Of a stretch of 64,000 nucleotides of DNA, positions 1 through 64,000 are shown piece by piece (positions within the stretch are counted from its first letter, which is position 1; every line of letters starts with the position of its first letter). The DNA is from Eubacterium minutum ATCC 700079 (GTDB lineage: Bacteria; Bacillota; Clostridia; Peptostreptococcales; Anaerovoracaceae), in NCBI GenBank assembly GCA_003433295.1, contig CP016202.1, positions 1,275,067 to 1,339,066 on the forward strand, written 5' to 3'. The notes beneath the pieces were generated by a model. That model saw nothing but the letters and a program-made list of their open reading frames with translations. It did not search any database and was not told the origin of the DNA. A program made the translations under genes and the position numbers.

Positions 1-1
1 A

Positions 2-238
2 TATACTCGCTCAATGTCAAAGAAGGGATGCTCTCCCGACAATGCGGCATGTGAAGGGCTATTCGGCAGAGTAAAGAACGAATTCTTCTACAACCAAGAT
101 TGGAAAAATACAACCATAGAAGAGTTCATACAGAAGTTAGATGAGTATCTACACTGGTATAACGAAAAAAGAATCAAAAAATCATTAGGGTATTTGAGCC
201 CTATAGAGTACAGACGTGCCATTGGATTAGCCGCTTAG
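2..238 (+). CDS. IS3-family (IS150-like) transposase, C-terminal part, cut by window edge
   Basis: The reading frame is open at the left edge, so only the last ~78 codons are present. The residues resemble the end of the DDE integrase domain of IS3 OrfB proteins: an S-M-S-x-K-G stretch, the D-N-A-x-x-E-x-x-F-G-R-x-K block containing the final catalytic Glu, and a terminal W-Y-N-E-K-R-x-x-x-x-L-G-Y-L-S-P block. These enzymes cut and rejoin the ends of the insertion sequence. Just after the stop, a gctgtcc-A-run-tgtccgca stretch (about 240-260) looks like the terminal repeat, so the element probably ends near position 260. Family assignment is firm. Whether the full element is intact cannot be seen here. 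Confidence 0.88.
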   Translation, partial: YTRSMSKKGCSPDNAACEGLFGRVKNEFFYNQDWKNTTIEEFIQKLDEYLHWYNEKRIKKSLGYLSPIEYRRAIGLAA

Positions 239-265
239 GCTGTCCAAAAAAATGTCCGCACCCCC

Positions 266-361
266 AACATGCAGATGCTGGCATGTCTTGACAACTAAAA
301 ACATGCAGATGCTGTCATGTCTTGACAACTAAGAACATGCAACTACTGTCATGCCCTGACT
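266..361. repeat. Three 34-bp tandem repeats, each able to form a small hairpin
   Basis: Units begin at 266, 300 and 334. The first two are nearly identical and the third is diverged. Each begins with acatgcag, then a 3-base loop, ctg, one bulged base and catgt, giving an 8-bp stem, followed by cttgacaact. They lie between the end of the IS3 element and the 3' end of the glutaredoxin gene. Only three units with almost no spacer, so not a CRISPR array. Confidence 0.8.
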
Positions 362-375
362 TTATTGACAGGCAA

Positions 376-615
376 TCACTTCTGCGGGTTGGCTGCGAGC
401 CATTCAATTATGTCGTTGCTCTCGTACATAGGTTTTCCATCTATGAAAAGACAAGGCACCTGCTGCTTTCCGCCCTTTTCGACAAGATACTTTCTGTCTT
501 CTTCATTGAGATGAATGTTATGCAAAGTAACGTCCGTTCTTCCGCTCTTGCTTATCTCTCCCAATACTCTCCTGCAAAACGGGCAAGTGTCAAACATGTA
601 TAGATCAAGTTTCAT
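376..615 (-). CDS. Glutaredoxin-like thiol-disulfide oxidoreductase
   Basis: This 79-residue protein is the usual length of a single-domain glutaredoxin. It has a C-P-F-C active site at about residues 11-14, the cis-Pro region Q-Q-V-P-C-L-F-I-D-G near the middle, and an E-S-N-D-I-I-E-W-L end typical of the family. It should reduce protein disulfides or mixed glutathione/low-molecular-weight-thiol disulfides in the cytoplasm. A consensus aggagg ribosome site precedes the ATG. It stands alone between the IS3 remnant and the sigma-factor gene. The Cys in the V-P-C-L position of the cis-Pro loop is a third cysteine. The physiological reductant in this organism is unknown. Confidence 0.88.
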   Translation of the reverse strand: MKLDLYMFDTCPFCRRVLGEISKSGRTDVTLHNIHLNEEDRKYLVEKGGKQQVPCLFIDGKPMYESNDIIEWLAANPQK

Positions 616-771
616 AAAATCCTCCTGAATATCGTCAAATTTCCTCTGTGTACTCTCAATATGTTTTTATATATTTTTATATGTTCATGTTTTTATGTTT
701 TTTAATGTGTTCGAGCGCTATATAATCCGGTACAAAGAAGCGGGGAATCTTATCGGAATTCCCGGGAAGGT

Positions 772-1509
772 TTACTCCCTGTGCAGTTCCGCGCGGAATT
801 GTTCGACTATATTCCGTTCAGCACGCGAAATCGTCATCTGTGAAACCCCCAAAGTCTTGGCAATATCAGCCTGCGAACGATTGTAAATAAATCTCTCTCT
901 GAAAATATATCTGTTCTGCGAGTTGAACGTCTCCATAACTTTATCTATGATCTCCGAGGTCTCTACCCTCTCGAAGCCTTTATCGTCAAAGCCTGTATAC
1001 CTTTCAAGGAAAGAGTTTTCTCCGTCTTCTCCCGCATCGTCGAAAGTCTTGTCCAGGGAATAAGTCCCGTAGGCATGCGAACTGTCCGTCGCTTCAATAA
1101 TCTGTTCTTCCGTAAAGCCCGTAGCCTTAGCCATCTCTGCTACTGTGGGCGCCCTTCTGTATTCCAGATAAAGTTCATCCTTGACCTCCTGAATCTTGGA
1201 GGAGATTTCCTTCAATCTCCTCGGGACTTTAAGACTCCACTGCTTATCTCTGAAATACTTTTTAATTTCTCCTAAAATTGTAGGCGTTGCGAAGGAACTG
1301 AACTCAAAGCCTCTGTCCGGATCGAATCTTTCGACTGCCTGAACAAGCGCCAACGCGCCCACCTGATAAAGATCATCGTACTCGACGCCTTTATTGAGAT
1401 ACTTTCTGATCAGGATATCTACCATGTAAAGATGATCCTCTACGATTTCATTTCTTAATTCAATTGTGGGGTTCTTCTTGTACTCGGTAAATTTCTCCCG
1501 ATTTGTCAT
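772..1509 (-). CDS. RNA polymerase sigma factor, SigB/SigF/SigG type
   Basis: The 245-residue protein has the sigma-70 group 3 layout: region 2 with a G-V-E-Y-D-D-L-Y-Q-V-G-A-L-A-L core-binding stretch and an F-A-T-P-T-I-L-G-E-I-K-K-Y-F-R-D promoter-melting stretch near residues 40-95, region 3 in the middle, and a region 4 helix-turn-helix (S-Q-A-D-I-A-K-T-L-G-V-S-Q-M-T-I-S-R) near the C-terminus. It directs polymerase to an alternative promoter class. It overlaps the upstream anti-sigma gene by 4 bases, the usual coupling of spoIIAB-sigF and rsbW-sigB pairs. From sequence alone I cannot choose between a general-stress (SigB) and a sporulation (SigF) role. Confidence 0.9.
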   Translation of the reverse strand: MTNREKFTEYKKNPTIELRNEIVEDHLYMVDILIRKYLNKGVEYDDLYQVGALALVQAVERFDPDRGFEFSSFATPTILGEIKKYFRDKQWSLKVPRRLKEISSKIQEVKDELYLEYRRAPTVAEMAKATGFTEEQIIEATDSSHAYGTYSLDKTFDDAGEDGENSFLERYTGFDDKGFERVETSEIIDKVMETFNSQNRYIFRERFIYNRSQADIAKTLGVSQMTISRAERNIVEQFRAELHRE

Positions 1510-1904
1510 GCCATCTTCACCATTCTGACGAACTTGTGGTCATCCTTATCTCTGCCAAACTGCACTTCATTCATGAGCGTTTCAACAACATAAATGCCCA
1601 AATCACCCTCGCTCGGACAGATCTTGCAGGGTTTGTGCGTCTTTTCCAAAGTATGTCGCTCGCACGCATCTTTTACGATGATTTCGATCGAGCCCTCTTT
1701 AACATTACATTCTACCTCGTATTTCTCAGAAAATCCAGTAAAACCGTGGCAGGAAACATGTTTGCATGCCTCGCACACAGAGGTTTTGATATCTTCTATG
1801 GCTTCCAGATTAAATCCTGCGGTCGAGGCCACCGAACTGATTGCAAGCCTTACCATAGTCAAATATTCAGGTTTTCCCGGGATAATAAAATTAAGTTTAT
1901 CCAA
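1506..1904 (-). CDS. Anti-sigma factor, RsbW/SpoIIAB-type GHKL ATPase
   Basis: The 132-residue protein has the length and fold signatures of RsbW/SpoIIAB serine kinases, which bind the partner sigma factor and phosphorylate an anti-anti-sigma factor. The N-box region reads E-A-C-K-H-V-S-C-H-G, aligned with E-A-V-T-N-A-x-x-H-G of SpoIIAB, so the Mg-binding Asn appears to be His. A later E-G-D-L-G-I-Y-V-V-E-T-L-M segment matches the lid/G2 region. There are many cysteines (C-x-x-C and C-x-x-x-C). Start codon is TTG with an aaggag site upstream. It precedes and overlaps the sigma gene. No spoIIAA/rsbV gene is adjacent. Confidence 0.82.
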   Translation of the reverse strand: MDKLNFIIPGKPEYLTMVRLAISSVASTAGFNLEAIEDIKTSVCEACKHVSCHGFTGFSEKYEVECNVKEGSIEIIVKDACERHTLEKTHKPCKICPSEGDLGIYVVETLMNEVQFGRDKDDHKFVRMVKMA

Positions 1905-1994
1905 TTTTATTCACTCCTTATTTATATTATCTGCTTCACGCGTATTCTATATACCCGCTTTTACCGTGGTTAAAATGCGATATCAACGCACTTT

Positions 1995-4481
1995 TCAAAT
2001 GCGCAACTGGTCATTGTCTTCATCGTCCTTGCTGTCATCGCCTTTGTCATCATCCTCTTTTATGACTTTCGCCATGGATACGATCTTGGTTTCATCGCCG
2101 ACTTTCATTATCTTCACTCCCTGTGTTGCACGGCCGAGTTCGGAAATTTCATTTGCCCGTATCCTTATTATTATCCCGTCGGAATTGATCAGCAAAATCT
2201 CATCATCTTTATCCACTACCATGGCTCCGATCAGGGAACCCGTCTTTTTAAATTTACTCTTGTCATAGGTGAGAAGTCCTTTGCCTCCTCTTACCTGGAC
2301 TTTATACTCTTTGACCGGAGTCCTCTTTCCGTATCCGTTCTCCGTAACGACCAGAAGTTCCTGATCCGGATCCACAAGTGACATGGAAACCACTTCATCG
2401 TCCTTATCGAGCTTAATCGCACGCACGCCTCCGGCGACTCTGCCCATGGCTCTTACATCTTTCTCCGAAAAGCAGATACATTTCCCTTTTTTGGTGACTA
2501 TAATCACGCTGTTGTTTCCGGTGGTCTGCTTTACGTCAATAAGTCTGTCATCGTCTTTCAACTTGATTGCGATAATTCCGCTCGTTCTGTTGGTATCGTA
2601 CTCGGAAAGAGGCGTTTTCTTGATGCTGCCCTGTTTCGTAACCGCAATCAGATACTTCTCTTCTAAAAATTCCTTTACCGGAATAAGCGCCGTTATTCTT
2701 TCTTTCTGCAGCAGGCTGAGGAAGTTGACCGCCGGCGTTCCTCTTGCCGTTCTGGATGCCTCCGGAACCTCAAATGCCTTGAGTTTATGGGCTTTTCCCG
2801 TATTGGTAAAGAACATCAGGTAATCATGCGTCGATGTCATTATCAGATCTTTTACAAAATCATTCTCCCTTGTGGTTATTCCCATTATTCCTTTGCCGCC
2901 GCGGCGCTGAGCTTTATAGGTGTCTGCAGGGACCCTCTTGATGTATCCGAGATGCGTCAGTGTAACCGCAACCTTTTCTTCTTCTATCAGATCCTCGTCT
3001 TCAAAGTCGGAAGCGTCGGGAGAAAGTTTGGTTCTTCTTTCATCTCCCCATTTATCTCTTACCTCGAGCAGCTCCGCCTTGATGACGCCCATGAGCATGC
3101 TCTCATCTGACAAAATAGCCTTGAAGTATGCAATTCTGTCCATAAGTTCGCTGTACTCTTTTTCAAGTTTTTCCCGCTCAAGTCCCTGCAGCCTCGCCAG
3201 TCGCATGTCCAGGATTGCCTGCGCCTGAATCTCCGAAAGGCCGAAACGCTCCATGAGTTTTTCCTTCGCGTCGTTATACGAACTTCTTATAATTTTGATT
3301 ATCTCGTCGATATTGTCAAGAGCTATTCGCAATCCCTCTAAAATGTGGGCTCTGGCTTCCGCTTTCTTGAGATCGAACTCCGTTCTCCTCGTCACCACTT
3401 CTTTCTGGAATTTGATATATTCCGAAAGCATTTCATAAAGATTGAGAAGCTTCGGCTGTCCGTCAACAAGCGCTATCATTATGCAGCTGAAATTGTCCTG
3501 CATCTGAGTATGCTTGTACAACTGATTCAAAGTGATTTGAGGATTTGCGTCGCGCTTGAGTTCTATTACGATCCTCATTCCCTCTCTGTTCGATTCATCT
3601 CTTATGTCGGAAATTCCGTCTATCTTCTTGTCTTTTATCAGGTCGGCTATCTTCTCTATGAGTCTGGCCTTGTTCACCGTGTACGGAATCTCTGAAACTA
3701 TTATCCTCGTTTTGCCTCTTGATGTTTCCTCGATTTCGCAAACGGCACGGACTTTAATTTTGCCGGTTCCCGTCCTGTACGCGTCTCTGATCCCGCTTTT
3801 CCCGAGAATCTGAGCTCCGGTCGGGAAGTCGGGACCCTGTACGATCTTAATGAGGTCATCTACCGTGCATTCAGGCTCATCTATTATCCTGACCGTTGCG
3901 TCTATTATTTCCGTCAGATTATGCGGCGGGATGGATGTAGCCATACCTACCGCTATACCGTTCGATCCGTTCACGAGAAGATTGGGATAACGCGACGGTA
4001 AAACCACCGGCTCTTTTTCTTCTCCGTCAAAGTTCGGAATAAAGTCCACGGTTTCTTTTTCTATATCTCGCAACATCTGCAGCGCAAAATATGACATCCT
4101 CGCTTCCGTATAGCGCTGCGCCGCAGCTCCGTCTCCGTCAATCGAGCCGAAATTTCCGTGCCCGTCCACGAGAGGGCATCGCATGGAAAAATCCTGCGCC
4201 ATTCTCACCATGGCATCGTATATTGAACTGTCTCCGTGAGGATGGTACTTACCCATTACCTCACCCACAATCCTCGCGGATTTCTTGTACGGTTTTTCCG
4301 GTGTAACGCCGAGCTGGGACATTCCGTAAAGTATTCTTCTGTGTACAGGCTTCATCCCGTCCCGCACATCGGGCAGCGCTCTGCCGACTATTACACTCAT
4401 CGCGTAGTCTATGTACGAATCACGCATCTCATCGTGAATCTCATGCTGTATTATATTCTTATCTTCAAGTAACGTATCCAA
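1995..4481 (-). CDS. gyrA: DNA gyrase subunit A
   Basis: The 828-residue length, the N-terminal [15 protein letters not shown] block, the catalytic tyrosine within A-A-Q-R-Y-T-E-A-R (about residue 124) and the GyrA-box Q-R-R-G-G-K-G (about residue 530) in the beta-pinwheel C-terminal domain identify GyrA. It cuts and rejoins DNA as the A2B2 gyrase to introduce negative supercoils. The start is TTG, with an aggagg site about 5 bases upstream and 14 bases after the gyrB stop. The C-terminal tail is strongly acidic (D/E/K-rich), as in many Firmicutes. It lies on the strand running away from oriC, in a gyrB-gyrA operon, with the anti-sigma and sigma genes downstream. Confidence 0.97.
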
Positions 4482-4495
4482 TGTTTCCTCCTACT

Positions 4496-6868
<2,373 letters not shown>

Positions 6869-8227
6869 ATGGAAGACATTAAAGATATCTGGTCAAAAGT
6901 TTTATCGAAAGTAAAACAGATTGTGACAGAGGCAAGTTATTCTCACTGGTTTTTGAAAGCCGATCTGAATTCTGTCGATGAAGTGGCAAATATAGTCTAT
7001 GTTCAGAGCGACGATCCTTTTGTCGTGCAGCAGCACAAACTTCGCTATATACCTATACTTGAAACCGCATTTGAAGAAGTCTTGAAAGAAAGATACAAGG
7101 TTATAGTAAAACAGTCGTCGGAATATCGAAAAACAGGTATCAAAAGCATAGACGCAGGAGAAAAAAAGAGTAACATCACGGGTAATTTAAATAAACAGAG
7201 GATATTTCACCCGAAGTATACATTCGACAATTTCATCGTCGGCGAATGCAATGAACTTGCTTTTGCGGTTGCGAAAGCAGTTGCCGAAAATCCGTCATCC
7301 ACTTATAATCCCCTGTTCCTTCACGGAAATTCAGGTCTGGGAAAGACACATCTTATGCACGCCATAGGAATATACATGCTTGAGCATCACAAAGAATTGA
7401 ACGTTCTGTATGTGTCATCTGAAATGTTCACCAACGAACTCATAAAATCCATTCAGGAAAACAACAGGGAATTTAAAAAGAAATATCGAAGTCTTGACGT
7501 GCTTATAATAGACGACATACAGTTCCTCGAGGGAAAGGAAAGCACTCAGACCGAGTTTTTCAATACATTCAACGATTTATTTTTCAACAATAAACAGATT
7601 ATAATATCAAGCGACAGACCTCCGAATAAACTCGTGAAGCTTGACGACAGGTTGCGTTCAAGATTCTCATGGAAAATGGTCGCGGAACTCCTTCCCGCGG
7701 ATTTTGAAACGCGAGTCGCCATATTGCGGAAGAAGGCCGAAAATGAAAATGTGACGGTCAACGAAGACGTAGATGAAGTAATACAGATGATCGCGGAAAA
7801 AATCACGGACAACATCAGAAACCTTGAAGGAGCTTTCAACAGAGTAGTCAGCTTTGCAAATCTGCTTAAGAAAGACATAAACAAAAGTTTTGCAAAAAGG
7901 ATTCTAAAGGATATAGTGGTAATAGGCGATAAGAAAGCAACTCCAATCCAGATAAAGGATGTTGTAAGTAAATACTACGGTATAAAGGTAAGCGACCTTG
8001 AATCCTCAAAGAAAACCGCGCAGATTGCATATCCGAGACAGATCGCAATGTATTTATGCAGAATTATGACGGACCATTCATATCCCCAGATAGGTCAGCT
8101 TTTCGGAAACAGACATTACACCACTGTAATGCACGCCTTTGAAAAAATACAGGCGGAATTGAAAACCGACAGCAATCTGAAAGAAATAATAGAAGATATA
8201 AAGAGTAAAATTAAAGGTATTAAATAA
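6869..8227 (+). CDS. dnaA: Chromosomal replication initiator DnaA
   Basis: The 452-residue protein has all four DnaA domains: an N-terminal helicase-interaction domain (residues ~1-80), a short linker, the AAA+ domain with Walker A G-N-S-G-L-G-K-T near residue 153 and Walker B L-I-I-D-D-I-Q near 213, and the C-terminal DNA-binding domain ending with the G-N-R-H-Y-T-T-V-M-H-A signature that reads DnaA boxes. It binds oriC, opens the duplex and recruits the helicase. DnaA boxes flank the gene on both sides, which suggests autoregulation. The ribosome site gagga precedes the ATG. Confidence 0.98.
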   Translation: MEDIKDIWSKVLSKVKQIVTEASYSHWFLKADLNSVDEVANIVYVQSDDPFVVQQHKLRYIPILETAFEEVLKERYKVIVKQSSEYRKTGIKSIDAGEKKSNITGNLNKQRIFHPKYTFDNFIVGECNELAFAVAKAVAENPSSTYNPLFLHGNSGLGKTHLMHAIGIYMLEHHKELNVLYVSSEMFTNELIKSIQENNREFKKKYRSLDVLIIDDIQFLEGKESTQTEFFNTFNDLFFNNKQIIISSDRPPNKLVKLDDRLRSRFSWKMVAELLPADFETRVAILRKKAENENVTVNEDVDEVIQMIAEKITDNIRNLEGAFNRVVSFANLLKKDINKSFAKRILKDIVVIGDKKATPIQIKDVVSKYYGIKVSDLESSKKTAQIAYPRQIAMYLCRIMTDHSYPQIGQLFGNRHYTTVMHAFEKIQAELKTDSNLKEIIEDIKSKIKGIK

Positions 8228-8602
8228 TGTAATACAGGCATTCGAAATTACCAAAGGTTCAGATGAGAAATTTGCATTACGCAGCCATTTATATGATTAG
8301 AAGCCATTTACATTTTACAGCCTTACATCCTTATAAAGGCGCATATAAAAATAACCCTATAAAAATGTTGTTGATAAAAAATGATAACTCAGCAGTCTTT
8401 TCCACAGGTTTTAAACAACAAAAAACGTTAGACCCGTAACGGATCGGAAAGTTATCCACATTATCAACAACCCCTACTACTATTACTACTAATGTAAATG
8501 AAGAAATAAGACGGTATTTGCCAAAGTTCTATACCCTCTTATCATCCAAACGTATTCAAAAAAATGTGTACGTGAAAAATATTATGCGAGGAGAATAAAG
8601 AT
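8228..8602. other. oriC: oriC, downstream part with DNA unwinding element
   Basis: The 375-bp dnaA-dnaN spacer contains TTTTCCACA (8398-8406), a perfect TTATCCACA box (8452-8460), a directly adjoining TTATCAACA (8461-8469), and a reverse box at 8369-8377. Immediately after the tandem pair comes a C-run and CTA/TTA triplets, the arrangement of the B. subtilis basal unwinding system. It is the best candidate for the strand-opening site. Confidence 0.85.
8452..8491 (+). promoter_or_regulatory. Tandem DnaA boxes plus DnaA-trio element
   Basis: Two abutting DnaA boxes (8452-8469) are followed by a short C-rich spacer and six trinucleotides, CTA x3, TTA, CTA x2 (8474-8491). Read on the other strand they are 3'-GAT-5' DnaA-trios. 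In B. subtilis DnaA filaments grow from the boxes along such trios to melt the origin. Confidence 0.85.
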
Positions 8603-9712
8603 ATGAAATTCAGATGTAAACAACAGATATTGGCTAAAGCCGTAAACATAGTGTCAAAAGCCGTATCACTCAGAACGACCATTCCTATTTTAAAAGGAAT
8701 TCTCATAAAAGCCGAGAATGGAAAGATACGTATGTATGCTTCAAACCTTGATATAGCGATAAGTGATACGATAGAAGCAGATGTTGAAGAAGAAGGTTCG
8801 ATAGTTGTCACGGCAAAGTTGTTCGGCAACATAATAAGAAAGATGCCTTCGACCGATATAGAAATAGAAAGTGAAGAAGGTACCGAAAATAACGTTTTTA
8901 TAAGATGCTCCACTTCAAATTTTAAAATTGTGGGGATGGCTGTAGACGATTTTCCTGTAATGAATGTTGAAAGAAGCGATGATTTTATAACTTTTGACAA
9001 AAAATCACTGGGCGATATGATAGAAAAGACGGCATTTGCAGCGAGCATAGACGAAGCGCGCGGAATAATAACCGGTGTCTTAATAGAGATGAAAGAAGAT
9101 GAAATGAACATGGTCGCGATAGACGGATACAGAATGGCGATAACCAGAAAATCTCATGTGTCTCCAAATCCCGAAAAAATAATAATTTCCGTCAAGACTC
9201 TCAGCGAAGTAAGCAGAATTTTGAGCGACATGGAAAATGAAGAGAATGAAGTACGGCTTTATCTCAACGATAAAAAGGCTATTTTTGAGATAGGGAATGT
9301 AGAGGCGGATCTCAAAATAATGGAGGGTGATTTTATAAACTATAAAGACATAATCCCCAAAGAAAGTAAAATAAATATAAAAATAGAAAAAGATATTCTT
9401 TTAGACAGCATAGAGAGGGCATCGCTGCTCTCAAAGGCAGGTAAAAATAATCTGATATGCATGAATGTAAAAGGTGATGTCGTGACGATCACATCAAATT
9501 CAGAGGAGGGTGACGTAAGGGAAGAACTGACGGTTGAAAAAGAGGGAGATGATATAGAAATAGGTTTCAATGCGCAGTACATCATAGACGTTCTTAAGAA
9601 TATAGAAGATAAAGAGATAAGGATGCTTTTTAACGAACCTGTAAAGCCTTGCCTCATAGAGCCGCTTGAAGGCAGGGATTATGAATATCTCGTACTGCCT
9701 GTGAGGATATAA
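8603..9712 (+). CDS. dnaN: DNA polymerase III sliding clamp (beta subunit)
   Basis: The 369-residue length and three repeated clamp domains match DnaN, with M-K-F-R-C-K at the start, R-x-x-I-P-I-L-K-G near residue 32, and the C-terminal P-x-x-P-C-L-I-E-P and Y-L-V-L-P-V-R-I end. The dimeric ring tethers replicative polymerase to DNA. The ribosome site is gcgaggag. It follows oriC and precedes recF. There is no S4-domain gene (yaaA/rlbA) between dnaN and recF, unlike in Bacillus. Confidence 0.97.
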   Translation: MKFRCKQQILAKAVNIVSKAVSLRTTIPILKGILIKAENGKIRMYASNLDIAISDTIEADVEEEGSIVVTAKLFGNIIRKMPSTDIEIESEEGTENNVFIRCSTSNFKIVGMAVDDFPVMNVERSDDFITFDKKSLGDMIEKTAFAASIDEARGIITGVLIEMKEDEMNMVAIDGYRMAITRKSHVSPNPEKIIISVKTLSEVSRILSDMENEENEVRLYLNDKKAIFEIGNVEADLKIMEGDFINYKDIIPKESKINIKIEKDILLDSIERASLLSKAGKNNLICMNVKGDVVTITSNSEEGDVREELTVEKEGDDIEIGFNAQYIIDVLKNIEDKEIRMLFNEPVKPCLIEPLEGRDYEYLVLPVRI

Positions 9713-9790
9713 AAAGGTGATTTTAAATTTTAAGGTCTGAATTTTGATGAGATACACTTATAAATCGCATAATAACGATATTAGTAAAAC

Positions 9791-10897
9791 ATGTACATAA
9801 AGAGTTTAGAGATAAAAAATTTTAGAAACTACGAAGATTTTTCTATTGAATTTGATAAGAATTTAAACATCATCATAGGAAAAAACGCTCAGGGCAAGAC
9901 GAACCTGATCGAGGCTGTATTCCTTTCTTCAATAGGGAAATCTTTTCGTACTTCCAAGGAAAGCGATCTTATAAAATTCGGAGAAGAAAATGCGATAGTA
10001 AGGGTGAGCGCGGAGAAAAAAGTCATTGACACAAGAGTAGAGATATTTATAAGAAAAAATTTTAAAAAGGCGATAAAGAAAGATGGAAATACAGTAAGAA
10101 AAACATCTGAGCTTATAGATAACATAATAATCGTTATCTTTTCTCCGGAAGATTTAAAAATAGTAAAAGACGAGCCTGAAAAACGAAGGAAATTCATAGA
10201 CAGAGAACTGGCGCAGATAAAACCGTCGTATTATAATTGCCTTTCCGCCTATAAGAAAATACTGATGCAGAGGAACGCATATCTCAAAGAAGATCGCGTG
10301 GATGACGATGTTTTACTCATATGGGACAGGCAACTTGTGGATTACGGCAGCAGCCTCATGAAGATGAGGAAGGAATTTATAGATAAAATAAATATTTTTT
10401 CCGGCAAAATACATGACAATATAACCAACCGTAAGGAAAATTTAAAGATAACCTATGATTCAAATATAAAATTCAGCGTTGATGAAAAAGAGCAGAGAGA
10501 AATTTTTAAAAATGCGATGGAAAACAGTCTTTCTACGGATAAGAAGATGAGAACAACGACGAGAGGTCCTCATAAAGACGATATGTCTTTCTTCGTAAAT
10601 TCCGTAAATGTGCGAAATTTCGGCTCTCAGGGTCAGCAGAGGACATGCGCGTTATCTCTGAAACTTGCGGAACTTGATTTTATAAAAGAGGAAACGGGAG
10701 AAAAAGGCATACTCCTATTGGACGATGTGATGAGCGAGCTTGATGAAGAGCGCAGAAATTATCTGATAAGGTCATTGAAAGAGAATCAAATTTTTGTTAC
10801 GGCAACCGACCTTGACCAAAATCTGGTAAATAATTATTCTTCCGCAAAGGTGATAGAGATAAGTAACGGTTGCGGTACTAATTTTATTGACATTTAG
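9791..10897 (+). CDS. recF: Recombination mediator RecF
   Basis: The 368-residue ABC/SMC-like ATPase has Walker A G-K-N-A-Q-G-K-T-N near residue 35, the signature G-S-Q-G-Q-Q-R-T near residue 275 and Walker B L-L-L-D-D-V-M-S-E-L-D near 305. It loads RecA onto gapped DNA with RecO and RecR. It follows dnaN by 78 bp with no gene between. The 3' end contains the promoter of the next operon. Confidence 0.97.
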   Translation: MYIKSLEIKNFRNYEDFSIEFDKNLNIIIGKNAQGKTNLIEAVFLSSIGKSFRTSKESDLIKFGEENAIVRVSAEKKVIDTRVEIFIRKNFKKAIKKDGNTVRKTSELIDNIIIVIFSPEDLKIVKDEPEKRRKFIDRELAQIKPSYYNCLSAYKKILMQRNAYLKEDRVDDDVLLIWDRQLVDYGSSLMKMRKEFIDKINIFSGKIHDNITNRKENLKITYDSNIKFSVDEKEQREIFKNAMENSLSTDKKMRTTTRGPHKDDMSFFVNSVNVRNFGSQGQQRTCALSLKLAELDFIKEETGEKGILLLDDVMSELDEERRNYLIRSLKENQIFVTATDLDQNLVNNYSSAKVIEISNGCGTNFIDI

Positions 10898-10916
10898 TGA
10901 AATGATAAGGTACAAT
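10887..10916 (+). promoter_or_regulatory. Predicted promoter of the rpmH-rnpA operon
   Basis: A consensus TTGACA at 10887-10892 and TACAAT at 10911-10916 are separated by 18 bp. The -35 box lies inside the end of recF and the promoter ends about 70 bp before rpmH. Confidence 0.65.
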
Positions 10917-10984
10917 GAGTGGTACGCATGCACACATTGTAATTTAGATTGTGCAAAATAAGTAATTTTATTTGGAGGTTAAAG

Positions 10985-11119
10985 ATGAAACAGACATATC
11001 AGCCTAAAAAGAGGCAAAGAAAAAAGGAACACGGATTCCGCAAGAGAATGTCTACCAAGAATGGAAGACACGTTCTTAAGAGAAGAAGAGCAAGAGGAAG
11101 AAAGAAGCTTACGGCATAG
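10985..11119 (+). CDS. rpmH: Ribosomal protein L34
   Basis: This 44-codon gene begins at an ATG after a strong ggaggt ribosome site. The product is very basic and shows the L34 pattern: T-Y-Q-P-K-K-R near the start, [13 protein letters not shown] in the centre and [10 protein letters not shown] near the end. L34 is a small 50S protein. The gene is followed after 3 bases by rnpA, the universal rpmH-rnpA pair. Confidence 0.97.
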
Positions 11120-11122
11120 GAA

Positions 11123-11455
11123 ATGCTGAAAAAGAATGTATTGCGTTACAGAAGAGTCTTCGATCGTATTTACAGAAAAGGAAAATCTGTGGGAGGTCGA
11201 TATGTGATTGTATTTTTTAAAGAAAATAATTTAGACTATGCAAGAACAGCTTTTCTGGCAAGCAAAAAGGTCGGCAACAGTGTCATGAGAAACCGTGCGA
11301 GGAGATTGATGAAAGAAGCGGTAAGAGTGTCTTCTTTTGAGCTTCCAAAAGGTTATGATTTTATTTTTATAGCGAGAAATACTATAATGGACGCGAAATG
11401 CCGGCAGGTGCAGAAGTCGATAGAGTCTGCGCTGAAAAGGATCGGGGTAGTATAA
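11123..11455 (+). CDS. rnpA: Ribonuclease P protein component
   Basis: The 110-residue basic protein has the RnpA signature [11 protein letters not shown] near residue 56 and a preceding S-K-K-V-G-N-S-V. It helps the RNase P RNA cut tRNA 5' leaders. It starts 3 bases after the rpmH stop. yidD follows after 5 bases, so the three genes are almost certainly cotranscribed. Confidence 0.96.
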
Positions 11456-11460
11456 AGATA

Positions 11461-11691
11461 ATGAAACTTATAAGCAATTTACTGAAGAAGATTCTCGTAT
11501 TGCTTGTCAGATTTTATCAGATTTGTATTTCGCCGCTACTGCCGCGAACATGCAGATTTTACCCTACATGTTCCACATACTTTATTCAGGCACTGGAAAA
11601 GTATGGTCCTTTTAAGGGCACGTATTTGGGAATACGAAGGATCATGAGGTGTCATCCCTGGAATGAGGGTGGATATGATCCGTTAGAGTAA
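11461..11691 (+). CDS. yidD: Membrane protein insertion efficiency factor YidD
   Basis: The 76-residue product carries the YidD/DUF37 pattern: a hydrophobic/amphipathic N-terminus, then [16 protein letters not shown]-x-Y with its conserved cysteine, and [13 protein letters not shown] at the end. It is a small membrane-associated protein that helps YidC-dependent insertion. I chose the ATG at 11461. An in-frame ATG further upstream lies inside rnpA. Position between rnpA and yidC is the standard one. Confidence 0.95.
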
Positions 11692-11703
11692 TGGAGGACG
11701 TTA

Positions 11704-12444
11704 ATGAACGCTATATTTGGAGTATTGGCATCGCCGTTGGCATTTGCATTGACCACGCTGTACAATATAACCCACAATTACGGAATTTCGCTTATCATTT
11801 TGACTATTATAGTTAAATTGATTCTGTATCCTTTTTACAAGAAGCAGATGCTTTCCACGTCGGGAATGGCAGAGCTTGGTCCGAGAATCAAAGAATTACA
11901 AAGACAGTACGCGGGTGATACCGCAACCATGAACCAGAAGATGCAGGAATTGTATAAAGAAGAGGGAGTAAACCCTATGGCGGGCTGTCTGCCTATGGTC
12001 ATACAGATGATCGTCATAATGGGGCTTTTCACTCTTTTGCGTAATCCACTTACATATGTTCATTCGGAGCGTATGTACTTTGCGATTCACGAGAGTTTCC
12101 TATGGATAAACGATCTTTCTCAGTCAGATCCGTGGATACTCCCTATTTTGGCGGGTGTTGCCACTTTTGCATCTTTTTATCTCGGACAGAAATACGGATC
12201 CATGGGTATTTCACCGGGTCAGAATCATAGCAAAGTGATGTCACTTATAATGAAGTACGGTTTTCCTATAATGATTACGTGGCTTGCAAAGACTTATGCG
12301 GCGGGACTTGCAACGTACTGGTTTTTGAGCCAGTTCATTCAGATTTTCTATAATTTGAGGTTTAATCAGATTAAGAAAAAGATGAATGAAGAGAAAGAAA
12401 AAAAAGGAAAAAAACATGCCGGAAGAAAAACTTCGAGGGCATAA
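11704..12444 (+). CDS. yidC: Membrane protein insertase YidC/OxaA
   Basis: The 246-residue protein has the compact five-helix OxaA core: G-I-S-L-I-I-L-T-I-I-V-K at about residues 29-40 (including the basic residue of the hydrophilic groove), then M-A-G-C-L-P-M-V-I-Q-M, and later transmembrane stretches. It lacks a clear lipoprotein signal peptide, unlike B. subtilis SpoIIIJ. The tail is very lysine-rich and could contact ribosomes. It inserts proteins with or without SecYEG. A ggagg site precedes the ATG. The next gene is khpB, as in most Firmicutes. Confidence 0.95.
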   Translation: MNAIFGVLASPLAFALTTLYNITHNYGISLIILTIIVKLILYPFYKKQMLSTSGMAELGPRIKELQRQYAGDTATMNQKMQELYKEEGVNPMAGCLPMVIQMIVIMGLFTLLRNPLTYVHSERMYFAIHESFLWINDLSQSDPWILPILAGVATFASFYLGQKYGSMGISPGQNHSKVMSLIMKYGFPIMITWLAKTYAAGLATYWFLSQFIQIFYNLRFNQIKKKMNEEKEKKGKKHAGRKTSRA

Positions 12445-12455
12445 AGGAGTAGATG

Positions 12456-13292
12456 ATGGATGTAACGGAAAAATGGGGAGATGACGTTGATTCCGCGGTT
12501 GAACTTGCTCTTGCGGAATTGAAGCTTACAAGAGAAGAAGTCGATGTAACGGTTTTGGAAGAACCGAGCAGAGGGTTCTTTGGAATAGGGTCAAAACTTG
12601 CGCTTGTAAGGGTTGAAAAAAAGAAAGAAAAAAAATCATCTGAAGCGCAGGAAGAAAAGAAATTAGATAAGAAAATACCTGAAGATAACGGTTCGAAAAA
12701 GTCGGCGAGTGAAGAAAAAAAAGCGGATAAAACCGTTAAAGTTGTTAAAGAGGAAGCAGATAGATCTGTTAAAGATAAAAAGGCGGAAAAAGTCGTTAAA
12801 GAGGAAAAGACTTTTGACATTTTTGAAGAAATGAAAGATCTTCCACCTTGTGAAAATCACGAGGCAAAGGACTTTTTACAGGAAGTGATACTGCAGATGG
12901 GGCTTAAACTTGATTTGACCGTAAATGCAGATGACAATAATGTGTACTTAAAAATCGAGGGTGCGGATTCCGGAACAATCATAGGGAAACGCGGTCAGAC
13001 ATTGGACGCTATACAGTATCTCACGAGTCTTGTCGTAAACAAAGATAAATCTGATTATGTCAAGGTTGTGATTGACGCTGAAAATTACAGAGCAAGAAGA
13101 GCGGAAACTTTGGAAAAGCTTGCTCACAGGCTTGCGGGAAAAGTTGTTCGTACGAGAAGACCGGTCAAACTCGAGCCGATGAATCCGTATGAGAGAAAGG
13201 TTATCCATTCAACACTGCAGGATGATCCCGAGGTATTGACAAGGAGTGAGGGAGAAGATCCTTATCGTAAAATTATCATCGAATTGAAATGA
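12456..13292 (+). CDS. khpB: RNA-binding protein KhpB/Jag (Jag-N, KH, R3H)
   Basis: The N-terminal Jag-N domain (with S-R-G-F-F-G-I-G near residue 50) is followed by a ~90-residue K/E-rich linker with V-V-K-E-type repeats, a KH domain with G-T-I-I-G-K-R-G-Q-T-L-D-A-I-Q-Y, and an R3H domain with N-P-Y-E-R-K-V-I-H and R-S-E-G-E-D-P-Y-R-K. With KhpA it binds many RNAs and affects cell division. Two ATGs lie together at 12453 and 12456. The second is better spaced from the ggag site (6 versus 3 bases). Confidence 0.93.
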   Translation: MDVTEKWGDDVDSAVELALAELKLTREEVDVTVLEEPSRGFFGIGSKLALVRVEKKKEKKSSEAQEEKKLDKKIPEDNGSKKSASEEKKADKTVKVVKEEADRSVKDKKAEKVVKEEKTFDIFEEMKDLPPCENHEAKDFLQEVILQMGLKLDLTVNADDNNVYLKIEGADSGTIIGKRGQTLDAIQYLTSLVVNKDKSDYVKVVIDAENYRARRAETLEKLAHRLAGKVVRTRRPVKLEPMNPYERKVIHSTLQDDPEVLTRSEGEDPYRKIIIELK

Positions 13293-13366
13293 TCTGAGAA
13301 ACCTTGTCATTCTTATTTGGCGCCGGGTCGGGCGTATATCGTATATTAAACCAAGATTATTGTTAA

Positions 13367-13392
13367 GCCCGCGTAAGCGGGTATTTTGATTT
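13367..13392 (+). terminator. Short hairpin between khpB and mnmE
   Basis: cccgc (13368-13372) and gcggg (13377-13381) flank a gtaa tetraloop and are followed by a tattttg tract. The stem is short, so termination may be partial. Confidence 0.4.
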
Positions 13393-13411
13393 ACATATTC
13401 AGGGAAACACT

Positions 13412-14785
13412 ATGGAAGAAACAATTGCTGCGATAGCTACACCTTTTGGTGAGGGCGGAATCGGAATAATACGCATGAGCGGAGAAGAATCTCTTAAAAT
13501 AGTAAAGGATATCTTCGTTCCGGCTTCAGGAAAACCTCTCACAAACAGAATGTTGACCTATGGTCATGTTTATGATGATGAAAAAAATGTGATCGATGAG
13601 GTTATGGCTGTATTTATGAAAGCCCCGAAGACATATACGAGAGAAGATGTTGTGGAGATAAATTGTCACGGCGGGGTTGTGCCTGTTCAAAAAATCCTGT
13701 CTCTGATTCTTTCGAAAGGAGCAAGACTTGCCGAACCGGGAGAGTTCACCAAGCGGGCCTTTTTAAACGGGCGTCTGGATCTGACGCAGGCGGAAGCTGT
13801 CATAGATCTTATTTCGGCAAAGGCTGAGAAGACTTTTGATGTTGCCATGAAGCAGCTGGAAGGCGTGGTTTCCGGGAAAATCAGAGAATGCAGAGAAGCT
13901 TTGACCGATGTTCTTGTAAACCTGACGGTGAATATCGATTATCCGGACGAGGACATTGAAGAGATAACTTATAAAGAACTTGCCCACGATCTCGAAACGG
14001 TTCTGTCGGAAATAAAACTTCTGCTCGCCGGTTTTGATACGGGAAGAATTTTGAAAGAGGGATTGAGAGTTGCGATAATAGGCAAACCGAATGTCGGCAA
14101 ATCCTCTCTTATGAATGCCTTGCTTAAGGAATCGAGAGCGATTGTGACCGATATCCCCGGGACTACGCGCGATACCATAGAGGAAAACCTTTCAATACGC
14201 GGAATCCCCGTTGTTTTGACCGATACCGCAGGTATAAGAGAAACTGAAGATTATGTGGAAGCCATGGGAATAGAGCGTTCAAAGGAATCTTTCAATAGAG
14301 CGGATCTAATCATCATGGTTATGGACGGCAGCGGCGAAATCGAGAATACAGATTTGGAGATAATTGAGAAACTCGACCCGGTCAAGAGCGTTATACTTCT
14401 CAATAAGAATGATCTGGCGACCGGAATCGCGGTTGACGATGTAAAGAGGATCACACCGAACGGGGAAACCGAGGTCATTTCCGTTTCCATGAAAAAAACG
14501 GACGATATTTTGCGTATCGAGGAAATCCTCCTTGAGCGGATATGTTTAGGAAAAGTGACGCAACAGAACAGTGCGGTGATTACAAATGTAAGACAGAAAA
14601 ATCTGCTTGACACGGCGGCGTTGTCGCTGTCGGACGCCATTGAGGCGACATATGCCCTTGAACCGCTTGAAGTCCTTGAAATAGATGTCAAGGAAGCTTA
14701 TCTTGCGCTTGGCGAAATTTTAGGTGAGGAAACGGCGGAGAATATACTGGAAGAAGTTTTTTCTCGCTTTTGTCTGGGGAAATAA
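13412..14785 (+). CDS. mnmE: tRNA modification GTPase MnmE
   Basis: The 457-residue protein has the N-terminal folate-binding domain, a helical domain, and an inserted Ras-like G domain with G-K-P-N-V-G-K-S-S near residue 225, the D-T-A-G switch and the N-K-N-D motif. It ends F-C-L-G-K, matching the catalytic C-(I/L/V)-G-K terminus. With MnmG it installs the carboxymethylaminomethyl group on wobble uridine 34 of tRNAs. mnmG follows two bases after the stop codon. Confidence 0.97.
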
Positions 14786-14787
14786 GT

Positions 14788-16659
14788 ATGAATAAAGTTT
14801 TTATGGGAGAATACGACATAATAGTTGTGGGTGCGGGCCATGCGGGGTGTGAGGCCGCACTCGCTGCGGCAAGAATGAATAAAAAAACTCTTATTTTTTC
14901 GATCAACCTTGAGGCTATCGCAATGATGCCCTGCAATCCCTCAATAGGGGGAACGGGTAAAGGACATCTTGTGAGAGAAATAGACGCCTTGGGAGGTGAG
15001 ATGGGAATAAATATAGACAAAGCCTTTATACAGAGCAGGATGCTCAATACGGGCAAAGGTCCCGCGGTCCATTCCCTGCGTGCGCAGGCCGATAAGAACA
15101 GGTATCATCTGGAGATGAAAAAGACGCTGGAGAAGCAGGAAAATCTTGACATCAAGCAGGATGAAGTCACGGATTTGGCAATTGAGGGAGATACGGTCGC
15201 GGGGGTCGTTACAAGGACAAACTCATTTTATGCCGCAAAGGCTGTGATACTGGCAACGGGAACTTTTCTGCGAGGTAAAATTTTCATAGGTGACAGTAGT
15301 TTTGCAAGCGGCCCGAACGGTCTTGCATCATCTGAAACTCTGTCGGGGAACCTGATGAAGCACGGAATTGAATTCAGGAGATTTAAGACGGGAACTCCGG
15401 CACGGGCGCTGTCGTCAGGTTTTGATTACGATAAAATGGTGCGTCAGAAAGGCGATACCGCAATTGTCCCGTTTTCCTTTATGAACGATACGCTTGAGAG
15501 AGATCAGGTCGATTGCTGGCTAACATATACAAATGAGGAAACACACAGAGTAATACGCAACAATTTTCATCGTTCGGCGCTGTTCGGAGGGGAAATAGAG
15601 GGCATCGGACCGAGATACTGCCCGTCGATCGAAGATAAGGTGCATAGATTCGCGGATAAAAAACGCCATCAGCTCTTTGTGGAGCCTGAAGGTTTGGAAA
15701 CCGAAGAAATGTATATACAGGGGATGTCGTCGAGCATGCCGGAAGATGTCCAGCGGGATTTTTATCATACGATAGAGGGACTTGAAAATATCGTGATTAC
15801 CCGTCCCGCATACGCCATTGAGTATGACTGTATAGATCCTCTGAATCTGAAAGCCACGCTGGAATACATGGGGATAGAGGGCTTATTTTGCGCCGGACAG
15901 TTTAACGGCAGTTCCGGGTATGAAGAAGCGGCTGCGCAGGGCTTGATTGCAGGCATAAACGCTTCACTGAAAATAAGCGGAAAGCCGTCTTTTGTACCTG
16001 ACAGGAGTGAAGCCTATATAGGTGTTTTGATAGACGATCTGGTGACCAAGGGAACCAATGAACCTTACAGGATAATGACCAGCCGGGCGGAATACAGACT
16101 TGTTCTGCGTCAGGACAATGCGGATGAGCGTCTGACACCCAAGGGATATGAGATCGGCATGGTTTCAGAGGAGCGTTACAACAGGTATAAAAGCAAGCAG
16201 GAGAACGTGAACAGGGAAATTGAACGGCTGAAAAGGACTGTGGTGAATGAAGCTACCGCCGAACCTTACTTGAAACTTAAGGGCAGTAATCCGTTGAAGC
16301 GTCCGTCTTCTCTTTATGAGCTGCTGAAAAGACCGGAAATAGATTATACTTCCCTTGCGGATATTGACCCCGGAAGACCGACACTTTCTTCGCATGAGGC
16401 GGATTGTGTTCAAGTTAATATAAAATATGAGGGCTACATAAAAAAGCAGATGCAGCAGGTTGAGAAGTTCAAGAGGCTTGAAGACAAGAAGCTTTCGGAA
16501 ACTTTGGATTACGATAAGATAGAGGGACTGCGCTTGGAGGCCGCACAAAAATTGAACAGGATAAAACCTGTTTCCATAGGGCAGGCATCGAGGATCTCGG
16601 GGGTGTCGCCTGCCGATATAAATGTACTGCTCGTTTACCTTGAGAAGATGAAGCGTTGA
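14788..16659 (+). CDS. mnmG: tRNA uridine-5-carboxymethylaminomethyl modification enzyme MnmG
   Basis: The 623-residue flavoprotein has the N-terminal FAD motif [10 protein letters not shown], the M-P-C-N-P-S-I-G-G family block, [11 protein letters not shown] and the helical C-terminal domain that binds MnmE. An in-frame ATG at 14770 overlaps mnmE. I chose 14788 because a tgggga site is spaced 7 bases upstream and the protein then begins just before the nucleotide-binding strand. Confidence 0.96.
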
Positions 16660-16662
16660 TAT

Positions 16663-17412
16663 ATGTGGAAAGAAATGGAATCAGCACAAAACACATTGAG
16701 AGAACTTTTTATTAAATATGATATTCCATGCTCTGCCGGGCAACGCGGGAGTTTGGAAAAATACATGGAACTTGTGTTAAAGAAAAATAAGCATGTGAAT
16801 TTGACCTCTATCGATGAACCGTATGAATTTCTGGTAAAACATTTTCTCGATTCCGCCGTTCTTTTGAAGACGGCAGAGTACGAAAATGCGGGGAAAATAT
16901 TGGATTTAGGTACGGGAGGAGGCTTTCCGGGAGTACCTCTTGCGATACTTTCGCCGGAAAAAAATTTCACCTTGATCGACTCGTTGAGCAAAAGAGTGCG
17001 GGCAGTCGAAGAGATGACATCGCAGGTCCGGCTTTCCAACGTGGAAGTAATGCATGGCAGGGCGGAAGAACTTGCTGCAAATGCGGACTTTCGAGATCGA
17101 TACGATATGTGCGTTTCAAGAGCGGTAAGTAACTTTGCTACACTTGTTGAATATTGCCTGCCTTTTGTTAAAAAAGGAGGATTCTTCGTCGCATATAAGA
17201 GCGGGAATTTTGAAGAAGAATTGTCGGATGCCGGATCCGCGACAGATGCTTTGAAAGGAGAATTTTATTCTGCAAGAACCTTTGATATTGAGGGGAACTC
17301 AAGAACCTTGATTTTTATCCGAAAAACGGAAGCAACACCGGATCGCTTTCCCCGTAAGGCGGGAAAAGCACTTAAAAATCCCATAAAAGACGGTAAAAGA
17401 GAAGTGAAATAA
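16663..17412 (+). CDS. rsmG: 16S rRNA (guanine-527 N7) methyltransferase RsmG
   Basis: The 249-residue Rossmann methyltransferase has the SAM-binding I-L-D-L-G-T-G-G-G-F-P-G block near residue 80, an upstream H-F-L-D-S region, and S-R-A-V later. It methylates G527 of 16S rRNA. It starts 3 bases after mnmG. A second in-frame ATG at 16675 is possible, and neither has a strong ribosome site. A basic C-terminal tail of ~30 residues after F-I-R-K-T is longer than usual. parS and parAB follow. Confidence 0.95.
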   Translation: MWKEMESAQNTLRELFIKYDIPCSAGQRGSLEKYMELVLKKNKHVNLTSIDEPYEFLVKHFLDSAVLLKTAEYENAGKILDLGTGGGFPGVPLAILSPEKNFTLIDSLSKRVRAVEEMTSQVRLSNVEVMHGRAEELAANADFRDRYDMCVSRAVSNFATLVEYCLPFVKKGGFFVAYKSGNFEEELSDAGSATDALKGEFYSARTFDIEGNSRTLIFIRKTEATPDRFPRKAGKALKNPIKDGKREVK

Positions 17413-17503
17413 GAAGTTATCGGGAGCAGAAGACGGGGACGGAAAATATCAACCGAAGAATACACGCAAGGCACACAGATGGGCAAAAATGGAAAAGGAG
17501 AAC

Positions 17504-17547
17504 AAATCCCAAGAGGATGTTTCACGTGAAACATCCTCTTGGGATTT
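17504..17547. promoter_or_regulatory. parS: parS centromere site inside a perfect 44-bp palindrome
   Basis: The 16-bp core at 17518-17533 reads tgtttcacgtgaaaca, a perfect match to the Firmicute ParB-binding consensus. It sits at the centre of a 44-bp perfect inverted repeat with no loop (arms of 22 bp). The long arms could also act as a terminator-like hairpin for the mnmE-mnmG-rsmG transcript. It is 171 bp before parA. Confidence 0.93.
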
Positions 17548-17663
17548 AAGTCAGGAGAGTTTATGCAAAGAAAAAAGCGTACGAACACGGGATATTATCA
17601 CACTCTTTCTGAAATACATATGTGGTTTTTCCGAAAATAGTAGAATTATATTCAGATGTGGTC

Positions 17664-17703
17664 TATAATGGAAGTCTAATGAAAATGAAAAAGGAGAAAA
17701 GCA
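17664..17703 (+). promoter_or_regulatory. Probable parA promoter -10 box and ribosome site
   Basis: TATAAT at 17664-17669 has only a weak -35 (tagaat) 17 bp upstream. An aaggag ribosome site then precedes the GTG start of parA. Confidence 0.45.
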
Positions 17704-18480
17704 GTGGGAAAAGCGATTGCAATTTTTAATCAAAAAGGTGGTGTCGGCAAGACGACGACAAACATCAACCTGGGAGCATGTCTTGCACAGAAAGACAAGA
17801 AAGTGCTTATGCTTGATATAGATCCGCAAGGCAACACCACCAGCGGCATAGGAATATCCAAGAAAGACTTAAGATATACTGTGTATGAGCTTTTGATAGA
17901 GAGTAATTTTGATCCGCATGATGCGATTATCCATACAGGGGTGAAGAACCTGGATTTGATACCTGCCAATGTCGATCTGGCGGGAGCCGAGATAGAATTG
18001 GTTCAACTGGAAGGGAGAGAGAAACGTCTGCGGAAAGCCATCGATCGTATCAGGAATGAATATGATTACATATTCATAGATTGTCCGCCGTCGCTTGGTC
18101 TGTTGACGATAAACTCCTTAAGCGCGGTTGAAAGTGTTCTGATTCCTATCCAGTGTGAGTTTTACGCATTGGAAGGCGTAAGTCAGCTTATGAGCACAAT
18201 AGAGTTGGTGAGAAAAAGCCTGAAAAAAGATTTGCAGGTTGAAGGTGTTGTATTGAGCATGTTCGACGGAAGGACCAATCTGTCCATACAGGTGGTGCAG
18301 GAAGTAAAAAGATATTTTGGCGCGAAGGTTTATTCCACTGTGATTCCGAGAAATATAAGGTTGGCGGAAGCCCCGAGTTTTGGTTTGCCTATAGTTGAAT
18401 ACGATCCGAAATCCAAGGGTGCCGTGGCATACAGAGAATTTGCAAAGGAGTTCCTTGAAAGAGAGGCAAGCAGCAGATGA
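17704..18480 (+). CDS. parA: Chromosome partitioning ATPase ParA/Soj
   Basis: The 258-residue protein has the deviant Walker A K-G-G-V-G-K-T-T-T near residue 12, a second motif D-I-D-P-Q-G-N-T-T, and Walker B-like Y-I-F-I-D-C-P-P. It is a Soj-type short ParA without an N-terminal DNA-binding domain. It moves ParB-parS complexes and, in Bacillus, also regulates DnaA. The start is GTG, chosen for its strong ribosome site. The stop overlaps parB by 4 bases (ATGA). Confidence 0.97.
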   Translation: MGKAIAIFNQKGGVGKTTTNINLGACLAQKDKKVLMLDIDPQGNTTSGIGISKKDLRYTVYELLIESNFDPHDAIIHTGVKNLDLIPANVDLAGAEIELVQLEGREKRLRKAIDRIRNEYDYIFIDCPPSLGLLTINSLSAVESVLIPIQCEFYALEGVSQLMSTIELVRKSLKKDLQVEGVVLSMFDGRTNLSIQVVQEVKRYFGAKVYSTVIPRNIRLAEAPSFGLPIVEYDPKSKGAVAYREFAKEFLEREASSR

Positions 18481-19388
18481 GTGCTAAAGGAAAGGCAAGA
18501 GGTCTTGGGAGAGGTCTGGATGCATTGTTTGCGGATCAGGCGCCGATAGTTCAGCCCGATTCTCCGCAGGCTGGAAAAGATGACTATGAAAGCGGAAGAA
18601 GAGAGAACGCGGGCGGCGTGTCGTACATAGATATAAATGACATTAAGCCGAATACAGAGCAGCCGCGTCGGAATTTTGATCCCGATAAGATAAGCGAACT
18701 GGCAAATTCCATAACGGAGCATGGCATCATACAGCCTCTGGTTGTCAGAAAAAAAGACGGACAGTATGAAATAGTTGCGGGAGAACGCAGATGGAGAGCA
18801 TCGCGGGAAGCGGGACTGAAATCTGTGCCGTGCATCGTAAGAGAATTTTCCGATGAAGAAAATATGCTGATCGCCATAATCGAGAACATGCAGCGCGAGG
18901 ATCTCAATCCGATCGAGGAAGCCATGGGTCTTGAGCAGATGATGAAAACATACGGCATGACACAGGAAGAAATTTCCAGAAGCGTGAGCAAGAGCAGACC
19001 TTATATAAGTAATATGCTAAGGCTTTTAAAGTTGCCGGAAGAGGTGAGAACTTTTGTGGAAGAAGGGAAAATTTCCACAGGTCATGCGAGGGCGTTAATA
19101 AATGTCGGAAACAGTGAAAAACAAAGAAAGCTATGTCAAATGATTGTAAAGGAAGGGATATCCGTGCGGCAGATCGAGTCTCTGGCGGCGGATGAAAAGA
19201 AGCCGCGCAGAAAACCTCTTAAAAAGGTAAAGACGGCGGAAACCCTCAGCATAGAAAGGGAACTGAAAGAACTGTACGGAACGAAGGTTTCGATCAATCA
19301 AAAGGGAAGTAAGGGCTCCATAGAATTGGAATTTTACAGTCACGATGAATTGAATAGACTTATAGATATGTTGAAATACAAGTTTTAA
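18477..19388 (+). CDS. parB: Chromosome partitioning CTPase ParB/Spo0J
   Basis: The 303-residue protein has the N-terminal G-L-G-R-G-L-D-A-L-F tag that engages ParA, the CTP/ParB-N domain with G-E-R-R-W-R-A and E-N-M-Q-R-E-D-L-N-P-I-E-E-A, a helix-turn-helix (T-Q-E-E-I-S-R-S-V-S-K-S-R-P-Y-I-S-N), and a C-terminal dimer domain. It loads at parS and spreads on DNA. It overlaps parA and is followed by a strong terminator. Confidence 0.97.
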   Translation: MSAKGKARGLGRGLDALFADQAPIVQPDSPQAGKDDYESGRRENAGGVSYIDINDIKPNTEQPRRNFDPDKISELANSITEHGIIQPLVVRKKDGQYEIVAGERRWRASREAGLKSVPCIVREFSDEENMLIAIIENMQREDLNPIEEAMGLEQMMKTYGMTQEEISRSVSKSRPYISNMLRLLKLPEEVRTFVEEGKISTGHARALINVGNSEKQRKLCQMIVKEGISVRQIESLAADEKKPRRKPLKKVKTAETLSIERELKELYGTKVSINQKGSKGSIELEFYSHDELNRLIDMLKYKF

Positions 19389-19407
19389 CGGCATTTGTTT
19401 CACATGA

Positions 19408-19467
19408 AAACAAGGGGTTGCCGCACAGTTGATTGAATAAATCAACCGGAGCGGCAACCCCTTGTTT
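19408..19467 (+). terminator. Strong terminator after parB
   Basis: A 17-bp stem formed by 19408-19424 and 19451-19467 (core caaggggttgccgc with its complement) has a nested agttgatt/aatcaacc hairpin in the loop and flanking A- and T-rich edges. It could stop transcription from both strands, since the methyltransferase gene converges. Confidence 0.8.
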
Positions 19468-19519
19468 ATTGATCCTGAACATCGACATATCCGAAAAATG
19501 AGAATATGTCCACTGTATA

Positions 19520-20281
19520 TTATTTCACCTTTACGCTGAAGTTGGCTACGTAGCCGAGCTGTTCCGAGTGTTCTTCAAAGAAATCGAACATGGCGGTGAA
19601 CATCTGCCGGTTTTCTTTCTTCATGGCATTTGACAGTATCTTCATCGCACCTGATGGACCTTCATCACGGATCATGCCCGCAGGGTCGAGGAGTGTCATT
19701 TTGCCGTATTTCTGTTCTGTCCTGAAGGAGTGGGACTCAATCTTATCCTTCCAGCCGTTCAGAGTCAGCGGTTCAACATGCACGTTTATTGTTCGCGAAA
19801 GTCCGGCGATGACTTCTTTCTGACGTTCAGGATCGTCTTCGCGCAAAAACACATCGTGCGTGAGCAATATGCCGCCCGGCTTCAGCACCCTGGAATACTC
19901 GGAAAGTGCACGGTCTTTGTCATCTCCCACGAGCATGGTAAGCATTGCCTCGTTGACGAGGACGTCGAAACTTTCATCTTCAAAAGGAAGCTCGAAAGCG
20001 CTTGCCTTGACGACTGAAAGTTTATTTTGCAGATTGTTTTTCCTGATATTCTCCTTTGCCTTTTCAATCGCTACATCATCCATATCCACACCGACTATAT
20101 TGCAACCGCTTTTTCCGGCAACCTGAATCATCGTGGTTCCCATATTGCAGGCAACCTCCAGAACTTTTGAATCTTCCTTTATATTAGCCTTTTCCAGCAA
20201 CCAGCCGGTGGCTTCCACTCCGCCCGGACGAAGTTTGGTTTTTCCCAATCTTGCCAAAAATGAATGTCCTGCTTCTCTCAT
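19520..20281 (-). CDS. Class I SAM-dependent methyltransferase, UbiE-like
   Basis: The 253-residue protein has SAM motif I as V-L-E-V-A-C-N-M-G-T-T, an acidic post-I V-G-V-D-M-D-D, motif II F-D-V-L-V-N-E-A-M-L-T and motif III L-K-P-G-G-I-L-L-T-H. N-M in place of the usual G-x-G is noticeable but seen in related methyltransferase families. The substrate cannot be inferred. An aaggagg site precedes the ATG. It is a single-gene unit converging on parB. Confidence 0.82.
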   Translation of the reverse strand: MREAGHSFLARLGKTKLRPGGVEATGWLLEKANIKEDSKVLEVACNMGTTMIQVAGKSGCNIVGVDMDDVAIEKAKENIRKNNLQNKLSVVKASAFELPFEDESFDVLVNEAMLTMLVGDDKDRALSEYSRVLKPGGILLTHDVFLREDDPERQKEVIAGLSRTINVHVEPLTLNGWKDKIESHSFRTEQKYGKMTLLDPAGMIRDEGPSGAMKILSNAMKKENRQMFTAMFDFFEEHSEQLGYVANFSVKVK

Positions 20282-20767
20282 ACCGATATCCTCCTTGTAG
20301 TTTATAGATGCCCGGGATGATCACACCCGTCTAACTATATCCGCCTAAGACAGTTGATAAGCTTATATGTGCGAAATTATATCCGGGCCGTATTTTGTTA
20401 GCCATCTTTAACATACCCTGTCCGGAAAAGATTAAACCTGAAAAAAATTTTTAATTTCTTTCAGGTTTATCGCCCTTTTGGTATGACGGCATTCCAATCA
20501 TACTCACTTTCTATTTCTTATACTTACTCGCTGCATGTCGGGAAAACTCCACAAAACTTGACACCGTGGGCGCGCTGAGTTGGTGTTTTTTCAAAAAAAT
20601 GATATAATACGACGATAAGCCTGTGACACGGGGAACAATCGAAAGCGTGGAAAGAGTTTTTCGATGAAAGAAGAAAGAATGTGAAAGTCCCGCAAAAGGG
20701 TGACAGGGAGATAAGAGCCCGCAGAGGAAGCGAGCGGGGAAGATCCCGCAAAAGGGAAATAAGAAAG
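20282..20767. other. Long intergenic region upstream of gdpP
   Basis: It holds, in order: a hairpin with stem aaacctgaaa (20434-20443)/tttcaggttt (20459-20468); a partial copy (20535-20569) of the dispersed CTTGACACCGT repeat; a promoter near 20579-20607; and a leader with two copies of cccgcaaaaggg (20689-20700 and 20745-20756) 56 bp apart. The tail between the hairpin and the repeat copy is plain AT-rich DNA. Confidence 0.6.
20579..20607 (+). promoter_or_regulatory. Predicted promoter of gdpP-rplI-dnaB
   Basis: TTGGTG and a perfect TATAAT (20602-20607) are separated by 17 bp. The TTGACA just upstream, in the dispersed repeat, is too far away to be its -35. Confidence 0.6.
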
Positions 20768-22618
20768 ATGAGTACTCTAAAGTTGAATAAAAAATTTATC
20801 GAAAGCATACCGATGCCGATGTGCATCGTGGATAAGAAAGGAAAAATCGTAGATTTTAATGCTCATATAGGAGAAGTGTTTCTATATGATGACATTACCG
20901 GCAGCGACTTTTTTGCGCTTACCGGGGTGAAACTTGAGGATATTATTGAAGAATCCGGGGAAAAAGGCTGTAAAACCATAGAAAGAAGCGATAAGACTTT
21001 TAAAGTTTTTACGAGCGAAGAGTCTTGTTGTGAGAAAAATGGGGACACAGACCGGAGTGGAGATGAGGACACAGACGGAAATAGAGATAGGGACACGGAC
21101 GGCAGTGGAGACGGGAATGTCGATGAGGGCAACGTTCTGGTTTTTTTCTATGACATCACACGGTATGAAATTCTGAAAGAGACGTATGAAGACGAAAAGA
21201 CATGCGTGGCGCTGGTTCGTATCGACAATTATGACGAACTGATTGCGGGTACGCTTCCCGACATGAGGATGGAACTGTCTTCGCGCGTTGACAAAACCAT
21301 AAGAAAATGGGCCGCAGATACTCACGCATCCATTGTGAAGCATAAAGACGATGAGTATGCGATGTACTTTCAGCAAATTTATCTGAAAGCTATGGTGGAC
21401 AGCAAGTTTTCTATTCTGGACGAGGTGAGACAGATTGAAACTGAAGTAGATTTCCCTATAAGTCTGTCGGTAGGAGTGGGAACGGCCGAAGACAACATGT
21501 CGGATACCGAAGAATCGGCGAGAGCCGCGCTTGAACTTGCGCTCGGAAGGGGTGGAGATCAGGCTGTCGTAAGGAAACATAATCAAATTGACTATTACGG
21601 CGGGAAATTACAGACTGTGGAAAAGACCAATAAGGGAAAATCCAGAGTCATCGCGCATATGCTGAAACAACTCATAGCCGATGCGGATCGCATATTGATA
21701 ATGGGTCACAGAAACCCGGATATGGATTGTTTCGGCGCGGCCATGGGAATGTTCAGAGTATGCAAAATGCAGGGGCGCGAAGCCAACATGGTGGTCGATG
21801 AGGTAAATGATTCTTTAAGGGTCATATACAAGCAGGCAAAGGAAACGGAAAAATACAACTTTATCTCCGGAGAAAAAGCGCTGGAACTTGCGGGCGAAGG
21901 GACGCTTTTGATAGTTGTGGACACGCACAGACCAAGTTACGTATCGTGTCCGGGACTGCTTGAGAAAGCTGAGAAGATAGCGGTTATAGACCACCACAGA
22001 CGTGCGGCTGACTTTATCAAAAATGCGGATTTATCATATATAGAATCCTATGCGTCTTCCGCATGCGAGCTGGTATCCGAGATACTGCAGTACTCGGGTA
22101 AAAAGAGAGTTCTGCAGAAACTTGAGGCGGAAGCCCTGCTCGGCGGAATTACGCTCGATACCAACAGATTTGCGGTCAAAACCGGTGTCAGAACGTTCGA
22201 GGCTTCGGCGTGGCTCAGGCGTTCAGGCGCCGATACGACTGAGGTAAAGAGGTTTTTTCAGATGAATATAGATATGTTCAAGGTGAGAGCCAAGGGCATA
22301 GCTTCAGCAGAACTTCACAATAACGGGGTGGCAACCTCTATATGTGAGGGGTACAATAGAGATGCACAGATCATAAACTCTCAGGTTGCCGACGAACTGC
22401 TGAACATAGAAGGCGTCAAGGCATCTTTTGTGGCAAGTAAGAATGACTCGGGAAAGACCGTGGTGAGCGCAAGATCACTGGGCGAACTGAATGTTCAGGT
22501 AATCATGGAGAAACTGGGAGGCGGAGGCCATCTGACCACTGCGGGAGCGCAGGTTGAAGAGAGTCCGGAAGACGTGCTGGAAGTTATAAAGAATATTGTC
22601 GGGGGTGAAAAGAGGTAA
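20768..22618 (+). CDS. gdpP: GdpP-type c-di-AMP phosphodiesterase (PAS, GGDEF-like, DHH-DHHA1), no membrane anchor
   Basis: The order is PAS-like (starting P-M-P-M-C-I-V-D), degenerate GGDEF (S-V-G-V-G where GGDEF would be), DHH phosphoesterase (G-H-R-N-P-D-M-D, V-V-D-T-H, I-D-H-H-R-R) and DHHA1 (G-G-G-G-H). GdpP hydrolyses c-di-AMP. Usual GdpP proteins of ~650 residues begin with two transmembrane helices. Here neither the chosen start nor the 29-codon upstream extension (first in-frame ATG 20681) encodes any hydrophobic segment, so it looks cytosolic. An acidic 24-bp tandem repeat (21044-21115) is inserted in the PAS region. It precedes rplI and dnaB, as in B. subtilis. Confidence 0.9.
   Translation: MSTLKLNKKFIESIPMPMCIVDKKGKIVDFNAHIGEVFLYDDITGSDFFALTGVKLEDIIEESGEKGCKTIERSDKTFKVFTSEESCCEKNGDTDRSGDEDTDGNRDRDTDGSGDGNVDEGNVLVFFYDITRYEILKETYEDEKTCVALVRIDNYDELIAGTLPDMRMELSSRVDKTIRKWAADTHASIVKHKDDEYAMYFQQIYLKAMVDSKFSILDEVRQIETEVDFPISLSVGVGTAEDNMSDTEESARAALELALGRGGDQAVVRKHNQIDYYGGKLQTVEKTNKGKSRVIAHMLKQLIADADRILIMGHRNPDMDCFGAAMGMFRVCKMQGREANMVVDEVNDSLRVIYKQAKETEKYNFISGEKALELAGEGTLLIVVDTHRPSYVSCPGLLEKAEKIAVIDHHRRAADFIKNADLSYIESYASSACELVSEILQYSGKKRVLQKLEAEALLGGITLDTNRFAVKTGVRTFEASAWLRRSGADTTEVKRFFQMNIDMFKVRAKGIASAELHNNGVATSICEGYNRDAQIINSQVADELLNIEGVKASFVASKNDSGKTVVSARSLGELNVQVIMEKLGGGGHLTTAGAQVEESPEDVLEVIKNIVGGEKR
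21044..21115 (+). repeat. 24-bp tandem repeat coding D-T-D-G-N/S-x-D units in gdpP
   Basis: Three consecutive 24-bp units begin at 21044, 21068 and 21092, each starting gacac(a/g)gac. They add 8-residue units such as D-T-D-G-N-R-D-R, like Ca-binding D-x-D-G-N loops, inside the sensory region of GdpP. Confidence 0.9.
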
Positions 22619-22621
22619 GAT

Positions 22622-23065
22622 ATGATTGTTATTTTAAAGAGAGATATTAAAGGTACCGGAAAGTCCGGAGAAATAGTAAAGGTAAGCGACGGATATGCCA
22701 GAAACATGTTACTCCCGAAAGGCTGGGCGATTGAAGCCACCAAAGGCAACGTCAATACGCTGGAGAAGGTAAAGGCGAAACAGGAAGAAGAGGCTGCCGC
22801 AAAGAAAAGAGCGGCGGAGGAGTTGGCGGAGAAGATAAAGACCGTGGAAGTGGTTATTAAGACCAAAGCCGGCGGCGAGGGCAGACTTTTCGGATCGATT
22901 ACGTCAAAAGATGTGTGCGAGGCATTGAAAGCACAGCACAAGATCGTTGTGGACAAGAAGAAACTCCGGTTGGAACAACCGATAAAAAATTTAGGTACTT
23001 TTAGTGTAAAAATAAAGCTTTATCAGGATGTTTCCACGGAACTTACGGTCAAGGTCACAGATTGA
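22622..23065 (+). CDS. rplI: Ribosomal protein L9
   Basis: The 147-residue protein has the L9 N-domain signature G-Y-A-R-N-M-L-L-P-K-G-W-A near residue 20, the long connecting helix rich in K/E/A, and a C-terminal domain with G-G-E-G-R-L-F-G-S-I-T. It bridges the 50S surface and limits frameshifting. It starts 3 bases after gdpP. A diverged, in-frame copy of its 3' end, again with a stop, lies 69 bp downstream. Confidence 0.97.
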   Translation: MIVILKRDIKGTGKSGEIVKVSDGYARNMLLPKGWAIEATKGNVNTLEKVKAKQEEEAAAKKRAAEELAEKIKTVEVVIKTKAGGEGRLFGSITSKDVCEALKAQHKIVVDKKKLRLEQPIKNLGTFSVKIKLYQDVSTELTVKVTD

Positions 23066-23134
23066 CAGGTAAGGGTGAGGATCTTTAAGGCAACAGACTC
23101 CGGGACCGTATCCGACGTCAGGGTCACTTGCTGA
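23048..23134 (+). repeat. Tandem duplication of the rplI 3' end, 69-bp period
   Basis: gtcaaggtcaca...tga at the rplI end (23048-23065) recurs as gtcagggtcact...tga at 23117-23134. The second stop is in frame with the first, 69 bp on. The 23 codons between translate to a peptide resembling the last residues of L9 (D-x-x-T-x-x-x-x-V-R-V-T). The copy is diverged, so the call is moderate. Confidence 0.6.
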
Positions 23135-23191
23135 TTGACTGAAGGTGAGGGAGCGGTATGAATATAAGACATTTATGAAAGTAAGGCGGTT

Positions 23192-24511
23192 ATGATAGAA
23201 AAAATTCCTCCACACAATTTGGAAGCGGAACGTTCGGTCATAGGCTCGGGGCTGCTCAGCAAGGAAGCTCTTGCCGATGTGATTGAATTTATATCACCAA
23301 TTGATTTCTATGACGGCGCGAACAAGGAAATCTTTGCCGTAATGCTGGACATGTTCAGAGAGAACAAGGCGGTTGACATAGTTACGGTTTGCGATGAACT
23401 GAAGAGAAAAAAACTGCTTGAGGCGGTCGGCGGCAGAAGCTACGTGGCAACCCTTTCCGGGGAAGTTCCCGTTACCACCAACGCAGTGGAATATGCAAAA
23501 ATCGTGGCGGAAAAAGCTTCGATCAGAAAATTGATACATACGTCCGAAATCATACGGGAAAATAGTTTTGACCAGAATCAGGATGCGGAAGAGATAATAA
23601 ATTTTGCGGAAAAAGAGATATTGGGGATTGCGCAGGAACGTCAGAAAGGCGACTATGCCGAACTTAAAGATGTGCTTATGGCGGATCTGGATTTGCTCGA
23701 TGCGGCGGTAAAAAACCAAGGCAGGATCACCGGAGTTCCCACAGGCTTTAAACAGTTGGACAATATGACTTACGGTCTTCAGAAGTCGGATCTCATAATC
23801 GTGGCGGCAAGGCCCGCAATGGGGAAAACGGCGTTTGCACTGAACATAGCCTTAAACGGTGCGGTCAAAGGAGATGCGTCCGTTTTGATTTTCAGTTTGG
23901 AAATGTCGAAAGAGCAGTTGGGGCAGAGGCTGCTTTCCATGGATGCAAGGGTTGAGATGCAGAGCATCAAGAAAGGGACGGTCAATAACAGCGACTGGGA
24001 CAGGATACTGGTTACGGTAGATAAACTTTCCAAGGCGAATATCCATATAGACGATACGGCGGATCTCAGTGTATTTGAGATTAAAAACAAGTGCAGGCGT
24101 CTGAAAGCGGAGAAAGGGCTTGACCTGATAGTGATAGACTATCTTCAGTTGATGAAGTTCGAAGGTAAGGCGGAAAGCAGGCAGCAGGAGATAAGTAACA
24201 TGTCCCGCTACCTGAAACTGCTTGCAAGAGAAATGGACTGTCCCGTTATAGTTTTGTCACAGCTTTCACGTGCTCCGGATCAGAGACCGAACCACATGCC
24301 GGTGCTGTCCGATCTCAGGGAGTCGGGGGCGATAGAACAGGACGCCGACATCGTAATGTTCCTTTACAGAGATGACTATTACGAGAAAGAGAATTCGGAA
24401 AAACCGGGAGTTTGCGATGTCATAATCGCAAAGCACCGTAGTGGCCCCACAGGCGATATAGAACTTACGTGGGTGGATCGTTACACAAGATTCAGCGATA
24501 TGGCAAATTGA
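23192..24511 (+). CDS. dnaB: Replicative DNA helicase DnaB
   Basis: The 439-residue protein has the DnaB N-domain (I-P-P-H-N-L-E-A-E-R-S-V-I-G), linker and RecA-like ATPase domain with A-R-P-A-M-G-K-T-A-F-A-L-N near residue 210, Walker B V-I-D-Y-L-Q-L, and G-A-I-E-Q-D-A-D-I-V. It is the 5'-3' hexameric fork helicase (named DnaC in Bacillus). It follows rplI as in Bacillus, but purA, next in Bacillus, lies 29 kb away here. Confidence 0.97.
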   Translation: MIEKIPPHNLEAERSVIGSGLLSKEALADVIEFISPIDFYDGANKEIFAVMLDMFRENKAVDIVTVCDELKRKKLLEAVGGRSYVATLSGEVPVTTNAVEYAKIVAEKASIRKLIHTSEIIRENSFDQNQDAEEIINFAEKEILGIAQERQKGDYAELKDVLMADLDLLDAAVKNQGRITGVPTGFKQLDNMTYGLQKSDLIIVAARPAMGKTAFALNIALNGAVKGDASVLIFSLEMSKEQLGQRLLSMDARVEMQSIKKGTVNNSDWDRILVTVDKLSKANIHIDDTADLSVFEIKNKCRRLKAEKGLDLIVIDYLQLMKFEGKAESRQQEISNMSRYLKLLAREMDCPVIVLSQLSRAPDQRPNHMPVLSDLRESGAIEQDADIVMFLYRDDYYEKENSEKPGVCDVIIAKHRSGPTGDIELTWVDRYTRFSDMAN

Positions 24512-24706
24512 CACGGAGAGTAATTTTTCCCTGCAACGATCGGAAACGGCCGCGGTATTCACCGCCTATCCGACTCGCACAAGTATTTTTCCCGCAACGG
24601 CCGGAAGCGGTCGGAAACAGGGCGGTCGGAAACAGACTCGGTGATTTTAACAAGACCTGCAAGTCCATGTGCATCCTACGCAAGAATCGGAGATAAATAT
24701 TAAAAG

Positions 24707-25984
24707 ATGAGTTTGAAGAAGAGAAAAGTTAAGGATCTGTATCTGTACGATACGCAGATAGAAAATATCTTCATAAATGAATACCTGCCGCAGGCAAAAG
24801 GCGACTATGTGCGAGTGTATATATATGCAAGCATGTATGCCGGGTTCGGCATGGAAACAGACAGCAAAACCATTGCCGAACAGCTTGGAATCACAAGGGA
24901 AAAGGTTAAGGAAGCATGGGATTACTGGGAGAAGTTGGAGCTTATAAAAAGAACGTTTTCCGGCGACGATACGGCAGAAGAAAGAATAGAATTTCTTAAT
25001 ATCAAGGATATGATGTACAGCACCGTCGGCAATGAAGGCGCAAAGGCGGCAAATAACGATAAGACGGTTTTCGACGACGAGAACTTCAGAATCATGTTTG
25101 ACAGGATTGAAAAGATGATGGGAAGACAGCTCAGCAGTACGGAAATTTTGAAGATAAACGAGTTTGTCATAGACGGCGGGATTCCGCCGGAAACGGTTTT
25201 CTTTACGATAGAATATTGTAAACAGAAAGGGAAGGACAGTTTTCCGTATATCGGGAGTGTCCTCAAGAGTTGGTCGGACAGAGGCCTTGTTACCGTTGAC
25301 CATATCAGGGAGTATCTTGAGGAAAATGACAGAAGGCACGTGCAGTACCGCAGAGTCCTGAAAGCGTTGGGGTTCAACAGGAACGCAACCGAAAAAGAGC
25401 AGGAACTCATGGACCGGTGGTTTGACGATTACGGATATGGAATGGATAAAGTTCTGGATGCGGTCGCCAAGACTTCGGGAATCGCAAGTCCCAACTTCAA
25501 CTACGTGAACAAGGTTCTGGAAAACTGGAAAAAGGAGTCCGAGAAACGGGGAATAGACGATGTAAACAGGCAGGTAAATGTTTCCGAGGGGCAGCTTCAC
25601 GAGTATTACATTTATCTACAGGAAAAAGCCAGGAAAGAGGCGGCGGAGAGGACAGAACATATTTACAGGGTCATTCCGCAGATCAGGGAAATAGATGACA
25701 GACTGACAGAAGTAAGGAAGAAACTCGTGCATAATATGCTCAACGGGAAAGACGGCGGTTCCAACAAGATAAACGAAGAAAAGGAACGGCTGGAACTGGA
25801 AAGAGCCGGTGTCCTTACAGACGGGAATTTTGACAGCGATTATACGGAAGTGAAATATCTTTGCGATAAATGCAGGGATACGGGAATCACCGACATGAAC
25901 GAGGTCTGCACGTGCAGGCTCGAGAGGCTGCGGGAAGCGGAACTCTGGTTGAAGCAGAGAGCAAACGAAGAAAGTACACTTTAA
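24707..25984 (+). CDS. DnaD-domain primosome protein fused to a DnaI N-terminal-like domain
   Basis: The 425-residue protein has a DnaD-type winged-helix N-terminus (residues ~1-100), then two DnaD-like helical domains (about 125-190 and 215-275, the second ending F-N-Y-V-N-K-V-L-E-N-W). Residues ~290-420 instead resemble the N-terminal helicase-binding domain of DnaI/DnaC loaders: a long charged helix, then C-D-K-C-R-D-T-G-I-T-D-x-x-x-x-C-x-C, a zinc-binding pattern. The stop comes just where the AAA+ domain would begin, and no AAA+ gene follows. In relatives dnaD and dnaI are usually separate adjacent genes. Function is probably helicase loading with DnaA and DnaB. Confidence 0.8.
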   Translation: MSLKKRKVKDLYLYDTQIENIFINEYLPQAKGDYVRVYIYASMYAGFGMETDSKTIAEQLGITREKVKEAWDYWEKLELIKRTFSGDDTAEERIEFLNIKDMMYSTVGNEGAKAANNDKTVFDDENFRIMFDRIEKMMGRQLSSTEILKINEFVIDGGIPPETVFFTIEYCKQKGKDSFPYIGSVLKSWSDRGLVTVDHIREYLEENDRRHVQYRRVLKALGFNRNATEKEQELMDRWFDDYGYGMDKVLDAVAKTSGIASPNFNYVNKVLENWKKESEKRGIDDVNRQVNVSEGQLHEYYIYLQEKARKEAAERTEHIYRVIPQIREIDDRLTEVRKKLVHNMLNGKDGGSNKINEEKERLELERAGVLTDGNFDSDYTEVKYLCDKCRDTGITDMNEVCTCRLERLREAELWLKQRANEESTL

Positions 25985-25991
25985 AGGTCAT

Positions 25992-26312
25992 ATGAAAAGC
26001 AGGGAACAACGCAGAAAGAAAAAGAAGATGCATCTTAACATGAGCCGGCTGCTGTTCAGAGTGGTGATAGTGGTTCTTGTTTGCGTGACCGCGCTGTCGA
26101 TCAGGAAGATAGTACTTTTGAAAATAGAGCAGAGTGAGTTGAAAGAACAGCAGAAGGCATTGAAAGAGAAACGCACGAAGCTTAAAAATGAACTTAAAAA
26201 CATTGACGATAAAAACTACATAGAAGAGCAGGCGAGAAAGCAGCTCAACATGGTAAAGCCCGGCGAGATTTTATACATGATAGAAAAGGACAGAAGCAAG
26301 GGAAAAAACTGA
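25992..26312 (+). CDS. Septum formation initiator family protein (FtsB/DivIC-like)
   Basis: The 106-residue protein has a basic cytoplasmic start, one transmembrane segment (about residues 19-35), a coiled coil rich in E/K/Q/L, and a terminal E-E-Q-A-R-K-Q-L-N-M-V-K-P-G-E motif typical of DivIC/FtsB. Such proteins join FtsL and FtsQ/DivIB at the division septum. It begins 7 bases after the DnaD-like gene. rnmV follows. Confidence 0.88.
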   Translation: MKSREQRRKKKKMHLNMSRLLFRVVIVVLVCVTALSIRKIVLLKIEQSELKEQQKALKEKRTKLKNELKNIDDKNYIEEQARKQLNMVKPGEILYMIEKDRSKGKN

Positions 26313-26333
26313 AGAAAGTCCGGCAGAAAAGCG

Positions 26334-26933
26334 ATGAAGCAAGGTAAAATAAAGATAGAGGAAATAATAGTTGTTGAGGGGCGTGACGATACGGCGGCGA
26401 TAAAGCGTGCAGTAACTGCACAGACGATTGAGACTCACGGCTTCGGCATGAACGAAGAGATGTGGAAGCGGATAGACAGAGCATACAAAAGCTGCGGCGT
26501 TGTGCTTTTTACCGACCCTGACAGAGCGGGAGAGAACATCAGAAGGAAGATAAAGGAGAGGTATCCCCTTTGCAAGGAAGCGTTTCTGCCGCGGAGGGAG
26601 GCTGTAAAGAAGGGTAATCTGGGAATCGAGAATGCCGCTCCTGAGACTATAGTGGAAGCGCTCTTAAAAACAAGAAGTATAAAAAGCGCGGGGCTTCCCG
26701 ATGAGGATGCGGAAGAAAAAGGCGAGAGGCTTTTTACCGTGCGGGACATGGATTTAAATGGTCTGTCTTCGGGAAAAGGAAGCCGAAAGAAGCGTGAGAA
26801 AATCGGCGAAATGCTCGGTATCGGGTACGGGAATGCGAAAACGTTTTTATCGAAACTGAACGGATACGGAGTAACGAGAGAGGAATTCTATGGAGCTGTA
26901 CAATCCATCGGTGATACGCGGGATAAAGAATAA
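26334..26933 (+). CDS. rnmV: Ribonuclease M5
   Basis: The 199-residue protein has an N-terminal TOPRIM domain with V-V-E-G-R-D-D and F-T-D-P-D-R-A-G-E metal-binding motifs, and H-G-F-G in between. RNase M5 matures 5S rRNA in Firmicutes together with L18. Its last 44 bases overlap rsmA in another frame, and rnmV-rsmA is a common Firmicute pair. The ribosome site before ATG 26334 is weak. Confidence 0.94.
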   Translation: MKQGKIKIEEIIVVEGRDDTAAIKRAVTAQTIETHGFGMNEEMWKRIDRAYKSCGVVLFTDPDRAGENIRRKIKERYPLCKEAFLPRREAVKKGNLGIENAAPETIVEALLKTRSIKSAGLPDEDAEEKGERLFTVRDMDLNGLSSGKGSRKKREKIGEMLGIGYGNAKTFLSKLNGYGVTREEFYGAVQSIGDTRDKE

Positions 26934-27795
26934 ATATGGCTTTAAATTTTCCAAAAGCTTGGGGCAGAACTTTCTGACAGACAGATCGGTCCTTGAAGGA
27001 ATCGTTCAAGGAGCCGATATAAGCAGGGAAGATCTCGTGTTGGAAATAGGTCCGGGTATTGGAACTCTTACGATGGAAGCCGCCAAGAAGGCGGGAAAAG
27101 TTGTCGCCGTCGAAATCGACGGCAACCTGATAGAGATTTTAAGCGAAACCTTGGCAGGATTTGATAATGTAAAGGTCGTCGCGGGAAATATTTTGAAAAC
27201 AGATGTTCAAAAGCTTATCGCGGAAGAAGGTGGAGCAACTCTGCAAGAAGGGGATGGCAGGAAGCAAAGGCGATATGAAAATGTCAAGATTATCGGAAAT
27301 CTGCCTTATTACATCACTACGGGGATTATAATGAAACTGCTCGAGGAAAGGCTTCCCGTGAAAAGTATTACGATAATGATGCAAAAGGAAGTTGCGGATA
27401 GGATTAAATCCGGGCCGGGAAGCAGGACATACGGCGCGATTTCGGTGGCGGTGCAGTATTACTGTCACATTTGTACGGTTGAAGAAGTTCCGAAAGAGTG
27501 TTTCATGCCGATGCCGAAAGTGGATTCCACGGTACTCAGGCTGGATATCAGAGAAACTCCGCCTGTGGACTTAATAGACGAAAAGATGTTTTTCAGATGC
27601 ATAAAGGCGGGATTCGGGCAGAGACGGAAGACATTGTTGAATTCATTGAAAGGCTTGCAGTTCCGGAAAGAGGTGATCGAGGAGTGTCTCAAAGCCGCGG
27701 AAATTGATCCGATGAGGCGTGCGGAAACCTTATCTTTGCAGGATTTTGCGACCCTTGCCAACGAATTTTCACAGAAAAGGGGAAACAGTTTATGA
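26890..27795 (+). CDS. rsmA: 16S rRNA dimethyladenosine transferase RsmA
   Basis: The 301-residue protein has the KsgA block L-G-Q-N-F-L-T-D near residue 18, SAM motif V-L-E-I-G-P-G-I-G-T-L-T, and catalytic I-I-G-N-L-P-Y-Y-I-T. It dimethylates A1518 and A1519 of 16S rRNA. A ~14-residue charged insertion (E-E-G-G-A-T-L-Q-E-G-D-G-R-K) precedes the N-L-P-Y motif. Start at a gagg-led ATG inside rnmV. It overlaps the next gene by 4 bases. Confidence 0.96.
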   Translation: MELYNPSVIRGIKNKYGFKFSKSLGQNFLTDRSVLEGIVQGADISREDLVLEIGPGIGTLTMEAAKKAGKVVAVEIDGNLIEILSETLAGFDNVKVVAGNILKTDVQKLIAEEGGATLQEGDGRKQRRYENVKIIGNLPYYITTGIIMKLLEERLPVKSITIMMQKEVADRIKSGPGSRTYGAISVAVQYYCHICTVEEVPKECFMPMPKVDSTVLRLDIRETPPVDLIDEKMFFRCIKAGFGQRRKTLLNSLKGLQFRKEVIEECLKAAEIDPMRRAETLSLQDFATLANEFSQKRGNSL

Positions 27796-29792
27796 GCAGA
27801 AAATCAGTAAAAGATTTCTACAATAAATATTTAAATAAAACATTTTTACATTACTTTTTATGGGCATTTTTCCTGAATCTTTTCATGGAAACATGGGCGC
27901 GACAAAAAATGCCGATATACGGGGGCTTGTACTTCATGGTTACCAAGCCGCTCATTTTCTTTTACAACGTACTCATAATACTTGCGACGGTTTCAATAGG
28001 AGCGCTGTTTAAAAGGCGTGTCTTTGCAACGCTGCTGCTATCCATTCCATGGATAGTTATAGGAATTGTGAACGGAGTGATTCTGATGCAGAGGATGACG
28101 CCGTTTACTATGAAGGATGTCGATGCGTTGGGCGACGGGCTGACCATTCTGACAAATTACATGTCGTTTTTCCAGATTGCCGCAATGGTGGCGGTTATAG
28201 TGCTTGTCATCGCCGCGTTCGTTGTACTCTTCATCAAAGGACCGAAGGTGAGAAGAGAGATTTCCGTCAAAAAAAACCTTGTGGTTATCATACTCGTGAT
28301 AAGCGCGGCTTTCGGAAGTTCTTACGGCCTTATAAGACTCAATGTTCTGAACACATTCTTCGGAAACTTGGCATATGCGTATGAGGACTACGGCGTTCCG
28401 TACTGCTTTATCAATACATGGTTGAATCAGGGGATTCACAAGCCGAAAGGATATTCGCGCGAAAAGATACAAGAAATTCTCAAGAAAAGCAAAGTCAGCA
28501 GTACCGGCAAGGTAACGATAAACAAGGGGGCAGACTTCAACGACAGTAAACCGAACATACTGTTCCTGCAACTTGAATCCTTTGTGGATCCGACTTTGTT
28601 CAAGGACGTAAAATTGTCGCAGGATCCGATGCCGACTTACCGGAAACTTATGAAAAACTATTCCTCGGGAAGCCTCACGGTACCTGCATGCGGCGCGGGA
28701 ACCGCGAACACGGAGTTTGAGATGATGACAGGTCTATCCGTCAAGTTCTTCGGGCCGGGGGAATATCCGTTTAAGTCGATTTTGCGCGAGAAGACGATGG
28801 AAAGCGTATCGACGGATCTGAAATCAATCGGCTATCGGGCGCATGCGATACACAACCACCGCGGAGTATTCTATAACAGGAACGAAGTGTTTGATAATAT
28901 GGGGTACGACACCTTTACATCCCTCGAATACATGAGCGATGTGGAGAAAACGCCGAAAAATTGGGCGAAAGACGATATTTTGACGTCGCAGATTATGGGC
29001 GCGCTTAAGTCGACGAAGACAAGGGATTATGTATACACGATTTCCGTTCAGGGACACGGTAAATATCCGAGCGAAAAACTCATAGTCAATCCGGTAATCA
29101 AGGTAACGAAAGCCGCGAACGAAGAGTCTAAGAACGAGTACGAATACTACGTGAATCAGGTTTACGAGATGGATCTCTTCATCAAAGAGTTAACAGACGA
29201 ATTGAGCAAATTCAAAGAACCTACGGTTCTTGTAATGTATGGTGACCACATTCCGGCGCTCGAGATGTCGGAAGAATCCTATAAAGCGAAGAACCTGTAT
29301 CAGACCCAGTACGTAATTTGGAGCAATTTTAAGATGCAGAAGCAGGATAAGGATATAGAGGCTTATCAGATGACTGCGGATGTTATGAACCGCCTGGGGA
29401 TCCACGAAGGAACCACATTCAAATATCATCAGAACGTAAACCATAAATCTCCCGACTACCTGCCGGATCTGAAACTTTTGGGTTACGATATGCTATACGG
29501 GAAAGATTACATATACGGTGGATTCAATCCGTTCAGGAAAAGCGGACTGCGTATGTGCGTGAAGAAAATAAAGATAGACAAGGTTGTAAACGTGGCAGGT
29601 AAGTATTACATCAAAGGTCAGAACTTCACGGAATACAGCAAAGTTACTTTGAACGGAAAAGCTTTGAAAACCACGTATCTCGGACCGAGCCTGCTCGGAC
29701 TTTCGCAGGAGGTCGATCCCAATGACGCCGCCAGAATGAAAGTAAGCCAGATAGACAAGAGCAGCAATACCATAATAAGCACTACGGAATAA
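27792..29792 (+). CDS. LtaS-type membrane sulfatase (polyglycerolphosphate/phosphoglycerol transferase family)
   Basis: The 666-residue protein begins with about five transmembrane segments (residues 15-190), followed by an extracellular alkaline-phosphatase-fold domain: L-E-S-F-V-D-P, C-G-A-G-T-A-N-T-E-F-E-M-M-T-G with the nucleophilic Thr, and Y-G-D-H-I-P-A-L near residue 485 for metal binding. It should use phosphatidylglycerol to build or decorate a glycerophosphate polymer. A C-terminal ~75-residue beta domain (K-I-D-K-V-V-N-V-A-G-K-Y-Y-I-K-G) looks IPT/TIG-like, an extra feature compared with basic LtaS. It is joined to rsmA by ATGA. Confidence 0.85.
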   Translation: MSRKSVKDFYNKYLNKTFLHYFLWAFFLNLFMETWARQKMPIYGGLYFMVTKPLIFFYNVLIILATVSIGALFKRRVFATLLLSIPWIVIGIVNGVILMQRMTPFTMKDVDALGDGLTILTNYMSFFQIAAMVAVIVLVIAAFVVLFIKGPKVRREISVKKNLVVIILVISAAFGSSYGLIRLNVLNTFFGNLAYAYEDYGVPYCFINTWLNQGIHKPKGYSREKIQEILKKSKVSSTGKVTINKGADFNDSKPNILFLQLESFVDPTLFKDVKLSQDPMPTYRKLMKNYSSGSLTVPACGAGTANTEFEMMTGLSVKFFGPGEYPFKSILREKTMESVSTDLKSIGYRAHAIHNHRGVFYNRNEVFDNMGYDTFTSLEYMSDVEKTPKNWAKDDILTSQIMGALKSTKTRDYVYTISVQGHGKYPSEKLIVNPVIKVTKAANEESKNEYEYYVNQVYEMDLFIKELTDELSKFKEPTVLVMYGDHIPALEMSEESYKAKNLYQTQYVIWSNFKMQKQDKDIEAYQMTADVMNRLGIHEGTTFKYHQNVNHKSPDYLPDLKLLGYDMLYGKDYIYGGFNPFRKSGLRMCVKKIKIDKVVNVAGKYYIKGQNFTEYSKVTLNGKALKTTYLGPSLLGLSQEVDPNDAARMKVSQIDKSSNTIISTTE

Positions 29793-29963
29793 ACGCTGAA
29801 CTCGGTAGCGCTCGGCGTATGGTGCCGCCTTTGGCACTAAGAATTGACCATCGTAGCTGAGTCCGGTTGCGCTCGGCGGATGGAGAAGAAGAGGCGCAAG
29901 GCGGGCGAAAGCAACGGCTGAAAGTTTAAATCGTGATTGCCGGAGTTTCGGGAGGTGTGTTGA

Positions 29964-30509
29964 ATGAGGACATTGGAAACGGAAAGACTGGTTTTGAAGG
30001 CATACAGCATAGAAGATGCCGAAGGACTGTATAATTATGCGAAGAACCCGAATGTAGGACCTCATGCCGGCTGGAAACCGCATGAGAGCGTGGAGGAGTC
30101 TCTTGAGATTATTGAATCCCTGTTTCTGCCCGCGGAGGCATGGGCGATAAGGCTGAAAGGCGATTCGAGGATCATCGGAACGATAGCGCTTGAAGAAGAC
30201 AGGCACCGCGACGATATGTCCAAAGAGATAGGCTATTCCCTCGCCGAAGATGCGTGGGGAAAAGGGTACATGACGGAAGCGTGCGGAGAAGTTCTCAGGT
30301 TTGCCTTTGACGAGCTTTGCCTGAACCTTGTGGGGATATGCACCGGACCGCAGAATAAGAGGTCACAGAGTGTCATAAGAAAATGCGGTTTCGTCTATGA
30401 GGGCAGACTGCGAAAAGCATATCACACTTATACCGGTATTTACAGGGACTCTCTGTGCTACTCGATTCTGAAAGAGGAGTGGAGAGAACTTACGCGCCGG
30501 AAAGGATAA
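29964..30509 (+). CDS. GNAT N-acetyltransferase, RimJ/RimL-like
   Basis: The 181-residue protein opens with R-T-L-E-T-E-R-L-V-L-K and has the GNAT acetyl-CoA stretch (E-I-G-Y-S-L-A-E-D-A-W-G-K-G-Y-M-T-E-A) and N-K-R-S-Q-S-V-I-R-K-C-G-F near residue 130. These acetylate protein N-termini, amino acids or antibiotics, and the substrate is unknown. gggaggt lies before the ATG. Its 3' end is only 2 bases from the convergent aroB stop. The 170-bp region before it holds two related ~29-bp segments (29795 and 29858) with the shared core gcgctcggcg. Confidence 0.85.
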   Translation: MRTLETERLVLKAYSIEDAEGLYNYAKNPNVGPHAGWKPHESVEESLEIIESLFLPAEAWAIRLKGDSRIIGTIALEEDRHRDDMSKEIGYSLAEDAWGKGYMTEACGEVLRFAFDELCLNLVGICTGPQNKRSQSVIRKCGFVYEGRLRKAYHTYTGIYRDSLCYSILKEEWRELTRRKG

Positions 30510-30511
30510 TT

Positions 30512-31558
30512 TCAGGCGTCAAGCCCCGCCTCAATAAATTTCTCCAACTCGGACAATGAAATTTTCTGCAGGCGGCATTTGCCGACAGATTCCGGAATAA
30601 CCATGGAGATGGAATCACCCCTGATTTTCTTGTCGTTCTTTGCGTACTTATAAAGTTCTGACGCCGTGTATGGCAGAGTAAGGTCGAAACCGCACTGCGC
30701 TAAGATTTCCGACAGGAATTCCGACGCGTCAAATTCCGTAAGCCCCGTTCTGAAAGCAGATCTTGATTCAGCGACCATGCCCAGTGCAACAGCATGACCG
30801 TGAGAAATCCGGTATGAACTCAGTTTTTCGATACCGTGTCCTATCGTATGCCCGAAGTTAAGAAGCTGACGCATTCCGATATCGCGTTCGTCCGCTTCAA
30901 CTACGGATTTCTTTATCGATACACATCGCTCTATTACTTTACCGTAGTCTTTTTTAAGAACCTTGTCTATAAGAGGTTTTTCCATGATCATACCGCTTTT
31001 GATCGCTTCCGACGCGCCGTCGAGAAGCATGCTCTCATCGAGGGTATTGAAAGTTGAGTAATCGCAGATTACCATTGAGGGCTGCCAGAAGGCTCCCGCG
31101 AGATTTTTCCCGGAAATCAGATTGACTCCCGTCTTACCGCCGACAGACGAATCCACCGCAGCTAAATAGGTGGTAGGAATCTGCACATAGTTTATACCGC
31201 GAAGATAGGTTGCGGCGGCAAACCCGGAAATGTCCCCGACGACGCCGCCGCCGAGAGCTATGATCATGTCCGACCGTGAAAAAGCCTCTTCCGCCATAGA
31301 CTCAAGTATGTTCGCGTAAGTTGTAATGCTTTTGGAGTATTCACCCTCGGGAAAAACCACCTTGATAGGCGCATAGCCGGCGCTCTTAAGCGACTTCAGG
31401 ACAGTATCGGCATATAAAGTGTTGACTCTGCTGTCCGTAACCAGACAAACCTTGCACGGTTCTATGCACTCTCTTATGAATTCGCCGCAGGTTTGCAGAA
31501 TTTCATTGCCTATCAATATGTCGTAAGGTCTTGCGGTTGTTACAGTAAAACGTTCCAT
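30512..31558 (-). CDS. aroB: 3-dehydroquinate synthase
   Basis: The 348-residue enzyme has the NAD/substrate blocks G-G-G-V-V-G-D-I-S-G-F-A-A and Q-I-P-T-T-Y-L-A-A-V-D-S-S-V-G-G-K-T-G-V-N, and the metal-binding E-A-I-K-S-G and N-F-G-H-T-I-G-H. It closes DAHP to 3-dehydroquinate, the second shikimate step. An upstream ATG would add 22 residues. I chose 31558 for its aaggag site 6 bases away. No other shikimate genes are near. Confidence 0.95.
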   Translation of the reverse strand: MERFTVTTARPYDILIGNEILQTCGEFIRECIEPCKVCLVTDSRVNTLYADTVLKSLKSAGYAPIKVVFPEGEYSKSITTYANILESMAEEAFSRSDMIIALGGGVVGDISGFAAATYLRGINYVQIPTTYLAAVDSSVGGKTGVNLISGKNLAGAFWQPSMVICDYSTFNTLDESMLLDGASEAIKSGMIMEKPLIDKVLKKDYGKVIERCVSIKKSVVEADERDIGMRQLLNFGHTIGHGIEKLSSYRISHGHAVALGMVAESRSAFRTGLTEFDASEFLSEILAQCGFDLTLPYTASELYKYAKNDKKIRGDSISMVIPESVGKCRLQKISLSELEKFIEAGLDA

Positions 31559-31790
31559 GTCCGACTCCTTATAATTAACACATACATGTGCTATAATTGC
31601 CCGAACGGCAGGGGTAAAAAGCATAGGAATATTTTGGCTTTTATCCGCTCGTTTTTCGGGAAAGTTTCAGAGAAAAGTTTCTAAAGGGAAAAGTTTCTAA
31701 GGTAAATCCCCGAAATAAATCCGGAGCAAACCCCGAGCAAATTTGAGATGATTTTAACACAGTTGATTGCCATTTGCAAAATGTGAAGAT

Positions 31791-32495
31791 ATGAAAAGAT
31801 CAAAAGCAATTAAGTTTATTATCGCCATGGTCATAATTGCGGTCGCCTGCATAGCGGGAACGAGCGGCTATGTTGTCATGGCGGGAAAAGTAAATATTTC
31901 GGGAACCGTCAGAGAGAAGACGAGCCTGTTTGCCGCATCGGAAGTCAAAGCTTTGTCCGAATTAAAACCTGACTGCATAATGGTTTTAGGCTGCGGGATA
32001 GAGGATCAGGAGACCCCGTCAGGTCTGCTGAAAGACAGGCTCGATGCAGCCATTTCCCTTTATATAAAGGACGTTGCCCCGAAACTTCTGATGACGGGAG
32101 ACAACGGGAGCCTATCCCATAACGAGATTCACGTGATGCTCAACTACGCAATCGAGAAGGGTGTTCCAAAGAATGATATTTTCTGCGATCACGCAGGCTT
32201 TTCGACGTATGAATCGATGTACAGGGCAAAAACGATTTTCAAGGTAAAAAGAATGGTGGTCGTTACTCAGGAGTACCATATGTACCGCGCGCTTTATATC
32301 GCCGATAAACTGGGAATAAAGGCTAAAGGCGCCGCCTCGGAACAGCGGGAGTACGGTGGGGATACAAACCGCAGGATCAGAGAGATCCTTGCACGTTCCA
32401 AGGACTTTGTGAAATGTCTGTATAAGCCTGCGGCGACATACGGCGGCAAGGCGATTCCCATTTCCGGCAACGGGATACCGAGCCACGGAGAGTAA
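31791..32495 (+). CDS. SanA/YdcF-like DUF218 membrane protein
   Basis: The ~234-residue protein has one N-terminal membrane segment (about residues 7-26) and a DUF218 domain: I-M-V-L-G-C-G-I, a R-L-D-A-A-I-S-L-Y region, L-L-M-T-G-D-N-G and V-V-V-T-Q-E-Y-H-M-Y-R-A-L. Members (SanA, ElyC, YdcF) affect envelope integrity. The biochemical reaction is unclear. An ATG 24 bases upstream is also in frame and lacks a better ribosome site. It converges on trxA across a large hairpin. Confidence 0.8.
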   Translation: MKRSKAIKFIIAMVIIAVACIAGTSGYVVMAGKVNISGTVREKTSLFAASEVKALSELKPDCIMVLGCGIEDQETPSGLLKDRLDAAISLYIKDVAPKLLMTGDNGSLSHNEIHVMLNYAIEKGVPKNDIFCDHAGFSTYESMYRAKTIFKVKRMVVVTQEYHMYRALYIADKLGIKAKGAASEQREYGGDTNRRIREILARSKDFVKCLYKPAATYGGKAIPISGNGIPSHGE

Positions 32496-32523
32496 CAGTC
32501 GTACCGGTTTCTGTCAGCACTTT

Positions 32524-32591
32524 TTGCCTTATAGCCCATTTTTGTCCTGTAACCCCCTAACCTATTTTTGTCCTATAACCCTAAACCCCCG
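32524..32591. repeat. Degenerate tandem repeat after the SanA-like gene
   Basis: Three loosely similar units, each starting tttttg(t/c)c and containing (g/t)(t/a)taacccc-type C-runs, follow each other just after the stop codon. They end at the base of the long hairpin. Confidence 0.45.
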
Positions 32592-32600
32592 GATAACACA

Positions 32601-32715
32601 TAAAAAGACACCCCGTATCCGGTATGGTATGCTTCCGTCATGATTAGCAGTGATTTTTTATTTCACCGGCTCTCATATAGGGAGGATGCCGTGATCCGTT
32701 CGGCGTGTCTTTTTA
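32601..32715. terminator. 115-nt bulged hairpin between convergent genes (bidirectional terminator or structured RNA)
   Basis: Arms taaaaagacac (32601-32611) and gtgtcttttta (32705-32715) pair perfectly. After one mismatch pairing resumes and continues inward with G-U wobbles to an inner gtga/tcac and agc/gct stem around 32645-32670. There are U-runs at both ends, so it could stop transcription from both the SanA-like gene and trxA. It is far longer than an ordinary terminator. Confidence 0.6.
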
Positions 32716-32719
32716 TTGT

Positions 32720-33028
32720 TTAAAGGTTATGTTTTTTAATCAGTTCATCTTTAGGATAAGCTCCCAAGAGCTTTGATTTGAGCTGACCGTTTTCGACAAC
32801 CATCGTTACGGGTATGCTCATGACGCCGAACTTCTGTGCGAGTTCAGGTTCTTCATCAATGTTGATTTTACCGAACTTGATTTTCTCACCGTAATCGGCG
32901 GAAAGTTCTTCTACAGTCGGCATAAGTTGCGTGCAGAACCCGCACCACGGAGCCCAAAAGTCCAGAAATACCGGTTTGTCCGAGTTCAAAACCTCTTTTT
33001 CAAAAGTGTCTTTTGTGATTTCAATCAT
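32720..33028 (-). CDS. trxA: Thioredoxin with a W-C-G-F-C active site
   Basis: The 102-residue protein has the thioredoxin fold blocks F-L-D-F-W-A-P-W-C-G-F-C near residues 22-33 and the cis-Pro M-S-I-P-V-T near 74. The usual C-G-P-C is C-G-F-C here, a change expected to alter redox potential. It reduces cytosolic protein disulfides. No thioredoxin reductase gene is adjacent. It ends 5 bases from a long convergent hairpin. Confidence 0.93.
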   Translation of the reverse strand: MIEITKDTFEKEVLNSDKPVFLDFWAPWCGFCTQLMPTVEELSADYGEKIKFGKINIDEEPELAQKFGVMSIPVTMVVENGQLKSKLLGAYPKDELIKKHNL

Positions 33029-33155
33029 TTTAATTTCCTCTTTTCTTATTCATTTGCGCCTTGTCGGCTGCCCTGTTTACTTTATGCCATTCGTTATCTG
33101 GCGCATGTCCTGATATTGCCGCACGGCTGCATTTTGACCGCGCATCCTGAGACTT

Positions 33156-33899
33156 TCACTCTTCGGGCGGTGACTCGTTTATTGCAGACCGGATAGTTTC
33201 CTCTATGTCAGCGGTTGCCTGAGCAAGTTCTTTGCGGTTCAGACCCTCCGTGTCTACCGGCGGGTGAATGGTCACGCTTGCATGTGTCCCTTTGACACAG
33301 TAACCTTTTTCTTCAAAGAGATGATAAGATCCGTTGATGGTAACAGGGACGATTGTTGCTTTGGCCATCGTTGCAAGCTTGAAACTTCCGGCTTTGAAAG
33401 GTGACATTTCAGGTCCTTTGCTTCTTGTCCCCTCCGGAAATATGGCTAAGTTGTATCCGGACTTCAGGTGTTCCGCGCCTTTGGAGAGAGATCGCAGGGC
33501 ATCCTTGGGATTCTTGCGCTGTATGAAATAACCGCCTATCGCCTTGATCCATCTGCCGAAATAAGGTACTTTTTCAAGGGAATCCTTGGCTATAAAGCCG
33601 ACCTGTTTGCCTTGCAGCGCCAAAAACAATATCATAATATCTCCATACCCCTGATGGTTGGAAATAAACACAAGCCCGTTTTTTTCGGGTATGTTTTCCC
33701 GACCGTGGACCTCTACGCTGAGTTGAAACCGCTTTGCCATATCACTTGCCCAGTCATATGAGGCCTCGGCTATCAATTCCTTTTCGGCCTCGCTGTCGCC
33801 CGCCTCCACGGCTTTTTCTATCTCCAGTATGTTCTTGTTAAAACCTCTTACGGAAGCGACCACCTGAAACAAAGCGGGTATGTTTGTCAGTTTTCCCAT
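33156..33899 (-). CDS. plsC: 1-acyl-sn-glycerol-3-phosphate acyltransferase (PlsC family)
   Basis: The 247-residue protein has the acyltransferase motif I N-H-Q-G-Y-G-D (HX4D) and motif III F-P-E-G-T-R-S-K, followed by P-V-T-I-N-G-S. It acylates lysophosphatidic acid to phosphatidic acid at the membrane. An upstream ATG at 33950 is in frame but lacks a ribosome site. 33899 has a strong ggagga 11 bases away, so I chose it. Confidence 0.9.
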   Translation of the reverse strand: MGKLTNIPALFQVVASVRGFNKNILEIEKAVEAGDSEAEKELIAEASYDWASDMAKRFQLSVEVHGRENIPEKNGLVFISNHQGYGDIMILFLALQGKQVGFIAKDSLEKVPYFGRWIKAIGGYFIQRKNPKDALRSLSKGAEHLKSGYNLAIFPEGTRSKGPEMSPFKAGSFKLATMAKATIVPVTINGSYHLFEEKGYCVKGTHASVTIHPPVDTEGLNRKELAQATADIEETIRSAINESPPEE

Positions 33900-34156
33900 T
33901 TGATATAAATTCCTCCGAATATCCCGAATCGCTATGCGCGTCATTGCCAACGATGTTGCATGTGTTCATTGTCCTATCATTCTATCATTCCTGTTGCTTG
34001 CGTCAAGTTTTTTAGAAGACTGCATGAAAAAATCCTTTTTCAATAGTATTTTACGGAGCCGGATAGTATAATATGGGGCAGTTAGGCATAAAGCCGCCGA
34101 ACATTTGCCGGTCAGAGGCTGTCTGACGAAAAAAAAAGTGAGTAAAGGAGCGTAGT

Positions 34157-34468
34157 ATGAAATTAATCAATTTAAATTATATACCCGGTCAGGATTTTGA
34201 CGTTTTGGGTCTGGTAAAGGGAAACACGGTGCAATCCAAGAACATAGGAAAAGATATAGGAGCGGGATTCAAGACCATAATAGGCGGGGAGATATCGGGT
34301 TATACCGAGATGCTGAGAGAAGCAAGGCAGATTGCAACGCAGAGAATGATCGATGAAGCGGAAGGGTTGGGAGCCGACGCCGTGATCAACGTCAGATTTG
34401 CAAGTTCTTCCATCATGCAGTCGGCAGCGGAAATCATCGCATATGGAACAGCGGTGAAGTTTAAATAA
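34157..34468 (+). CDS. UPF0145/YbjQ family protein
   Basis: The 103-residue protein matches the YbjQ family: a hydrophobic strand with D-V-L-G-L-V-K-G-N-T-V, a D-I-G-A-G-F-K-T-I-I-G-G-E-I-S-G-Y-T-E block, A-R-x-x-A-x-x-R-M-I-D-E-A, and G-A-D-A-V-I-N-V-R-F. It probably forms a pentameric ring, and its molecular role is unsettled. A tataat at 34067-34072 may belong to its promoter. The PAP2 gene follows with one base between. Confidence 0.88.
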   Translation: MKLINLNYIPGQDFDVLGLVKGNTVQSKNIGKDIGAGFKTIIGGEISGYTEMLREARQIATQRMIDEAEGLGADAVINVRFASSSIMQSAAEIIAYGTAVKFK

Positions 34469-34469
34469 A

Positions 34470-35255
34470 GTGCGTGAACCGATCGGAATGAAGACAGATA
34501 ATTGTTCAAACAAGGGAAACACCGCCGGCGAAACGGATGCCGTGAACGGACACGGAGCCGCTTGTTGCGGCGGAGTAGGAAAAGACAATGAAGTAATCGG
34601 TGCGGGAGATACCGGCGGCTATGCCCGGCGAATCTTTATAATGATTGTGGCGCTGGCGTGCTTCGGATTGATTGCATATCAGGTTTCAACCGGCAGGAGC
34701 CAAGTCTTTGACGAAGCCGTCAGCCGAAAAATTTATGAGTTACGTGCCGTAAGGCTGAATGACATTCTCGTACCGATAACGTATATGGGGAATTCCATGA
34801 CGATAATTTCCGTAATCGTGGTTCTGCTTTTGGTTCCGGCAACGAGAAAAAATATAGGGTTGCCGATATGTATAAGCGGAAGTATCGTGGTTGCATTTTA
34901 CAAGGTTCTGAAAATATCGTTTGCGCGACCGAGGCCGGAAGAAATTTATCATATCATACGGCAGGGCGGATTTTCTTTTCCGAGCGGGCATTCCATGAAC
35001 GGGATTTTCTGCTACGGAATGATGATTTTCCTCATAAGAAGACACTGCAAAGACAGAACGACCGCCAACATTCTTACGGCAGTTCTGAGCCTGCTGATCG
35101 TAAGCATCGGCTTCAGCAGGATTTATGTGGGCGTTCACTACCCCTCCGATGTCATAGGAGGATTTTCCATGGGAATCGCCTGTTTAATGGCAGTGACTCT
35201 GGGAATAGATATAACAGCGTGCAAAAGCAAGCCGACTGCCGGGCGGAAAAGCTGA
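34470..35255 (+). CDS. PAP2-family membrane phosphatase
   Basis: The ~261-residue protein has about five or six membrane segments and the three PAP2 motifs: K-x-x-F-A-R-P-R-P, P-S-G-H-S-M-N-G and S-R-x-Y-V-G-V-H-Y-P-S-D-V-I-G-G. Likely substrates are undecaprenyl diphosphate or phosphatidic acid/phosphatidylglycerol phosphate. The start is uncertain: GTG at 34470 or ATG at 34488, both with weak ribosome sites. An N-terminal ~45-residue G/N/C-rich tail precedes the first helix. Confidence 0.88.
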   Translation: MREPIGMKTDNCSNKGNTAGETDAVNGHGAACCGGVGKDNEVIGAGDTGGYARRIFIMIVALACFGLIAYQVSTGRSQVFDEAVSRKIYELRAVRLNDILVPITYMGNSMTIISVIVVLLLVPATRKNIGLPICISGSIVVAFYKVLKISFARPRPEEIYHIIRQGGFSFPSGHSMNGIFCYGMMIFLIRRHCKDRTTANILTAVLSLLIVSIGFSRIYVGVHYPSDVIGGFSMGIACLMAVTLGIDITACKSKPTAGRKS

Positions 35256-35303
35256 AAATGCATCTGATTACCCGGAGAGAAGAAAAAGTAAGGAGGAAAT
35301 GTT

Positions 35304-35462
35304 ATGAGCGTATACGTATGCGGCGCCTGCGGATGGGAATATGATCCTGCAGTAGGCGATCCGGATAACGGCATAGCCCCGGGAACAAAGTTTGAGGATC
35401 TTCCCGAAGACTTTGAATGTCCACTGTGCGGCATGGGAAAAGCAGTATTTAAGGAGAAATAG
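35304..35462 (+). CDS. Rubredoxin
   Basis: A 52-residue protein starting after a strong aaggagg site. It has [10 protein letters not shown] near the start and C-P-L-C-G-M-G-K near the end, the four cysteines that hold one iron, and the [20 protein letters not shown] core of classical rubredoxin. It transfers single electrons in the cytoplasm. The next gene, 3 bases on, encodes a flavin reductase with its own rubredoxin domain. Confidence 0.97.
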
Positions 35463-35465
35463 AAG

Positions 35466-36053
35466 ATGAGTGCAATATTTAAATTGACGTACGGCCTTTT
35501 CGTTTTATCTGCGAAGGACGGTGATAAGGACAACGGTTGCATCATAAATACGGCGCTTCAAGTCACGGACTCGCCTCTGCAACTCTCGATTACGTTGAAC
35601 AAGGCGAACTATACCCACGAGATGATCAAAAAGACGGGCAAATTCAACCTGTCGGTGTTGTCGCAGGAAACGCCGTTTTCCGTTTTTCAACACTTCGGCA
35701 TGCAGTCGGGAAAAGATGTAAACAAGTTTGCCGGCAAAGTTTCGCGTACCGAAAACGGGATAGCATATGTGGAAGGTGCGGCCAATGCGGTTTTATCGGT
35801 TGATGTGAATAATACGGTTGATGTCGGAACACACACGATTTTCATCGGTGAAGTTACGGAAGAGAAAATCCTTTCCGATGTTCCGTCAGCGTCCTATCAG
35901 TACTATTTCGACCACATCAAACCTAAACCCGAGGAGAAGAAAAAGGGTTATGTCTGTAAGATTTGCGGCTACGTTTACGAAGGCGAGGAACTTCCGGAGG
36001 ACTTCGTATGTCCTGTATGTAAGCATGGCGCAATAGACTTTGAACCACTTTAG
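35466..36053 (+). CDS. Flavin reductase-rubredoxin fusion (Hrb-like high-molecular-weight rubredoxin)
   Basis: The 195-residue protein has a flavin-reductase (FMN-binding split-barrel) domain (residues ~1-150) and a C-terminal rubredoxin domain with C-K-I-C-G-Y-V-Y-E-G and C-P-V-C-K-H-G. In acetogens and other anaerobes such Hrb proteins pass electrons from NADH to flavodiiron proteins, helping to remove O2 or NO. No fprA lies in the window. Cotranscribed with rubredoxin. Confidence 0.92.
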   Translation: MSAIFKLTYGLFVLSAKDGDKDNGCIINTALQVTDSPLQLSITLNKANYTHEMIKKTGKFNLSVLSQETPFSVFQHFGMQSGKDVNKFAGKVSRTENGIAYVEGAANAVLSVDVNNTVDVGTHTIFIGEVTEEKILSDVPSASYQYYFDHIKPKPEEKKKGYVCKICGYVYEGEELPEDFVCPVCKHGAIDFEPL

Positions 36054-36091
36054 AGACCGCCGGGAATACAGTCAAAAAGCGGTCACGAATT

Positions 36092-36190
36092 AAAAACCCC
36101 CCGGAGCGGGCAGGAACTCACCACTCGATTAGGATCTCAAGAGTGAGATCTGCAATAAGTGTAGGAGCTGCCGCTCGTCCGGGGGTTTTT
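36092..36190 (+). ncRNA. Structured ~99-nt element ending in a U-run (terminator-like)
   Basis: A 13-bp outer stem (36092-36105 with 36178-36190, one bulged C), an 8-bp second stem (36105-36113/36168-36175, one bulge) and an inner 7-bp hairpin (gatctca, loop agag, tgagatc; 36133-36150) are separated by unpaired 19- and 17-nt strands. The outer stem ends in TTTTT, so it can terminate the Hrb transcript. The internal architecture is more than a terminator needs. Confidence 0.5.
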
Positions 36191-36238
36191 CATTTGTGTT
36201 TAATCCCGTTATCGTTTGTCTTAATTCCATGTCGCAGG

Positions 36239-36351
36239 CGATGGCTGCCGGAGGTTCTTTTATACAAGATTATGAACCTCCGAAGCCGAGAGGGCGGATT
36301 TCCGCCCCCTCGACCCGACAAGTCCGAAGAGGACTTGTCGGGCAGCCATCG
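36239..36351. other. Four-way cloverleaf-forming element
   Basis: An 11-bp closing stem (36239-36249/36341-36351) encloses three hairpins in a row: 8 bp (36250-36257/36274-36281, 16-nt loop), 10 bp with one mismatch (36287-36297/36302-36312) and 11 bp (36315-36325/36331-36341). The last competes by one base with the closing stem. No U-run follows. It lies downstream of two convergent genes. Confidence 0.6.
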
Positions 36352-36362
36352 TCTATACGCCA

Positions 36363-37226
36363 TTATTTATATTTGAGGGTGTAGGTTCCGGAAGATTTCT
36401 TGTAAGGCTTAACCTTGATGATTCCGTTCATGTGGCGAACCTTCCCGTGCAGACTCAGTTTGAGAGTTCTGACGTTGTAGCCTCGTCCGACCGTGGAGGT
36501 CATTTTGTAATTTCTGAAACCATATGCCTTCGCTTTTACCGTGACACGGATTCTGTCATCGGTCTGAGCCACAAAGGAAACCTTGACGGTTTTACCGCGT
36601 TTGCTGAATTTGTAGTACTTTGCTTTGCCTTTCTTTACGACAAATCCCTTACGTACTTTATTCTTTTTGATTTTTGATGCCTTGCGCTCGGACTTACCGG
36701 CTTTTCCGGTGAATTTGGCAGTGTCAATATACACCTTGTTGTAGTAGTTCCTGTCACCGTTTGTGATATTAATCTGCGTTCCGTAGCCGGAAACTTTGAT
36801 TTTGTAGGTCTTTCCTTTCTGAACTCCGTAGGTTATCGTCTTCATCCAGTCATAACTTGCATTGTAGTTTACGTACTGCGGCTCCGAACCGTTAACGGAA
36901 ACGTGGGTTGACGTAAGCGTCGAGATGTTCAGCGCACCTGACTTGGCAGGTTTTATAACAAAGAATGTGTCTCTTTTGTTATAGTCTGCGGCGTAGTTGA
37001 TGAGTACGTTGGTTTTGCCGCTTACCGCGAGAGTTCCCCCCGCGTTCACGCTTGTTTCTGTCGGATCTGAATTCTGTAGGCTGAAGCTGTCCGCGGAAAC
37101 AGGTGCGGATGCCGAATCCCCCTTCGCGTCAAAGCTTGCTCCGAAAACAGTTCCCGCTCCCATGAAGGAGAAAGAAACTGCCAGAGAAAGTGTCAAAAGT
37201 AACATTGTGATTTTTTTCTTTTTCAT
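36363..37226 (-). CDS. Secreted beta-rich protein of unknown function
   Basis: The 287-residue product starts with M-K-K-K-K, a ~20-residue hydrophobic segment and a likely cleavage after V-F-G-A, a Sec signal peptide. The mature part is rich in S, T, K and Y with a K-K-N-K-V-R-K-G-F-V-V-K-K-G-K-A-K-Y segment, suggesting a cell-surface beta sandwich. I recognise no family. A 20-residue in-frame N-terminal extension is possible, but gaaagg precedes 37226. Confidence 0.7.
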   Translation of the reverse strand: MKKKKITMLLLTLSLAVSFSFMGAGTVFGASFDAKGDSASAPVSADSFSLQNSDPTETSVNAGGTLAVSGKTNVLINYAADYNKRDTFFVIKPAKSGALNISTLTSTHVSVNGSEPQYVNYNASYDWMKTITYGVQKGKTYKIKVSGYGTQINITNGDRNYYNKVYIDTAKFTGKAGKSERKASKIKKNKVRKGFVVKKGKAKYYKFSKRGKTVKVSFVAQTDDRIRVTVKAKAYGFRNYKMTSTVGRGYNVRTLKLSLHGKVRHMNGIIKVKPYKKSSGTYTLKYK

Positions 37227-37800
37227 GATAAATTCTTCCTTTCGTTTGTGATAAAAATTGAGAACAGTGAGAAAAAATGTACTCACATGTCATCCCGTAC
37301 AGTATATATAAAAACAGGCCGGAAGAAAAGACTTTTAGTGAAAGAAAAATTATTAAGATTTTTTAATATTGCATACTTATCGATCTCCGTGCTCGTTTCC
37401 GGCGATGATTGCATGCTGCTCCTGCGGAAAAGCCGGATGCCCCTGTCCGTATTTTACAAGGAAGTCTGAAATCCGTTCATATGTAATGCCGGAGAAAAAC
37501 TCCGCAAAAAACTTGACACCGTCGTTTTGTCTTCGTTATTTGCTCTAAACATGTATCTGTGGTATCGTGATGTGGCAAAGGCAGATATTATTCCGATATA
37601 TAGCGAGCGCACTCGCTATTCGTTATTTGAGAATGCGGAAGAGAGAATTACAACATTGAAGATATTTATCAGGCATCACCATCCCTAAGCGAAGATTCTA
37701 CAAAATAAATTGTTTTGTGAGCGAAGTTGGCTGATGAAAAACAGTGGAAATATAGAGATATAGTAGGAGAGATATATAGGAGATATATAGGAGAAAAGAC
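37227..37800. other. 574-bp intergenic region with dispersed repeat and repetitive leader
   Basis: It contains no convincing gene. It holds copy A of the dispersed repeat (37432-37523), a small hairpin tagcgag/ctcgcta at 37601-37618, and a leader with repeats of ggagatatatag just before the nucleotidyltransferase gene, providing several overlapping ribosome sites. Confidence 0.6.
37432..37523. repeat. Dispersed repeat, copy A
   Basis: The 92 bp match copy B at 56363-56453 with about six differences. It ends cttgacaccgtc. On the minus strand it encodes F-F-S-G-I-T-Y-E-R-I-S-D-F-L-V-K-Y-G-Q-G, also kept in copy B. Confidence 0.9.
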
Positions 37801-38808
37801 ATGAAAAAACCGGTTTTAGTTATAATGGCTGCGGGTATGGGCAGCAGATACGGAGGGCTTAAGCAGATTGACCCTGTGAGCGACCGGGGCGAGATAATAC
37901 TCGATTTTTCGCTCTATGACGCCATGATGGCAGGATTTAAAGACGCCATTTTCATTATAAGGAAAGAACATCGGAAGGCATTTGATGAACTGATGAGAGA
38001 TCGTGCCGGAAAACACCTGAATATCAAGTATGCATTTCAGGAACTTACGGATCTGCCCGACGGATATACGGTCCCCGAAGGCAGAGAAAAACCATGGGGA
38101 ACCTGCCATGCTGTTCTGAGTGCGAGAAAATTGATTGACAGGCCTTTTGCGGTGATAAATGCCGATGACTATTATGGTCCGGACGCGTTTATGAAGATAT
38201 ACGACTTTTTAAATAAAAGTCAGGAAGAAACCGCCGGAGGTCACGGAAGCGGTGTCGGCGCCGCTAAACCCGGAGACAGCGAATTTCGCGGTCGGGAAAA
38301 TGAGAGGAGAGCGGAAAACGAATATACATTTGCCATGGTGGGGTATAAGCTGTCCAACACACTGACCGAAAACGGCCACGTTTCGAGAGGAATATGTGAA
38401 GTGTCAAGTGACGGGTATCTTGCCGGCATTACGGAGAGAACGAAGATTATGAAAAAAGACGGCGACATAGTTTTCCTCGGCGAGGACGGAGAAACGTGGG
38501 AAAAAGTTTCGCCGGGAGCGACGGCATCCATGAACTTCTGGGGATTTACGAAACATATGATCGGGGAGATGGAAAAAGCTTTCCCGAAGTTTTTGGATCA
38601 GATATATTTGAACGATCCACTGAAGGGAGAATATTATCTGCCGGCGGCAGTCGAATCGTTAATAGGCGATGGAAAGGCAACCGTAAGGGTTCTGAGGTCA
38701 AGCGACAGATGGTACGGTGTCACATATAAAGAAGATAAGCCGTCGGTCACGGCGGCGCTCCGGGCGATGAAGGACAAGGGGCTTTATCCGGAAAAACTTT
38801 GGCTATAG
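37801..38808 (+). CDS. Sugar nucleotidyltransferase-like protein (NTP-transferase fold)
   Basis: The 335-residue protein has the N-terminal nucleotide-binding M-A-A-G-M-G-S-R-Y-G-G-L-K-Q, G-T-C-H-A-V-L-S-A and V-I-N-A-D-D-Y-Y-G metal-binding motif of nucleotidyltransferases. It may activate a sugar phosphate or related compound. Downstream or partner genes do not say which. Near residue 145 there is a ~35-residue G/E/R-rich insert. Its leader carries repeated ggagatatatag units. Confidence 0.78.
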   Translation: MKKPVLVIMAAGMGSRYGGLKQIDPVSDRGEIILDFSLYDAMMAGFKDAIFIIRKEHRKAFDELMRDRAGKHLNIKYAFQELTDLPDGYTVPEGREKPWGTCHAVLSARKLIDRPFAVINADDYYGPDAFMKIYDFLNKSQEETAGGHGSGVGAAKPGDSEFRGRENERRAENEYTFAMVGYKLSNTLTENGHVSRGICEVSSDGYLAGITERTKIMKKDGDIVFLGEDGETWEKVSPGATASMNFWGFTKHMIGEMEKAFPKFLDQIYLNDPLKGEYYLPAAVESLIGDGKATVRVLRSSDRWYGVTYKEDKPSVTAALRAMKDKGLYPEKLWL

Positions 38809-38917
38809 GTGTTGATTTTTGCTTTGACTGCATATATAATCAACACGTGCATGTTTTGCACAAATTCTCTGCACCATGCTTGTCGTGGTGCCATTTAGTC
38901 CACAGGGAGGTGAAAAA

Positions 38918-39208
38918 ATGACTAATTATGAACTGATGTACATTATCGACCCTACGTTGGAGCAGGATAAGAAAGACGCCGCAATTGAAGCGGTCAAGGA
39001 AATCGTCACGAATAACGGCGGCGAAGTGTCCGATGTGAACGTTTGGGGGATGAAGAAACTCGCGTATCCTATCGAAAAGAAAGAAGATGGATATTACGTG
39101 GTTATGGAATTTAAAGCAAATACAGATGTTCCTAAGGAACTCGACAGAAGGCTTAAAATTTCAGATGCTGTAATCAGACACCAGACGATTAACAAAGATG
39201 CTAAATAG
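38918..39208 (+). CDS. rpsF: Ribosomal protein S6
   Basis: The 96-residue protein shows the S6 pattern Y-E-L-M-Y-I-I-D-P near the start, V-W-G-M-K-K-L-A-Y-P-I in the centre and R-R-L-K-I-S-D-A-V-I-R near the end. S6 binds S18 in the 30S platform. An in-frame ATG 14 codons upstream is inside the leader. I chose 38918 because of ggaggtg. A gcacca/tggtgc hairpin precedes it. Order rpsF-ssb-rpsR is universal. Confidence 0.97.
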   Translation: MTNYELMYIIDPTLEQDKKDAAIEAVKEIVTNNGGEVSDVNVWGMKKLAYPIEKKEDGYYVVMEFKANTDVPKELDRRLKISDAVIRHQTINKDAK

Positions 39209-39226
39209 TGCATTGGAGGTGCATGT

Positions 39227-39661
39227 ATGAACAGCGTACAACTGATAGGAAGATTAACCAGAGATCCTGAAGTCAGATATACTTCGGGAACGCAGATGGC
39301 TGTCGCAAGCTTTACAATCGCCATAGATCGCATTACAAGAGCCGATGCGGAGAGGCAGGCCGATTTTCCGAGAATAACGGTATTCGGTAAACAGGCGGAG
39401 AACTGTGAGAAATACCTTTCCAAGGGAAGAAAAGTTGCAATCGAGGGCAGGCTTCAGACCGGCAGCTATCAGAATAAAAACGGCGATACCGTCTATACTA
39501 CGGACGTGATCGCAAACAGAGTGGAATTTTTGGAATGGGGAGATAGACCTCAGGGAGAATCGGGCGGTTATAGATCTTCAGGTGCACCGGCTTCAAAGCC
39601 CGATGCCGACGGTGATATGCCCGATGCTTTCCAAGCCATCGAAGAAGATGTTCCATTCTGA
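39227..39661 (+). CDS. ssb: Single-stranded DNA-binding protein
   Basis: The 144-residue protein has an OB fold starting [18 protein letters not shown] and [17 protein letters not shown]-rich linker follows, then the acidic tip E-E-D-V-P-F that recruits partner proteins. It protects single-stranded DNA at the fork. It lies between rpsF and rpsR. Confidence 0.97.
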
Positions 39662-39678
39662 GGAAAGGAGTAGCGATA

Positions 39679-39912
39679 ATGGAAAACAGAAGACACGGAG
39701 GCATGAGAAGAAGAAAAGTATGCCAGTTCTGTGCAGATAAAACAGAAGCCATAGATTACAAGAATGCCGAGAAACTTAAGAAGTTTGTTACCGAAAGAGG
39801 GAAGATTCTTCCGAAGAGAGTTACGGGAACGTGCGCCAAGCACCAGAGAGAAGTCACGACGGCGATCAAACGTGCGAGGGTTATGGCACTGCTCCCTTAC
39901 GTAGCGGATTAG
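39679..39912 (+). CDS. rpsR: Ribosomal protein S18
   Basis: The 77-residue basic protein has V-C-Q-F-C and a downstream C-A-K-H, the zinc-binding (C+) type of S18, and I-D-Y-K-N and R-I/V-x-P-K-R-V-T-G-T blocks. It pairs with S6. Only one S18 is seen. A strong terminator follows. Confidence 0.97.
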
Positions 39913-39942
39913 CAAATAACAAAAATTTTCATAAGCACACCG

Positions 39943-39969
39943 AAAAACTCCCCGGCGGGGGAGTTTTTT
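39943..39969 (+). terminator. Terminator of rpsF-ssb-rpsR
   Basis: aaaaactcccc and ggggagtttttt pair over 11 bp around a short loop, ending in a T6 run. The A-run on the other side makes it usable in both directions. Confidence 0.85.
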
Positions 39970-40004
39970 GGTGCGCTGCACGCCGGCGGGTCAGCGGTTC
40001 TTAT

Positions 40005-40553
40005 TCATTTGAGGACGGCGCCCGCGCCCCTATCAAAGAAAATGCTCTTTGATGATACGGAGAGGGGTATTCCGTAACAGACGCGAACATCATCGGGGAA
40101 AATTTTCATTTGACTTACGGCTTTTCCTATTGAATACATTACGCGGTTGTCTATGCGATTATCGGCGGCGATGGAAACCGCGGAACCTATTGCAATTCCA
40201 AGATCTGTGATGTTGAGAGCACAGTTTGCTCCCGCGCTTTTCATCTCGGAGCAGGTTTCGAAGCCGCACATGGAGCAGTTGTCGAGACCGAACGGTTCCG
40301 CGCGTACTCCTATCAGGACGGCATGACTGCATGCATTGAGACAGCCCGCATCTCTGCCGAGAAAAGGTTCATCGTATTCCCGGCACAGTTCGTGCAGTTT
40401 TTTGACTATGGCATCTTTCTCTTCACCGGAAACTATTGCGGTCACGACCTTGTCCTTGCCGCTGGCTTTCGGCGCTGTGATTGCCGCCGCCGCCATTTTC
40501 TTTGCAATATCCGGGATGACATCTTCTTTTATTTCATCTAAATACTTGATCAT
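40005..40553 (-). CDS. DUF2148 ferredoxin-like domain protein
   Basis: The ~182-residue protein has C-R-E-Y, then C-L-N-A-C, C-S-M-C-G-F-E-T-C and C-A-L-N-I-T-D-L-G-I-A-I-G-S-A, the cysteine-rich block of DUF2148 proteins, which are thought to hold an iron-sulfur centre. Function is unknown. Start 40553 is preferred over 40577 for an agga site about 9 bases upstream. It converges on the rpsR operon terminator. Confidence 0.78.
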   Translation of the reverse strand: MIKYLDEIKEDVIPDIAKKMAAAAITAPKASGKDKVVTAIVSGEEKDAIVKKLHELCREYDEPFLGRDAGCLNACSHAVLIGVRAEPFGLDNCSMCGFETCSEMKSAGANCALNITDLGIAIGSAVSIAADNRIDNRVMYSIGKAVSQMKIFPDDVRVCYGIPLSVSSKSIFFDRGAGAVLK

Positions 40554-40598
40554 GGATACCGTCCTGTTTGATTTCAAAACTTATTTGCATGTGCGGAA

Positions 40599-41831
40599 TT
40601 ATTCTGCCGGCTGCACAGGTTGAACAGGCTGTTCGGGCGTTCCTGAAGGCGCCGTCACTTCAACCGTTATCGTTTTGGACACCTTTTTCTTCGGGTAAGG
40701 ATTGAAAGCGGTGTACGTTACCTTGTATTTGCCGACTTTGTCGAATACGTAGTTTTGTGCGTCCTCAAAAGTCAGAACCTGCCTGTTTTTTTCAGGCGTC
40801 GTTATGCTGACTTTCAGAGAAGATGTCAAATCGCCCGACAGCGCGGCGGCAGCCACATTTTTAACGGCATTGGTTTGATTCTGTTCAAGGGAGTAGCTTT
40901 CGGCTTTCACCGAAGTCCTGTCGTGTACTGCAAAGGAAAAAGATTTTTTTGTGCCCTTTCCTCCCGCTTTCACCATATACGGATCCCGGATATAGTAAGT
41001 GGCTTTGTATTTGCCGACCTTTTCCGTGCTGAAACCTTTTACGCTCGTTTTCTTACCGTTGCGTGTCAGCTTCAAAACTTTGAGTCCGTTGCTGATATCC
41101 TGATTGGCGTTAGGGTTTATAACCTTTATCTTGTCCTTAAGGGCATATTTTTTACCGTAGTAGGTCACGCGTTTTTTCTTGAAGATGAACTTAGGCTTGT
41201 GCATTCTGAAAATCGGGTTCCCTCGCTTCGGATCGGTGGGATCCCAGTTCATCTCCCGCGAAGACGGAGAATAAATTTTCTTCGGTCGCCCCAGAGGTCC
41301 TTTTTTAGGTGAGGAGAATACGATGATCCCGGTACCGGGATTGCAATGGTCGTATATCCATTTTGCATCCATCGTGGAGACCCTGATGCAACCGTGGGAA
41401 CCGCTGTGTCCGAGTCGGTTGAACGCGCTCGAAGATTGCGCGGAATGACTGCGACGGTAATACCAGACTGAATGAATGTATATCTGCGATCCCGCGCTCA
41501 CGAGAGAGGTGTATTGCTCGTTGGTTTTATTCTTTTTCTCATCGATCATGGTAAGCCATCTCCGCTGGTAACCCATGCGAAAAGTTCCGGTAGGTGTGGT
41601 GTGTTCAGGTCTTGCCCCGCTTGTGCAGAGCATTGCGCGCACGGGCTTCCATCTGCCACCGACAGACTTATATGCCGTGACCACGTTGGTGCGAGTGTTG
41701 ACTTTCAGGAGGTACTTTGAACTCTTTGCAAGGGCGCGATCGCCGGAGAATCCCATAAGCAGGATCGTGAGAATAACCGCGACGGCGGTGGCTGCGATAT
41801 GCCGAAGTAATCTTTTTTCGTTATTGACCAT
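40599..41831 (-). CDS. Secreted L,D-transpeptidase (YkuD) with C-terminal Ig-like domains
   Basis: The 410-residue protein has an N-terminal signal anchor (about residues 9-30), a YkuD catalytic domain with H-S-G-S-H-G-C-I-R-V-S (catalytic Cys), and two or more beta Ig-like repeats each containing a K-V-G-K-Y-K-x-T-Y stretch, ending in a P/V/Q-rich tail. It makes 3-3 cross-links or anchors proteins in peptidoglycan. Start 41831 (M-V-N-N) follows a possible 14-residue extension. Confidence 0.88.
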   Translation of the reverse strand: MVNNEKRLLRHIAATAVAVILTILLMGFSGDRALAKSSKYLLKVNTRTNVVTAYKSVGGRWKPVRAMLCTSGARPEHTTPTGTFRMGYQRRWLTMIDEKKNKTNEQYTSLVSAGSQIYIHSVWYYRRSHSAQSSSAFNRLGHSGSHGCIRVSTMDAKWIYDHCNPGTGIIVFSSPKKGPLGRPKKIYSPSSREMNWDPTDPKRGNPIFRMHKPKFIFKKKRVTYYGKKYALKDKIKVINPNANQDISNGLKVLKLTRNGKKTSVKGFSTEKVGKYKATYYIRDPYMVKAGGKGTKKSFSFAVHDRTSVKAESYSLEQNQTNAVKNVAAAALSGDLTSSLKVSITTPEKNRQVLTFEDAQNYVFDKVGKYKVTYTAFNPYPKKKVSKTITVEVTAPSGTPEQPVQPVQPAE

Positions 41832-42385
41832 ATTTTTTACCGGTGCGGCGAATGCAAGAGGAATCCGCCACACTTCCTTTCTCTAATAAATAATTCTTTG
41901 TAAACGGTGACTGATCGATAAACCCGACAGGAGTCAACGCTGCCCGGAATGAACGTCACGTTAATTAAGCCCCATTATAGCACGTAAAGCTCCGTAAATG
42001 ATAGTACTTCTTCACAATTCGGGCACGACAATTCACGACTTTTTCCGCTAAGAGAGAATCCCGGTTTGCCCATTTATATTAACAGGAGAAGCTTGACACC
42101 GTCATTTATATGTTATTTTTGAAAAAACAAAGACAATGTGATAAAGTTATATAGCGTTGTAAAGCCGTTGTTTGAGAATAATAAAATCGGAACATTTTCA
42201 AAGCATATGGAAACTCTTACATTGTGCAGTCACAATGATAAATACTTAACCAGTAAATTAAAGCCTACAATAGGATACTTGCAATTTTATTCTCCGCATA
42301 AAAAAACAAAATGTAACCATATTGGTTGCAAATGCGCATTCTACACCGGAAGCTAACAGCAATTATATAAATAGAGGAGGGCAAT
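41832..42385. other. 554-bp AT-rich intergenic region
   Basis: No reliable gene. It holds a short form of the dispersed repeat (42084-42103) and becomes AT-rich from about 42.1 kb, a composition that continues through the next gene. A 72-codon open frame at 42138-42356 is not supported by a ribosome site or similarity. Confidence 0.55.
42084..42103 (+). repeat. Dispersed repeat, short copy D
   Basis: aggagaagcttgacaccgtc matches the ends of the longer copies at 37432-37523 and 56363-56453, with the middle missing. Confidence 0.6.
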
Positions 42386-43099
42386 ATGCATATCAATCAA
42401 CTTAAACGCAAATTATTGGCACGTGTGATTATAGCGAGTATAGCTATTTTTGTAATAGTGTTATGGGCTGTTGCGAATACAAGCAATAGATCAAACGGTG
42501 AGAATGGTAGCATGAGTATTGAAGAAATCGTCCGAATTCAAAAAAAACAAGGTGATATCCTTTCTAAAAAAGGACAAAATTATCTATATGCGCACTTTGC
42601 AATTCAAGAGGAATATGCCAAAGTACGAGATATAAAGGCAACCGACGGTCATATGACAAAAGATCTTGTGCAACTGGAAGCGCTTTTTTGGTATGCAAAA
42701 AAGAATGGAATCGAACCTAGCGATAAAGACATCGAAAGGTATATGAGTAAGTTGTTGAAAGACGTTAAAGACTCCAAGGAGTATGATGAATTCCAGAAGG
42801 CAGCAAAGAAATATGGCACAACATATGAACAAATCTTGATGAACAATATTGAAGCCTATCGGATAACTCAAACCATAGAAAGCGTGTATGAACAATTCCT
42901 GACAGGGCATCGTGATGCCGGTAAATTGACGGAAGAAGAACGAGAAAAAAGAGATAAAAAAAGAGATAAGATGATTAAAGAGGAATGGGACAAGTATGTT
43001 AAAAAAATTGTTGCTCAATATAAATTGAGCGACAACTATAAAAGTCTGAGGAACACATTGCCAAGAATAAAAGAAAAATACAAAAAAGAGAACGAGTAA
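42386..43099 (+). CDS. Membrane-anchored SurA-N/foldase-like protein, hypothetical
   Basis: The 237-residue protein has a basic start, one hydrophobic segment (residues ~12-30) and then a highly charged helical body. A S-D-K-D-I-E-R-Y-M-S-K-L region and the Y-G-T-T-Y-E-Q-I-L stretch resemble the N-terminal domain of SurA/PrsA foldases, but there is no PPIase domain. A gaggagg site precedes the ATG. The gene is AT-rich relative to neighbours, suggesting acquisition. Similarity is weak, so treat as hypothetical. Confidence 0.62.
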   Translation: MHINQLKRKLLARVIIASIAIFVIVLWAVANTSNRSNGENGSMSIEEIVRIQKKQGDILSKKGQNYLYAHFAIQEEYAKVRDIKATDGHMTKDLVQLEALFWYAKKNGIEPSDKDIERYMSKLLKDVKDSKEYDEFQKAAKKYGTTYEQILMNNIEAYRITQTIESVYEQFLTGHRDAGKLTEEEREKRDKKRDKMIKEEWDKYVKKIVAQYKLSDNYKSLRNTLPRIKEKYKKENE

Positions 43100-43504
43100 T
43101 TGGATGCATGTGAATATGCTTTGAGAACGCTGACTCCCGCACCATTCTGATGCTATGTGATAAAGCGTTCCATTGATTTACTTTCCAAACAGTAACTTTT
43201 GAAAACCACTTAATTCAACTGTAAAAGAATTCGTTTTTGATTCTCACAAACAGTCTTTTACAGGTAGCGTTAACCGGGAAACAGCTTTTTTAGACAGTGA
43301 CCCGGTTATTTCCGTTCGTCCATAGCATGGGAAATCAGCAGTAGAAAAAAATTTGTGAAAAAGGTATAATGAACAACGGAGTTTGAAAATGAACAAGGCT
43401 CCGGTTTCGGATGCAGACATGTCCGCCATGTCGCTTTTTCCGTGCAATGGGTCTTAGGACAGAAAACGGGTCATGCCCGTAGAATTTATAAAAAGGAGTT
43501 TATT
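43100..43504. other. 405-bp region upstream of the hut operon
   Basis: It contains a stem-loop taaccggg (43271-43278)/cccggtta (43301-43308) followed by a T-rich stretch, probably the terminator of the previous gene, and a TATAAT at 43365-43370 with a poor -35 (tagaaa, 17 bp) that may be the hut promoter. I see no regulator-binding repeat that I can name. Confidence 0.5.
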
Positions 43505-45046
43505 ATGGCGGTATTGATCAATGGAAAAGATCTGACGATCGAAGAAGTTATTCGCGTATGCAGAGGGATGGAAAAGGTGGAAATTGCATCCGAAGCGAAA
43601 GAGGCGGTCAACAAGGCCAGAGATTATATAGACAAGAAGCTTGAAGAAGGGGCGATCATTTACGGACTGACCACAGGTTTCGGCAAGTTTGCCAACGTAT
43701 TTATAGATAAGGAACAGACGGCGGAACTGCAGGAGAACCTGATAATAAGCCATACGTGCGGCATGGGGGAACCTTATGAGCAGAAGTTTGTGAGAGCGGC
43801 GATGCTCCTGAGATGCAATGCGCTGTCGAGAGGAAATTCCGGGATAAGACTTTCCACAATACAGACTATGGTGGATATGCTGAATGCGGGTATACACCCC
43901 GTCGTTCCATGCAAGGGGAGTCTGGGCGCATCGGGTGATTTGGCGCCGCTTTCATTTATAGCCTTGGGACTTATAGGTCGGGGAGAAGTAGAGTATAAAG
44001 GAAAGATTGTACCTGCAAGCGATGCCATGAAACAAGAGGGTATTGAACCGGTAAAACTGGTGGCAAAGGAGGGGCTTGCTCTCAATAACGGAACGCAGAT
44101 GATGACGGCGGTCGGACTCAACGTCCTCTGGGATGCTATGCACCTTGCGAAGATTGCCGACATTGCGGGCGCCTTGACTTTGGAGGCGCTTCACGGTATC
44201 ACAAAAGCCTATGATCATAAGATACATGAACTAAGGGGTCATCAAGGGCAGATAGACGTTGCCGAGAATCTTCTCACCCTTCTTGAAGGCAGTAAAAACG
44301 CAAAGCGTGTTCAGGAAACGAAGGTTCAGGGTCCGTACACGCTGCGCTGTATACCTCAGATACACGGGGCGAGCAGGGATGCGTTCAAATATGTGTATGA
44401 TGCGATTTCAAAGGAAATCAACGCGGTTACGGACAATCCGATAGTTTTTCCTGAAGACGACGATGTGATTTCAGGTGGAAATTTTCACGGACAGCCCATG
44501 GCGCTTGCTTTTGATTTTCTTAAGATCGCAATCTCCGAACTTGCGAATGTTTCTGAGAGGAGAGCGGAGAGACTGATAAATCCCGCCTTGTCCGAAGGGC
44601 TTCCGGGGTTTTTGACAAAGTATGCCGGTATCTGCTCGGGCTTTATGATTGCGCAATATGCGGCAGCATCGATGGTTTCTGAAAACAAGGTATACGATCA
44701 TCCTGCAAGCGTGGACTCGATTCCGTCTTCGGGAAACCAGGAAGACCATGTTTCCATGGGTACGACCTCCGCAAGAACCGCCGCGATGGTTCTGGACAAT
44801 GCACAGAAAGTCATAGGGATAGAAATAGCCGCCGCCGCGCAGGCGATATGGCTGCGTCAGGAAATAGGCGAAAGCAGGATAGAAAATCTCGCGCCTGCCA
44901 CTAAAGCCGCATACGATTTTATCCGCACAAAATCAGAGCCTGTCGATGAGGATATTGTAATGTATAAGGAACTTGTCAAGTTTGACGAAATGATCAAAGA
45001 TGATTCCCTGCTGAAAACCGTAGAAAAGGCGGTGAAGCTGAAGTAG
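43505..45046 (+). CDS. hutH: Histidine ammonia-lyase
   Basis: The 513-residue enzyme has the A-S-G triad at about residues 142-144 (S-L-G-A-S-G-D-L-A-P-L) that forms the MIO cofactor, and the R-A-E-R-L/I-N-P and N-x-E-D-H-V-S-M-G blocks. It removes ammonia from histidine to give urocanate. An in-frame ATG 21 codons upstream is unlikely. aaggag lies 6 bases before 43505. First gene of hutH-hutU-hutI-fchA-ftcD. A repeat of its 3' end follows the stop. Confidence 0.96.
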   Translation: MAVLINGKDLTIEEVIRVCRGMEKVEIASEAKEAVNKARDYIDKKLEEGAIIYGLTTGFGKFANVFIDKEQTAELQENLIISHTCGMGEPYEQKFVRAAMLLRCNALSRGNSGIRLSTIQTMVDMLNAGIHPVVPCKGSLGASGDLAPLSFIALGLIGRGEVEYKGKIVPASDAMKQEGIEPVKLVAKEGLALNNGTQMMTAVGLNVLWDAMHLAKIADIAGALTLEALHGITKAYDHKIHELRGHQGQIDVAENLLTLLEGSKNAKRVQETKVQGPYTLRCIPQIHGASRDAFKYVYDAISKEINAVTDNPIVFPEDDDVISGGNFHGQPMALAFDFLKIAISELANVSERRAERLINPALSEGLPGFLTKYAGICSGFMIAQYAAASMVSENKVYDHPASVDSIPSSGNQEDHVSMGTTSARTAAMVLDNAQKVIGIEIAAAAQAIWLRQEIGESRIENLAPATKAAYDFIRTKSEPVDEDIVMYKELVKFDEMIKDDSLLKTVEKAVKLK

Positions 45047-45081
45047 AGCGGATGCGAACGCTGAAAGAGCGGATGCGAACG
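45037..45081 (+). repeat. Tandem duplication across the hutH stop codon
   Basis: gctgaa...agcggatgcgaac at 45037-45059 spans the hutH stop and recurs at 45060-45080 with a 2-bp deletion. The second copy has lost the stop. Confidence 0.75.
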
Positions 45082-45102
45082 AACGATGAAAAGGAGGTAA
45101 AA

Positions 45103-47130
45103 ATGTTTGACAATAAGGAAATCAAAGGAGCGATGACCATCAGGTTGGATGAAGAATACCCTGAATATCCGAGCTTTGAAGAGGGCATAAGGCGGGCGCC
45201 GGACAGAGGATTCAGGCTTACAAAGTCTCAAGCAAAGATAGCGCTGAAGAACGCGCTTCGTTATGTTCCGGAAGAACTTCACGAGAAACTTGCGCCGGAG
45301 TTTATGGAAGAACTTGTTACATACGGTAGAGTATATGCATATCGATACAGACCGGGAGGTCGCATTTACGGAAAACCGGTGCAGGAGTATAAGGGAAAGT
45401 GCCTTGCGGGAAAGGCTTTTCAGGTAATGATAGATAATAATCTGGATTTTGATGTGGCACTCTACCCGTACGAACTTGTCACGTACGGAGAAACAGGGTC
45501 TGTTTGTCAAAACTGGCTGCAGTACAGACTGATTAAAAAATATCTGGAGGAATTGACAGAGGAACAGACGCTTGTGGTTGAATCGGGAAATCCGCTCGGT
45601 CTTTTTCCGTCAAAACCTGATGCACCGCGCGTGATAATAACAAATGCAATGATGATCGGGGAATATGATAATCTGCAGGACTGGGAAGTGGCGGAAGAAA
45701 TGGGTGTTGCCAATTACGGTCAGATGACCGCAGGCGGATGGATGTACATAGGTCCTCAGGGAATCGTACACGGAACATTCAACACCATTCTGAATGCAGG
45801 AAGAAAATTCCTTGGTATCGGCGAGCGGGAAGACCTTGCCGGACATGTATTCGTATCATCGGGTCTTGGCGGAATGAGCGGGGCGCAGCCTAAGGCCGCA
45901 AATATAGCAAATGCGGTCGGAATATTTGCCGAGGTGGACAAATCCAGGATAGAAACACGCCATAACCAAGGCTGGGTCGATATCGTAAAAACCGATGTGA
46001 AAGAGGTATTTGCGCTTGCGAAAGAAAAGGCGGAGAAAAAAGAAAGTATCTCCATAGCATATCACGGGAACGTGGTGGATCTTCTGGAAGAAGCGGTAAA
46101 ACAGGATTTTCACATAGATTTACTTTCCGACCAGACCTCATGCCATAATGTTTACGACGGCGGATATTGTCCTGCCGGAATCAGCTTTGAGGGCAGAACG
46201 GAACTTCTGCACAGCGATCGGGAAGAGTTCAGAAAGCAGGTCGATCTGACGCTGAGAAGGCACTACGAGGCGATAAAAACTCTGACGGAGAGAGGAAGTT
46301 ATTTCTTTGATTACGGAAATTCCTTCATGAAAGCTATGTACGACTCCGGGATAAAAGAAATATCAAAGAACGGCGTAGACGATAAAGAGGGATTCATCTG
46401 GCCGTCATATGTTGAAGATATTATGGGACCTGTTCTGTTTGACTACGGATACGGACCTTTCCGCTGGGTTTGTCTGTCGGGCAGACCTGAAGATCTGGAA
46501 GCTACGGACAAGGCTGCGATGGATACGATAGATCCTGACCGCAGAGCGCAGGACAGGGATAACTGGATATGGATACGCGATGCCGGGAAAAACAAGATGG
46601 TGGTCGGGACCCAAGCGAGGATATTGTATCAAGACGCAGAGGGCAGAAGAGATATTGCACTTGCTTTCAATAAGCTGGTCAGAGAGGGGAAGTGCGGTCC
46701 GATAATGATGGGAAGAGATCACCACGATGTCTCGGGAACGGACTCTCCTTTCAGAGAGACGTCCAACATCAAAGACGGATCCAATGTAATGGCGGACATG
46801 GCGATTCAATGCTACGCGGGCAATGCCGCTCGAGGAATGTCGCTCTGCGCCCTGCATAACGGCGGAGGCGTCGGAATCGGAAAAGCGGTGAACGGCGGTT
46901 TCGGACTGTTGCTTGACGGCTCTGAAAGAACCGATGAAATAATAAAGTCGGCGATAATGTGGGACGTTATGGGAGGCGTAGCCAGAAGAAGCTGGGCGCG
47001 CAATGAAAATGCACTCTCAACCGCGGCGGAGTATAACAGAAAATATAAAGGAAAGGGACACATTACTCTTCCGTTCATTCCGAAGCAGGATCTTGTGGAT
47101 AATGTTATAGAGAAATTTATGGACCGCTGA
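45103..47130 (+). CDS. hutU: Urocanate hydratase
   Basis: The 675-residue protein has the urocanase N-domain, NAD-binding G-G-W-M-Y-I-G-P-Q-G-I-V-H-G-T near residue 210, and G-R-D-H-H-D-x-S-G-T-D-S-P-F/Y-R-E-T near 545. Length above ~560 suggests the long urocanase type. It converts urocanate to imidazolone propionate. Start after a very strong aaggaggt. An upstream ATG at 45052 is not preferred. Confidence 0.96.
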   Translation: MFDNKEIKGAMTIRLDEEYPEYPSFEEGIRRAPDRGFRLTKSQAKIALKNALRYVPEELHEKLAPEFMEELVTYGRVYAYRYRPGGRIYGKPVQEYKGKCLAGKAFQVMIDNNLDFDVALYPYELVTYGETGSVCQNWLQYRLIKKYLEELTEEQTLVVESGNPLGLFPSKPDAPRVIITNAMMIGEYDNLQDWEVAEEMGVANYGQMTAGGWMYIGPQGIVHGTFNTILNAGRKFLGIGEREDLAGHVFVSSGLGGMSGAQPKAANIANAVGIFAEVDKSRIETRHNQGWVDIVKTDVKEVFALAKEKAEKKESISIAYHGNVVDLLEEAVKQDFHIDLLSDQTSCHNVYDGGYCPAGISFEGRTELLHSDREEFRKQVDLTLRRHYEAIKTLTERGSYFFDYGNSFMKAMYDSGIKEISKNGVDDKEGFIWPSYVEDIMGPVLFDYGYGPFRWVCLSGRPEDLEATDKAAMDTIDPDRRAQDRDNWIWIRDAGKNKMVVGTQARILYQDAEGRRDIALAFNKLVREGKCGPIMMGRDHHDVSGTDSPFRETSNIKDGSNVMADMAIQCYAGNAARGMSLCALHNGGGVGIGKAVNGGFGLLLDGSERTDEIIKSAIMWDVMGGVARRSWARNENALSTAAEYNRKYKGKGHITLPFIPKQDLVDNVIEKFMDR

Positions 47131-47268
47131 GTATACGCCGGGGAAGACGCGGCGCCGTAAAAAGCGGTAACTGCGGGTCGGAAAGAAGCGGAAACCGTGT
47201 GTCGGAGGGAAACGGCTCGTAGAGTCACAGGAGACGTTGGCTGTGCGCCGGGAAAGGAAGCAATAGAA

Positions 47269-48507
47269 GTGAAATCCTTACTTGTAAAGAATATAGGAGT
47301 TCTGCAGACCCCTGTGGGAAGTTACAGTCACAGAGGCAAAGAGCAGGGGGAAAACCTGAAGTTAAAAGATGCGGCAGTTTTCATCAGAAATGGCGTGATT
47401 GAGGAGATTACACACGATGGAGAACTGCCGAAACAGGCTGCGGATGCCGATGAAGTTATAGATGCAAATTTTAATCTGCTAACGCCGGGACTGGTCGATG
47501 GGCATACGCACATGGTGTTCGGCGGCTATCGCCAGCACGAAATCCCGATGAAGCTCAGAGGCGCAACGTATTTGGATATCCTGCGTGCAGGTGGGGGCAT
47601 CCTCGATACGGTTAGAAAAACGCGGGAGGCCACAGAGCAGGATCTCATATATAAGACGGGAAAATTTGTCGATGAGATGATGGCGCACGGCGTCACTACA
47701 TGCGAGGCGAAGAGCGGATACGGGCTTGACTTCGATAACGAGATCAAGATATTGTCGGTCATAAAAGCAGTAAATGAACGACATCCCATGGATATTGTCG
47801 CAACATTTATGGGACCGCATGCCGTCCCTGATGAATATAAGGGATGCGGAGACGACTACATAGATATGGTCTGCGAGAAGATGCTGCCTTACGTCAGGGA
47901 AAACGAACTTGCCGAATATGCCGACATATTCACCGAGGATTCGGTATTTAATTATGAACAGAGCAGAAGATACCTCGAGTGTGCCGGGGCGCTGGGCTTC
48001 GGGCTTAAAATACACGCGGACGAAATAGAGGCAATAGGCGGTTCAAAACTTGCCGGTGAGATGCGTGCGGTAAGCGCGGAACATCTTATTTCCATAGATG
48101 AAGAGGGAATCAAATCCATGGCAAAGGGTGGAACGACAGCCATGTGTCTGCCCGCAACATCGTTTTATCTCGGGGCGGATTACGCGCCTGCGCGGAAGAT
48201 GGTGGAAGCAGGCATTCCGGTGGCTGCGGCAAGCGACTTCAATCCCGGGTCCTGCCCGTCGATGAACCTGCAGTTTGTAATGAATCTGGCATGCATAAGG
48301 TACAGACTGCTGCCTGAGGAAGTGCTTACGGCCGTGACAATCAATCCCGCCTGCGCAATAGGCAGGGGCAAGAGAGTCGGAACGCTTGAGGCGGGCAAGC
48401 AGGCGGATCTTGTGATCTGGGATGCGCCGGATCTTGAGATGCTCTGCTATAGATTCGGTTCAAATCAGGTAAAGACCGTGATAAAGAAAGGAGAAAAAAT
48501 AAAATGA
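47269..48507 (+). CDS. hutI: Imidazolonepropionase
   Basis: The 412-residue amidohydrolase has V-D-G-H-T-H-M-V-F-G-G near the N-terminus, I-H-A-D-E and S-D-F-N-P-G-S, matching the HutI metal-binding residues. It opens the imidazolone ring to formiminoglutamate. The GTG at 47269 is preferred (aaggaag 8 bases upstream) over the in-frame ATG at 47197. It overlaps fchA by 4 bases. Confidence 0.93.
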   Translation: MKSLLVKNIGVLQTPVGSYSHRGKEQGENLKLKDAAVFIRNGVIEEITHDGELPKQAADADEVIDANFNLLTPGLVDGHTHMVFGGYRQHEIPMKLRGATYLDILRAGGGILDTVRKTREATEQDLIYKTGKFVDEMMAHGVTTCEAKSGYGLDFDNEIKILSVIKAVNERHPMDIVATFMGPHAVPDEYKGCGDDYIDMVCEKMLPYVRENELAEYADIFTEDSVFNYEQSRRYLECAGALGFGLKIHADEIEAIGGSKLAGEMRAVSAEHLISIDEEGIKSMAKGGTTAMCLPATSFYLGADYAPARKMVEAGIPVAAASDFNPGSCPSMNLQFVMNLACIRYRLLPEEVLTAVTINPACAIGRGKRVGTLEAGKQADLVIWDAPDLEMLCYRFGSNQVKTVIKKGEKIK

Positions 48508-49130
48508 AATTGGTTGATATGAAAATAACGGAGTTTCTGGATGTGCTTAAATCCGACGCACCCGCGCCGGGAGGCGGTTCTGCAAGCGCTCTTTCGGGAG
48601 CGCAAGGTTGCGCGCTTCTTATGATGGTCGCGGATCTTACGCTCGGCAAGGAGAAGTACAGGGATTTTGAGGAAATTTGTCTGCAGGCAAAGAAGAAGGG
48701 CCAGTCCCTGTATGAAGAACTGCGGGCATCGGTAGACAGAGATACGGAGGCATTTAATCTTATTTCCGCAGCGTTCAAACTGCCCAAAGACACCGATGAG
48801 GAAAAAGCGGTACGCAGGGCTGCGATTGCGGACGGCACCCTCACCGCCACGGAAGTTCCGTTCAACACGATGAAACTGGGATTTGAAGCACTGAAGCTCG
48901 TTGAAAGTCTCATAGGGAAGTCCAACCCGAACTGCTCGAGTGATCTTGGAGTCGGCGCCCTGCATCTGAAAGCGTGCATTGAGGGCTCATGGCTGAATGT
49001 AAAGATAAACCTGCCGGGAGTCAAGAACGAGGAAAAGGCGGCATACTTTGAGAAAGAGGGACGTTCTATGTATGAGGCATCGGAGAAAATAGCCGCAGAG
49101 TGCTTTGACAAAGTTTTAAAGGCCCTATAA
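48504..49130 (+). CDS. fchA: Formimino-THF cyclodeaminase / methenyl-THF cyclohydrolase family
   Basis: The 208-residue all-alpha protein has the FTCD C-terminal/FchA pattern: P-A-P-G-G-G-S-A-S-A near residue 20 and N-P/C-N-x-x-S-D-L-G-V-G-A-L near 150. It releases ammonia from formimino-THF to give methenyl-THF. Coupled to hutI by ATGA. Confidence 0.93.
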   Translation: MKLVDMKITEFLDVLKSDAPAPGGGSASALSGAQGCALLMMVADLTLGKEKYRDFEEICLQAKKKGQSLYEELRASVDRDTEAFNLISAAFKLPKDTDEEKAVRRAAIADGTLTATEVPFNTMKLGFEALKLVESLIGKSNPNCSSDLGVGALHLKACIEGSWLNVKINLPGVKNEEKAAYFEKEGRSMYEASEKIAAECFDKVLKAL

Positions 49131-49266
49131 ACAAATGCCGGATATAAGACATACACCGAACATAAGACGTACATAAGTAAATAAAGCGTATCGGAAACGC
49201 ACATAAAGCGGAAAAAATTAGGATAAAAAATTGAGATATAATATTTGAGAACATGAGGAGGTTATA

Positions 49267-50175
49267 ATGGCACAGATTATTGAAAGCATACCGAATATCA
49301 GCGAAGGAAGAAGGCCGGAAGTTGTCGAGGCTTGCGTCGATGAGATAAGAAATACCGCGGGCTGCACATTGCTTGACTATTCTTCAGATGAGAGTCATAA
49401 CCGTTCAGTCATAACGTATATAGGCGATGCCAAGGCGGTGGAAGAGGCGAGCGTCAGACTGGTAAAGAAAGCTGCGGAACTCATAGATTTGACAAAACAT
49501 GAGGGCGAGCATCCGAGAATGGGAGCTGTTGACGTAATGCCTTTTCTTCCCATAAAGGACTGTACAACGGAAGATTGTGTGGAACTTTCAAAAGTTGTGG
49601 GAAAGAGGATTGCTGAGGAAGCCAAGGTTCCGGTTTTCCTTTATGAGAGTTCGGCGACAAGACCTGAACGACAGAATCTCGTCAAGATTCGCAAAGGACA
49701 GTTTGAGGGCATGGCGGAAAAAGTGAAAGAGGCGGACTGGGAGCCTGACTTCGGCGGACGCACAATCCATCCTAAGGCGGGAGTAATCGCAGTGGGCGCA
49801 AGACCTCCTCTCGTGGCATTCAATCTGAATCTCGACACCGACAATGTGGAGATTGCCAAGAACATAGCGAAGATAATCAGAGAGAAGGACGGTGGATTCA
49901 AGTGCGTCAAGTCCATGGGATTTGAAATCGTGGAAGAGGATACCGGAAAGAAATACGCTCAGGTTTCATGCAACATGACCAATTATGAACAGACGCCGCT
50001 TTACAGGGTAGTGGAAACGGTCAAAACCGAAGCGGCAAGGTACGGCGTACGCGTGACAGGCACAGAGATAATCGGACTTTGCCCTATGAAAGCCCTCTCT
50101 GACTGCGCCGAGTATTACATGCAGATCAACGGCTTTGATTTCCGCAAGCAGGTACTTGAGAATCATATACTCTGA
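49267..50175 (+). CDS. ftcD: Glutamate formimidoyltransferase
   Basis: The 302-residue protein has the FTCD N-domain: E-x-I-P-N-I-S-E-G-R near the start, H-N-R-S-V-I-T, E-H-P-R-M-G-A-V-D-V and a C-terminal F-D-x-R-K-Q end. It moves the formimino group from formiminoglutamate to THF and releases glutamate. In animals both activities are one polypeptide. Here they are separate. The 136 bp before it contain a ttgagatataat-like sequence, so it may also have its own promoter. Confidence 0.95.
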   Translation: MAQIIESIPNISEGRRPEVVEACVDEIRNTAGCTLLDYSSDESHNRSVITYIGDAKAVEEASVRLVKKAAELIDLTKHEGEHPRMGAVDVMPFLPIKDCTTEDCVELSKVVGKRIAEEAKVPVFLYESSATRPERQNLVKIRKGQFEGMAEKVKEADWEPDFGGRTIHPKAGVIAVGARPPLVAFNLNLDTDNVEIAKNIAKIIREKDGGFKCVKSMGFEIVEEDTGKKYAQVSCNMTNYEQTPLYRVVETVKTEAARYGVRVTGTEIIGLCPMKALSDCAEYYMQINGFDFRKQVLENHIL

Positions 50176-50581
50176 TGCCGGAAGCGAACTCTACGACCCG
50201 ACACCGGAGTTTCTGAATTCCACTCGCATCGTGAGCGGGTGTGGTCGCATCCGCCTTTGATCCGTGCGGATCGCGCCTTAAAAAATGCAATGAGAAAAAG
50301 GGAAATCCCCCCGTCAAAGACGGGGGGATTTCCCTGAAAGTGTGTGTATTCAATAAAAGAAGGAAAGTTGGTATATAGATACCAAACTCTTTTACACTCA
50401 CAGTATAACCCGCAAATGTGATGAACGTGTGAAAGAAACAAAACTTATTTGAAAAAGTTATCACCGCTTTTAAGGTTTCAGATAATTGCTTCGGGGTACG
50501 ATCGCGCATCAGGCTTAAACCCGCCAATTTACAACCGCGGAAAAGCGGATGCATGCGCATGATCCGGGACGCTTTAAGAAG
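50176..50581. other. 406-bp intergenic region downstream of ftcD
   Basis: It contains a perfect 16-bp stem hairpin (50300-50334) and otherwise no gene I can support. Confidence 0.6.
50300..50334 (-). terminator. Perfect 16-bp hairpin terminator (minus-strand orientation)
   Basis: gggaaatccccccgtc (50300-50315), a 3-base loop and its exact complement. The U-run lies on the minus strand side (ctttttctc), so it best fits the minus-strand lipoprotein transcript, although it may also slow ftcD read-through. Confidence 0.75.
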
Positions 50582-51013
50582 TCAACGGCCGTAACTCCAT
50601 TGAATTCTGTCACCGTCGGCGAGTTTTTTTTCCGAAGGCAGTGAGTTTATTGCTTTGCCGTTCACTTTAAAGTTCCAGCGCTTGCCTTTCCTGTCTTTGC
50701 CGGTGTTTTTTACATTGTTTATTCCGATTACGGTGTTGCTGGTCGTGTCAATCAGTAGAGGGATTTCAGCAAGACTTGCGTACAATTCTGTCGCCTCCAG
50801 CACGTTGGAACCTTTTTCGACCTTAAACTTGAAGTTCTCCATGTCAGGTATCTTCGCACCGGAGGGGTAATCGACGGAAATCATGACCTCTATGGGGTGA
50901 ACCACGTTTTTCTGTTTATCATCCTTGCCGCAGCCGGTAAAAACGACTGCCGTGAACAGTAGAAAGACAAGCAGAGCGGGTATTGAAACTGTCTTTTTCA
51001 TATTCTTATACAT
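50582..51013 (-). CDS. DUF4430 lipoprotein
   Basis: The 143-residue protein has a lipoprotein signal peptide with lipobox F-T-G-C-G, so the mature protein is membrane-anchored from the cysteine near residue 28. The mature part matches DUF4430: D-Y-P-S-G, W-N-F-K-V-N-G-K and D-G-D-R-I-Q-W-S-Y. Related domains bind corrinoids or sit in surface proteins. Its role here is unknown. ATG 51013 has an aagga site. A later ATG at 51001 is less likely. Confidence 0.75.
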   Translation of the reverse strand: MYKNMKKTVSIPALLVFLLFTAVVFTGCGKDDKQKNVVHPIEVMISVDYPSGAKIPDMENFKFKVEKGSNVLEATELYASLAEIPLLIDTTSNTVIGINNVKNTGKDRKGKRWNFKVNGKAINSLPSEKKLADGDRIQWSYGR

Positions 51014-51026
51014 TGAGGATTCCTTT

Positions 51027-51158
51027 TTACATTTTGCGATCCGGAGGAAAGCGCCTGTTTCACATTTTGCAATCCGGAGAAAAGCGCCTGTTTCACATTT
51101 TACAATCCGGAGGAAAGTGCCTGTTTTATATTTTGTGATCTAAAAGAAAGCGCCTGTG
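51027..51158 (-). repeat. Four 33-bp units: ecsC 3' end repeated three times beyond its stop
   Basis: Unit borders are 51126-51158 (the real gene end), 51093-51125, 51060-51092 and 51027-51059. Each unit on the minus strand is 11 codons ending in a stop, for example N-R-H-F-P-P-D-C-K-M-stop and N-R-R-F-S-P-D-C-K-M-stop. All stops are in frame with ecsC. Confidence 0.93.
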
Positions 51159-51902
51159 ATATTTCAATTTGGCGTATTTGAGTATTTTTTTCATGTAGAC
51201 GGCATTGAAAGCGCCGCCTACCACGCCTACAATCGGTATCGTCTGCAGAAACTTCATATATAGAAGTTCTGCGGAAAGTGAGGCGGAAGAAAGAGCGATC
51301 TGCGCCTCGCGTTCATAGTCGTCCGGCAGAGATTTATCCACGATGAATCGGTTCAGTCGGCTGTTTTCTTCATCGAGCTTTTTCCCGAAAGAGAGCGCGA
51401 CCTCGATTATCTTGAGGATAAAGAATTTTTCTTCCTCGGTTTCATACTCATAGCCGAAGTTAAGAGCCACCTGATAAATTCCTTTCAGCATCGTTCCCGT
51501 GAATATGGCTATATCCGGGATGCCTATACCGGCAAGTCCCATTCCTATGCCGGCGCCACCGGACAAAAGAAGATTCATGTTCCCTGAGCTGCCGGCGCTC
51601 TTCGGGAACTTGCGTAGAGAGGAAAGGTCGCCTTTGTTGTCCGCGCTCTCTTTATAGTCGCGGAACCTCTCGTCAATGCTCTCCTTATCGTAAGTCTTTT
51701 CTATTATGGATGTGCCTTTTTCAAATATCACTTCAAAGGCTTTGGCAAATGCTTTGTTCAACTTGTTCTGCATGTTTTCGGGAATCTTTTTTGACAAAAA
51801 GGCGGTCATCTTGGAGTTTTTCTTGAAACGTCCTTTGTGTATGTAGGCATATTCCATGCGCTGCATGCGATTCCATTCTTTTTGCCAAGCATTTAAAACC
51901 AT
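51126..51902 (-). CDS. EcsC-family protein
   Basis: The 258-residue protein has the EcsC glycine-rich segment (G-G-A-G-I-G-M-G-L-A-G-I-G-I-P-D near residue 117) and a hydrophobic stretch suggesting membrane association, then E-E-E-K-F-F-I-L-K-I. Function of the family is unclear. Bacillus EcsC is encoded with an ABC transporter, absent here. No strong ribosome site was noted before the ATG at 51902. The last 11 codons, including the stop, are repeated three more times downstream. Confidence 0.8.
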   Translation of the reverse strand: MVLNAWQKEWNRMQRMEYAYIHKGRFKKNSKMTAFLSKKIPENMQNKLNKAFAKAFEVIFEKGTSIIEKTYDKESIDERFRDYKESADNKGDLSSLRKFPKSAGSSGNMNLLLSGGAGIGMGLAGIGIPDIAIFTGTMLKGIYQVALNFGYEYETEEEKFFILKIIEVALSFGKKLDEENSRLNRFIVDKSLPDDYEREAQIALSSASLSAELLYMKFLQTIPIVGVVGGAFNAVYMKKILKYAKLKYHRRFLLDHKI

Positions 51903-51993
51903 CGGATCCCCTTATCTGCATTACAATCATTCTGTATCACAATGTTGAAAAAGTTCAACTTCACGTTTTCGTTTCACAATAGATTTAGATATA

Positions 51994-52076
51994 TTTACAA
52001 ATCCTTCGGGGATTTTCCTTTAGGATTATTTTACAAATCCTTCGGGGATTTTCCTTTAGGATTATTTTACGAATAC
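51994..52076 (-). repeat. 36-bp tandem repeats: alr 3' end duplicated
   Basis: Two almost identical 36-bp units (51994-52029 and 52030-52065) continue the pattern of the alr 3' end, whose diverged copy begins at 52066. The alr stop (52062-52064) recurs 36 bp away at 52026-52028. Confidence 0.88.
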
Positions 52077-53201
52077 CTTCGGGAGTCTTTGCCCGAAAGC
52101 ACAGGTGATTTCATAGTTTATCGTTCCCGTTGCGTTTGCAATATCCTCCGCGGAAATCGTATTTACACCGTCTGAACCCATCACTATGATTTCATCGCCA
52201 ACCTTTACGTTAGGAACGTCCGTCACGTCCACCATGAACTGATCCATGCAGATATTTCCTGCGACCTTGCACATATGACCGTTTACTATAACCTTGGCGT
52301 TTGCCGAAAACGGGCGAGGATATCCGTCTGCATATCCGAGTCCTATTGTGGCAATCGTGGACGGCCTTTCCGCAATAAACTTTCTGGCGTATCCGCACGA
52401 AAAGCCGACAGGTACATATTTCAAATGCAGTATGTTGGCCTTTATCTGCATGACAGGTTTAATATCAAGCTGATTCCTGTCAACTTCCTGAGAAGGATAT
52501 TGACCGTAGAGGATTATACCCGGGCGGCAGCCGTCAAACAGGAGAGTAGGAAGTTCCATAATCGATGCGCTGTTTGCGAGGGTTCTGAAAGAAAGAGGAA
52601 TACCCGCCTGCGTGACAGCCTCATAAAATTTGTTATATTTCATCTCCTGTTGATGCGCAAACGTTTTGTCATACGCATCGGCAGTGGCCATGTGCGAGAA
52701 AAGGCCTAAAATACGGACGTTCGGAAGAACGGCGATTTTCTTGATGTCTTCAATCGCATAATTGTAATCATCGGCGAGGTATCCGATTCTTCCCATTCCG
52801 GTATCCACCGTGATAAGGCAATCGACGTATTTTCCCTTGGCAGCCGCGGCGTCGCTGATAGCTTTGGCATTGGAGGAGTCGCAGATTACCGGTATTATGT
52901 CATAGTCTATCAGAGTATCCGCATACATGTCCGGGGTAAGACCGAGACAGATGATTCGTTCGCCGGCGCCGGCGTTGCGTAGTTCGATTGCTTCCTGGAG
53001 CGTAGCGATTGCAAAGGTTTTAACTCCGTTTTTTCTTAAAACTTCCGCACATTGGATCGCGCCGTGCCCATATCCGTCCGCTTTTATAACGCCGATAAAT
53101 TCTCTGTCATTTCCCATTTTGGCTCTGATCTGTTTTACATTGTAGTCAAAGTTCTTCAAGTTTATCTCTGCCCATGCGGCTCTCAGTGCTTCCTTGTACA
53201 T
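52062..53201 (-). CDS. alr: Alanine racemase
   Basis: The 379-residue PLP enzyme has the cofactor lysine in V-I-K-A-D-G-Y-G-H-G-A near residue 38, and a C-terminal domain containing the second catalytic Tyr region. It makes D-alanine for peptidoglycan. An upstream ATG at 53222 is in frame. 53201 has aaagga upstream. The C-terminus G-Q-R-L-P-K-V-F-V-K is followed by two tandem copies of its coding end. Confidence 0.95.
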   Translation of the reverse strand: MYKEALRAAWAEINLKNFDYNVKQIRAKMGNDREFIGVIKADGYGHGAIQCAEVLRKNGVKTFAIATLQEAIELRNAGAGERIICLGLTPDMYADTLIDYDIIPVICDSSNAKAISDAAAAKGKYVDCLITVDTGMGRIGYLADDYNYAIEDIKKIAVLPNVRILGLFSHMATADAYDKTFAHQQEMKYNKFYEAVTQAGIPLSFRTLANSASIMELPTLLFDGCRPGIILYGQYPSQEVDRNQLDIKPVMQIKANILHLKYVPVGFSCGYARKFIAERPSTIATIGLGYADGYPRPFSANAKVIVNGHMCKVAGNICMDQFMVDVTDVPNVKVGDEIIVMGSDGVNTISAEDIANATGTINYEITCAFGQRLPKVFVK

Positions 53202-53304
53202 AATTATACCTGTTCCTTTCATGTTTTGAGTTATATTAAATTATACATTGTATGACTTGATATGACTTGAGTCAGTGAAAATATCCGCTCACCTTGTCAG
53301 GCGT

Positions 53305-54594
53305 CTAAATCAACGGTGTCCGCGAGATTATGTCTTCCCGCGCAGGTCCGTTTGACAGCAGTGTGATCGGTACGCCTATGCGACTCTCGATTTCGTTTAC
53401 GTATTCCCTGCATTCGACCGGCAGTTTATCAAAATCTCTGATCCCCGTTATGTCAGATTTCCAGCCTTTCAATTTCTTCAGTACCGGTTTGGCTTTATAA
53501 AGATACGTGGTGTTCGGAAAATCTTCGTGAACCTTTCCGTCGATTTCGTATCCAATGCAAATTGGAATTTCATCGAGATAGCCGAGGGGATCTAAAACCG
53601 TGAGCGCAACCTGTGTGGCACCCTGAATCCTGCACCCGTACCGGGAAGCGACGCAATCATACCAACCCACTCGCCTCGGACGGCCTGTGGTTGCGCCGTA
53701 TTCGCCGCCGTCACCGCCGCGTTTTCTGAGGTCTTCCGCCTCATCCCCGAATATTTCGCTGACAAAAGCGCCCGCACCCACGGCGGAAGAATATGCCTTG
53801 GTAACGGCAATGACTTCCTTTATTTCATATGGTGGAATCCCCGCACCGCAGGCGCCGCCGCCCGCAATCGTGTTTGATGATGTTACCATCGGATAAATGC
53901 CGTGATCGATGTCTTTCATCGAACCGAGCTGTCCCTCAAGAAGAATGTTCTGGCCTGCGGACACCGCATCGTATAAAAATGCAGTCGTATTCGCCACATA
54001 GGGTTTTACCATCTCCCTGTATTCCATCATGGTTCGGAAAATATCGTCGGGATTCAGTGCCGGCTTATTGTAAAGATGCCTGATCAGTGTGTTTTTGATC
54101 GTGCATACGTTCTCTATTCGTTCGCGCAGAGCCTTTTCCGGCATGAAAAGTTCATTCACCTGAAACCCTATCTTTGCATATTTATCCGAGTAGCACGGAG
54201 CTATCCCCGACTTGGTGGAGCCGAAAGATTTTCCGGCAAGTCGCTCTTCCTCATATGAGTCGAGCAGAATATGGTACGGCATGACAATCTGCGCACGATC
54301 CGAAACGAGAATGTTGGGCATGGGAACGCCTTTTTCCACAATGCCTGCAATCTCTTCTATAAGTTTGGGTATGTTGAGCGCAACACCGTTACCGAGAATA
54401 CAGGTCGTGTGTCCGTAAAAGACCCCGGACGGGAGCATATGTAGCGGAAACTTACCATATTCGTTTTTTATCGTGTGGCCGGCATTGCTGCCTCCCTGAA
54501 AACGAACAACCACATCGGCTTCACTTGCGAGCGTATCGGTAATTTTGCCTTTCCCCTCGTCTCCCCAGTTTACACCGACAATTGCTTTGATCAT
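53305..54594 (-). CDS. purA: Adenylosuccinate synthetase
   Basis: The 429-residue enzyme has the GTP-binding G-V-N-W-G-D-E-G-K-G-K near the N-terminus, G-S-T-K-S-G-I-A-P-C-Y, and S-N-T-I-A-G-G-A. It joins IMP and aspartate with GTP. The ATG follows a ggagg site. purB lies directly upstream, giving both last steps to AMP. Downstream is alr. Confidence 0.97.
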   Translation of the reverse strand: MIKAIVGVNWGDEGKGKITDTLASEADVVVRFQGGSNAGHTIKNEYGKFPLHMLPSGVFYGHTTCILGNGVALNIPKLIEEIAGIVEKGVPMPNILVSDRAQIVMPYHILLDSYEEERLAGKSFGSTKSGIAPCYSDKYAKIGFQVNELFMPEKALRERIENVCTIKNTLIRHLYNKPALNPDDIFRTMMEYREMVKPYVANTTAFLYDAVSAGQNILLEGQLGSMKDIDHGIYPMVTSSNTIAGGGACGAGIPPYEIKEVIAVTKAYSSAVGAGAFVSEIFGDEAEDLRKRGGDGGEYGATTGRPRRVGWYDCVASRYGCRIQGATQVALTVLDPLGYLDEIPICIGYEIDGKVHEDFPNTTYLYKAKPVLKKLKGWKSDITGIRDFDKLPVECREYVNEIESRIGVPITLLSNGPAREDIISRTPLI

Positions 54595-54612
54595 AAAAAT
54601 TCCTCCTGTTCG

Positions 54613-54780
54613 CTATACGTTGATTTCCGCTTCAAGCGTCTGTGACATCTTCTTTCTGTGGCAGACGCATTTTCAAAGCATTATACGTTTATACGTTGAT
54701 TTCTGCTTCAAGCGTCTGTGACATCTTCTTTCTGTGTCGGACGCATTGTTCAAAGCATTATACGTTGATTTCCGCTTCAA
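54613..54780 (-). repeat. 69-bp tandem copies of the purB 3' end
   Basis: The purB end (stop at 54758-54760) recurs at 54689-54691 and 54613-54615, each again coding E-A-E-I-N-V followed by a stop on the minus strand. The first period is 69 bp and the second 76 (69 plus a 7-bp duplication). The copies fill the purB-purA space. Confidence 0.93.
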
Positions 54781-56191
54781 GTCCCAAAACATCCCGGTTT
54801 GCGGAGAGAATCGGTTTGATTACCTGATCGAGAAACTCGGTGGTCTGCTCTGCGGCTCTGCCTATATAATTTTCCGGTTTCATGACTTTCTGAAGATCCT
54901 CTTTGCTTATGTTGAAAGCGGGATCCGACGCGATTCTGTCCAAAAGATCGTTCGGTTTTCCCTCTTCCTTGACGGTCCTTCCGGCTTCCATGGATAAAGT
55001 CCTTATCTTTTCATGAAGTTCCTGTCTGTCGCCGCCTGCCTTTACGGCGTCCATGAGGATATTCTCTGTTGCCATGAAAGGAAGCTCTGCCATCAGATGA
55101 GCATCTATTACCTTAGGGTATACGACAAGCCCGGAGGAGACATTTATATAAAGTTCCAGAATGCTGTCTGTTGCGAGAAAGGCCTCGGACATACTGATCC
55201 GCTTGTTCGCGGAATCGTCGAGAGTCCTCTCGAACCACTGCGTCGCTGCTGTCAGCTGCGGGTTCATCGCATCGCTCATAACGTAATTTGCGAGCGCGGC
55301 CATACGTTCGGATCGCATCGGATTTCTTTTGTATGCCATCGCGGATGAGCCTATCTGGTTTTTTTCAAAAGGTTCTTCGACTTCTTTCATGTGCTGCAGA
55401 AGTCGTATGTCGTTGCTGAATTTATGCGCTGACTGGGCAATTCCTGCGAGCAGATTGAGTATCCTACTGTCAATTTTTCTTGAATATGTCTGACCCGAAA
55501 CGGGGTAGCAGTCTTTGAATCCCATCTTTTCGGCGATTTTCTTGTCGAGCAGTTTGCATTTTTGGTGGTCGCCCGCAAAAAGCTCAAGAAAAGATGCCTG
55601 CGTTCCCGTGGTTCCCTTGCATCCGAGCAGTTTAAAGGTGCTCAGCAGGTAGTCGAGATCCTCAAGATCTATGAGAAGGTCATTGATCCAAAGAGTTGCG
55701 CGTTTGCCGACACTGGTAGGCTGTGCGGCCTGATAATGGGTAAACGCCAGGCAAGGTTGAGCTTTATACCGGTCGGCAAACCCGGAAAGTCTGTGAATGG
55801 TATTTATGAGTTTTTTTCTTATCAGCTGCAGTCCCTCATACATGATGATGAGATCCGTGTTATCACCTATGTAGCAGGAGGTTGCGCCGAGATGTATTAT
55901 CCCCTTTGCGTTCGGGCATTGCGTGCCGTAAGCGTACACGTGAGCCATGACATCGTGTCTTACGATCTTCTCTCGTTCTTCTGCGACCGAATAGTTGATG
56001 TCGTCTTTGTGTGCCGCAAGTTCGTCTATCTGTTTTTGCGTAATATCAAGTCCCAACTCTTTTTCCGATTCCGCAAGGGCGATCCATAGCCTGCGCCATG
56101 TCCGAAACTTCTTTTCCGGTGAAAACAGGTATTTCATCTCTTTGCTCGGATAGCGCTCGGAAAGCGGACTTATATATCCTGTATATGTCAT
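54758..56191 (-). CDS. purB: Adenylosuccinate lyase
   Basis: The 477-residue fumarase/aspartase-superfamily enzyme has G-A-T-S-C-Y-I-G-D-N near residue 107 and the signature G-S-S-A-M-A-Y-K-R-N-P-M-R-S-E near 285. It splits adenylosuccinate and SAICAR. ATG 56191 (M-T-Y-T-G-Y-I-S) is preferred for its ggaggaa. An upstream ATG at 56227 is in frame. The 3' end is repeated twice downstream. Confidence 0.96.
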   Translation of the reverse strand: MTYTGYISPLSERYPSKEMKYLFSPEKKFRTWRRLWIALAESEKELGLDITQKQIDELAAHKDDINYSVAEEREKIVRHDVMAHVYAYGTQCPNAKGIIHLGATSCYIGDNTDLIIMYEGLQLIRKKLINTIHRLSGFADRYKAQPCLAFTHYQAAQPTSVGKRATLWINDLLIDLEDLDYLLSTFKLLGCKGTTGTQASFLELFAGDHQKCKLLDKKIAEKMGFKDCYPVSGQTYSRKIDSRILNLLAGIAQSAHKFSNDIRLLQHMKEVEEPFEKNQIGSSAMAYKRNPMRSERMAALANYVMSDAMNPQLTAATQWFERTLDDSANKRISMSEAFLATDSILELYINVSSGLVVYPKVIDAHLMAELPFMATENILMDAVKAGGDRQELHEKIRTLSMEAGRTVKEEGKPNDLLDRIASDPAFNISKEDLQKVMKPENYIGRAAEQTTEFLDQVIKPILSANRDVLGLEAEINV

Positions 56192-56362
56192 TTGATTTCC
56201 TCCAAAAGGCAATTTGTCAAAAGGCAAATTGCATGTTTTGTCAAATATCCCACAGTCAATATGGTTTCCTCCATCGCTTCGGATAATTGAACCGACTACA
56301 ATTATAGCAATTTAGGGGGAGTATTTCAAGGAAGACGGGCGGATTGCCCGCGATGAAGCCTT

Positions 56363-56453
56363 GCCGGATGTCCCTGTCCGTATTTTACAAGGAAATCTGA
56401 AATCCGTTCATATGTAATGCCGGAGAAAAACTTCGCAAAAGCTTGACACTGTC
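56363..56453. repeat. Dispersed repeat, copy B
   Basis: About 91 bp, nearly identical to copy A at 37432-37523. The CTTGACA end is followed by a second cttgacagcgtc about 27 bp on. Confidence 0.9.
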
Positions 56454-56469
56454 TAAAACCTCGTAAAAC

Positions 56470-56499
56470 TTGACAGCGTCCCGTTAACGCTATATAGTG
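56470..56499 (+). promoter_or_regulatory. Predicted promoter of the small membrane-protein gene
   Basis: TTGACA (starting about 56470) and TATAGT are separated by 17 bp. The -35 box belongs to the tail of dispersed repeat B. Confidence 0.65.
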
Positions 56500-56585
56500 A
56501 GAAAAAATATCCGGGAATAATATATTTATGATATAAAAAAGCATGTATTAGCCGCGGAATCGTATGAAAGAAAGGGGATTATGCC

Positions 56586-57083
56586 ATGTCGGAAGATAAT
56601 CGGGAAAAGGTAAAGAAAAAAAGTGAAGTATATCCTGTCATAGCCACCATACTCCTCATACTTGCGGTGGCGTTCGGATACCGGATGCATGGAATAATTT
56701 CCAATGTACTTGAATGGCAGGTTCACAGGATTGCGTCGGCTATAACCGCAGGTCCTGTGGATGTCGAGGACAAGGCAAAGTGGGAAAAGCTTACGGATAA
56801 AGAAAAAAAGGAGAAATATCTTCTGTTATTCAGGGAGGCTGAAACTGCCTGCTACACCACGCATATCATAGGCAGATTGAAGCCGTATGAAAAGTATGAT
56901 CAAGATGGACTTGTGGATCTTATGTTTGACATGACGAGCGCCAATAAAAAGGAGCGTGACAAGTACTACGAGAAGTTAAGGCGGGTGGCTGCGGTCATAA
57001 ACAAACATAACAGCTGGGAACACCTCAAAGATGTGTCGGCCAGCCGCGAAGAGTTGAAAAAAATTCTCAAGGGCTTCAGGTAA
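56586..57083 (+). CDS. Small single-pass membrane protein, hypothetical
   Basis: The 165-residue protein has a charged cytoplasmic start, one hydrophobic segment (about residues 16-33) and a charged helical outer/inner part with a W-E-K-L-T-D-K-E-K-K-E-K-Y region. No family is recognised. Its promoter lies in the tail of the dispersed repeat, and a good terminator follows at 57122-57168. It is flanked by minus-strand purB and a CoA-transferase. Confidence 0.65.
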   Translation: MSEDNREKVKKKSEVYPVIATILLILAVAFGYRMHGIISNVLEWQVHRIASAITAGPVDVEDKAKWEKLTDKEKKEKYLLLFREAETACYTTHIIGRLKPYEKYDQDGLVDLMFDMTSANKKERDKYYEKLRRVAAVINKHNSWEHLKDVSASREELKKILKGFR

Positions 57084-57121
57084 GCACGGGGAAAGAGAGA
57101 CGAAATTTAGAGGATAAAAAC

Positions 57122-57168
57122 AAACTGCTGCAATGAGCGTTTTTATCGCCCGATGCAGCAGTTTTTAA
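57122..57168 (+). terminator. Terminator after the small membrane-protein gene
   Basis: aaactgctgca (57122-57132) pairs with tgcagcagttt (57154-57164), followed by a T-rich run. Confidence 0.8.
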
Positions 57169-57233
57169 TTCGATTAATATTCATTCATAGCCGTCGGCCG
57201 GCGGAGGATTATATTCAGAATCCCCTTGATTAT

Positions 57234-58592
57234 TCAGCAGGAAACTTTACTGGTATTTTTCCAGATTCCCATTTTTTCGGCTTCGGCAATAAGTTCATCA
57301 CGGAAGTCAGGATGTGCGATGTTTATCAGGCTTTCCGCTCTCTCCCATGTAGATCTGCCCTTCATGTCGGCAACTCCGTATTCGGTGACGATGTAGTGCG
57401 TTGCGGTACGCGGAGTCGTCACGACGGAGCCCGGTCTCAGCGTTGCAGAGATGTTCGACTCATACGTGCCGTCCGGAAGTTTTCTGCGTGATGGTGTACA
57501 TATGAAACTCTTGCCGCCTTTTGAGCGATAAGCCCCCATGACAAAGTCGAGTTGACCGCCCGTGCCTGAAATCTGCCTGCAGCCGACGGTTTCGGAACAG
57601 ACCTGTGACTGAAGATCGACCTGAATACAACTGTTTATGGATATAAAGTTATCCATGCTTGAGATTACATGAACATCGTTTACATAATCCACGGGCGCGT
57701 TACAGCACAGAGGGTTGCCGTCTATAAAGTCATACAGCTTTTTCGTTCCGCCCGCAAAAGTGTAGAGAACGGTTCCACGCTCCACGGTCTTTTCGGTGGA
57801 CAACTTTCCCCCCTCAAAGAGATCGGCGTAAGCATCCACAAGCATCTCGGTGTGCGCGCTGATGTCCGTCAGATCCGAGTCCGCAAGCATCTTGCCTATG
57901 GTAGACGGCAGGGTTCCTATTCCTAACTGCAGGGTGCAGTGCGACTGCATTCTGCTAACGATATGTTCGGCGATTTTTACGTCGATCTCGTCTCCCTGCT
58001 TATTGGGGATTTCCGCGAGCTCATGTCCGGTTCCCTCGACGACAAAATCGACGTCCGCAATGTTAATGCTATTCCTCGGACCGAGAGCAAGAGGCATCTT
58101 CTCATTGACTTCGACTATTATCTTCTTGGCCTTCTTTATTACGCCCCAGTAATCGGACAGCTGCGGTCCCATATTGAAGTTTCCGAATTTATCCATAGGC
58201 GTGACCTGAAACATCGCTATATCAATGCTTCTGGGATTCTGATTCCAAAGCGACGGAAGTTCCGAAAAAGACATGGGCATGTACCAGCATCGCCCGTCCT
58301 TCGAAATTAGGCGGTCGTTGCCGCTGAAGTGCGCGGAAATGAATCTGACATTGTTGTTTCCTTTGGCGGCCTCATAAAGAGCGAAAGGTTTTTTTCTGAT
58401 TGTAACCGTACTGAGAACCTCGATGTCCGTAAGTTCATCGGCACGTTTCGCCAATGCTTCGTCAATCTCTTCTGTCGAACCGCATCCAAGACCGAAGTGT
58501 AAACGGTCGCCGGATTTGACCATTCCCGCAGCCTGCTCCGCAGTGATCAGTTTGTTTGCGTATTCGCCGGCAATACTTGAACTCTTATACAT
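57234..58592 (-). CDS. Acetyl-CoA hydrolase/transferase family CoA-transferase (butyryl- or 4-hydroxybutyrate-type)
   Basis: The 452-residue protein has G-L-G-C-G-S-T near the start, an S-E-T-V-G region with the likely catalytic Glu, G-T-G-G-Q-L-D-F and G-V-A-D-M-K-G-R-S near the end. Enzymes of this type (Cat1, AbfT, butyryl-CoA:acetate CoA-transferase) exchange CoA with acetate in fermentation. The exact acyl partner cannot be told. It is a single gene. Confidence 0.85.
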   Translation of the reverse strand: MYKSSSIAGEYANKLITAEQAAGMVKSGDRLHFGLGCGSTEEIDEALAKRADELTDIEVLSTVTIRKKPFALYEAAKGNNNVRFISAHFSGNDRLISKDGRCWYMPMSFSELPSLWNQNPRSIDIAMFQVTPMDKFGNFNMGPQLSDYWGVIKKAKKIIVEVNEKMPLALGPRNSINIADVDFVVEGTGHELAEIPNKQGDEIDVKIAEHIVSRMQSHCTLQLGIGTLPSTIGKMLADSDLTDISAHTEMLVDAYADLFEGGKLSTEKTVERGTVLYTFAGGTKKLYDFIDGNPLCCNAPVDYVNDVHVISSMDNFISINSCIQVDLQSQVCSETVGCRQISGTGGQLDFVMGAYRSKGGKSFICTPSRRKLPDGTYESNISATLRPGSVVTTPRTATHYIVTEYGVADMKGRSTWERAESLINIAHPDFRDELIAEAEKMGIWKNTSKVSC

Positions 58593-58752
58593 AATCTCAT
58601 CCTCATCATTCTCTGATTTTCATCCTCTGATTTCGTGCTCAATCACACGGCAAAAGAATTTGTTAACTTTATAACAATCTGTGCAAGTATTGTACTACAG
58701 GCGCACACTGTATGCAAGAGGAATTTGGAAAAGTTGTTAAAAAACTTCACGA

Positions 58753-58784
58753 TAAAAACGCCCTGCTGTAAAAGCAAGGCGTTT
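58753..58784 (-). terminator. Terminator of the tRNA-Arg gene
   Basis: On the minus strand aacgccttgc and gcagggcgtt pair around a short loop, followed by a T5 run, about 10 bases past the tRNA 3' end. Confidence 0.75.
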
Positions 58785-58793
58785 CAACGGTTT

Positions 58794-58869
58794 TGGTGCC
58801 CCAGAGGCGATTCGAACACCCGACGCACGGTTTAGGAAACCGACGCTCTATCCCCTGAGCTACTGAGGC
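58794..58869 (-). tRNA. tRNA-Arg (anticodon CCT)
   Basis: A 76-nt cloverleaf: acceptor gcctcag/ctggggc, a normal D-arm with gctcag and aga, an anticodon stem cggt/accg with loop ttcctaa (anticodon CCT, reading AGG), T-arm with ttcgaat, and an encoded CCA end. Its promoter lies just upstream at 58883-58911. Confidence 0.93.
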
Positions 58870-58882
58870 CCGTTACCCGTAC

Positions 58883-58911
58883 ATAATATCATGTAGAAGT
58901 TGATTTTTCAA
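58883..58911 (-). promoter_or_regulatory. Promoter of tRNA-Arg
   Basis: TTGAAA (58906-58911), 17-bp spacer and TATTAT (58883-58888) on the minus strand. Confidence 0.7.
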
Positions 58912-58967
58912 ACAGAAATTTGTAAAATAGCAGTGTTAAGGTTTTGGATAGGTAGGCGAGAAAAGAG

Positions 58968-59828
58968 ATGAAAAAGAAAGTGCTTATAGCGATAGCCGTT
59001 TTTGCCGTCACCGCGCCGACGCTGTGGTCGATTTTCGGCCCGGGGCGTATGTGGACGAACAAGGTGCTTGACGCTATTGAAGAAAACAATATGACAAAGA
59101 TGGAAAGCCTGCTTAAGGACTCGCGGTACATAAATCAGAAGGGAGGAGTCTTTTTCCCGCTGAATCTGTTTCCGGAATGGAGCAATGAAACGCCGCTTGA
59201 GCTTGCGGCGGAACGAGGAAACAACGAAGCTGTCAAATTGCTTCTTAAGCACGGCGCGCTTCCCACCAACGAGAGGATCAATCCGATAGGAACGTTGGCA
59301 GAGCCGGGCGTTTACAGCGAAGAAATTGCCGAGAGCATAAAATTGATGCTTAAAAGCGGGGCGAAACCGGACGGCGACAGGAGAAAGTCGTATATCTACT
59401 CGGCGCTGCTCGATATTGCGCTCATGGATTGTGTATACAATAACAAACACAGTGTTAAGATGGAGAAAAAGATAACAGAGTTGTACAAGTTTGTGGAAAG
59501 ATACTGCAAAGACAAATCTCCGATTTATTACATGGACAACAGCAATGCGATGCATTTTGCAAGTTATAAGCTGAACAGAACTCTCATAGAGTATTTGATA
59601 GAGAAGAGAAGGTATGGTGTGAATTCAAGAGATGATTATGGAGCCACACCGTTGATGGCGGCATTTTCCTTTGAGGAAAACATGCCTGTGGAGAAGAAAG
59701 ACGTCAAGGCCGTTGCGGATCTGTTTATTAAAGCGGGCGCAAATAAGAGGATCAAAGACGGAGACGGCAGGACGGCGGCGAATATGGCAGAGGAAAAAGG
59801 CTTTGCGGATATTGTGACCGGTGAATAG
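58968..59828 (+). CDS. Membrane-anchored or secreted ankyrin-repeat protein
   Basis: The 286-residue protein starts with M-K-K-K and a hydrophobic segment (signal peptide or anchor). Ankyrin-type repeats follow: T-P-L-E-L-A-A-E-R-G-N-N-E-A-V-K-L-L-L near residue 78 and later T-P-L-M-A-A and A-D-L-F-I-K-A-G-A-N. The repeats mediate protein binding, and the partner is unknown. It precedes trkA by ~70 bp. A copy of its 3' end (66-bp period) lies in that gap. Confidence 0.8.
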   Translation: MKKKVLIAIAVFAVTAPTLWSIFGPGRMWTNKVLDAIEENNMTKMESLLKDSRYINQKGGVFFPLNLFPEWSNETPLELAAERGNNEAVKLLLKHGALPTNERINPIGTLAEPGVYSEEIAESIKLMLKSGAKPDGDRRKSYIYSALLDIALMDCVYNNKHSVKMEKKITELYKFVERYCKDKSPIYYMDNSNAMHFASYKLNRTLIEYLIEKRRYGVNSRDDYGATPLMAAFSFEENMPVEKKDVKAVADLFIKAGANKRIKDGDGRTAANMAEEKGFADIVTGE

Positions 59829-59895
59829 GATGTTACATGACGGATGAATATGGCAATGTTGAAAAACTTTGCGGATATTGTAGGCGGTGAGGTAG
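59781..59895 (+). repeat. 66-bp tandem copy of the ankyrin-gene 3' end
   Basis: aatatggca...ctttgcggatattg...ggtgaatag at 59781-59828 recurs at 59847-59895, ending ggtgaggtag (one base inserted before the stop). The copy now forms the leader of trkA. Confidence 0.88.
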
Positions 59896-59899
59896 GAAA

Positions 59900-61255
59900 A
59901 TGAAAATTATTATTGCCGGAATCGGTAATATAGGGGCAGGGCTTGCCGGAAGACTTTTGAACGAGGGGCATGACATTGTACTCGTTGACAGAGATATAGA
60001 CAGGTTGGAATACAATGAGGAAACACAGGACGTAATGACGGTAAAGGGCACGTGCGCCGCCATGGAGACTTTGAGAAAGGCGGGCGTGGAAGATGCCGAT
60101 CTTTTGATTACCGCGACATCTTCCGACGAGAAAAATCTGCTCAGCTGCATGACCGCGCACGGGATGAACCCCGATATCAAAACGGTGGCAAGGGTTCGCA
60201 TGCAGGAGTATCTTGAAACCACCAGCGCGTTCGGCGAAGCGTTCGGACTTTCCATGATCATAGATCCGGGAATGTATGCCGCAAAGGATATTGAGGCGAT
60301 CCTGACCTGCCCGGGATTTATGCACCGGGAGAGATTTACGAAAGGAATGACCGATGTGGTCGAGGCGGAGCTGCACCCGGAGAGTGAACTGTGCGGAAAG
60401 CCGGTCAGTGCTATTCAGGAAATCACGGGATCGGGTGCATTGGTTTGTGTGGTTAAGCGCGGCGATACCGCGATAACTCCCGGCAGGGATTTTGTTTTGC
60501 GGGAGATGGACAGAATCTATGTGACCGCGGAAGAAGAGGATCTCAGCAATCTTTTGAAACTCTTCGGAAAGAAGAGGGAAACGGTTGAAAAAGTGATGAT
60601 AGTCGGAGGCGGAAGGATCGCCAAAGGGCTTATACCGCGTCTCCGGAAAGAGGGCATGGAGATTACAGTCATAGATACGGACAAGGAAATCTGTGAGGAA
60701 CTTGCACTGGAATTTCCGAAAGTAACCGTAGTCCACGGTGACGGCCGCAAATTTGCGCTTCTTGAGAGAAAAAACATACGGGAGCAAGACGCTCTTATCT
60801 GTCTGACAAATGACGATGAGAGCAACGCCGTTCTTGCAACGTTTGCAAATTTGGTCAAAGTTCCTTTGAGCGTCATCAAACTTAAGGACATAAACTATGC
60901 GGCGCTGCTGAACAAAATCGACAACGTAAGCGTCATAAATCCGAACCAGCTTTGCGGGGATGTGATTGTGCGGTTTGTAAGGGCGCTCATCGGAAGAAAC
61001 TCGGCTGCGGTCTCTGTGCGCTCGATTGCCGATGGAAATGCACAGATTGCGGAGTTTGTCGTAGGCAGCGGTATGTCACACTGCGGCGAGCAGCTGAAAG
61101 ATATAAAGTTCAAGAAAAACGTGATTCTGGCATCCATCAACAGACGCGGAAAAAATATTTTGCCTGACGGAGAGTCGATGTTTTTGCAGGGTGACAGAGT
61201 GCTTGCGGTATTTTCGAGAGATGATATCAAGAAATTTGACGATTTGTTTCGTTAA
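59900..61255 (+). CDS. trkA: Potassium uptake regulatory subunit TrkA
   Basis: The 451-residue protein has two RCK (NAD-binding plus TrkA-C) units: G-I-G-N-I-G-A-G-L near residue 6 and G-G-G-R-I-A-K-G-L near 236, each followed by an acidic nucleotide-binding strand end. It controls the TrkH channel by ATP/NAD binding. Start with a gaggtag site. trkH follows after 18 bp. Confidence 0.95.
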   Translation: MKIIIAGIGNIGAGLAGRLLNEGHDIVLVDRDIDRLEYNEETQDVMTVKGTCAAMETLRKAGVEDADLLITATSSDEKNLLSCMTAHGMNPDIKTVARVRMQEYLETTSAFGEAFGLSMIIDPGMYAAKDIEAILTCPGFMHRERFTKGMTDVVEAELHPESELCGKPVSAIQEITGSGALVCVVKRGDTAITPGRDFVLREMDRIYVTAEEEDLSNLLKLFGKKRETVEKVMIVGGGRIAKGLIPRLRKEGMEITVIDTDKEICEELALEFPKVTVVHGDGRKFALLERKNIREQDALICLTNDDESNAVLATFANLVKVPLSVIKLKDINYAALLNKIDNVSVINPNQLCGDVIVRFVRALIGRNSAAVSVRSIADGNAQIAEFVVGSGMSHCGEQLKDIKFKKNVILASINRRGKNILPDGESMFLQGDRVLAVFSRDDIKKFDDLFR

Positions 61256-61276
61256 TACCCGCTGAGGAGATGTTTG

Positions 61277-62746
61277 ATGAATAAAAAAAGATTGATACGC
61301 ATTCTGGGAACGGTCATTTTCGTCGAATGTGTGGCCATGTTGCCTGCGCTTGGAATCTCGATGTATACCAGAGACCAGTCGGCAGTGAGGGGCTTTCTAA
61401 CAACCATGATTCTGATGCTCGTTGTGGCGGGTGCGATGCTTATCCATTCCAGAAAAGCCGGCCATAGAATGAGCACGTGGGAAGATGTTATATGTACAGG
61501 GCTTTGTTGGCTGGAATTGAGTGTTTTAGGGGCCTTACCGCTGTTTATATCGGGTCAGGTGCCGAGTTTTGTCGACAGTCTCTTCGAGATAACGTCGGGG
61601 TTTACGACCACGGGAGCATCGGTTATATCCGATGTTGAGAAACTCGGGAAAGGAATTCTTTTATGGCGCAGCTTCAGTCACTGGCTCGGAGGGATGGGAG
61701 TTCTGGCTTTTTTCCTTGCGATTTTGCCGGCAAAGGGAAATGATAACGGATATTCAATCGACCTGCTGCGTTCCGAAAGTCCGGGACCGATGGTGAATAA
61801 AATCGTCCCGAGACTGAAGAAATCGTCGGAAATCCTGTACCTTATATACATGGGGCTTACGGTTCTGAATATTATATTCCTGCTTATAGCTGACGTGCCG
61901 GTTTTTGATGCGTTCTGCATAGCGTTCGGTACTGCCGGAACAGGTGGTTTTTCGATATTGAACACGGGTCTTGCGACATATCCTGTATTTGCACAGAATG
62001 TAACCACGGTGTTCATGATACTGTTCGGAATAAATTTCACCTTGTTCTACCTTTTACTCACAAGGAGATTCAAAGACCTTTTGAGGGATGAGGAAATCAG
62101 ACTTTATTTTGGCATCATAATTGTGAGCATAGTTCTGATAACGGTCAACATGCTCGGCAAGGCACAGGATATGTCAACTCCGGGGCAAACGATTAAGAAT
62201 GCGGCATTTACGGTGGGCAGCATAATAACGACCACAGGATATTCCACCGCGGATTTCAATACATGGAACAGCATGTCAAAAGCAATTTTGTTGCTGCTGA
62301 TGATAGTGGGAGCATGTGCCGGCAGTACGGGAGGAGGTCTTAAAGTTTCGCGCCTGCTCGTTTTATACAAGGCGCACAGAAGAACTTCCCACAACAGACT
62401 GTATCCTGACGAGGTTAAAGTGATAAAAATGAACGGAGAACGTTTGGGTGAGCGGACGATAAACAATGTGCAGTCTTATCTGGTGATATATTTTATAATT
62501 ATCGCGGTATCGTTCATTCTGATTTCCGCGGATCCGGCAAACTACTCGCTGGAAACCAATCTGTCAGCGGTTCTTGCCACATTCAACAATATAGGACCCG
62601 GATTGGGAAGCGTGGGTCCGACGGCGAACTTCGGAGATTACAGCGTGGTCTCCAAACTTGTCATGACGTTTGATATGCTACTGGGACGACTTGAGATATA
62701 CCCGATACTTGCCTTGTTCACGTTCAAAGCCTTGAAAGGGAAGTAG
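61277..62746 (+). CDS. trkH: Potassium transporter TrkH
   Basis: The 489-residue integral membrane protein has the Trk/Ktr K-loop motifs, for example T-T-T-G-A-S near residue 114 and G-T-A-G-T-G-G-F-S near 220, and G-S-T-G-G-G-L-K near residue 355. It is the K+ translocating subunit. The ATG 61277 is 7 bases after gaggag. A TTG one codon earlier is an alternative. Adjacent to trkA in an operon. Confidence 0.95.
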   Translation: MNKKRLIRILGTVIFVECVAMLPALGISMYTRDQSAVRGFLTTMILMLVVAGAMLIHSRKAGHRMSTWEDVICTGLCWLELSVLGALPLFISGQVPSFVDSLFEITSGFTTTGASVISDVEKLGKGILLWRSFSHWLGGMGVLAFFLAILPAKGNDNGYSIDLLRSESPGPMVNKIVPRLKKSSEILYLIYMGLTVLNIIFLLIADVPVFDAFCIAFGTAGTGGFSILNTGLATYPVFAQNVTTVFMILFGINFTLFYLLLTRRFKDLLRDEEIRLYFGIIIVSIVLITVNMLGKAQDMSTPGQTIKNAAFTVGSIITTTGYSTADFNTWNSMSKAILLLLMIVGACAGSTGGGLKVSRLLVLYKAHRRTSHNRLYPDEVKVIKMNGERLGERTINNVQSYLVIYFIIIAVSFILISADPANYSLETNLSAVLATFNNIGPGLGSVGPTANFGDYSVVSKLVMTFDMLLGRLEIYPILALFTFKALKGK

Positions 62747-62840
62747 AGTCGGCGATTTGTAAAAAACGTTGCAGCCGGTTGAGCGGTTTGTGCTTGACAC
62801 GCGTCGAAAGGCGGGCGGAATCGGCGCTTTGCAAAAAATG
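62734..62840 (+). repeat. 72-bp tandem copy across the trkH 3' end (diverged)
   Basis: gaaagg...tcggcg.tttg.aaaaaa at 62734-62768 recurs at 62806-62840. The match covers the end of trkH and the bases after it, and the stop has been lost in the copy. Confidence 0.65.
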
Positions 62841-62857
62841 GATTCTCCGGAGAAAAT

Positions 62858-63571
62858 ATGATTAAAATTTCCATTAGAAAAATATTTGCGAGATACGACG
62901 ACCTTCTGAGCGTCACAGCCGTTTTGACGGTGACGGTGACGCTTCTTTCGGGTGTATTGTGTTTTGATGGTGTAAGAACGGAGAGGAGAATTCAAAAATA
63001 TATTTCCGATGATCTGAGCGTTGAACAGTCGACGCGGCTATCGGCGTTTGAAGAGCAGGCATGTCTGCCCGCGACTGCAGAAATAAGGGAAACGATCAAT
63101 ACATATGAAGCCAATGTCGAGGCTGAAAAACAGAGATGGCTTGCCGATCAGGAGAGACGTGTTGCAAAGCTCAGGAAGAAACGAGAAGCGAAAGAGGAAA
63201 AAGCAAGGATAAAGAAAGAAGCGGAAAGGAATACAAAGAGGACATATAAGGGCAGCTGGTCGGGGCAGCGGATATCGCGTTCAAGAGGCAGTGTAATGGG
63301 ACCGTCCGGCAGAGAAACTTACTATAACCTGAACATGGCGTCTTGCGTGAGCATAATGCGGAGCAAGGGATTTTCCGAAAAGAAATATCCGTATGCGGTG
63401 AGAAATGACGGAGTAAAGACGCTCGGCGGATATGTTATGGTCGCCGCGAATCTTTCGATAAGACCTAAGGGTTCATTTATAATGACATCGGTCGGGACAG
63501 GCATAGTTGTGGATACAGGGGGTTTTGCCTCACGCAATCCGACCCAGCTTGACATTGCGACCGACTGGTAG
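62858..63571 (+). CDS. Membrane-anchored 3D-domain-like (double-psi barrel) protein
   Basis: The 237-residue protein has one N-terminal transmembrane segment (residues ~18-37), a K/E/R-rich coiled coil (about 80-130) and a C-terminal domain with V-G-T-G-I-V-V-D-T-G-G and L-D-I-A-T-D-W, which resemble the Asp residues of the 3D domain of cell-wall lytic enzymes (MltA-like). It probably acts on peptidoglycan or is structural. Similarity is to the domain core only. Confidence 0.7.
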   Translation: MIKISIRKIFARYDDLLSVTAVLTVTVTLLSGVLCFDGVRTERRIQKYISDDLSVEQSTRLSAFEEQACLPATAEIRETINTYEANVEAEKQRWLADQERRVAKLRKKREAKEEKARIKKEAERNTKRTYKGSWSGQRISRSRGSVMGPSGRETYYNLNMASCVSIMRSKGFSEKKYPYAVRNDGVKTLGGYVMVAANLSIRPKGSFIMTSVGTGIVVDTGGFASRNPTQLDIATDW

Positions 63572-63588
63572 GGAAATACAGCGGTAAA

Positions 63589-64000
63589 CTAATTTTTATC
63601 ATTATTTCCTCTGTTCAAGGCATCCAGAATCACGGAATGGGTGTCTTTTGTTATGGGGTATTTATATATGGGATAAATTGCCGCGAGCAGGAAGAGCACC
63701 GGAATGAAAGTGGTGCAGTTGAAAATCCCCTCAAGAGCATGCTCACTTTGGACGGCGCTATCGCTTTTAAAGCCGTAGGCGGACAGGAGGAAGCCCAGAA
63801 ACTGCGCGCCGGCTCCACCCGCAATCGCTTCAACAAGTCCCTGAAAAGACAGTATGGTGCCCTGACGGCTCTTGCCGCTTGCCATTCTGTCGTAGTCGCA
63901 TACGTCATAGTATATAGACGGTATCAGTTGCCAGTATATGGATGTGGACAGAGAGACAAAGAGCACATAGAAGCATAAGGCTAAGAATGTATTTACTTCT
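63589..64000 (-). CDS. GPH-family sugar:cation symporter, C-terminal part (cut by window edge)
   Basis: The frame is open to the right edge, giving the last ~136 residues. It has transmembrane segments, a S-I-Y-Y-D-V-C-D-Y-D loop and G-K-S-R-Q-G-T-I-L-S, as in MelB/GPH symporters of the major facilitator fold, near the cytoplasmic C-terminus. Substrate unknown. Confidence 0.8.
   Translation of the reverse strand, partial: EVNTFLALCFYVLFVSLSTSIYWQLIPSIYYDVCDYDRMASGKSRQGTILSFQGLVEAIAGGAGAQFLGFLLSAYGFKSDSAVQSEHALEGIFNCTTFIPVLFLLAAIYPIYKYPITKDTHSVILDALNRGNNDKN

Follow-up and report, generated by a model that had tools for sequence, protein, structure and literature searches.

The described systems closest to the locus analysed here are the DnaD, DnaB and DnaI proteins of Bacillus subtilis, the clostridial pair of dnaD and dnaC genes, and the helicase loaders DnaC and DciA. 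A 2012 review names simply DnaI for the firmicutes (PMC3290774). B. subtilis DnaD forms tetramers and binds both DnaA and single-stranded DNA, and the C-terminal tail of DnaB, a paralogue of DnaD, docks on the AAA+ domain of DnaI (PMC13326638). The N-terminal domain of DnaI has been described as not homologous to that of DnaC (PMC3791466). The helicase-binding domain of Escherichia coli DnaC, deprived of its ATPase, still loads the helicase DnaB onto single-stranded DNA with roughly half the wild-type efficiency and comes close to full-length DnaC in stimulating unwinding; as a counterpoint, several AAA+ motifs of DnaC are reported to be critical for function, and ATP turnover raises the efficiency of loading (PMC8213410). 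Helicase loading is stimulated by Walker A mutants of the Clostridioides difficile loader CD3654, and the helicase that they release is active (PMC5204125). On the helicase side, the LH-DH module of DnaB is bound by DnaC and DciA, while for DnaI such contact is a prediction only (PMC9912922). The purpose of the DnaC/DnaI ATPase has thus far been probed with mutants and truncations of partial activity. The fusions described below constitute natural test proteins for the same question.

The window, a stretch of 64,000 nucleotides from Eubacterium minutum ATCC 700079, contains a gene of 425 codons (24707..25984; this gene, its domains and the two neighbouring genes given below lie on the + strand) in which a DnaD protein is continuous with the N-terminal domain of a AAA+ helicase loader, an architecture that is shared by relatives. 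The initial annotation had proposed such a junction, without any AAA+ domain, from the sequence alone, and profile searches bear it out directly. Approximately 280 N-terminal residues are of DnaD type, with a winged-helix-like start in the AlphaFold model followed by two DnaB_2 domains. Both DDBH1 and DDBH2 are present, the former (approximately aa 20-104; 24764..25018) resting only on the helices and strands of the model and on a weak Foldseek match to the DnaD N-terminal structure 2v79 (E 0.38). Pfam DnaB_2 (PF07261) is found twice in the ORF, with an E-value of 1.4e-27 over two stretches: the first DDBH2 domain (aa 131-203; 25097..25315) carries a YxxxVxxxW motif at aa 181 and the second (25373..25537) another at aa 266. 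These are the only two DnaB_2 copies in the window's genome, making the fusion its sole DnaB_2 gene. Motifs of the YxxxIxxxW type occur twice in 27 of 30 fusions and at least once in all 30. A Foldseek search with the fusion model also retrieved the DnaD entries 9a5c_B (E 1.6e-5), which is itself an integrative model, and 2zc2_A (E 0.064, TM 0.83 on the target). The model of the whole protein has a pLDDT of 81.5 and a pTM of only 0.39, and the arrangement of the domains is therefore not known.

The remainder of the protein belongs to the loader. Residues 296-406 (25592..25924) match positions 8-120 of the 330-position NCBIfam profile NF005304/PRK06835 at an E-value of 1e-17. The score of 64 bits lies far under the whole-protein cut-off of 215 because only the part that precedes the AAA+ domain is present. 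The protein terminates 19 residues past this match, at the point where the ATPase would begin, and a profile search of the ORF returned no AAA+ family at E <= 1, with neither Walker A nor Walker B. A DivIC-like gene (25992..26312; Pfam DivIC, E 1.2e-16) occupies the place where the loader ATPase would have continued; it starts 7 bases beyond the fusion ORF, as had been noted at the outset. By its sequence, the C-terminal segment is a homologue of the N-terminal part of PRK06835, the clostridial AAA+ loader. Modelled alone, it gives a mean pLDDT of 95.9, with three helices leading to a segment of four cysteines and one final helix. The four cysteines (C386, C389, C401 and C403; 25862..25915) form a knuckle that is presumed to be a zinc site, although no metal data exist, and the pattern recurs in all 30 fusions read and in all 23 separate loaders. 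This domain is under purifying selection: pN/pS across five pairs was 0.02-0.25 for the loader domain and 0.06-0.20 for the DnaD part, and the loader domain had the smaller value in two pairs and the larger in the other three. These ratios are inflated, since most of the pairs were saturated at synonymous sites.

The likeness to the N-terminus of DnaI/DnaC that the initial annotation had recognised thus holds for the clostridial family PRK06835, while neither sequence nor structure searches demonstrated kinship with the zinc domain of B. subtilis DnaI. This solved domain was absent among the matches listed when the C-terminal domain or its model was searched by hmmsearch of the PDB, Foldseek and VIA-align, and the entries that were listed are unrelated, mostly helical look-alikes. 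Pfam holds a family for the DnaI N-terminus, which was likewise absent among the matches listed (25 of 96 families). Kinship is not excluded by these missing matches. Contact of the domain with the helicase is, in the clostridial family, assumed from its position.

The presumed client, the replicative helicase DnaB, is encoded upstream (23192..24511; identified by profile matches). It is separated from the fusion gene by 195 bases, and this gap holds two perfect copies of a 14-base unit, GCGGTCGGAAACAG, at 24607-24635, with starts 15 bases apart, and a 79% copy at 24536. The core of this unit is mildly enriched in the window (8 matches against 3.96 expected).

Taken together, the fusion protein is probably the replicative-helicase loader of the cell, working without a loader ATPase; its helicase binding and loading activity are inferred solely from homology and from the neighbouring genes, and metal binding and the division of labour are likewise inferences. 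At the opened origin the DnaD part would oligomerise and bind single-stranded DNA and DnaA, partners also of B. subtilis DnaD, and the tethered loader domain would grip the helicase DnaB and keep it loadable. The positioning role of the AAA+ ring would pass to the DnaD part, and release would rely on the helicase's own ATPase and on primase.

The absence of a loader ATPase is observed directly, first of all in the window's genome (1.9 Mb, 2 contigs, 96% complete). Here the DnaC/IstB ATPase profile PF01695 gave 16 matches at E <= 1, all candidates being scored, and the only two proteins to pass its cut-off were DnaA and PhoH. NF005304 at E <= 1e-14 gave two matches, DnaA and the fusion ORF. A complete dnaI elsewhere in the genome, combined with no match of the C-terminal segment to the loader, would have overturned the initial annotation, and this combination did not materialise. 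DciA (PF05258) was not found in any of 61 genomes of relatives including the window's, with matches in 7 of 14 controls, and a lambda-P-type loader (PF06992) in none of 41 genomes including the window's, with a match in 1 of 14 controls (E. coli). A survey of the window's family (f1; 165 genomes of at least 90% completeness) found no full-length loader over the NF005304 cut-off among the best 12 candidates per genome. Elsewhere in the order, with f1 and a second fusion-bearing family, f9, set apart, 149 of 153 genomes have such a loader among their best 6 candidates; the exceptions in other families are G204, G212, G304 and G333.

These surveys bear on the possibility that an unrecognised AAA+ protein or another loader acts in trans and that the fusion merely recruits the helicase. 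Bacterial loader genes have been replaced several times (PMC5109545), and DnaC-like ATPases of 280-315 aa do exist in some f1 genomes. Since the wide surveys scored only the best candidates (12, 6 or 15 per genome), a divergent ATPase partner cannot be excluded. The known candidates are patchy, however: 97 of the 165 genomes lack any PF01695 match at E <= 1e-12 among their best 15 candidates, and ATPases of the DnaC/IstB type therefore cannot supply the essential loader. In the other 68, the ATPases, sorted by length and matched part, include IS21 IstB and DnaA besides the DnaC-like proteins. Of three DnaC-like loci read closely, two (L032 and L034, at about 590-2220) carry a 283-aa ATPase immediately after a RepA_N initiator, with MobA close by in L034, and the third (L035) lies beside a DUF6291 gene. 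The first two are likely replication pairs of mobile elements in genomes without a chromosomal ATPase loader. In C. difficile, a second DnaI homologue is located on a conjugative transposon (PMC5204125). With DciA and lambda-P not found, and with DnaA and PhoH alone passing PF01695 in the window's genome, a loader in trans is considered unlikely. The fusion explains why counting AAA+ and DciA genes would turn up no loader here. Brezellec et al. reported a few species with neither dna[CI] nor dciA (PMC5109545), and that set may include f1 members.

A different role for the fused domain has also been considered, namely that the helicase loads itself, or does so with primase, and that the domain is a regulator which locks or unlocks it. 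In C. difficile the helicase is slowed by the wild-type loader, and primase activates it whether the loader is present or not (PMC5204125). A presumed helicase grip joined to an origin-binding protein nevertheless fits delivery better than regulation, and the loader domain was kept in two separate lineages; a purely regulatory role is accordingly held to be improbable. A comparison of 36 DnaB helicases for compensating changes, with only 9 of the sequences from non-fusion genomes, revealed 11 positions that separate the two groups, four of which (147, 155, 170 and 268) lie in or near stretches taken as the linker and docking helices. The stretches 161-180 and 261-280 have the fewest majority residues common to both groups (5 and 7 of 20) and are also among the most variable inside each group. 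The helicases of fusion genomes keep a conserved tryptophan, which is here placed in the LH-DH module.

Loading by the fusion is also consistent in outline with what has been lost from its DnaD part. A tail of the form KFHNF/L..S/QR...YS.EELE.LL, a candidate docking site for the loader ATPase, closes 15 separate DnaDs that were selected by eye from a set of 23 (loci L060-L070, L085, L087, L088 and L091). A profile built from these 15 matched none of 30 fusions at E < 0.01 (best 0.04), and absence of the tail is thus a direct observation. The scores of the 15 themselves prove nothing, as they had been chosen for a visible tail. Among the remaining 8 separate DnaDs, two (L089 and L090) matched at E < 0.01 and six did not, so that the tail is common but not universal; by eye, a variant tail is seen in L092, L093, L099 and L100. 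In the fusions, a linker of 24-42 residues joins the two parts. If the clostridial tail acts like that of B. subtilis DnaB, then by this analogy the fusions may be inferred to have lost both partners of one contact and to have a covalent linker instead. That the tail and the AAA+ domain are missing together also leads to a prediction of the surfaces that touch in ordinary clostridial loaders.

The origin of the fusion can be traced in the gene order of its relatives. In non-fusion genomes of the order, dnaD and dnaC were adjacent genes in 14 of 14 loci read. The separate pair lies on the strand opposite to dnaB in 9 of 9 loci in which dnaB was fetched, and is convergent with purA in 7 of 7 in which purA was fetched. 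Separate pairs and fusions share a gdpP-rplI-dnaB-purA neighbourhood. Both f9 loci and one f1 locus (L046) show the fusion in the arrangement of the separate pair, opposite in strand to dnaB, whereas the window and the other 23 f1 loci, counting L080 (which has no stated family) and the split copy L059, have it on the same strand as dnaB. These arrangements fit a single event in which dnaD lost its end and dnaC its start, together with loss of the AAA+ part and a later inversion. The ancestor would have had a dnaD gene adjoining a dnaC gene for a AAA+ loader. An in-frame event is proposed to have taken out the C-terminal tail of DnaD together with a few codons at the start of dnaC. With the AAA+ part lost as well, the outcome would be a loader N-terminal domain covalently attached to DnaD. 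An in-frame deletion and a lineage that uses an ATPase-free helicase chaperone had at first been offered as alternatives for this gene. The two prove compatible, as an old in-frame fusion in a lineage without the ATPase, with the chaperone function itself being inferred.

The fusions of f1 and f9 fall into one group (support 100/99) in a 51-row tree of DnaD and the loader N-terminus, and a tree of the DnaB helicase likewise separates f1 and f9 from 9 others. On this phylogenetic evidence, the fusion of the two families is common by descent. All three f9 genomes lack a full-length loader, and the fusion is present in the two that were read. The same architecture is found in family f44, which belongs to another order: none of its 11 genomes has a full loader, and 8 show the N-terminal match within ORFs of 405-458 aa, the remaining three being 69-89% complete. 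Four f44 loci were read. The split copy L059 was left out of the trees, and the long branches L073 and L074 were left out of the careful tree. Conceivably, a single fusion event served all of these lineages and f44 acquired its gene by transfer, given that the join is similar and the end point identical in both groups. Yet f44 groups elsewhere in the tree, beside an unfused pair of family f16, and a single clade of fusions is rejected (AU p 0.000235), which makes one event very hard to sustain. With f44 placed apart and the single clade rejected, the same product was probably reached at least twice. The evidence leans, without great firmness, towards an ATPase-free class of loader that arose at least two times in the class, by cutting off the AAA+ motor and welding the helicase-binding domain to DnaD.

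Two further ideas about the history of the fusion were followed and set aside. No full-length DnaD-DnaC fusion that could represent an intermediate was encountered among the nine loci outside f44 from a search of the class (L085-L093), all of which carry separate dnaD and dnaC genes, even though several had been chosen because long open frames were reported. Regarding a phage origin, nine records labelled as phage were matched, and in the two best of these, H1 and H2, dnaD and dnaC are separate genes rather than fused. The records L099 (MT837496.1) and L100 (MT838492.1), filed as phage, carry separate dnaD and dnaC genes, with the dnaC of L100 cut by the end of the record; the latter looks bacterial, as it also carries SSB, ribosomal protein S6 and a Mur ligase.

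Conservation across the window's family is observed directly. A profile made from 26 fusions matches 163 of the 165 f1 genomes and all 55 genera, missing G087 and G145. This profile also matches separate DnaDs, and a match alone is therefore no proof of fusion. Intact fusions were established in 151 of the 165 genomes: among the 150 with listed profile matches, 149 have a single open frame running into the loader domain and one (G067) is split, and among the 13 whose matches were too weak for listing, G029 and G035 were found to be fused by means of NF005304. Eleven genomes were matched without the fusion being established (G062, G088, G096, G110, G118, G121, G147, G148, G149, G171 and G180). 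In G067 (L059, 5146-6296) the gene is divided into overlapping DnaD and loader-domain frames, probably by a sequencing frameshift, as L052 and L053 from the same genus are intact. Chance and assembly error are ruled out by the recurrence of this architecture throughout the family, and a degenerate or mis-assembled locus, in which a recent deletion or sequencing error removed the ATPase, is counted as refuted by this spread and by purifying selection despite that one copy in two frames.

One family and an independent lineage thus appear to replicate their chromosomes without a loader ATPase. If this is true, nature can dispense with the loader ATPase in chromosome replication, and in DnaD-containing bacteria one main role of the AAA+ domain is that of an adaptor between the tail of DnaD and the grip on the helicase. 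No DnaD-loader fusion and no natural ATPase-free derivative of DnaC/I is reported in the titles and abstract openings that searches of an open-access library listed.

Among known systems, DciA resembles the fusion in being an ATP-independent helicase loader (PMC8213410); it differs in having a KH-type fold unrelated to DnaC/I (PMC9912922) and in finding no match in the 61 relatives. The B. subtilis system likewise combines a scaffold of the DnaD family with a zinc-bearing, helicase-interacting N-terminal loader domain (PMC13326638; PMC3791466). However, DnaI retains its AAA+ domain, bound by the C-terminal tail of DnaB, and homology of the N-terminal domains is undemonstrated. The clostridial pair (C. 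difficile CD3653-CD3654; PRK06835) has the same two parts in a similar neighbourhood, with a three-domain DnaD-like protein and a loader N-terminal domain bearing the same four cysteines in the 14 separate pairs read. In the pair, the parts are encoded by two genes, the AAA+ ATPase is complete and a conserved DnaD tail is usually present, whereas the fusion is one gene without ATPase or tail. The isolated domain of E. coli DnaC is similar in that a loader cut down to its helicase-binding domain still loads DnaB (PMC8213410), but it is an artificial truncation with no tether to an origin protein. With its function inferred and not shown, the ATPase-free loader would, on the best reading, be the natural counterpart of that isolated DnaC domain.
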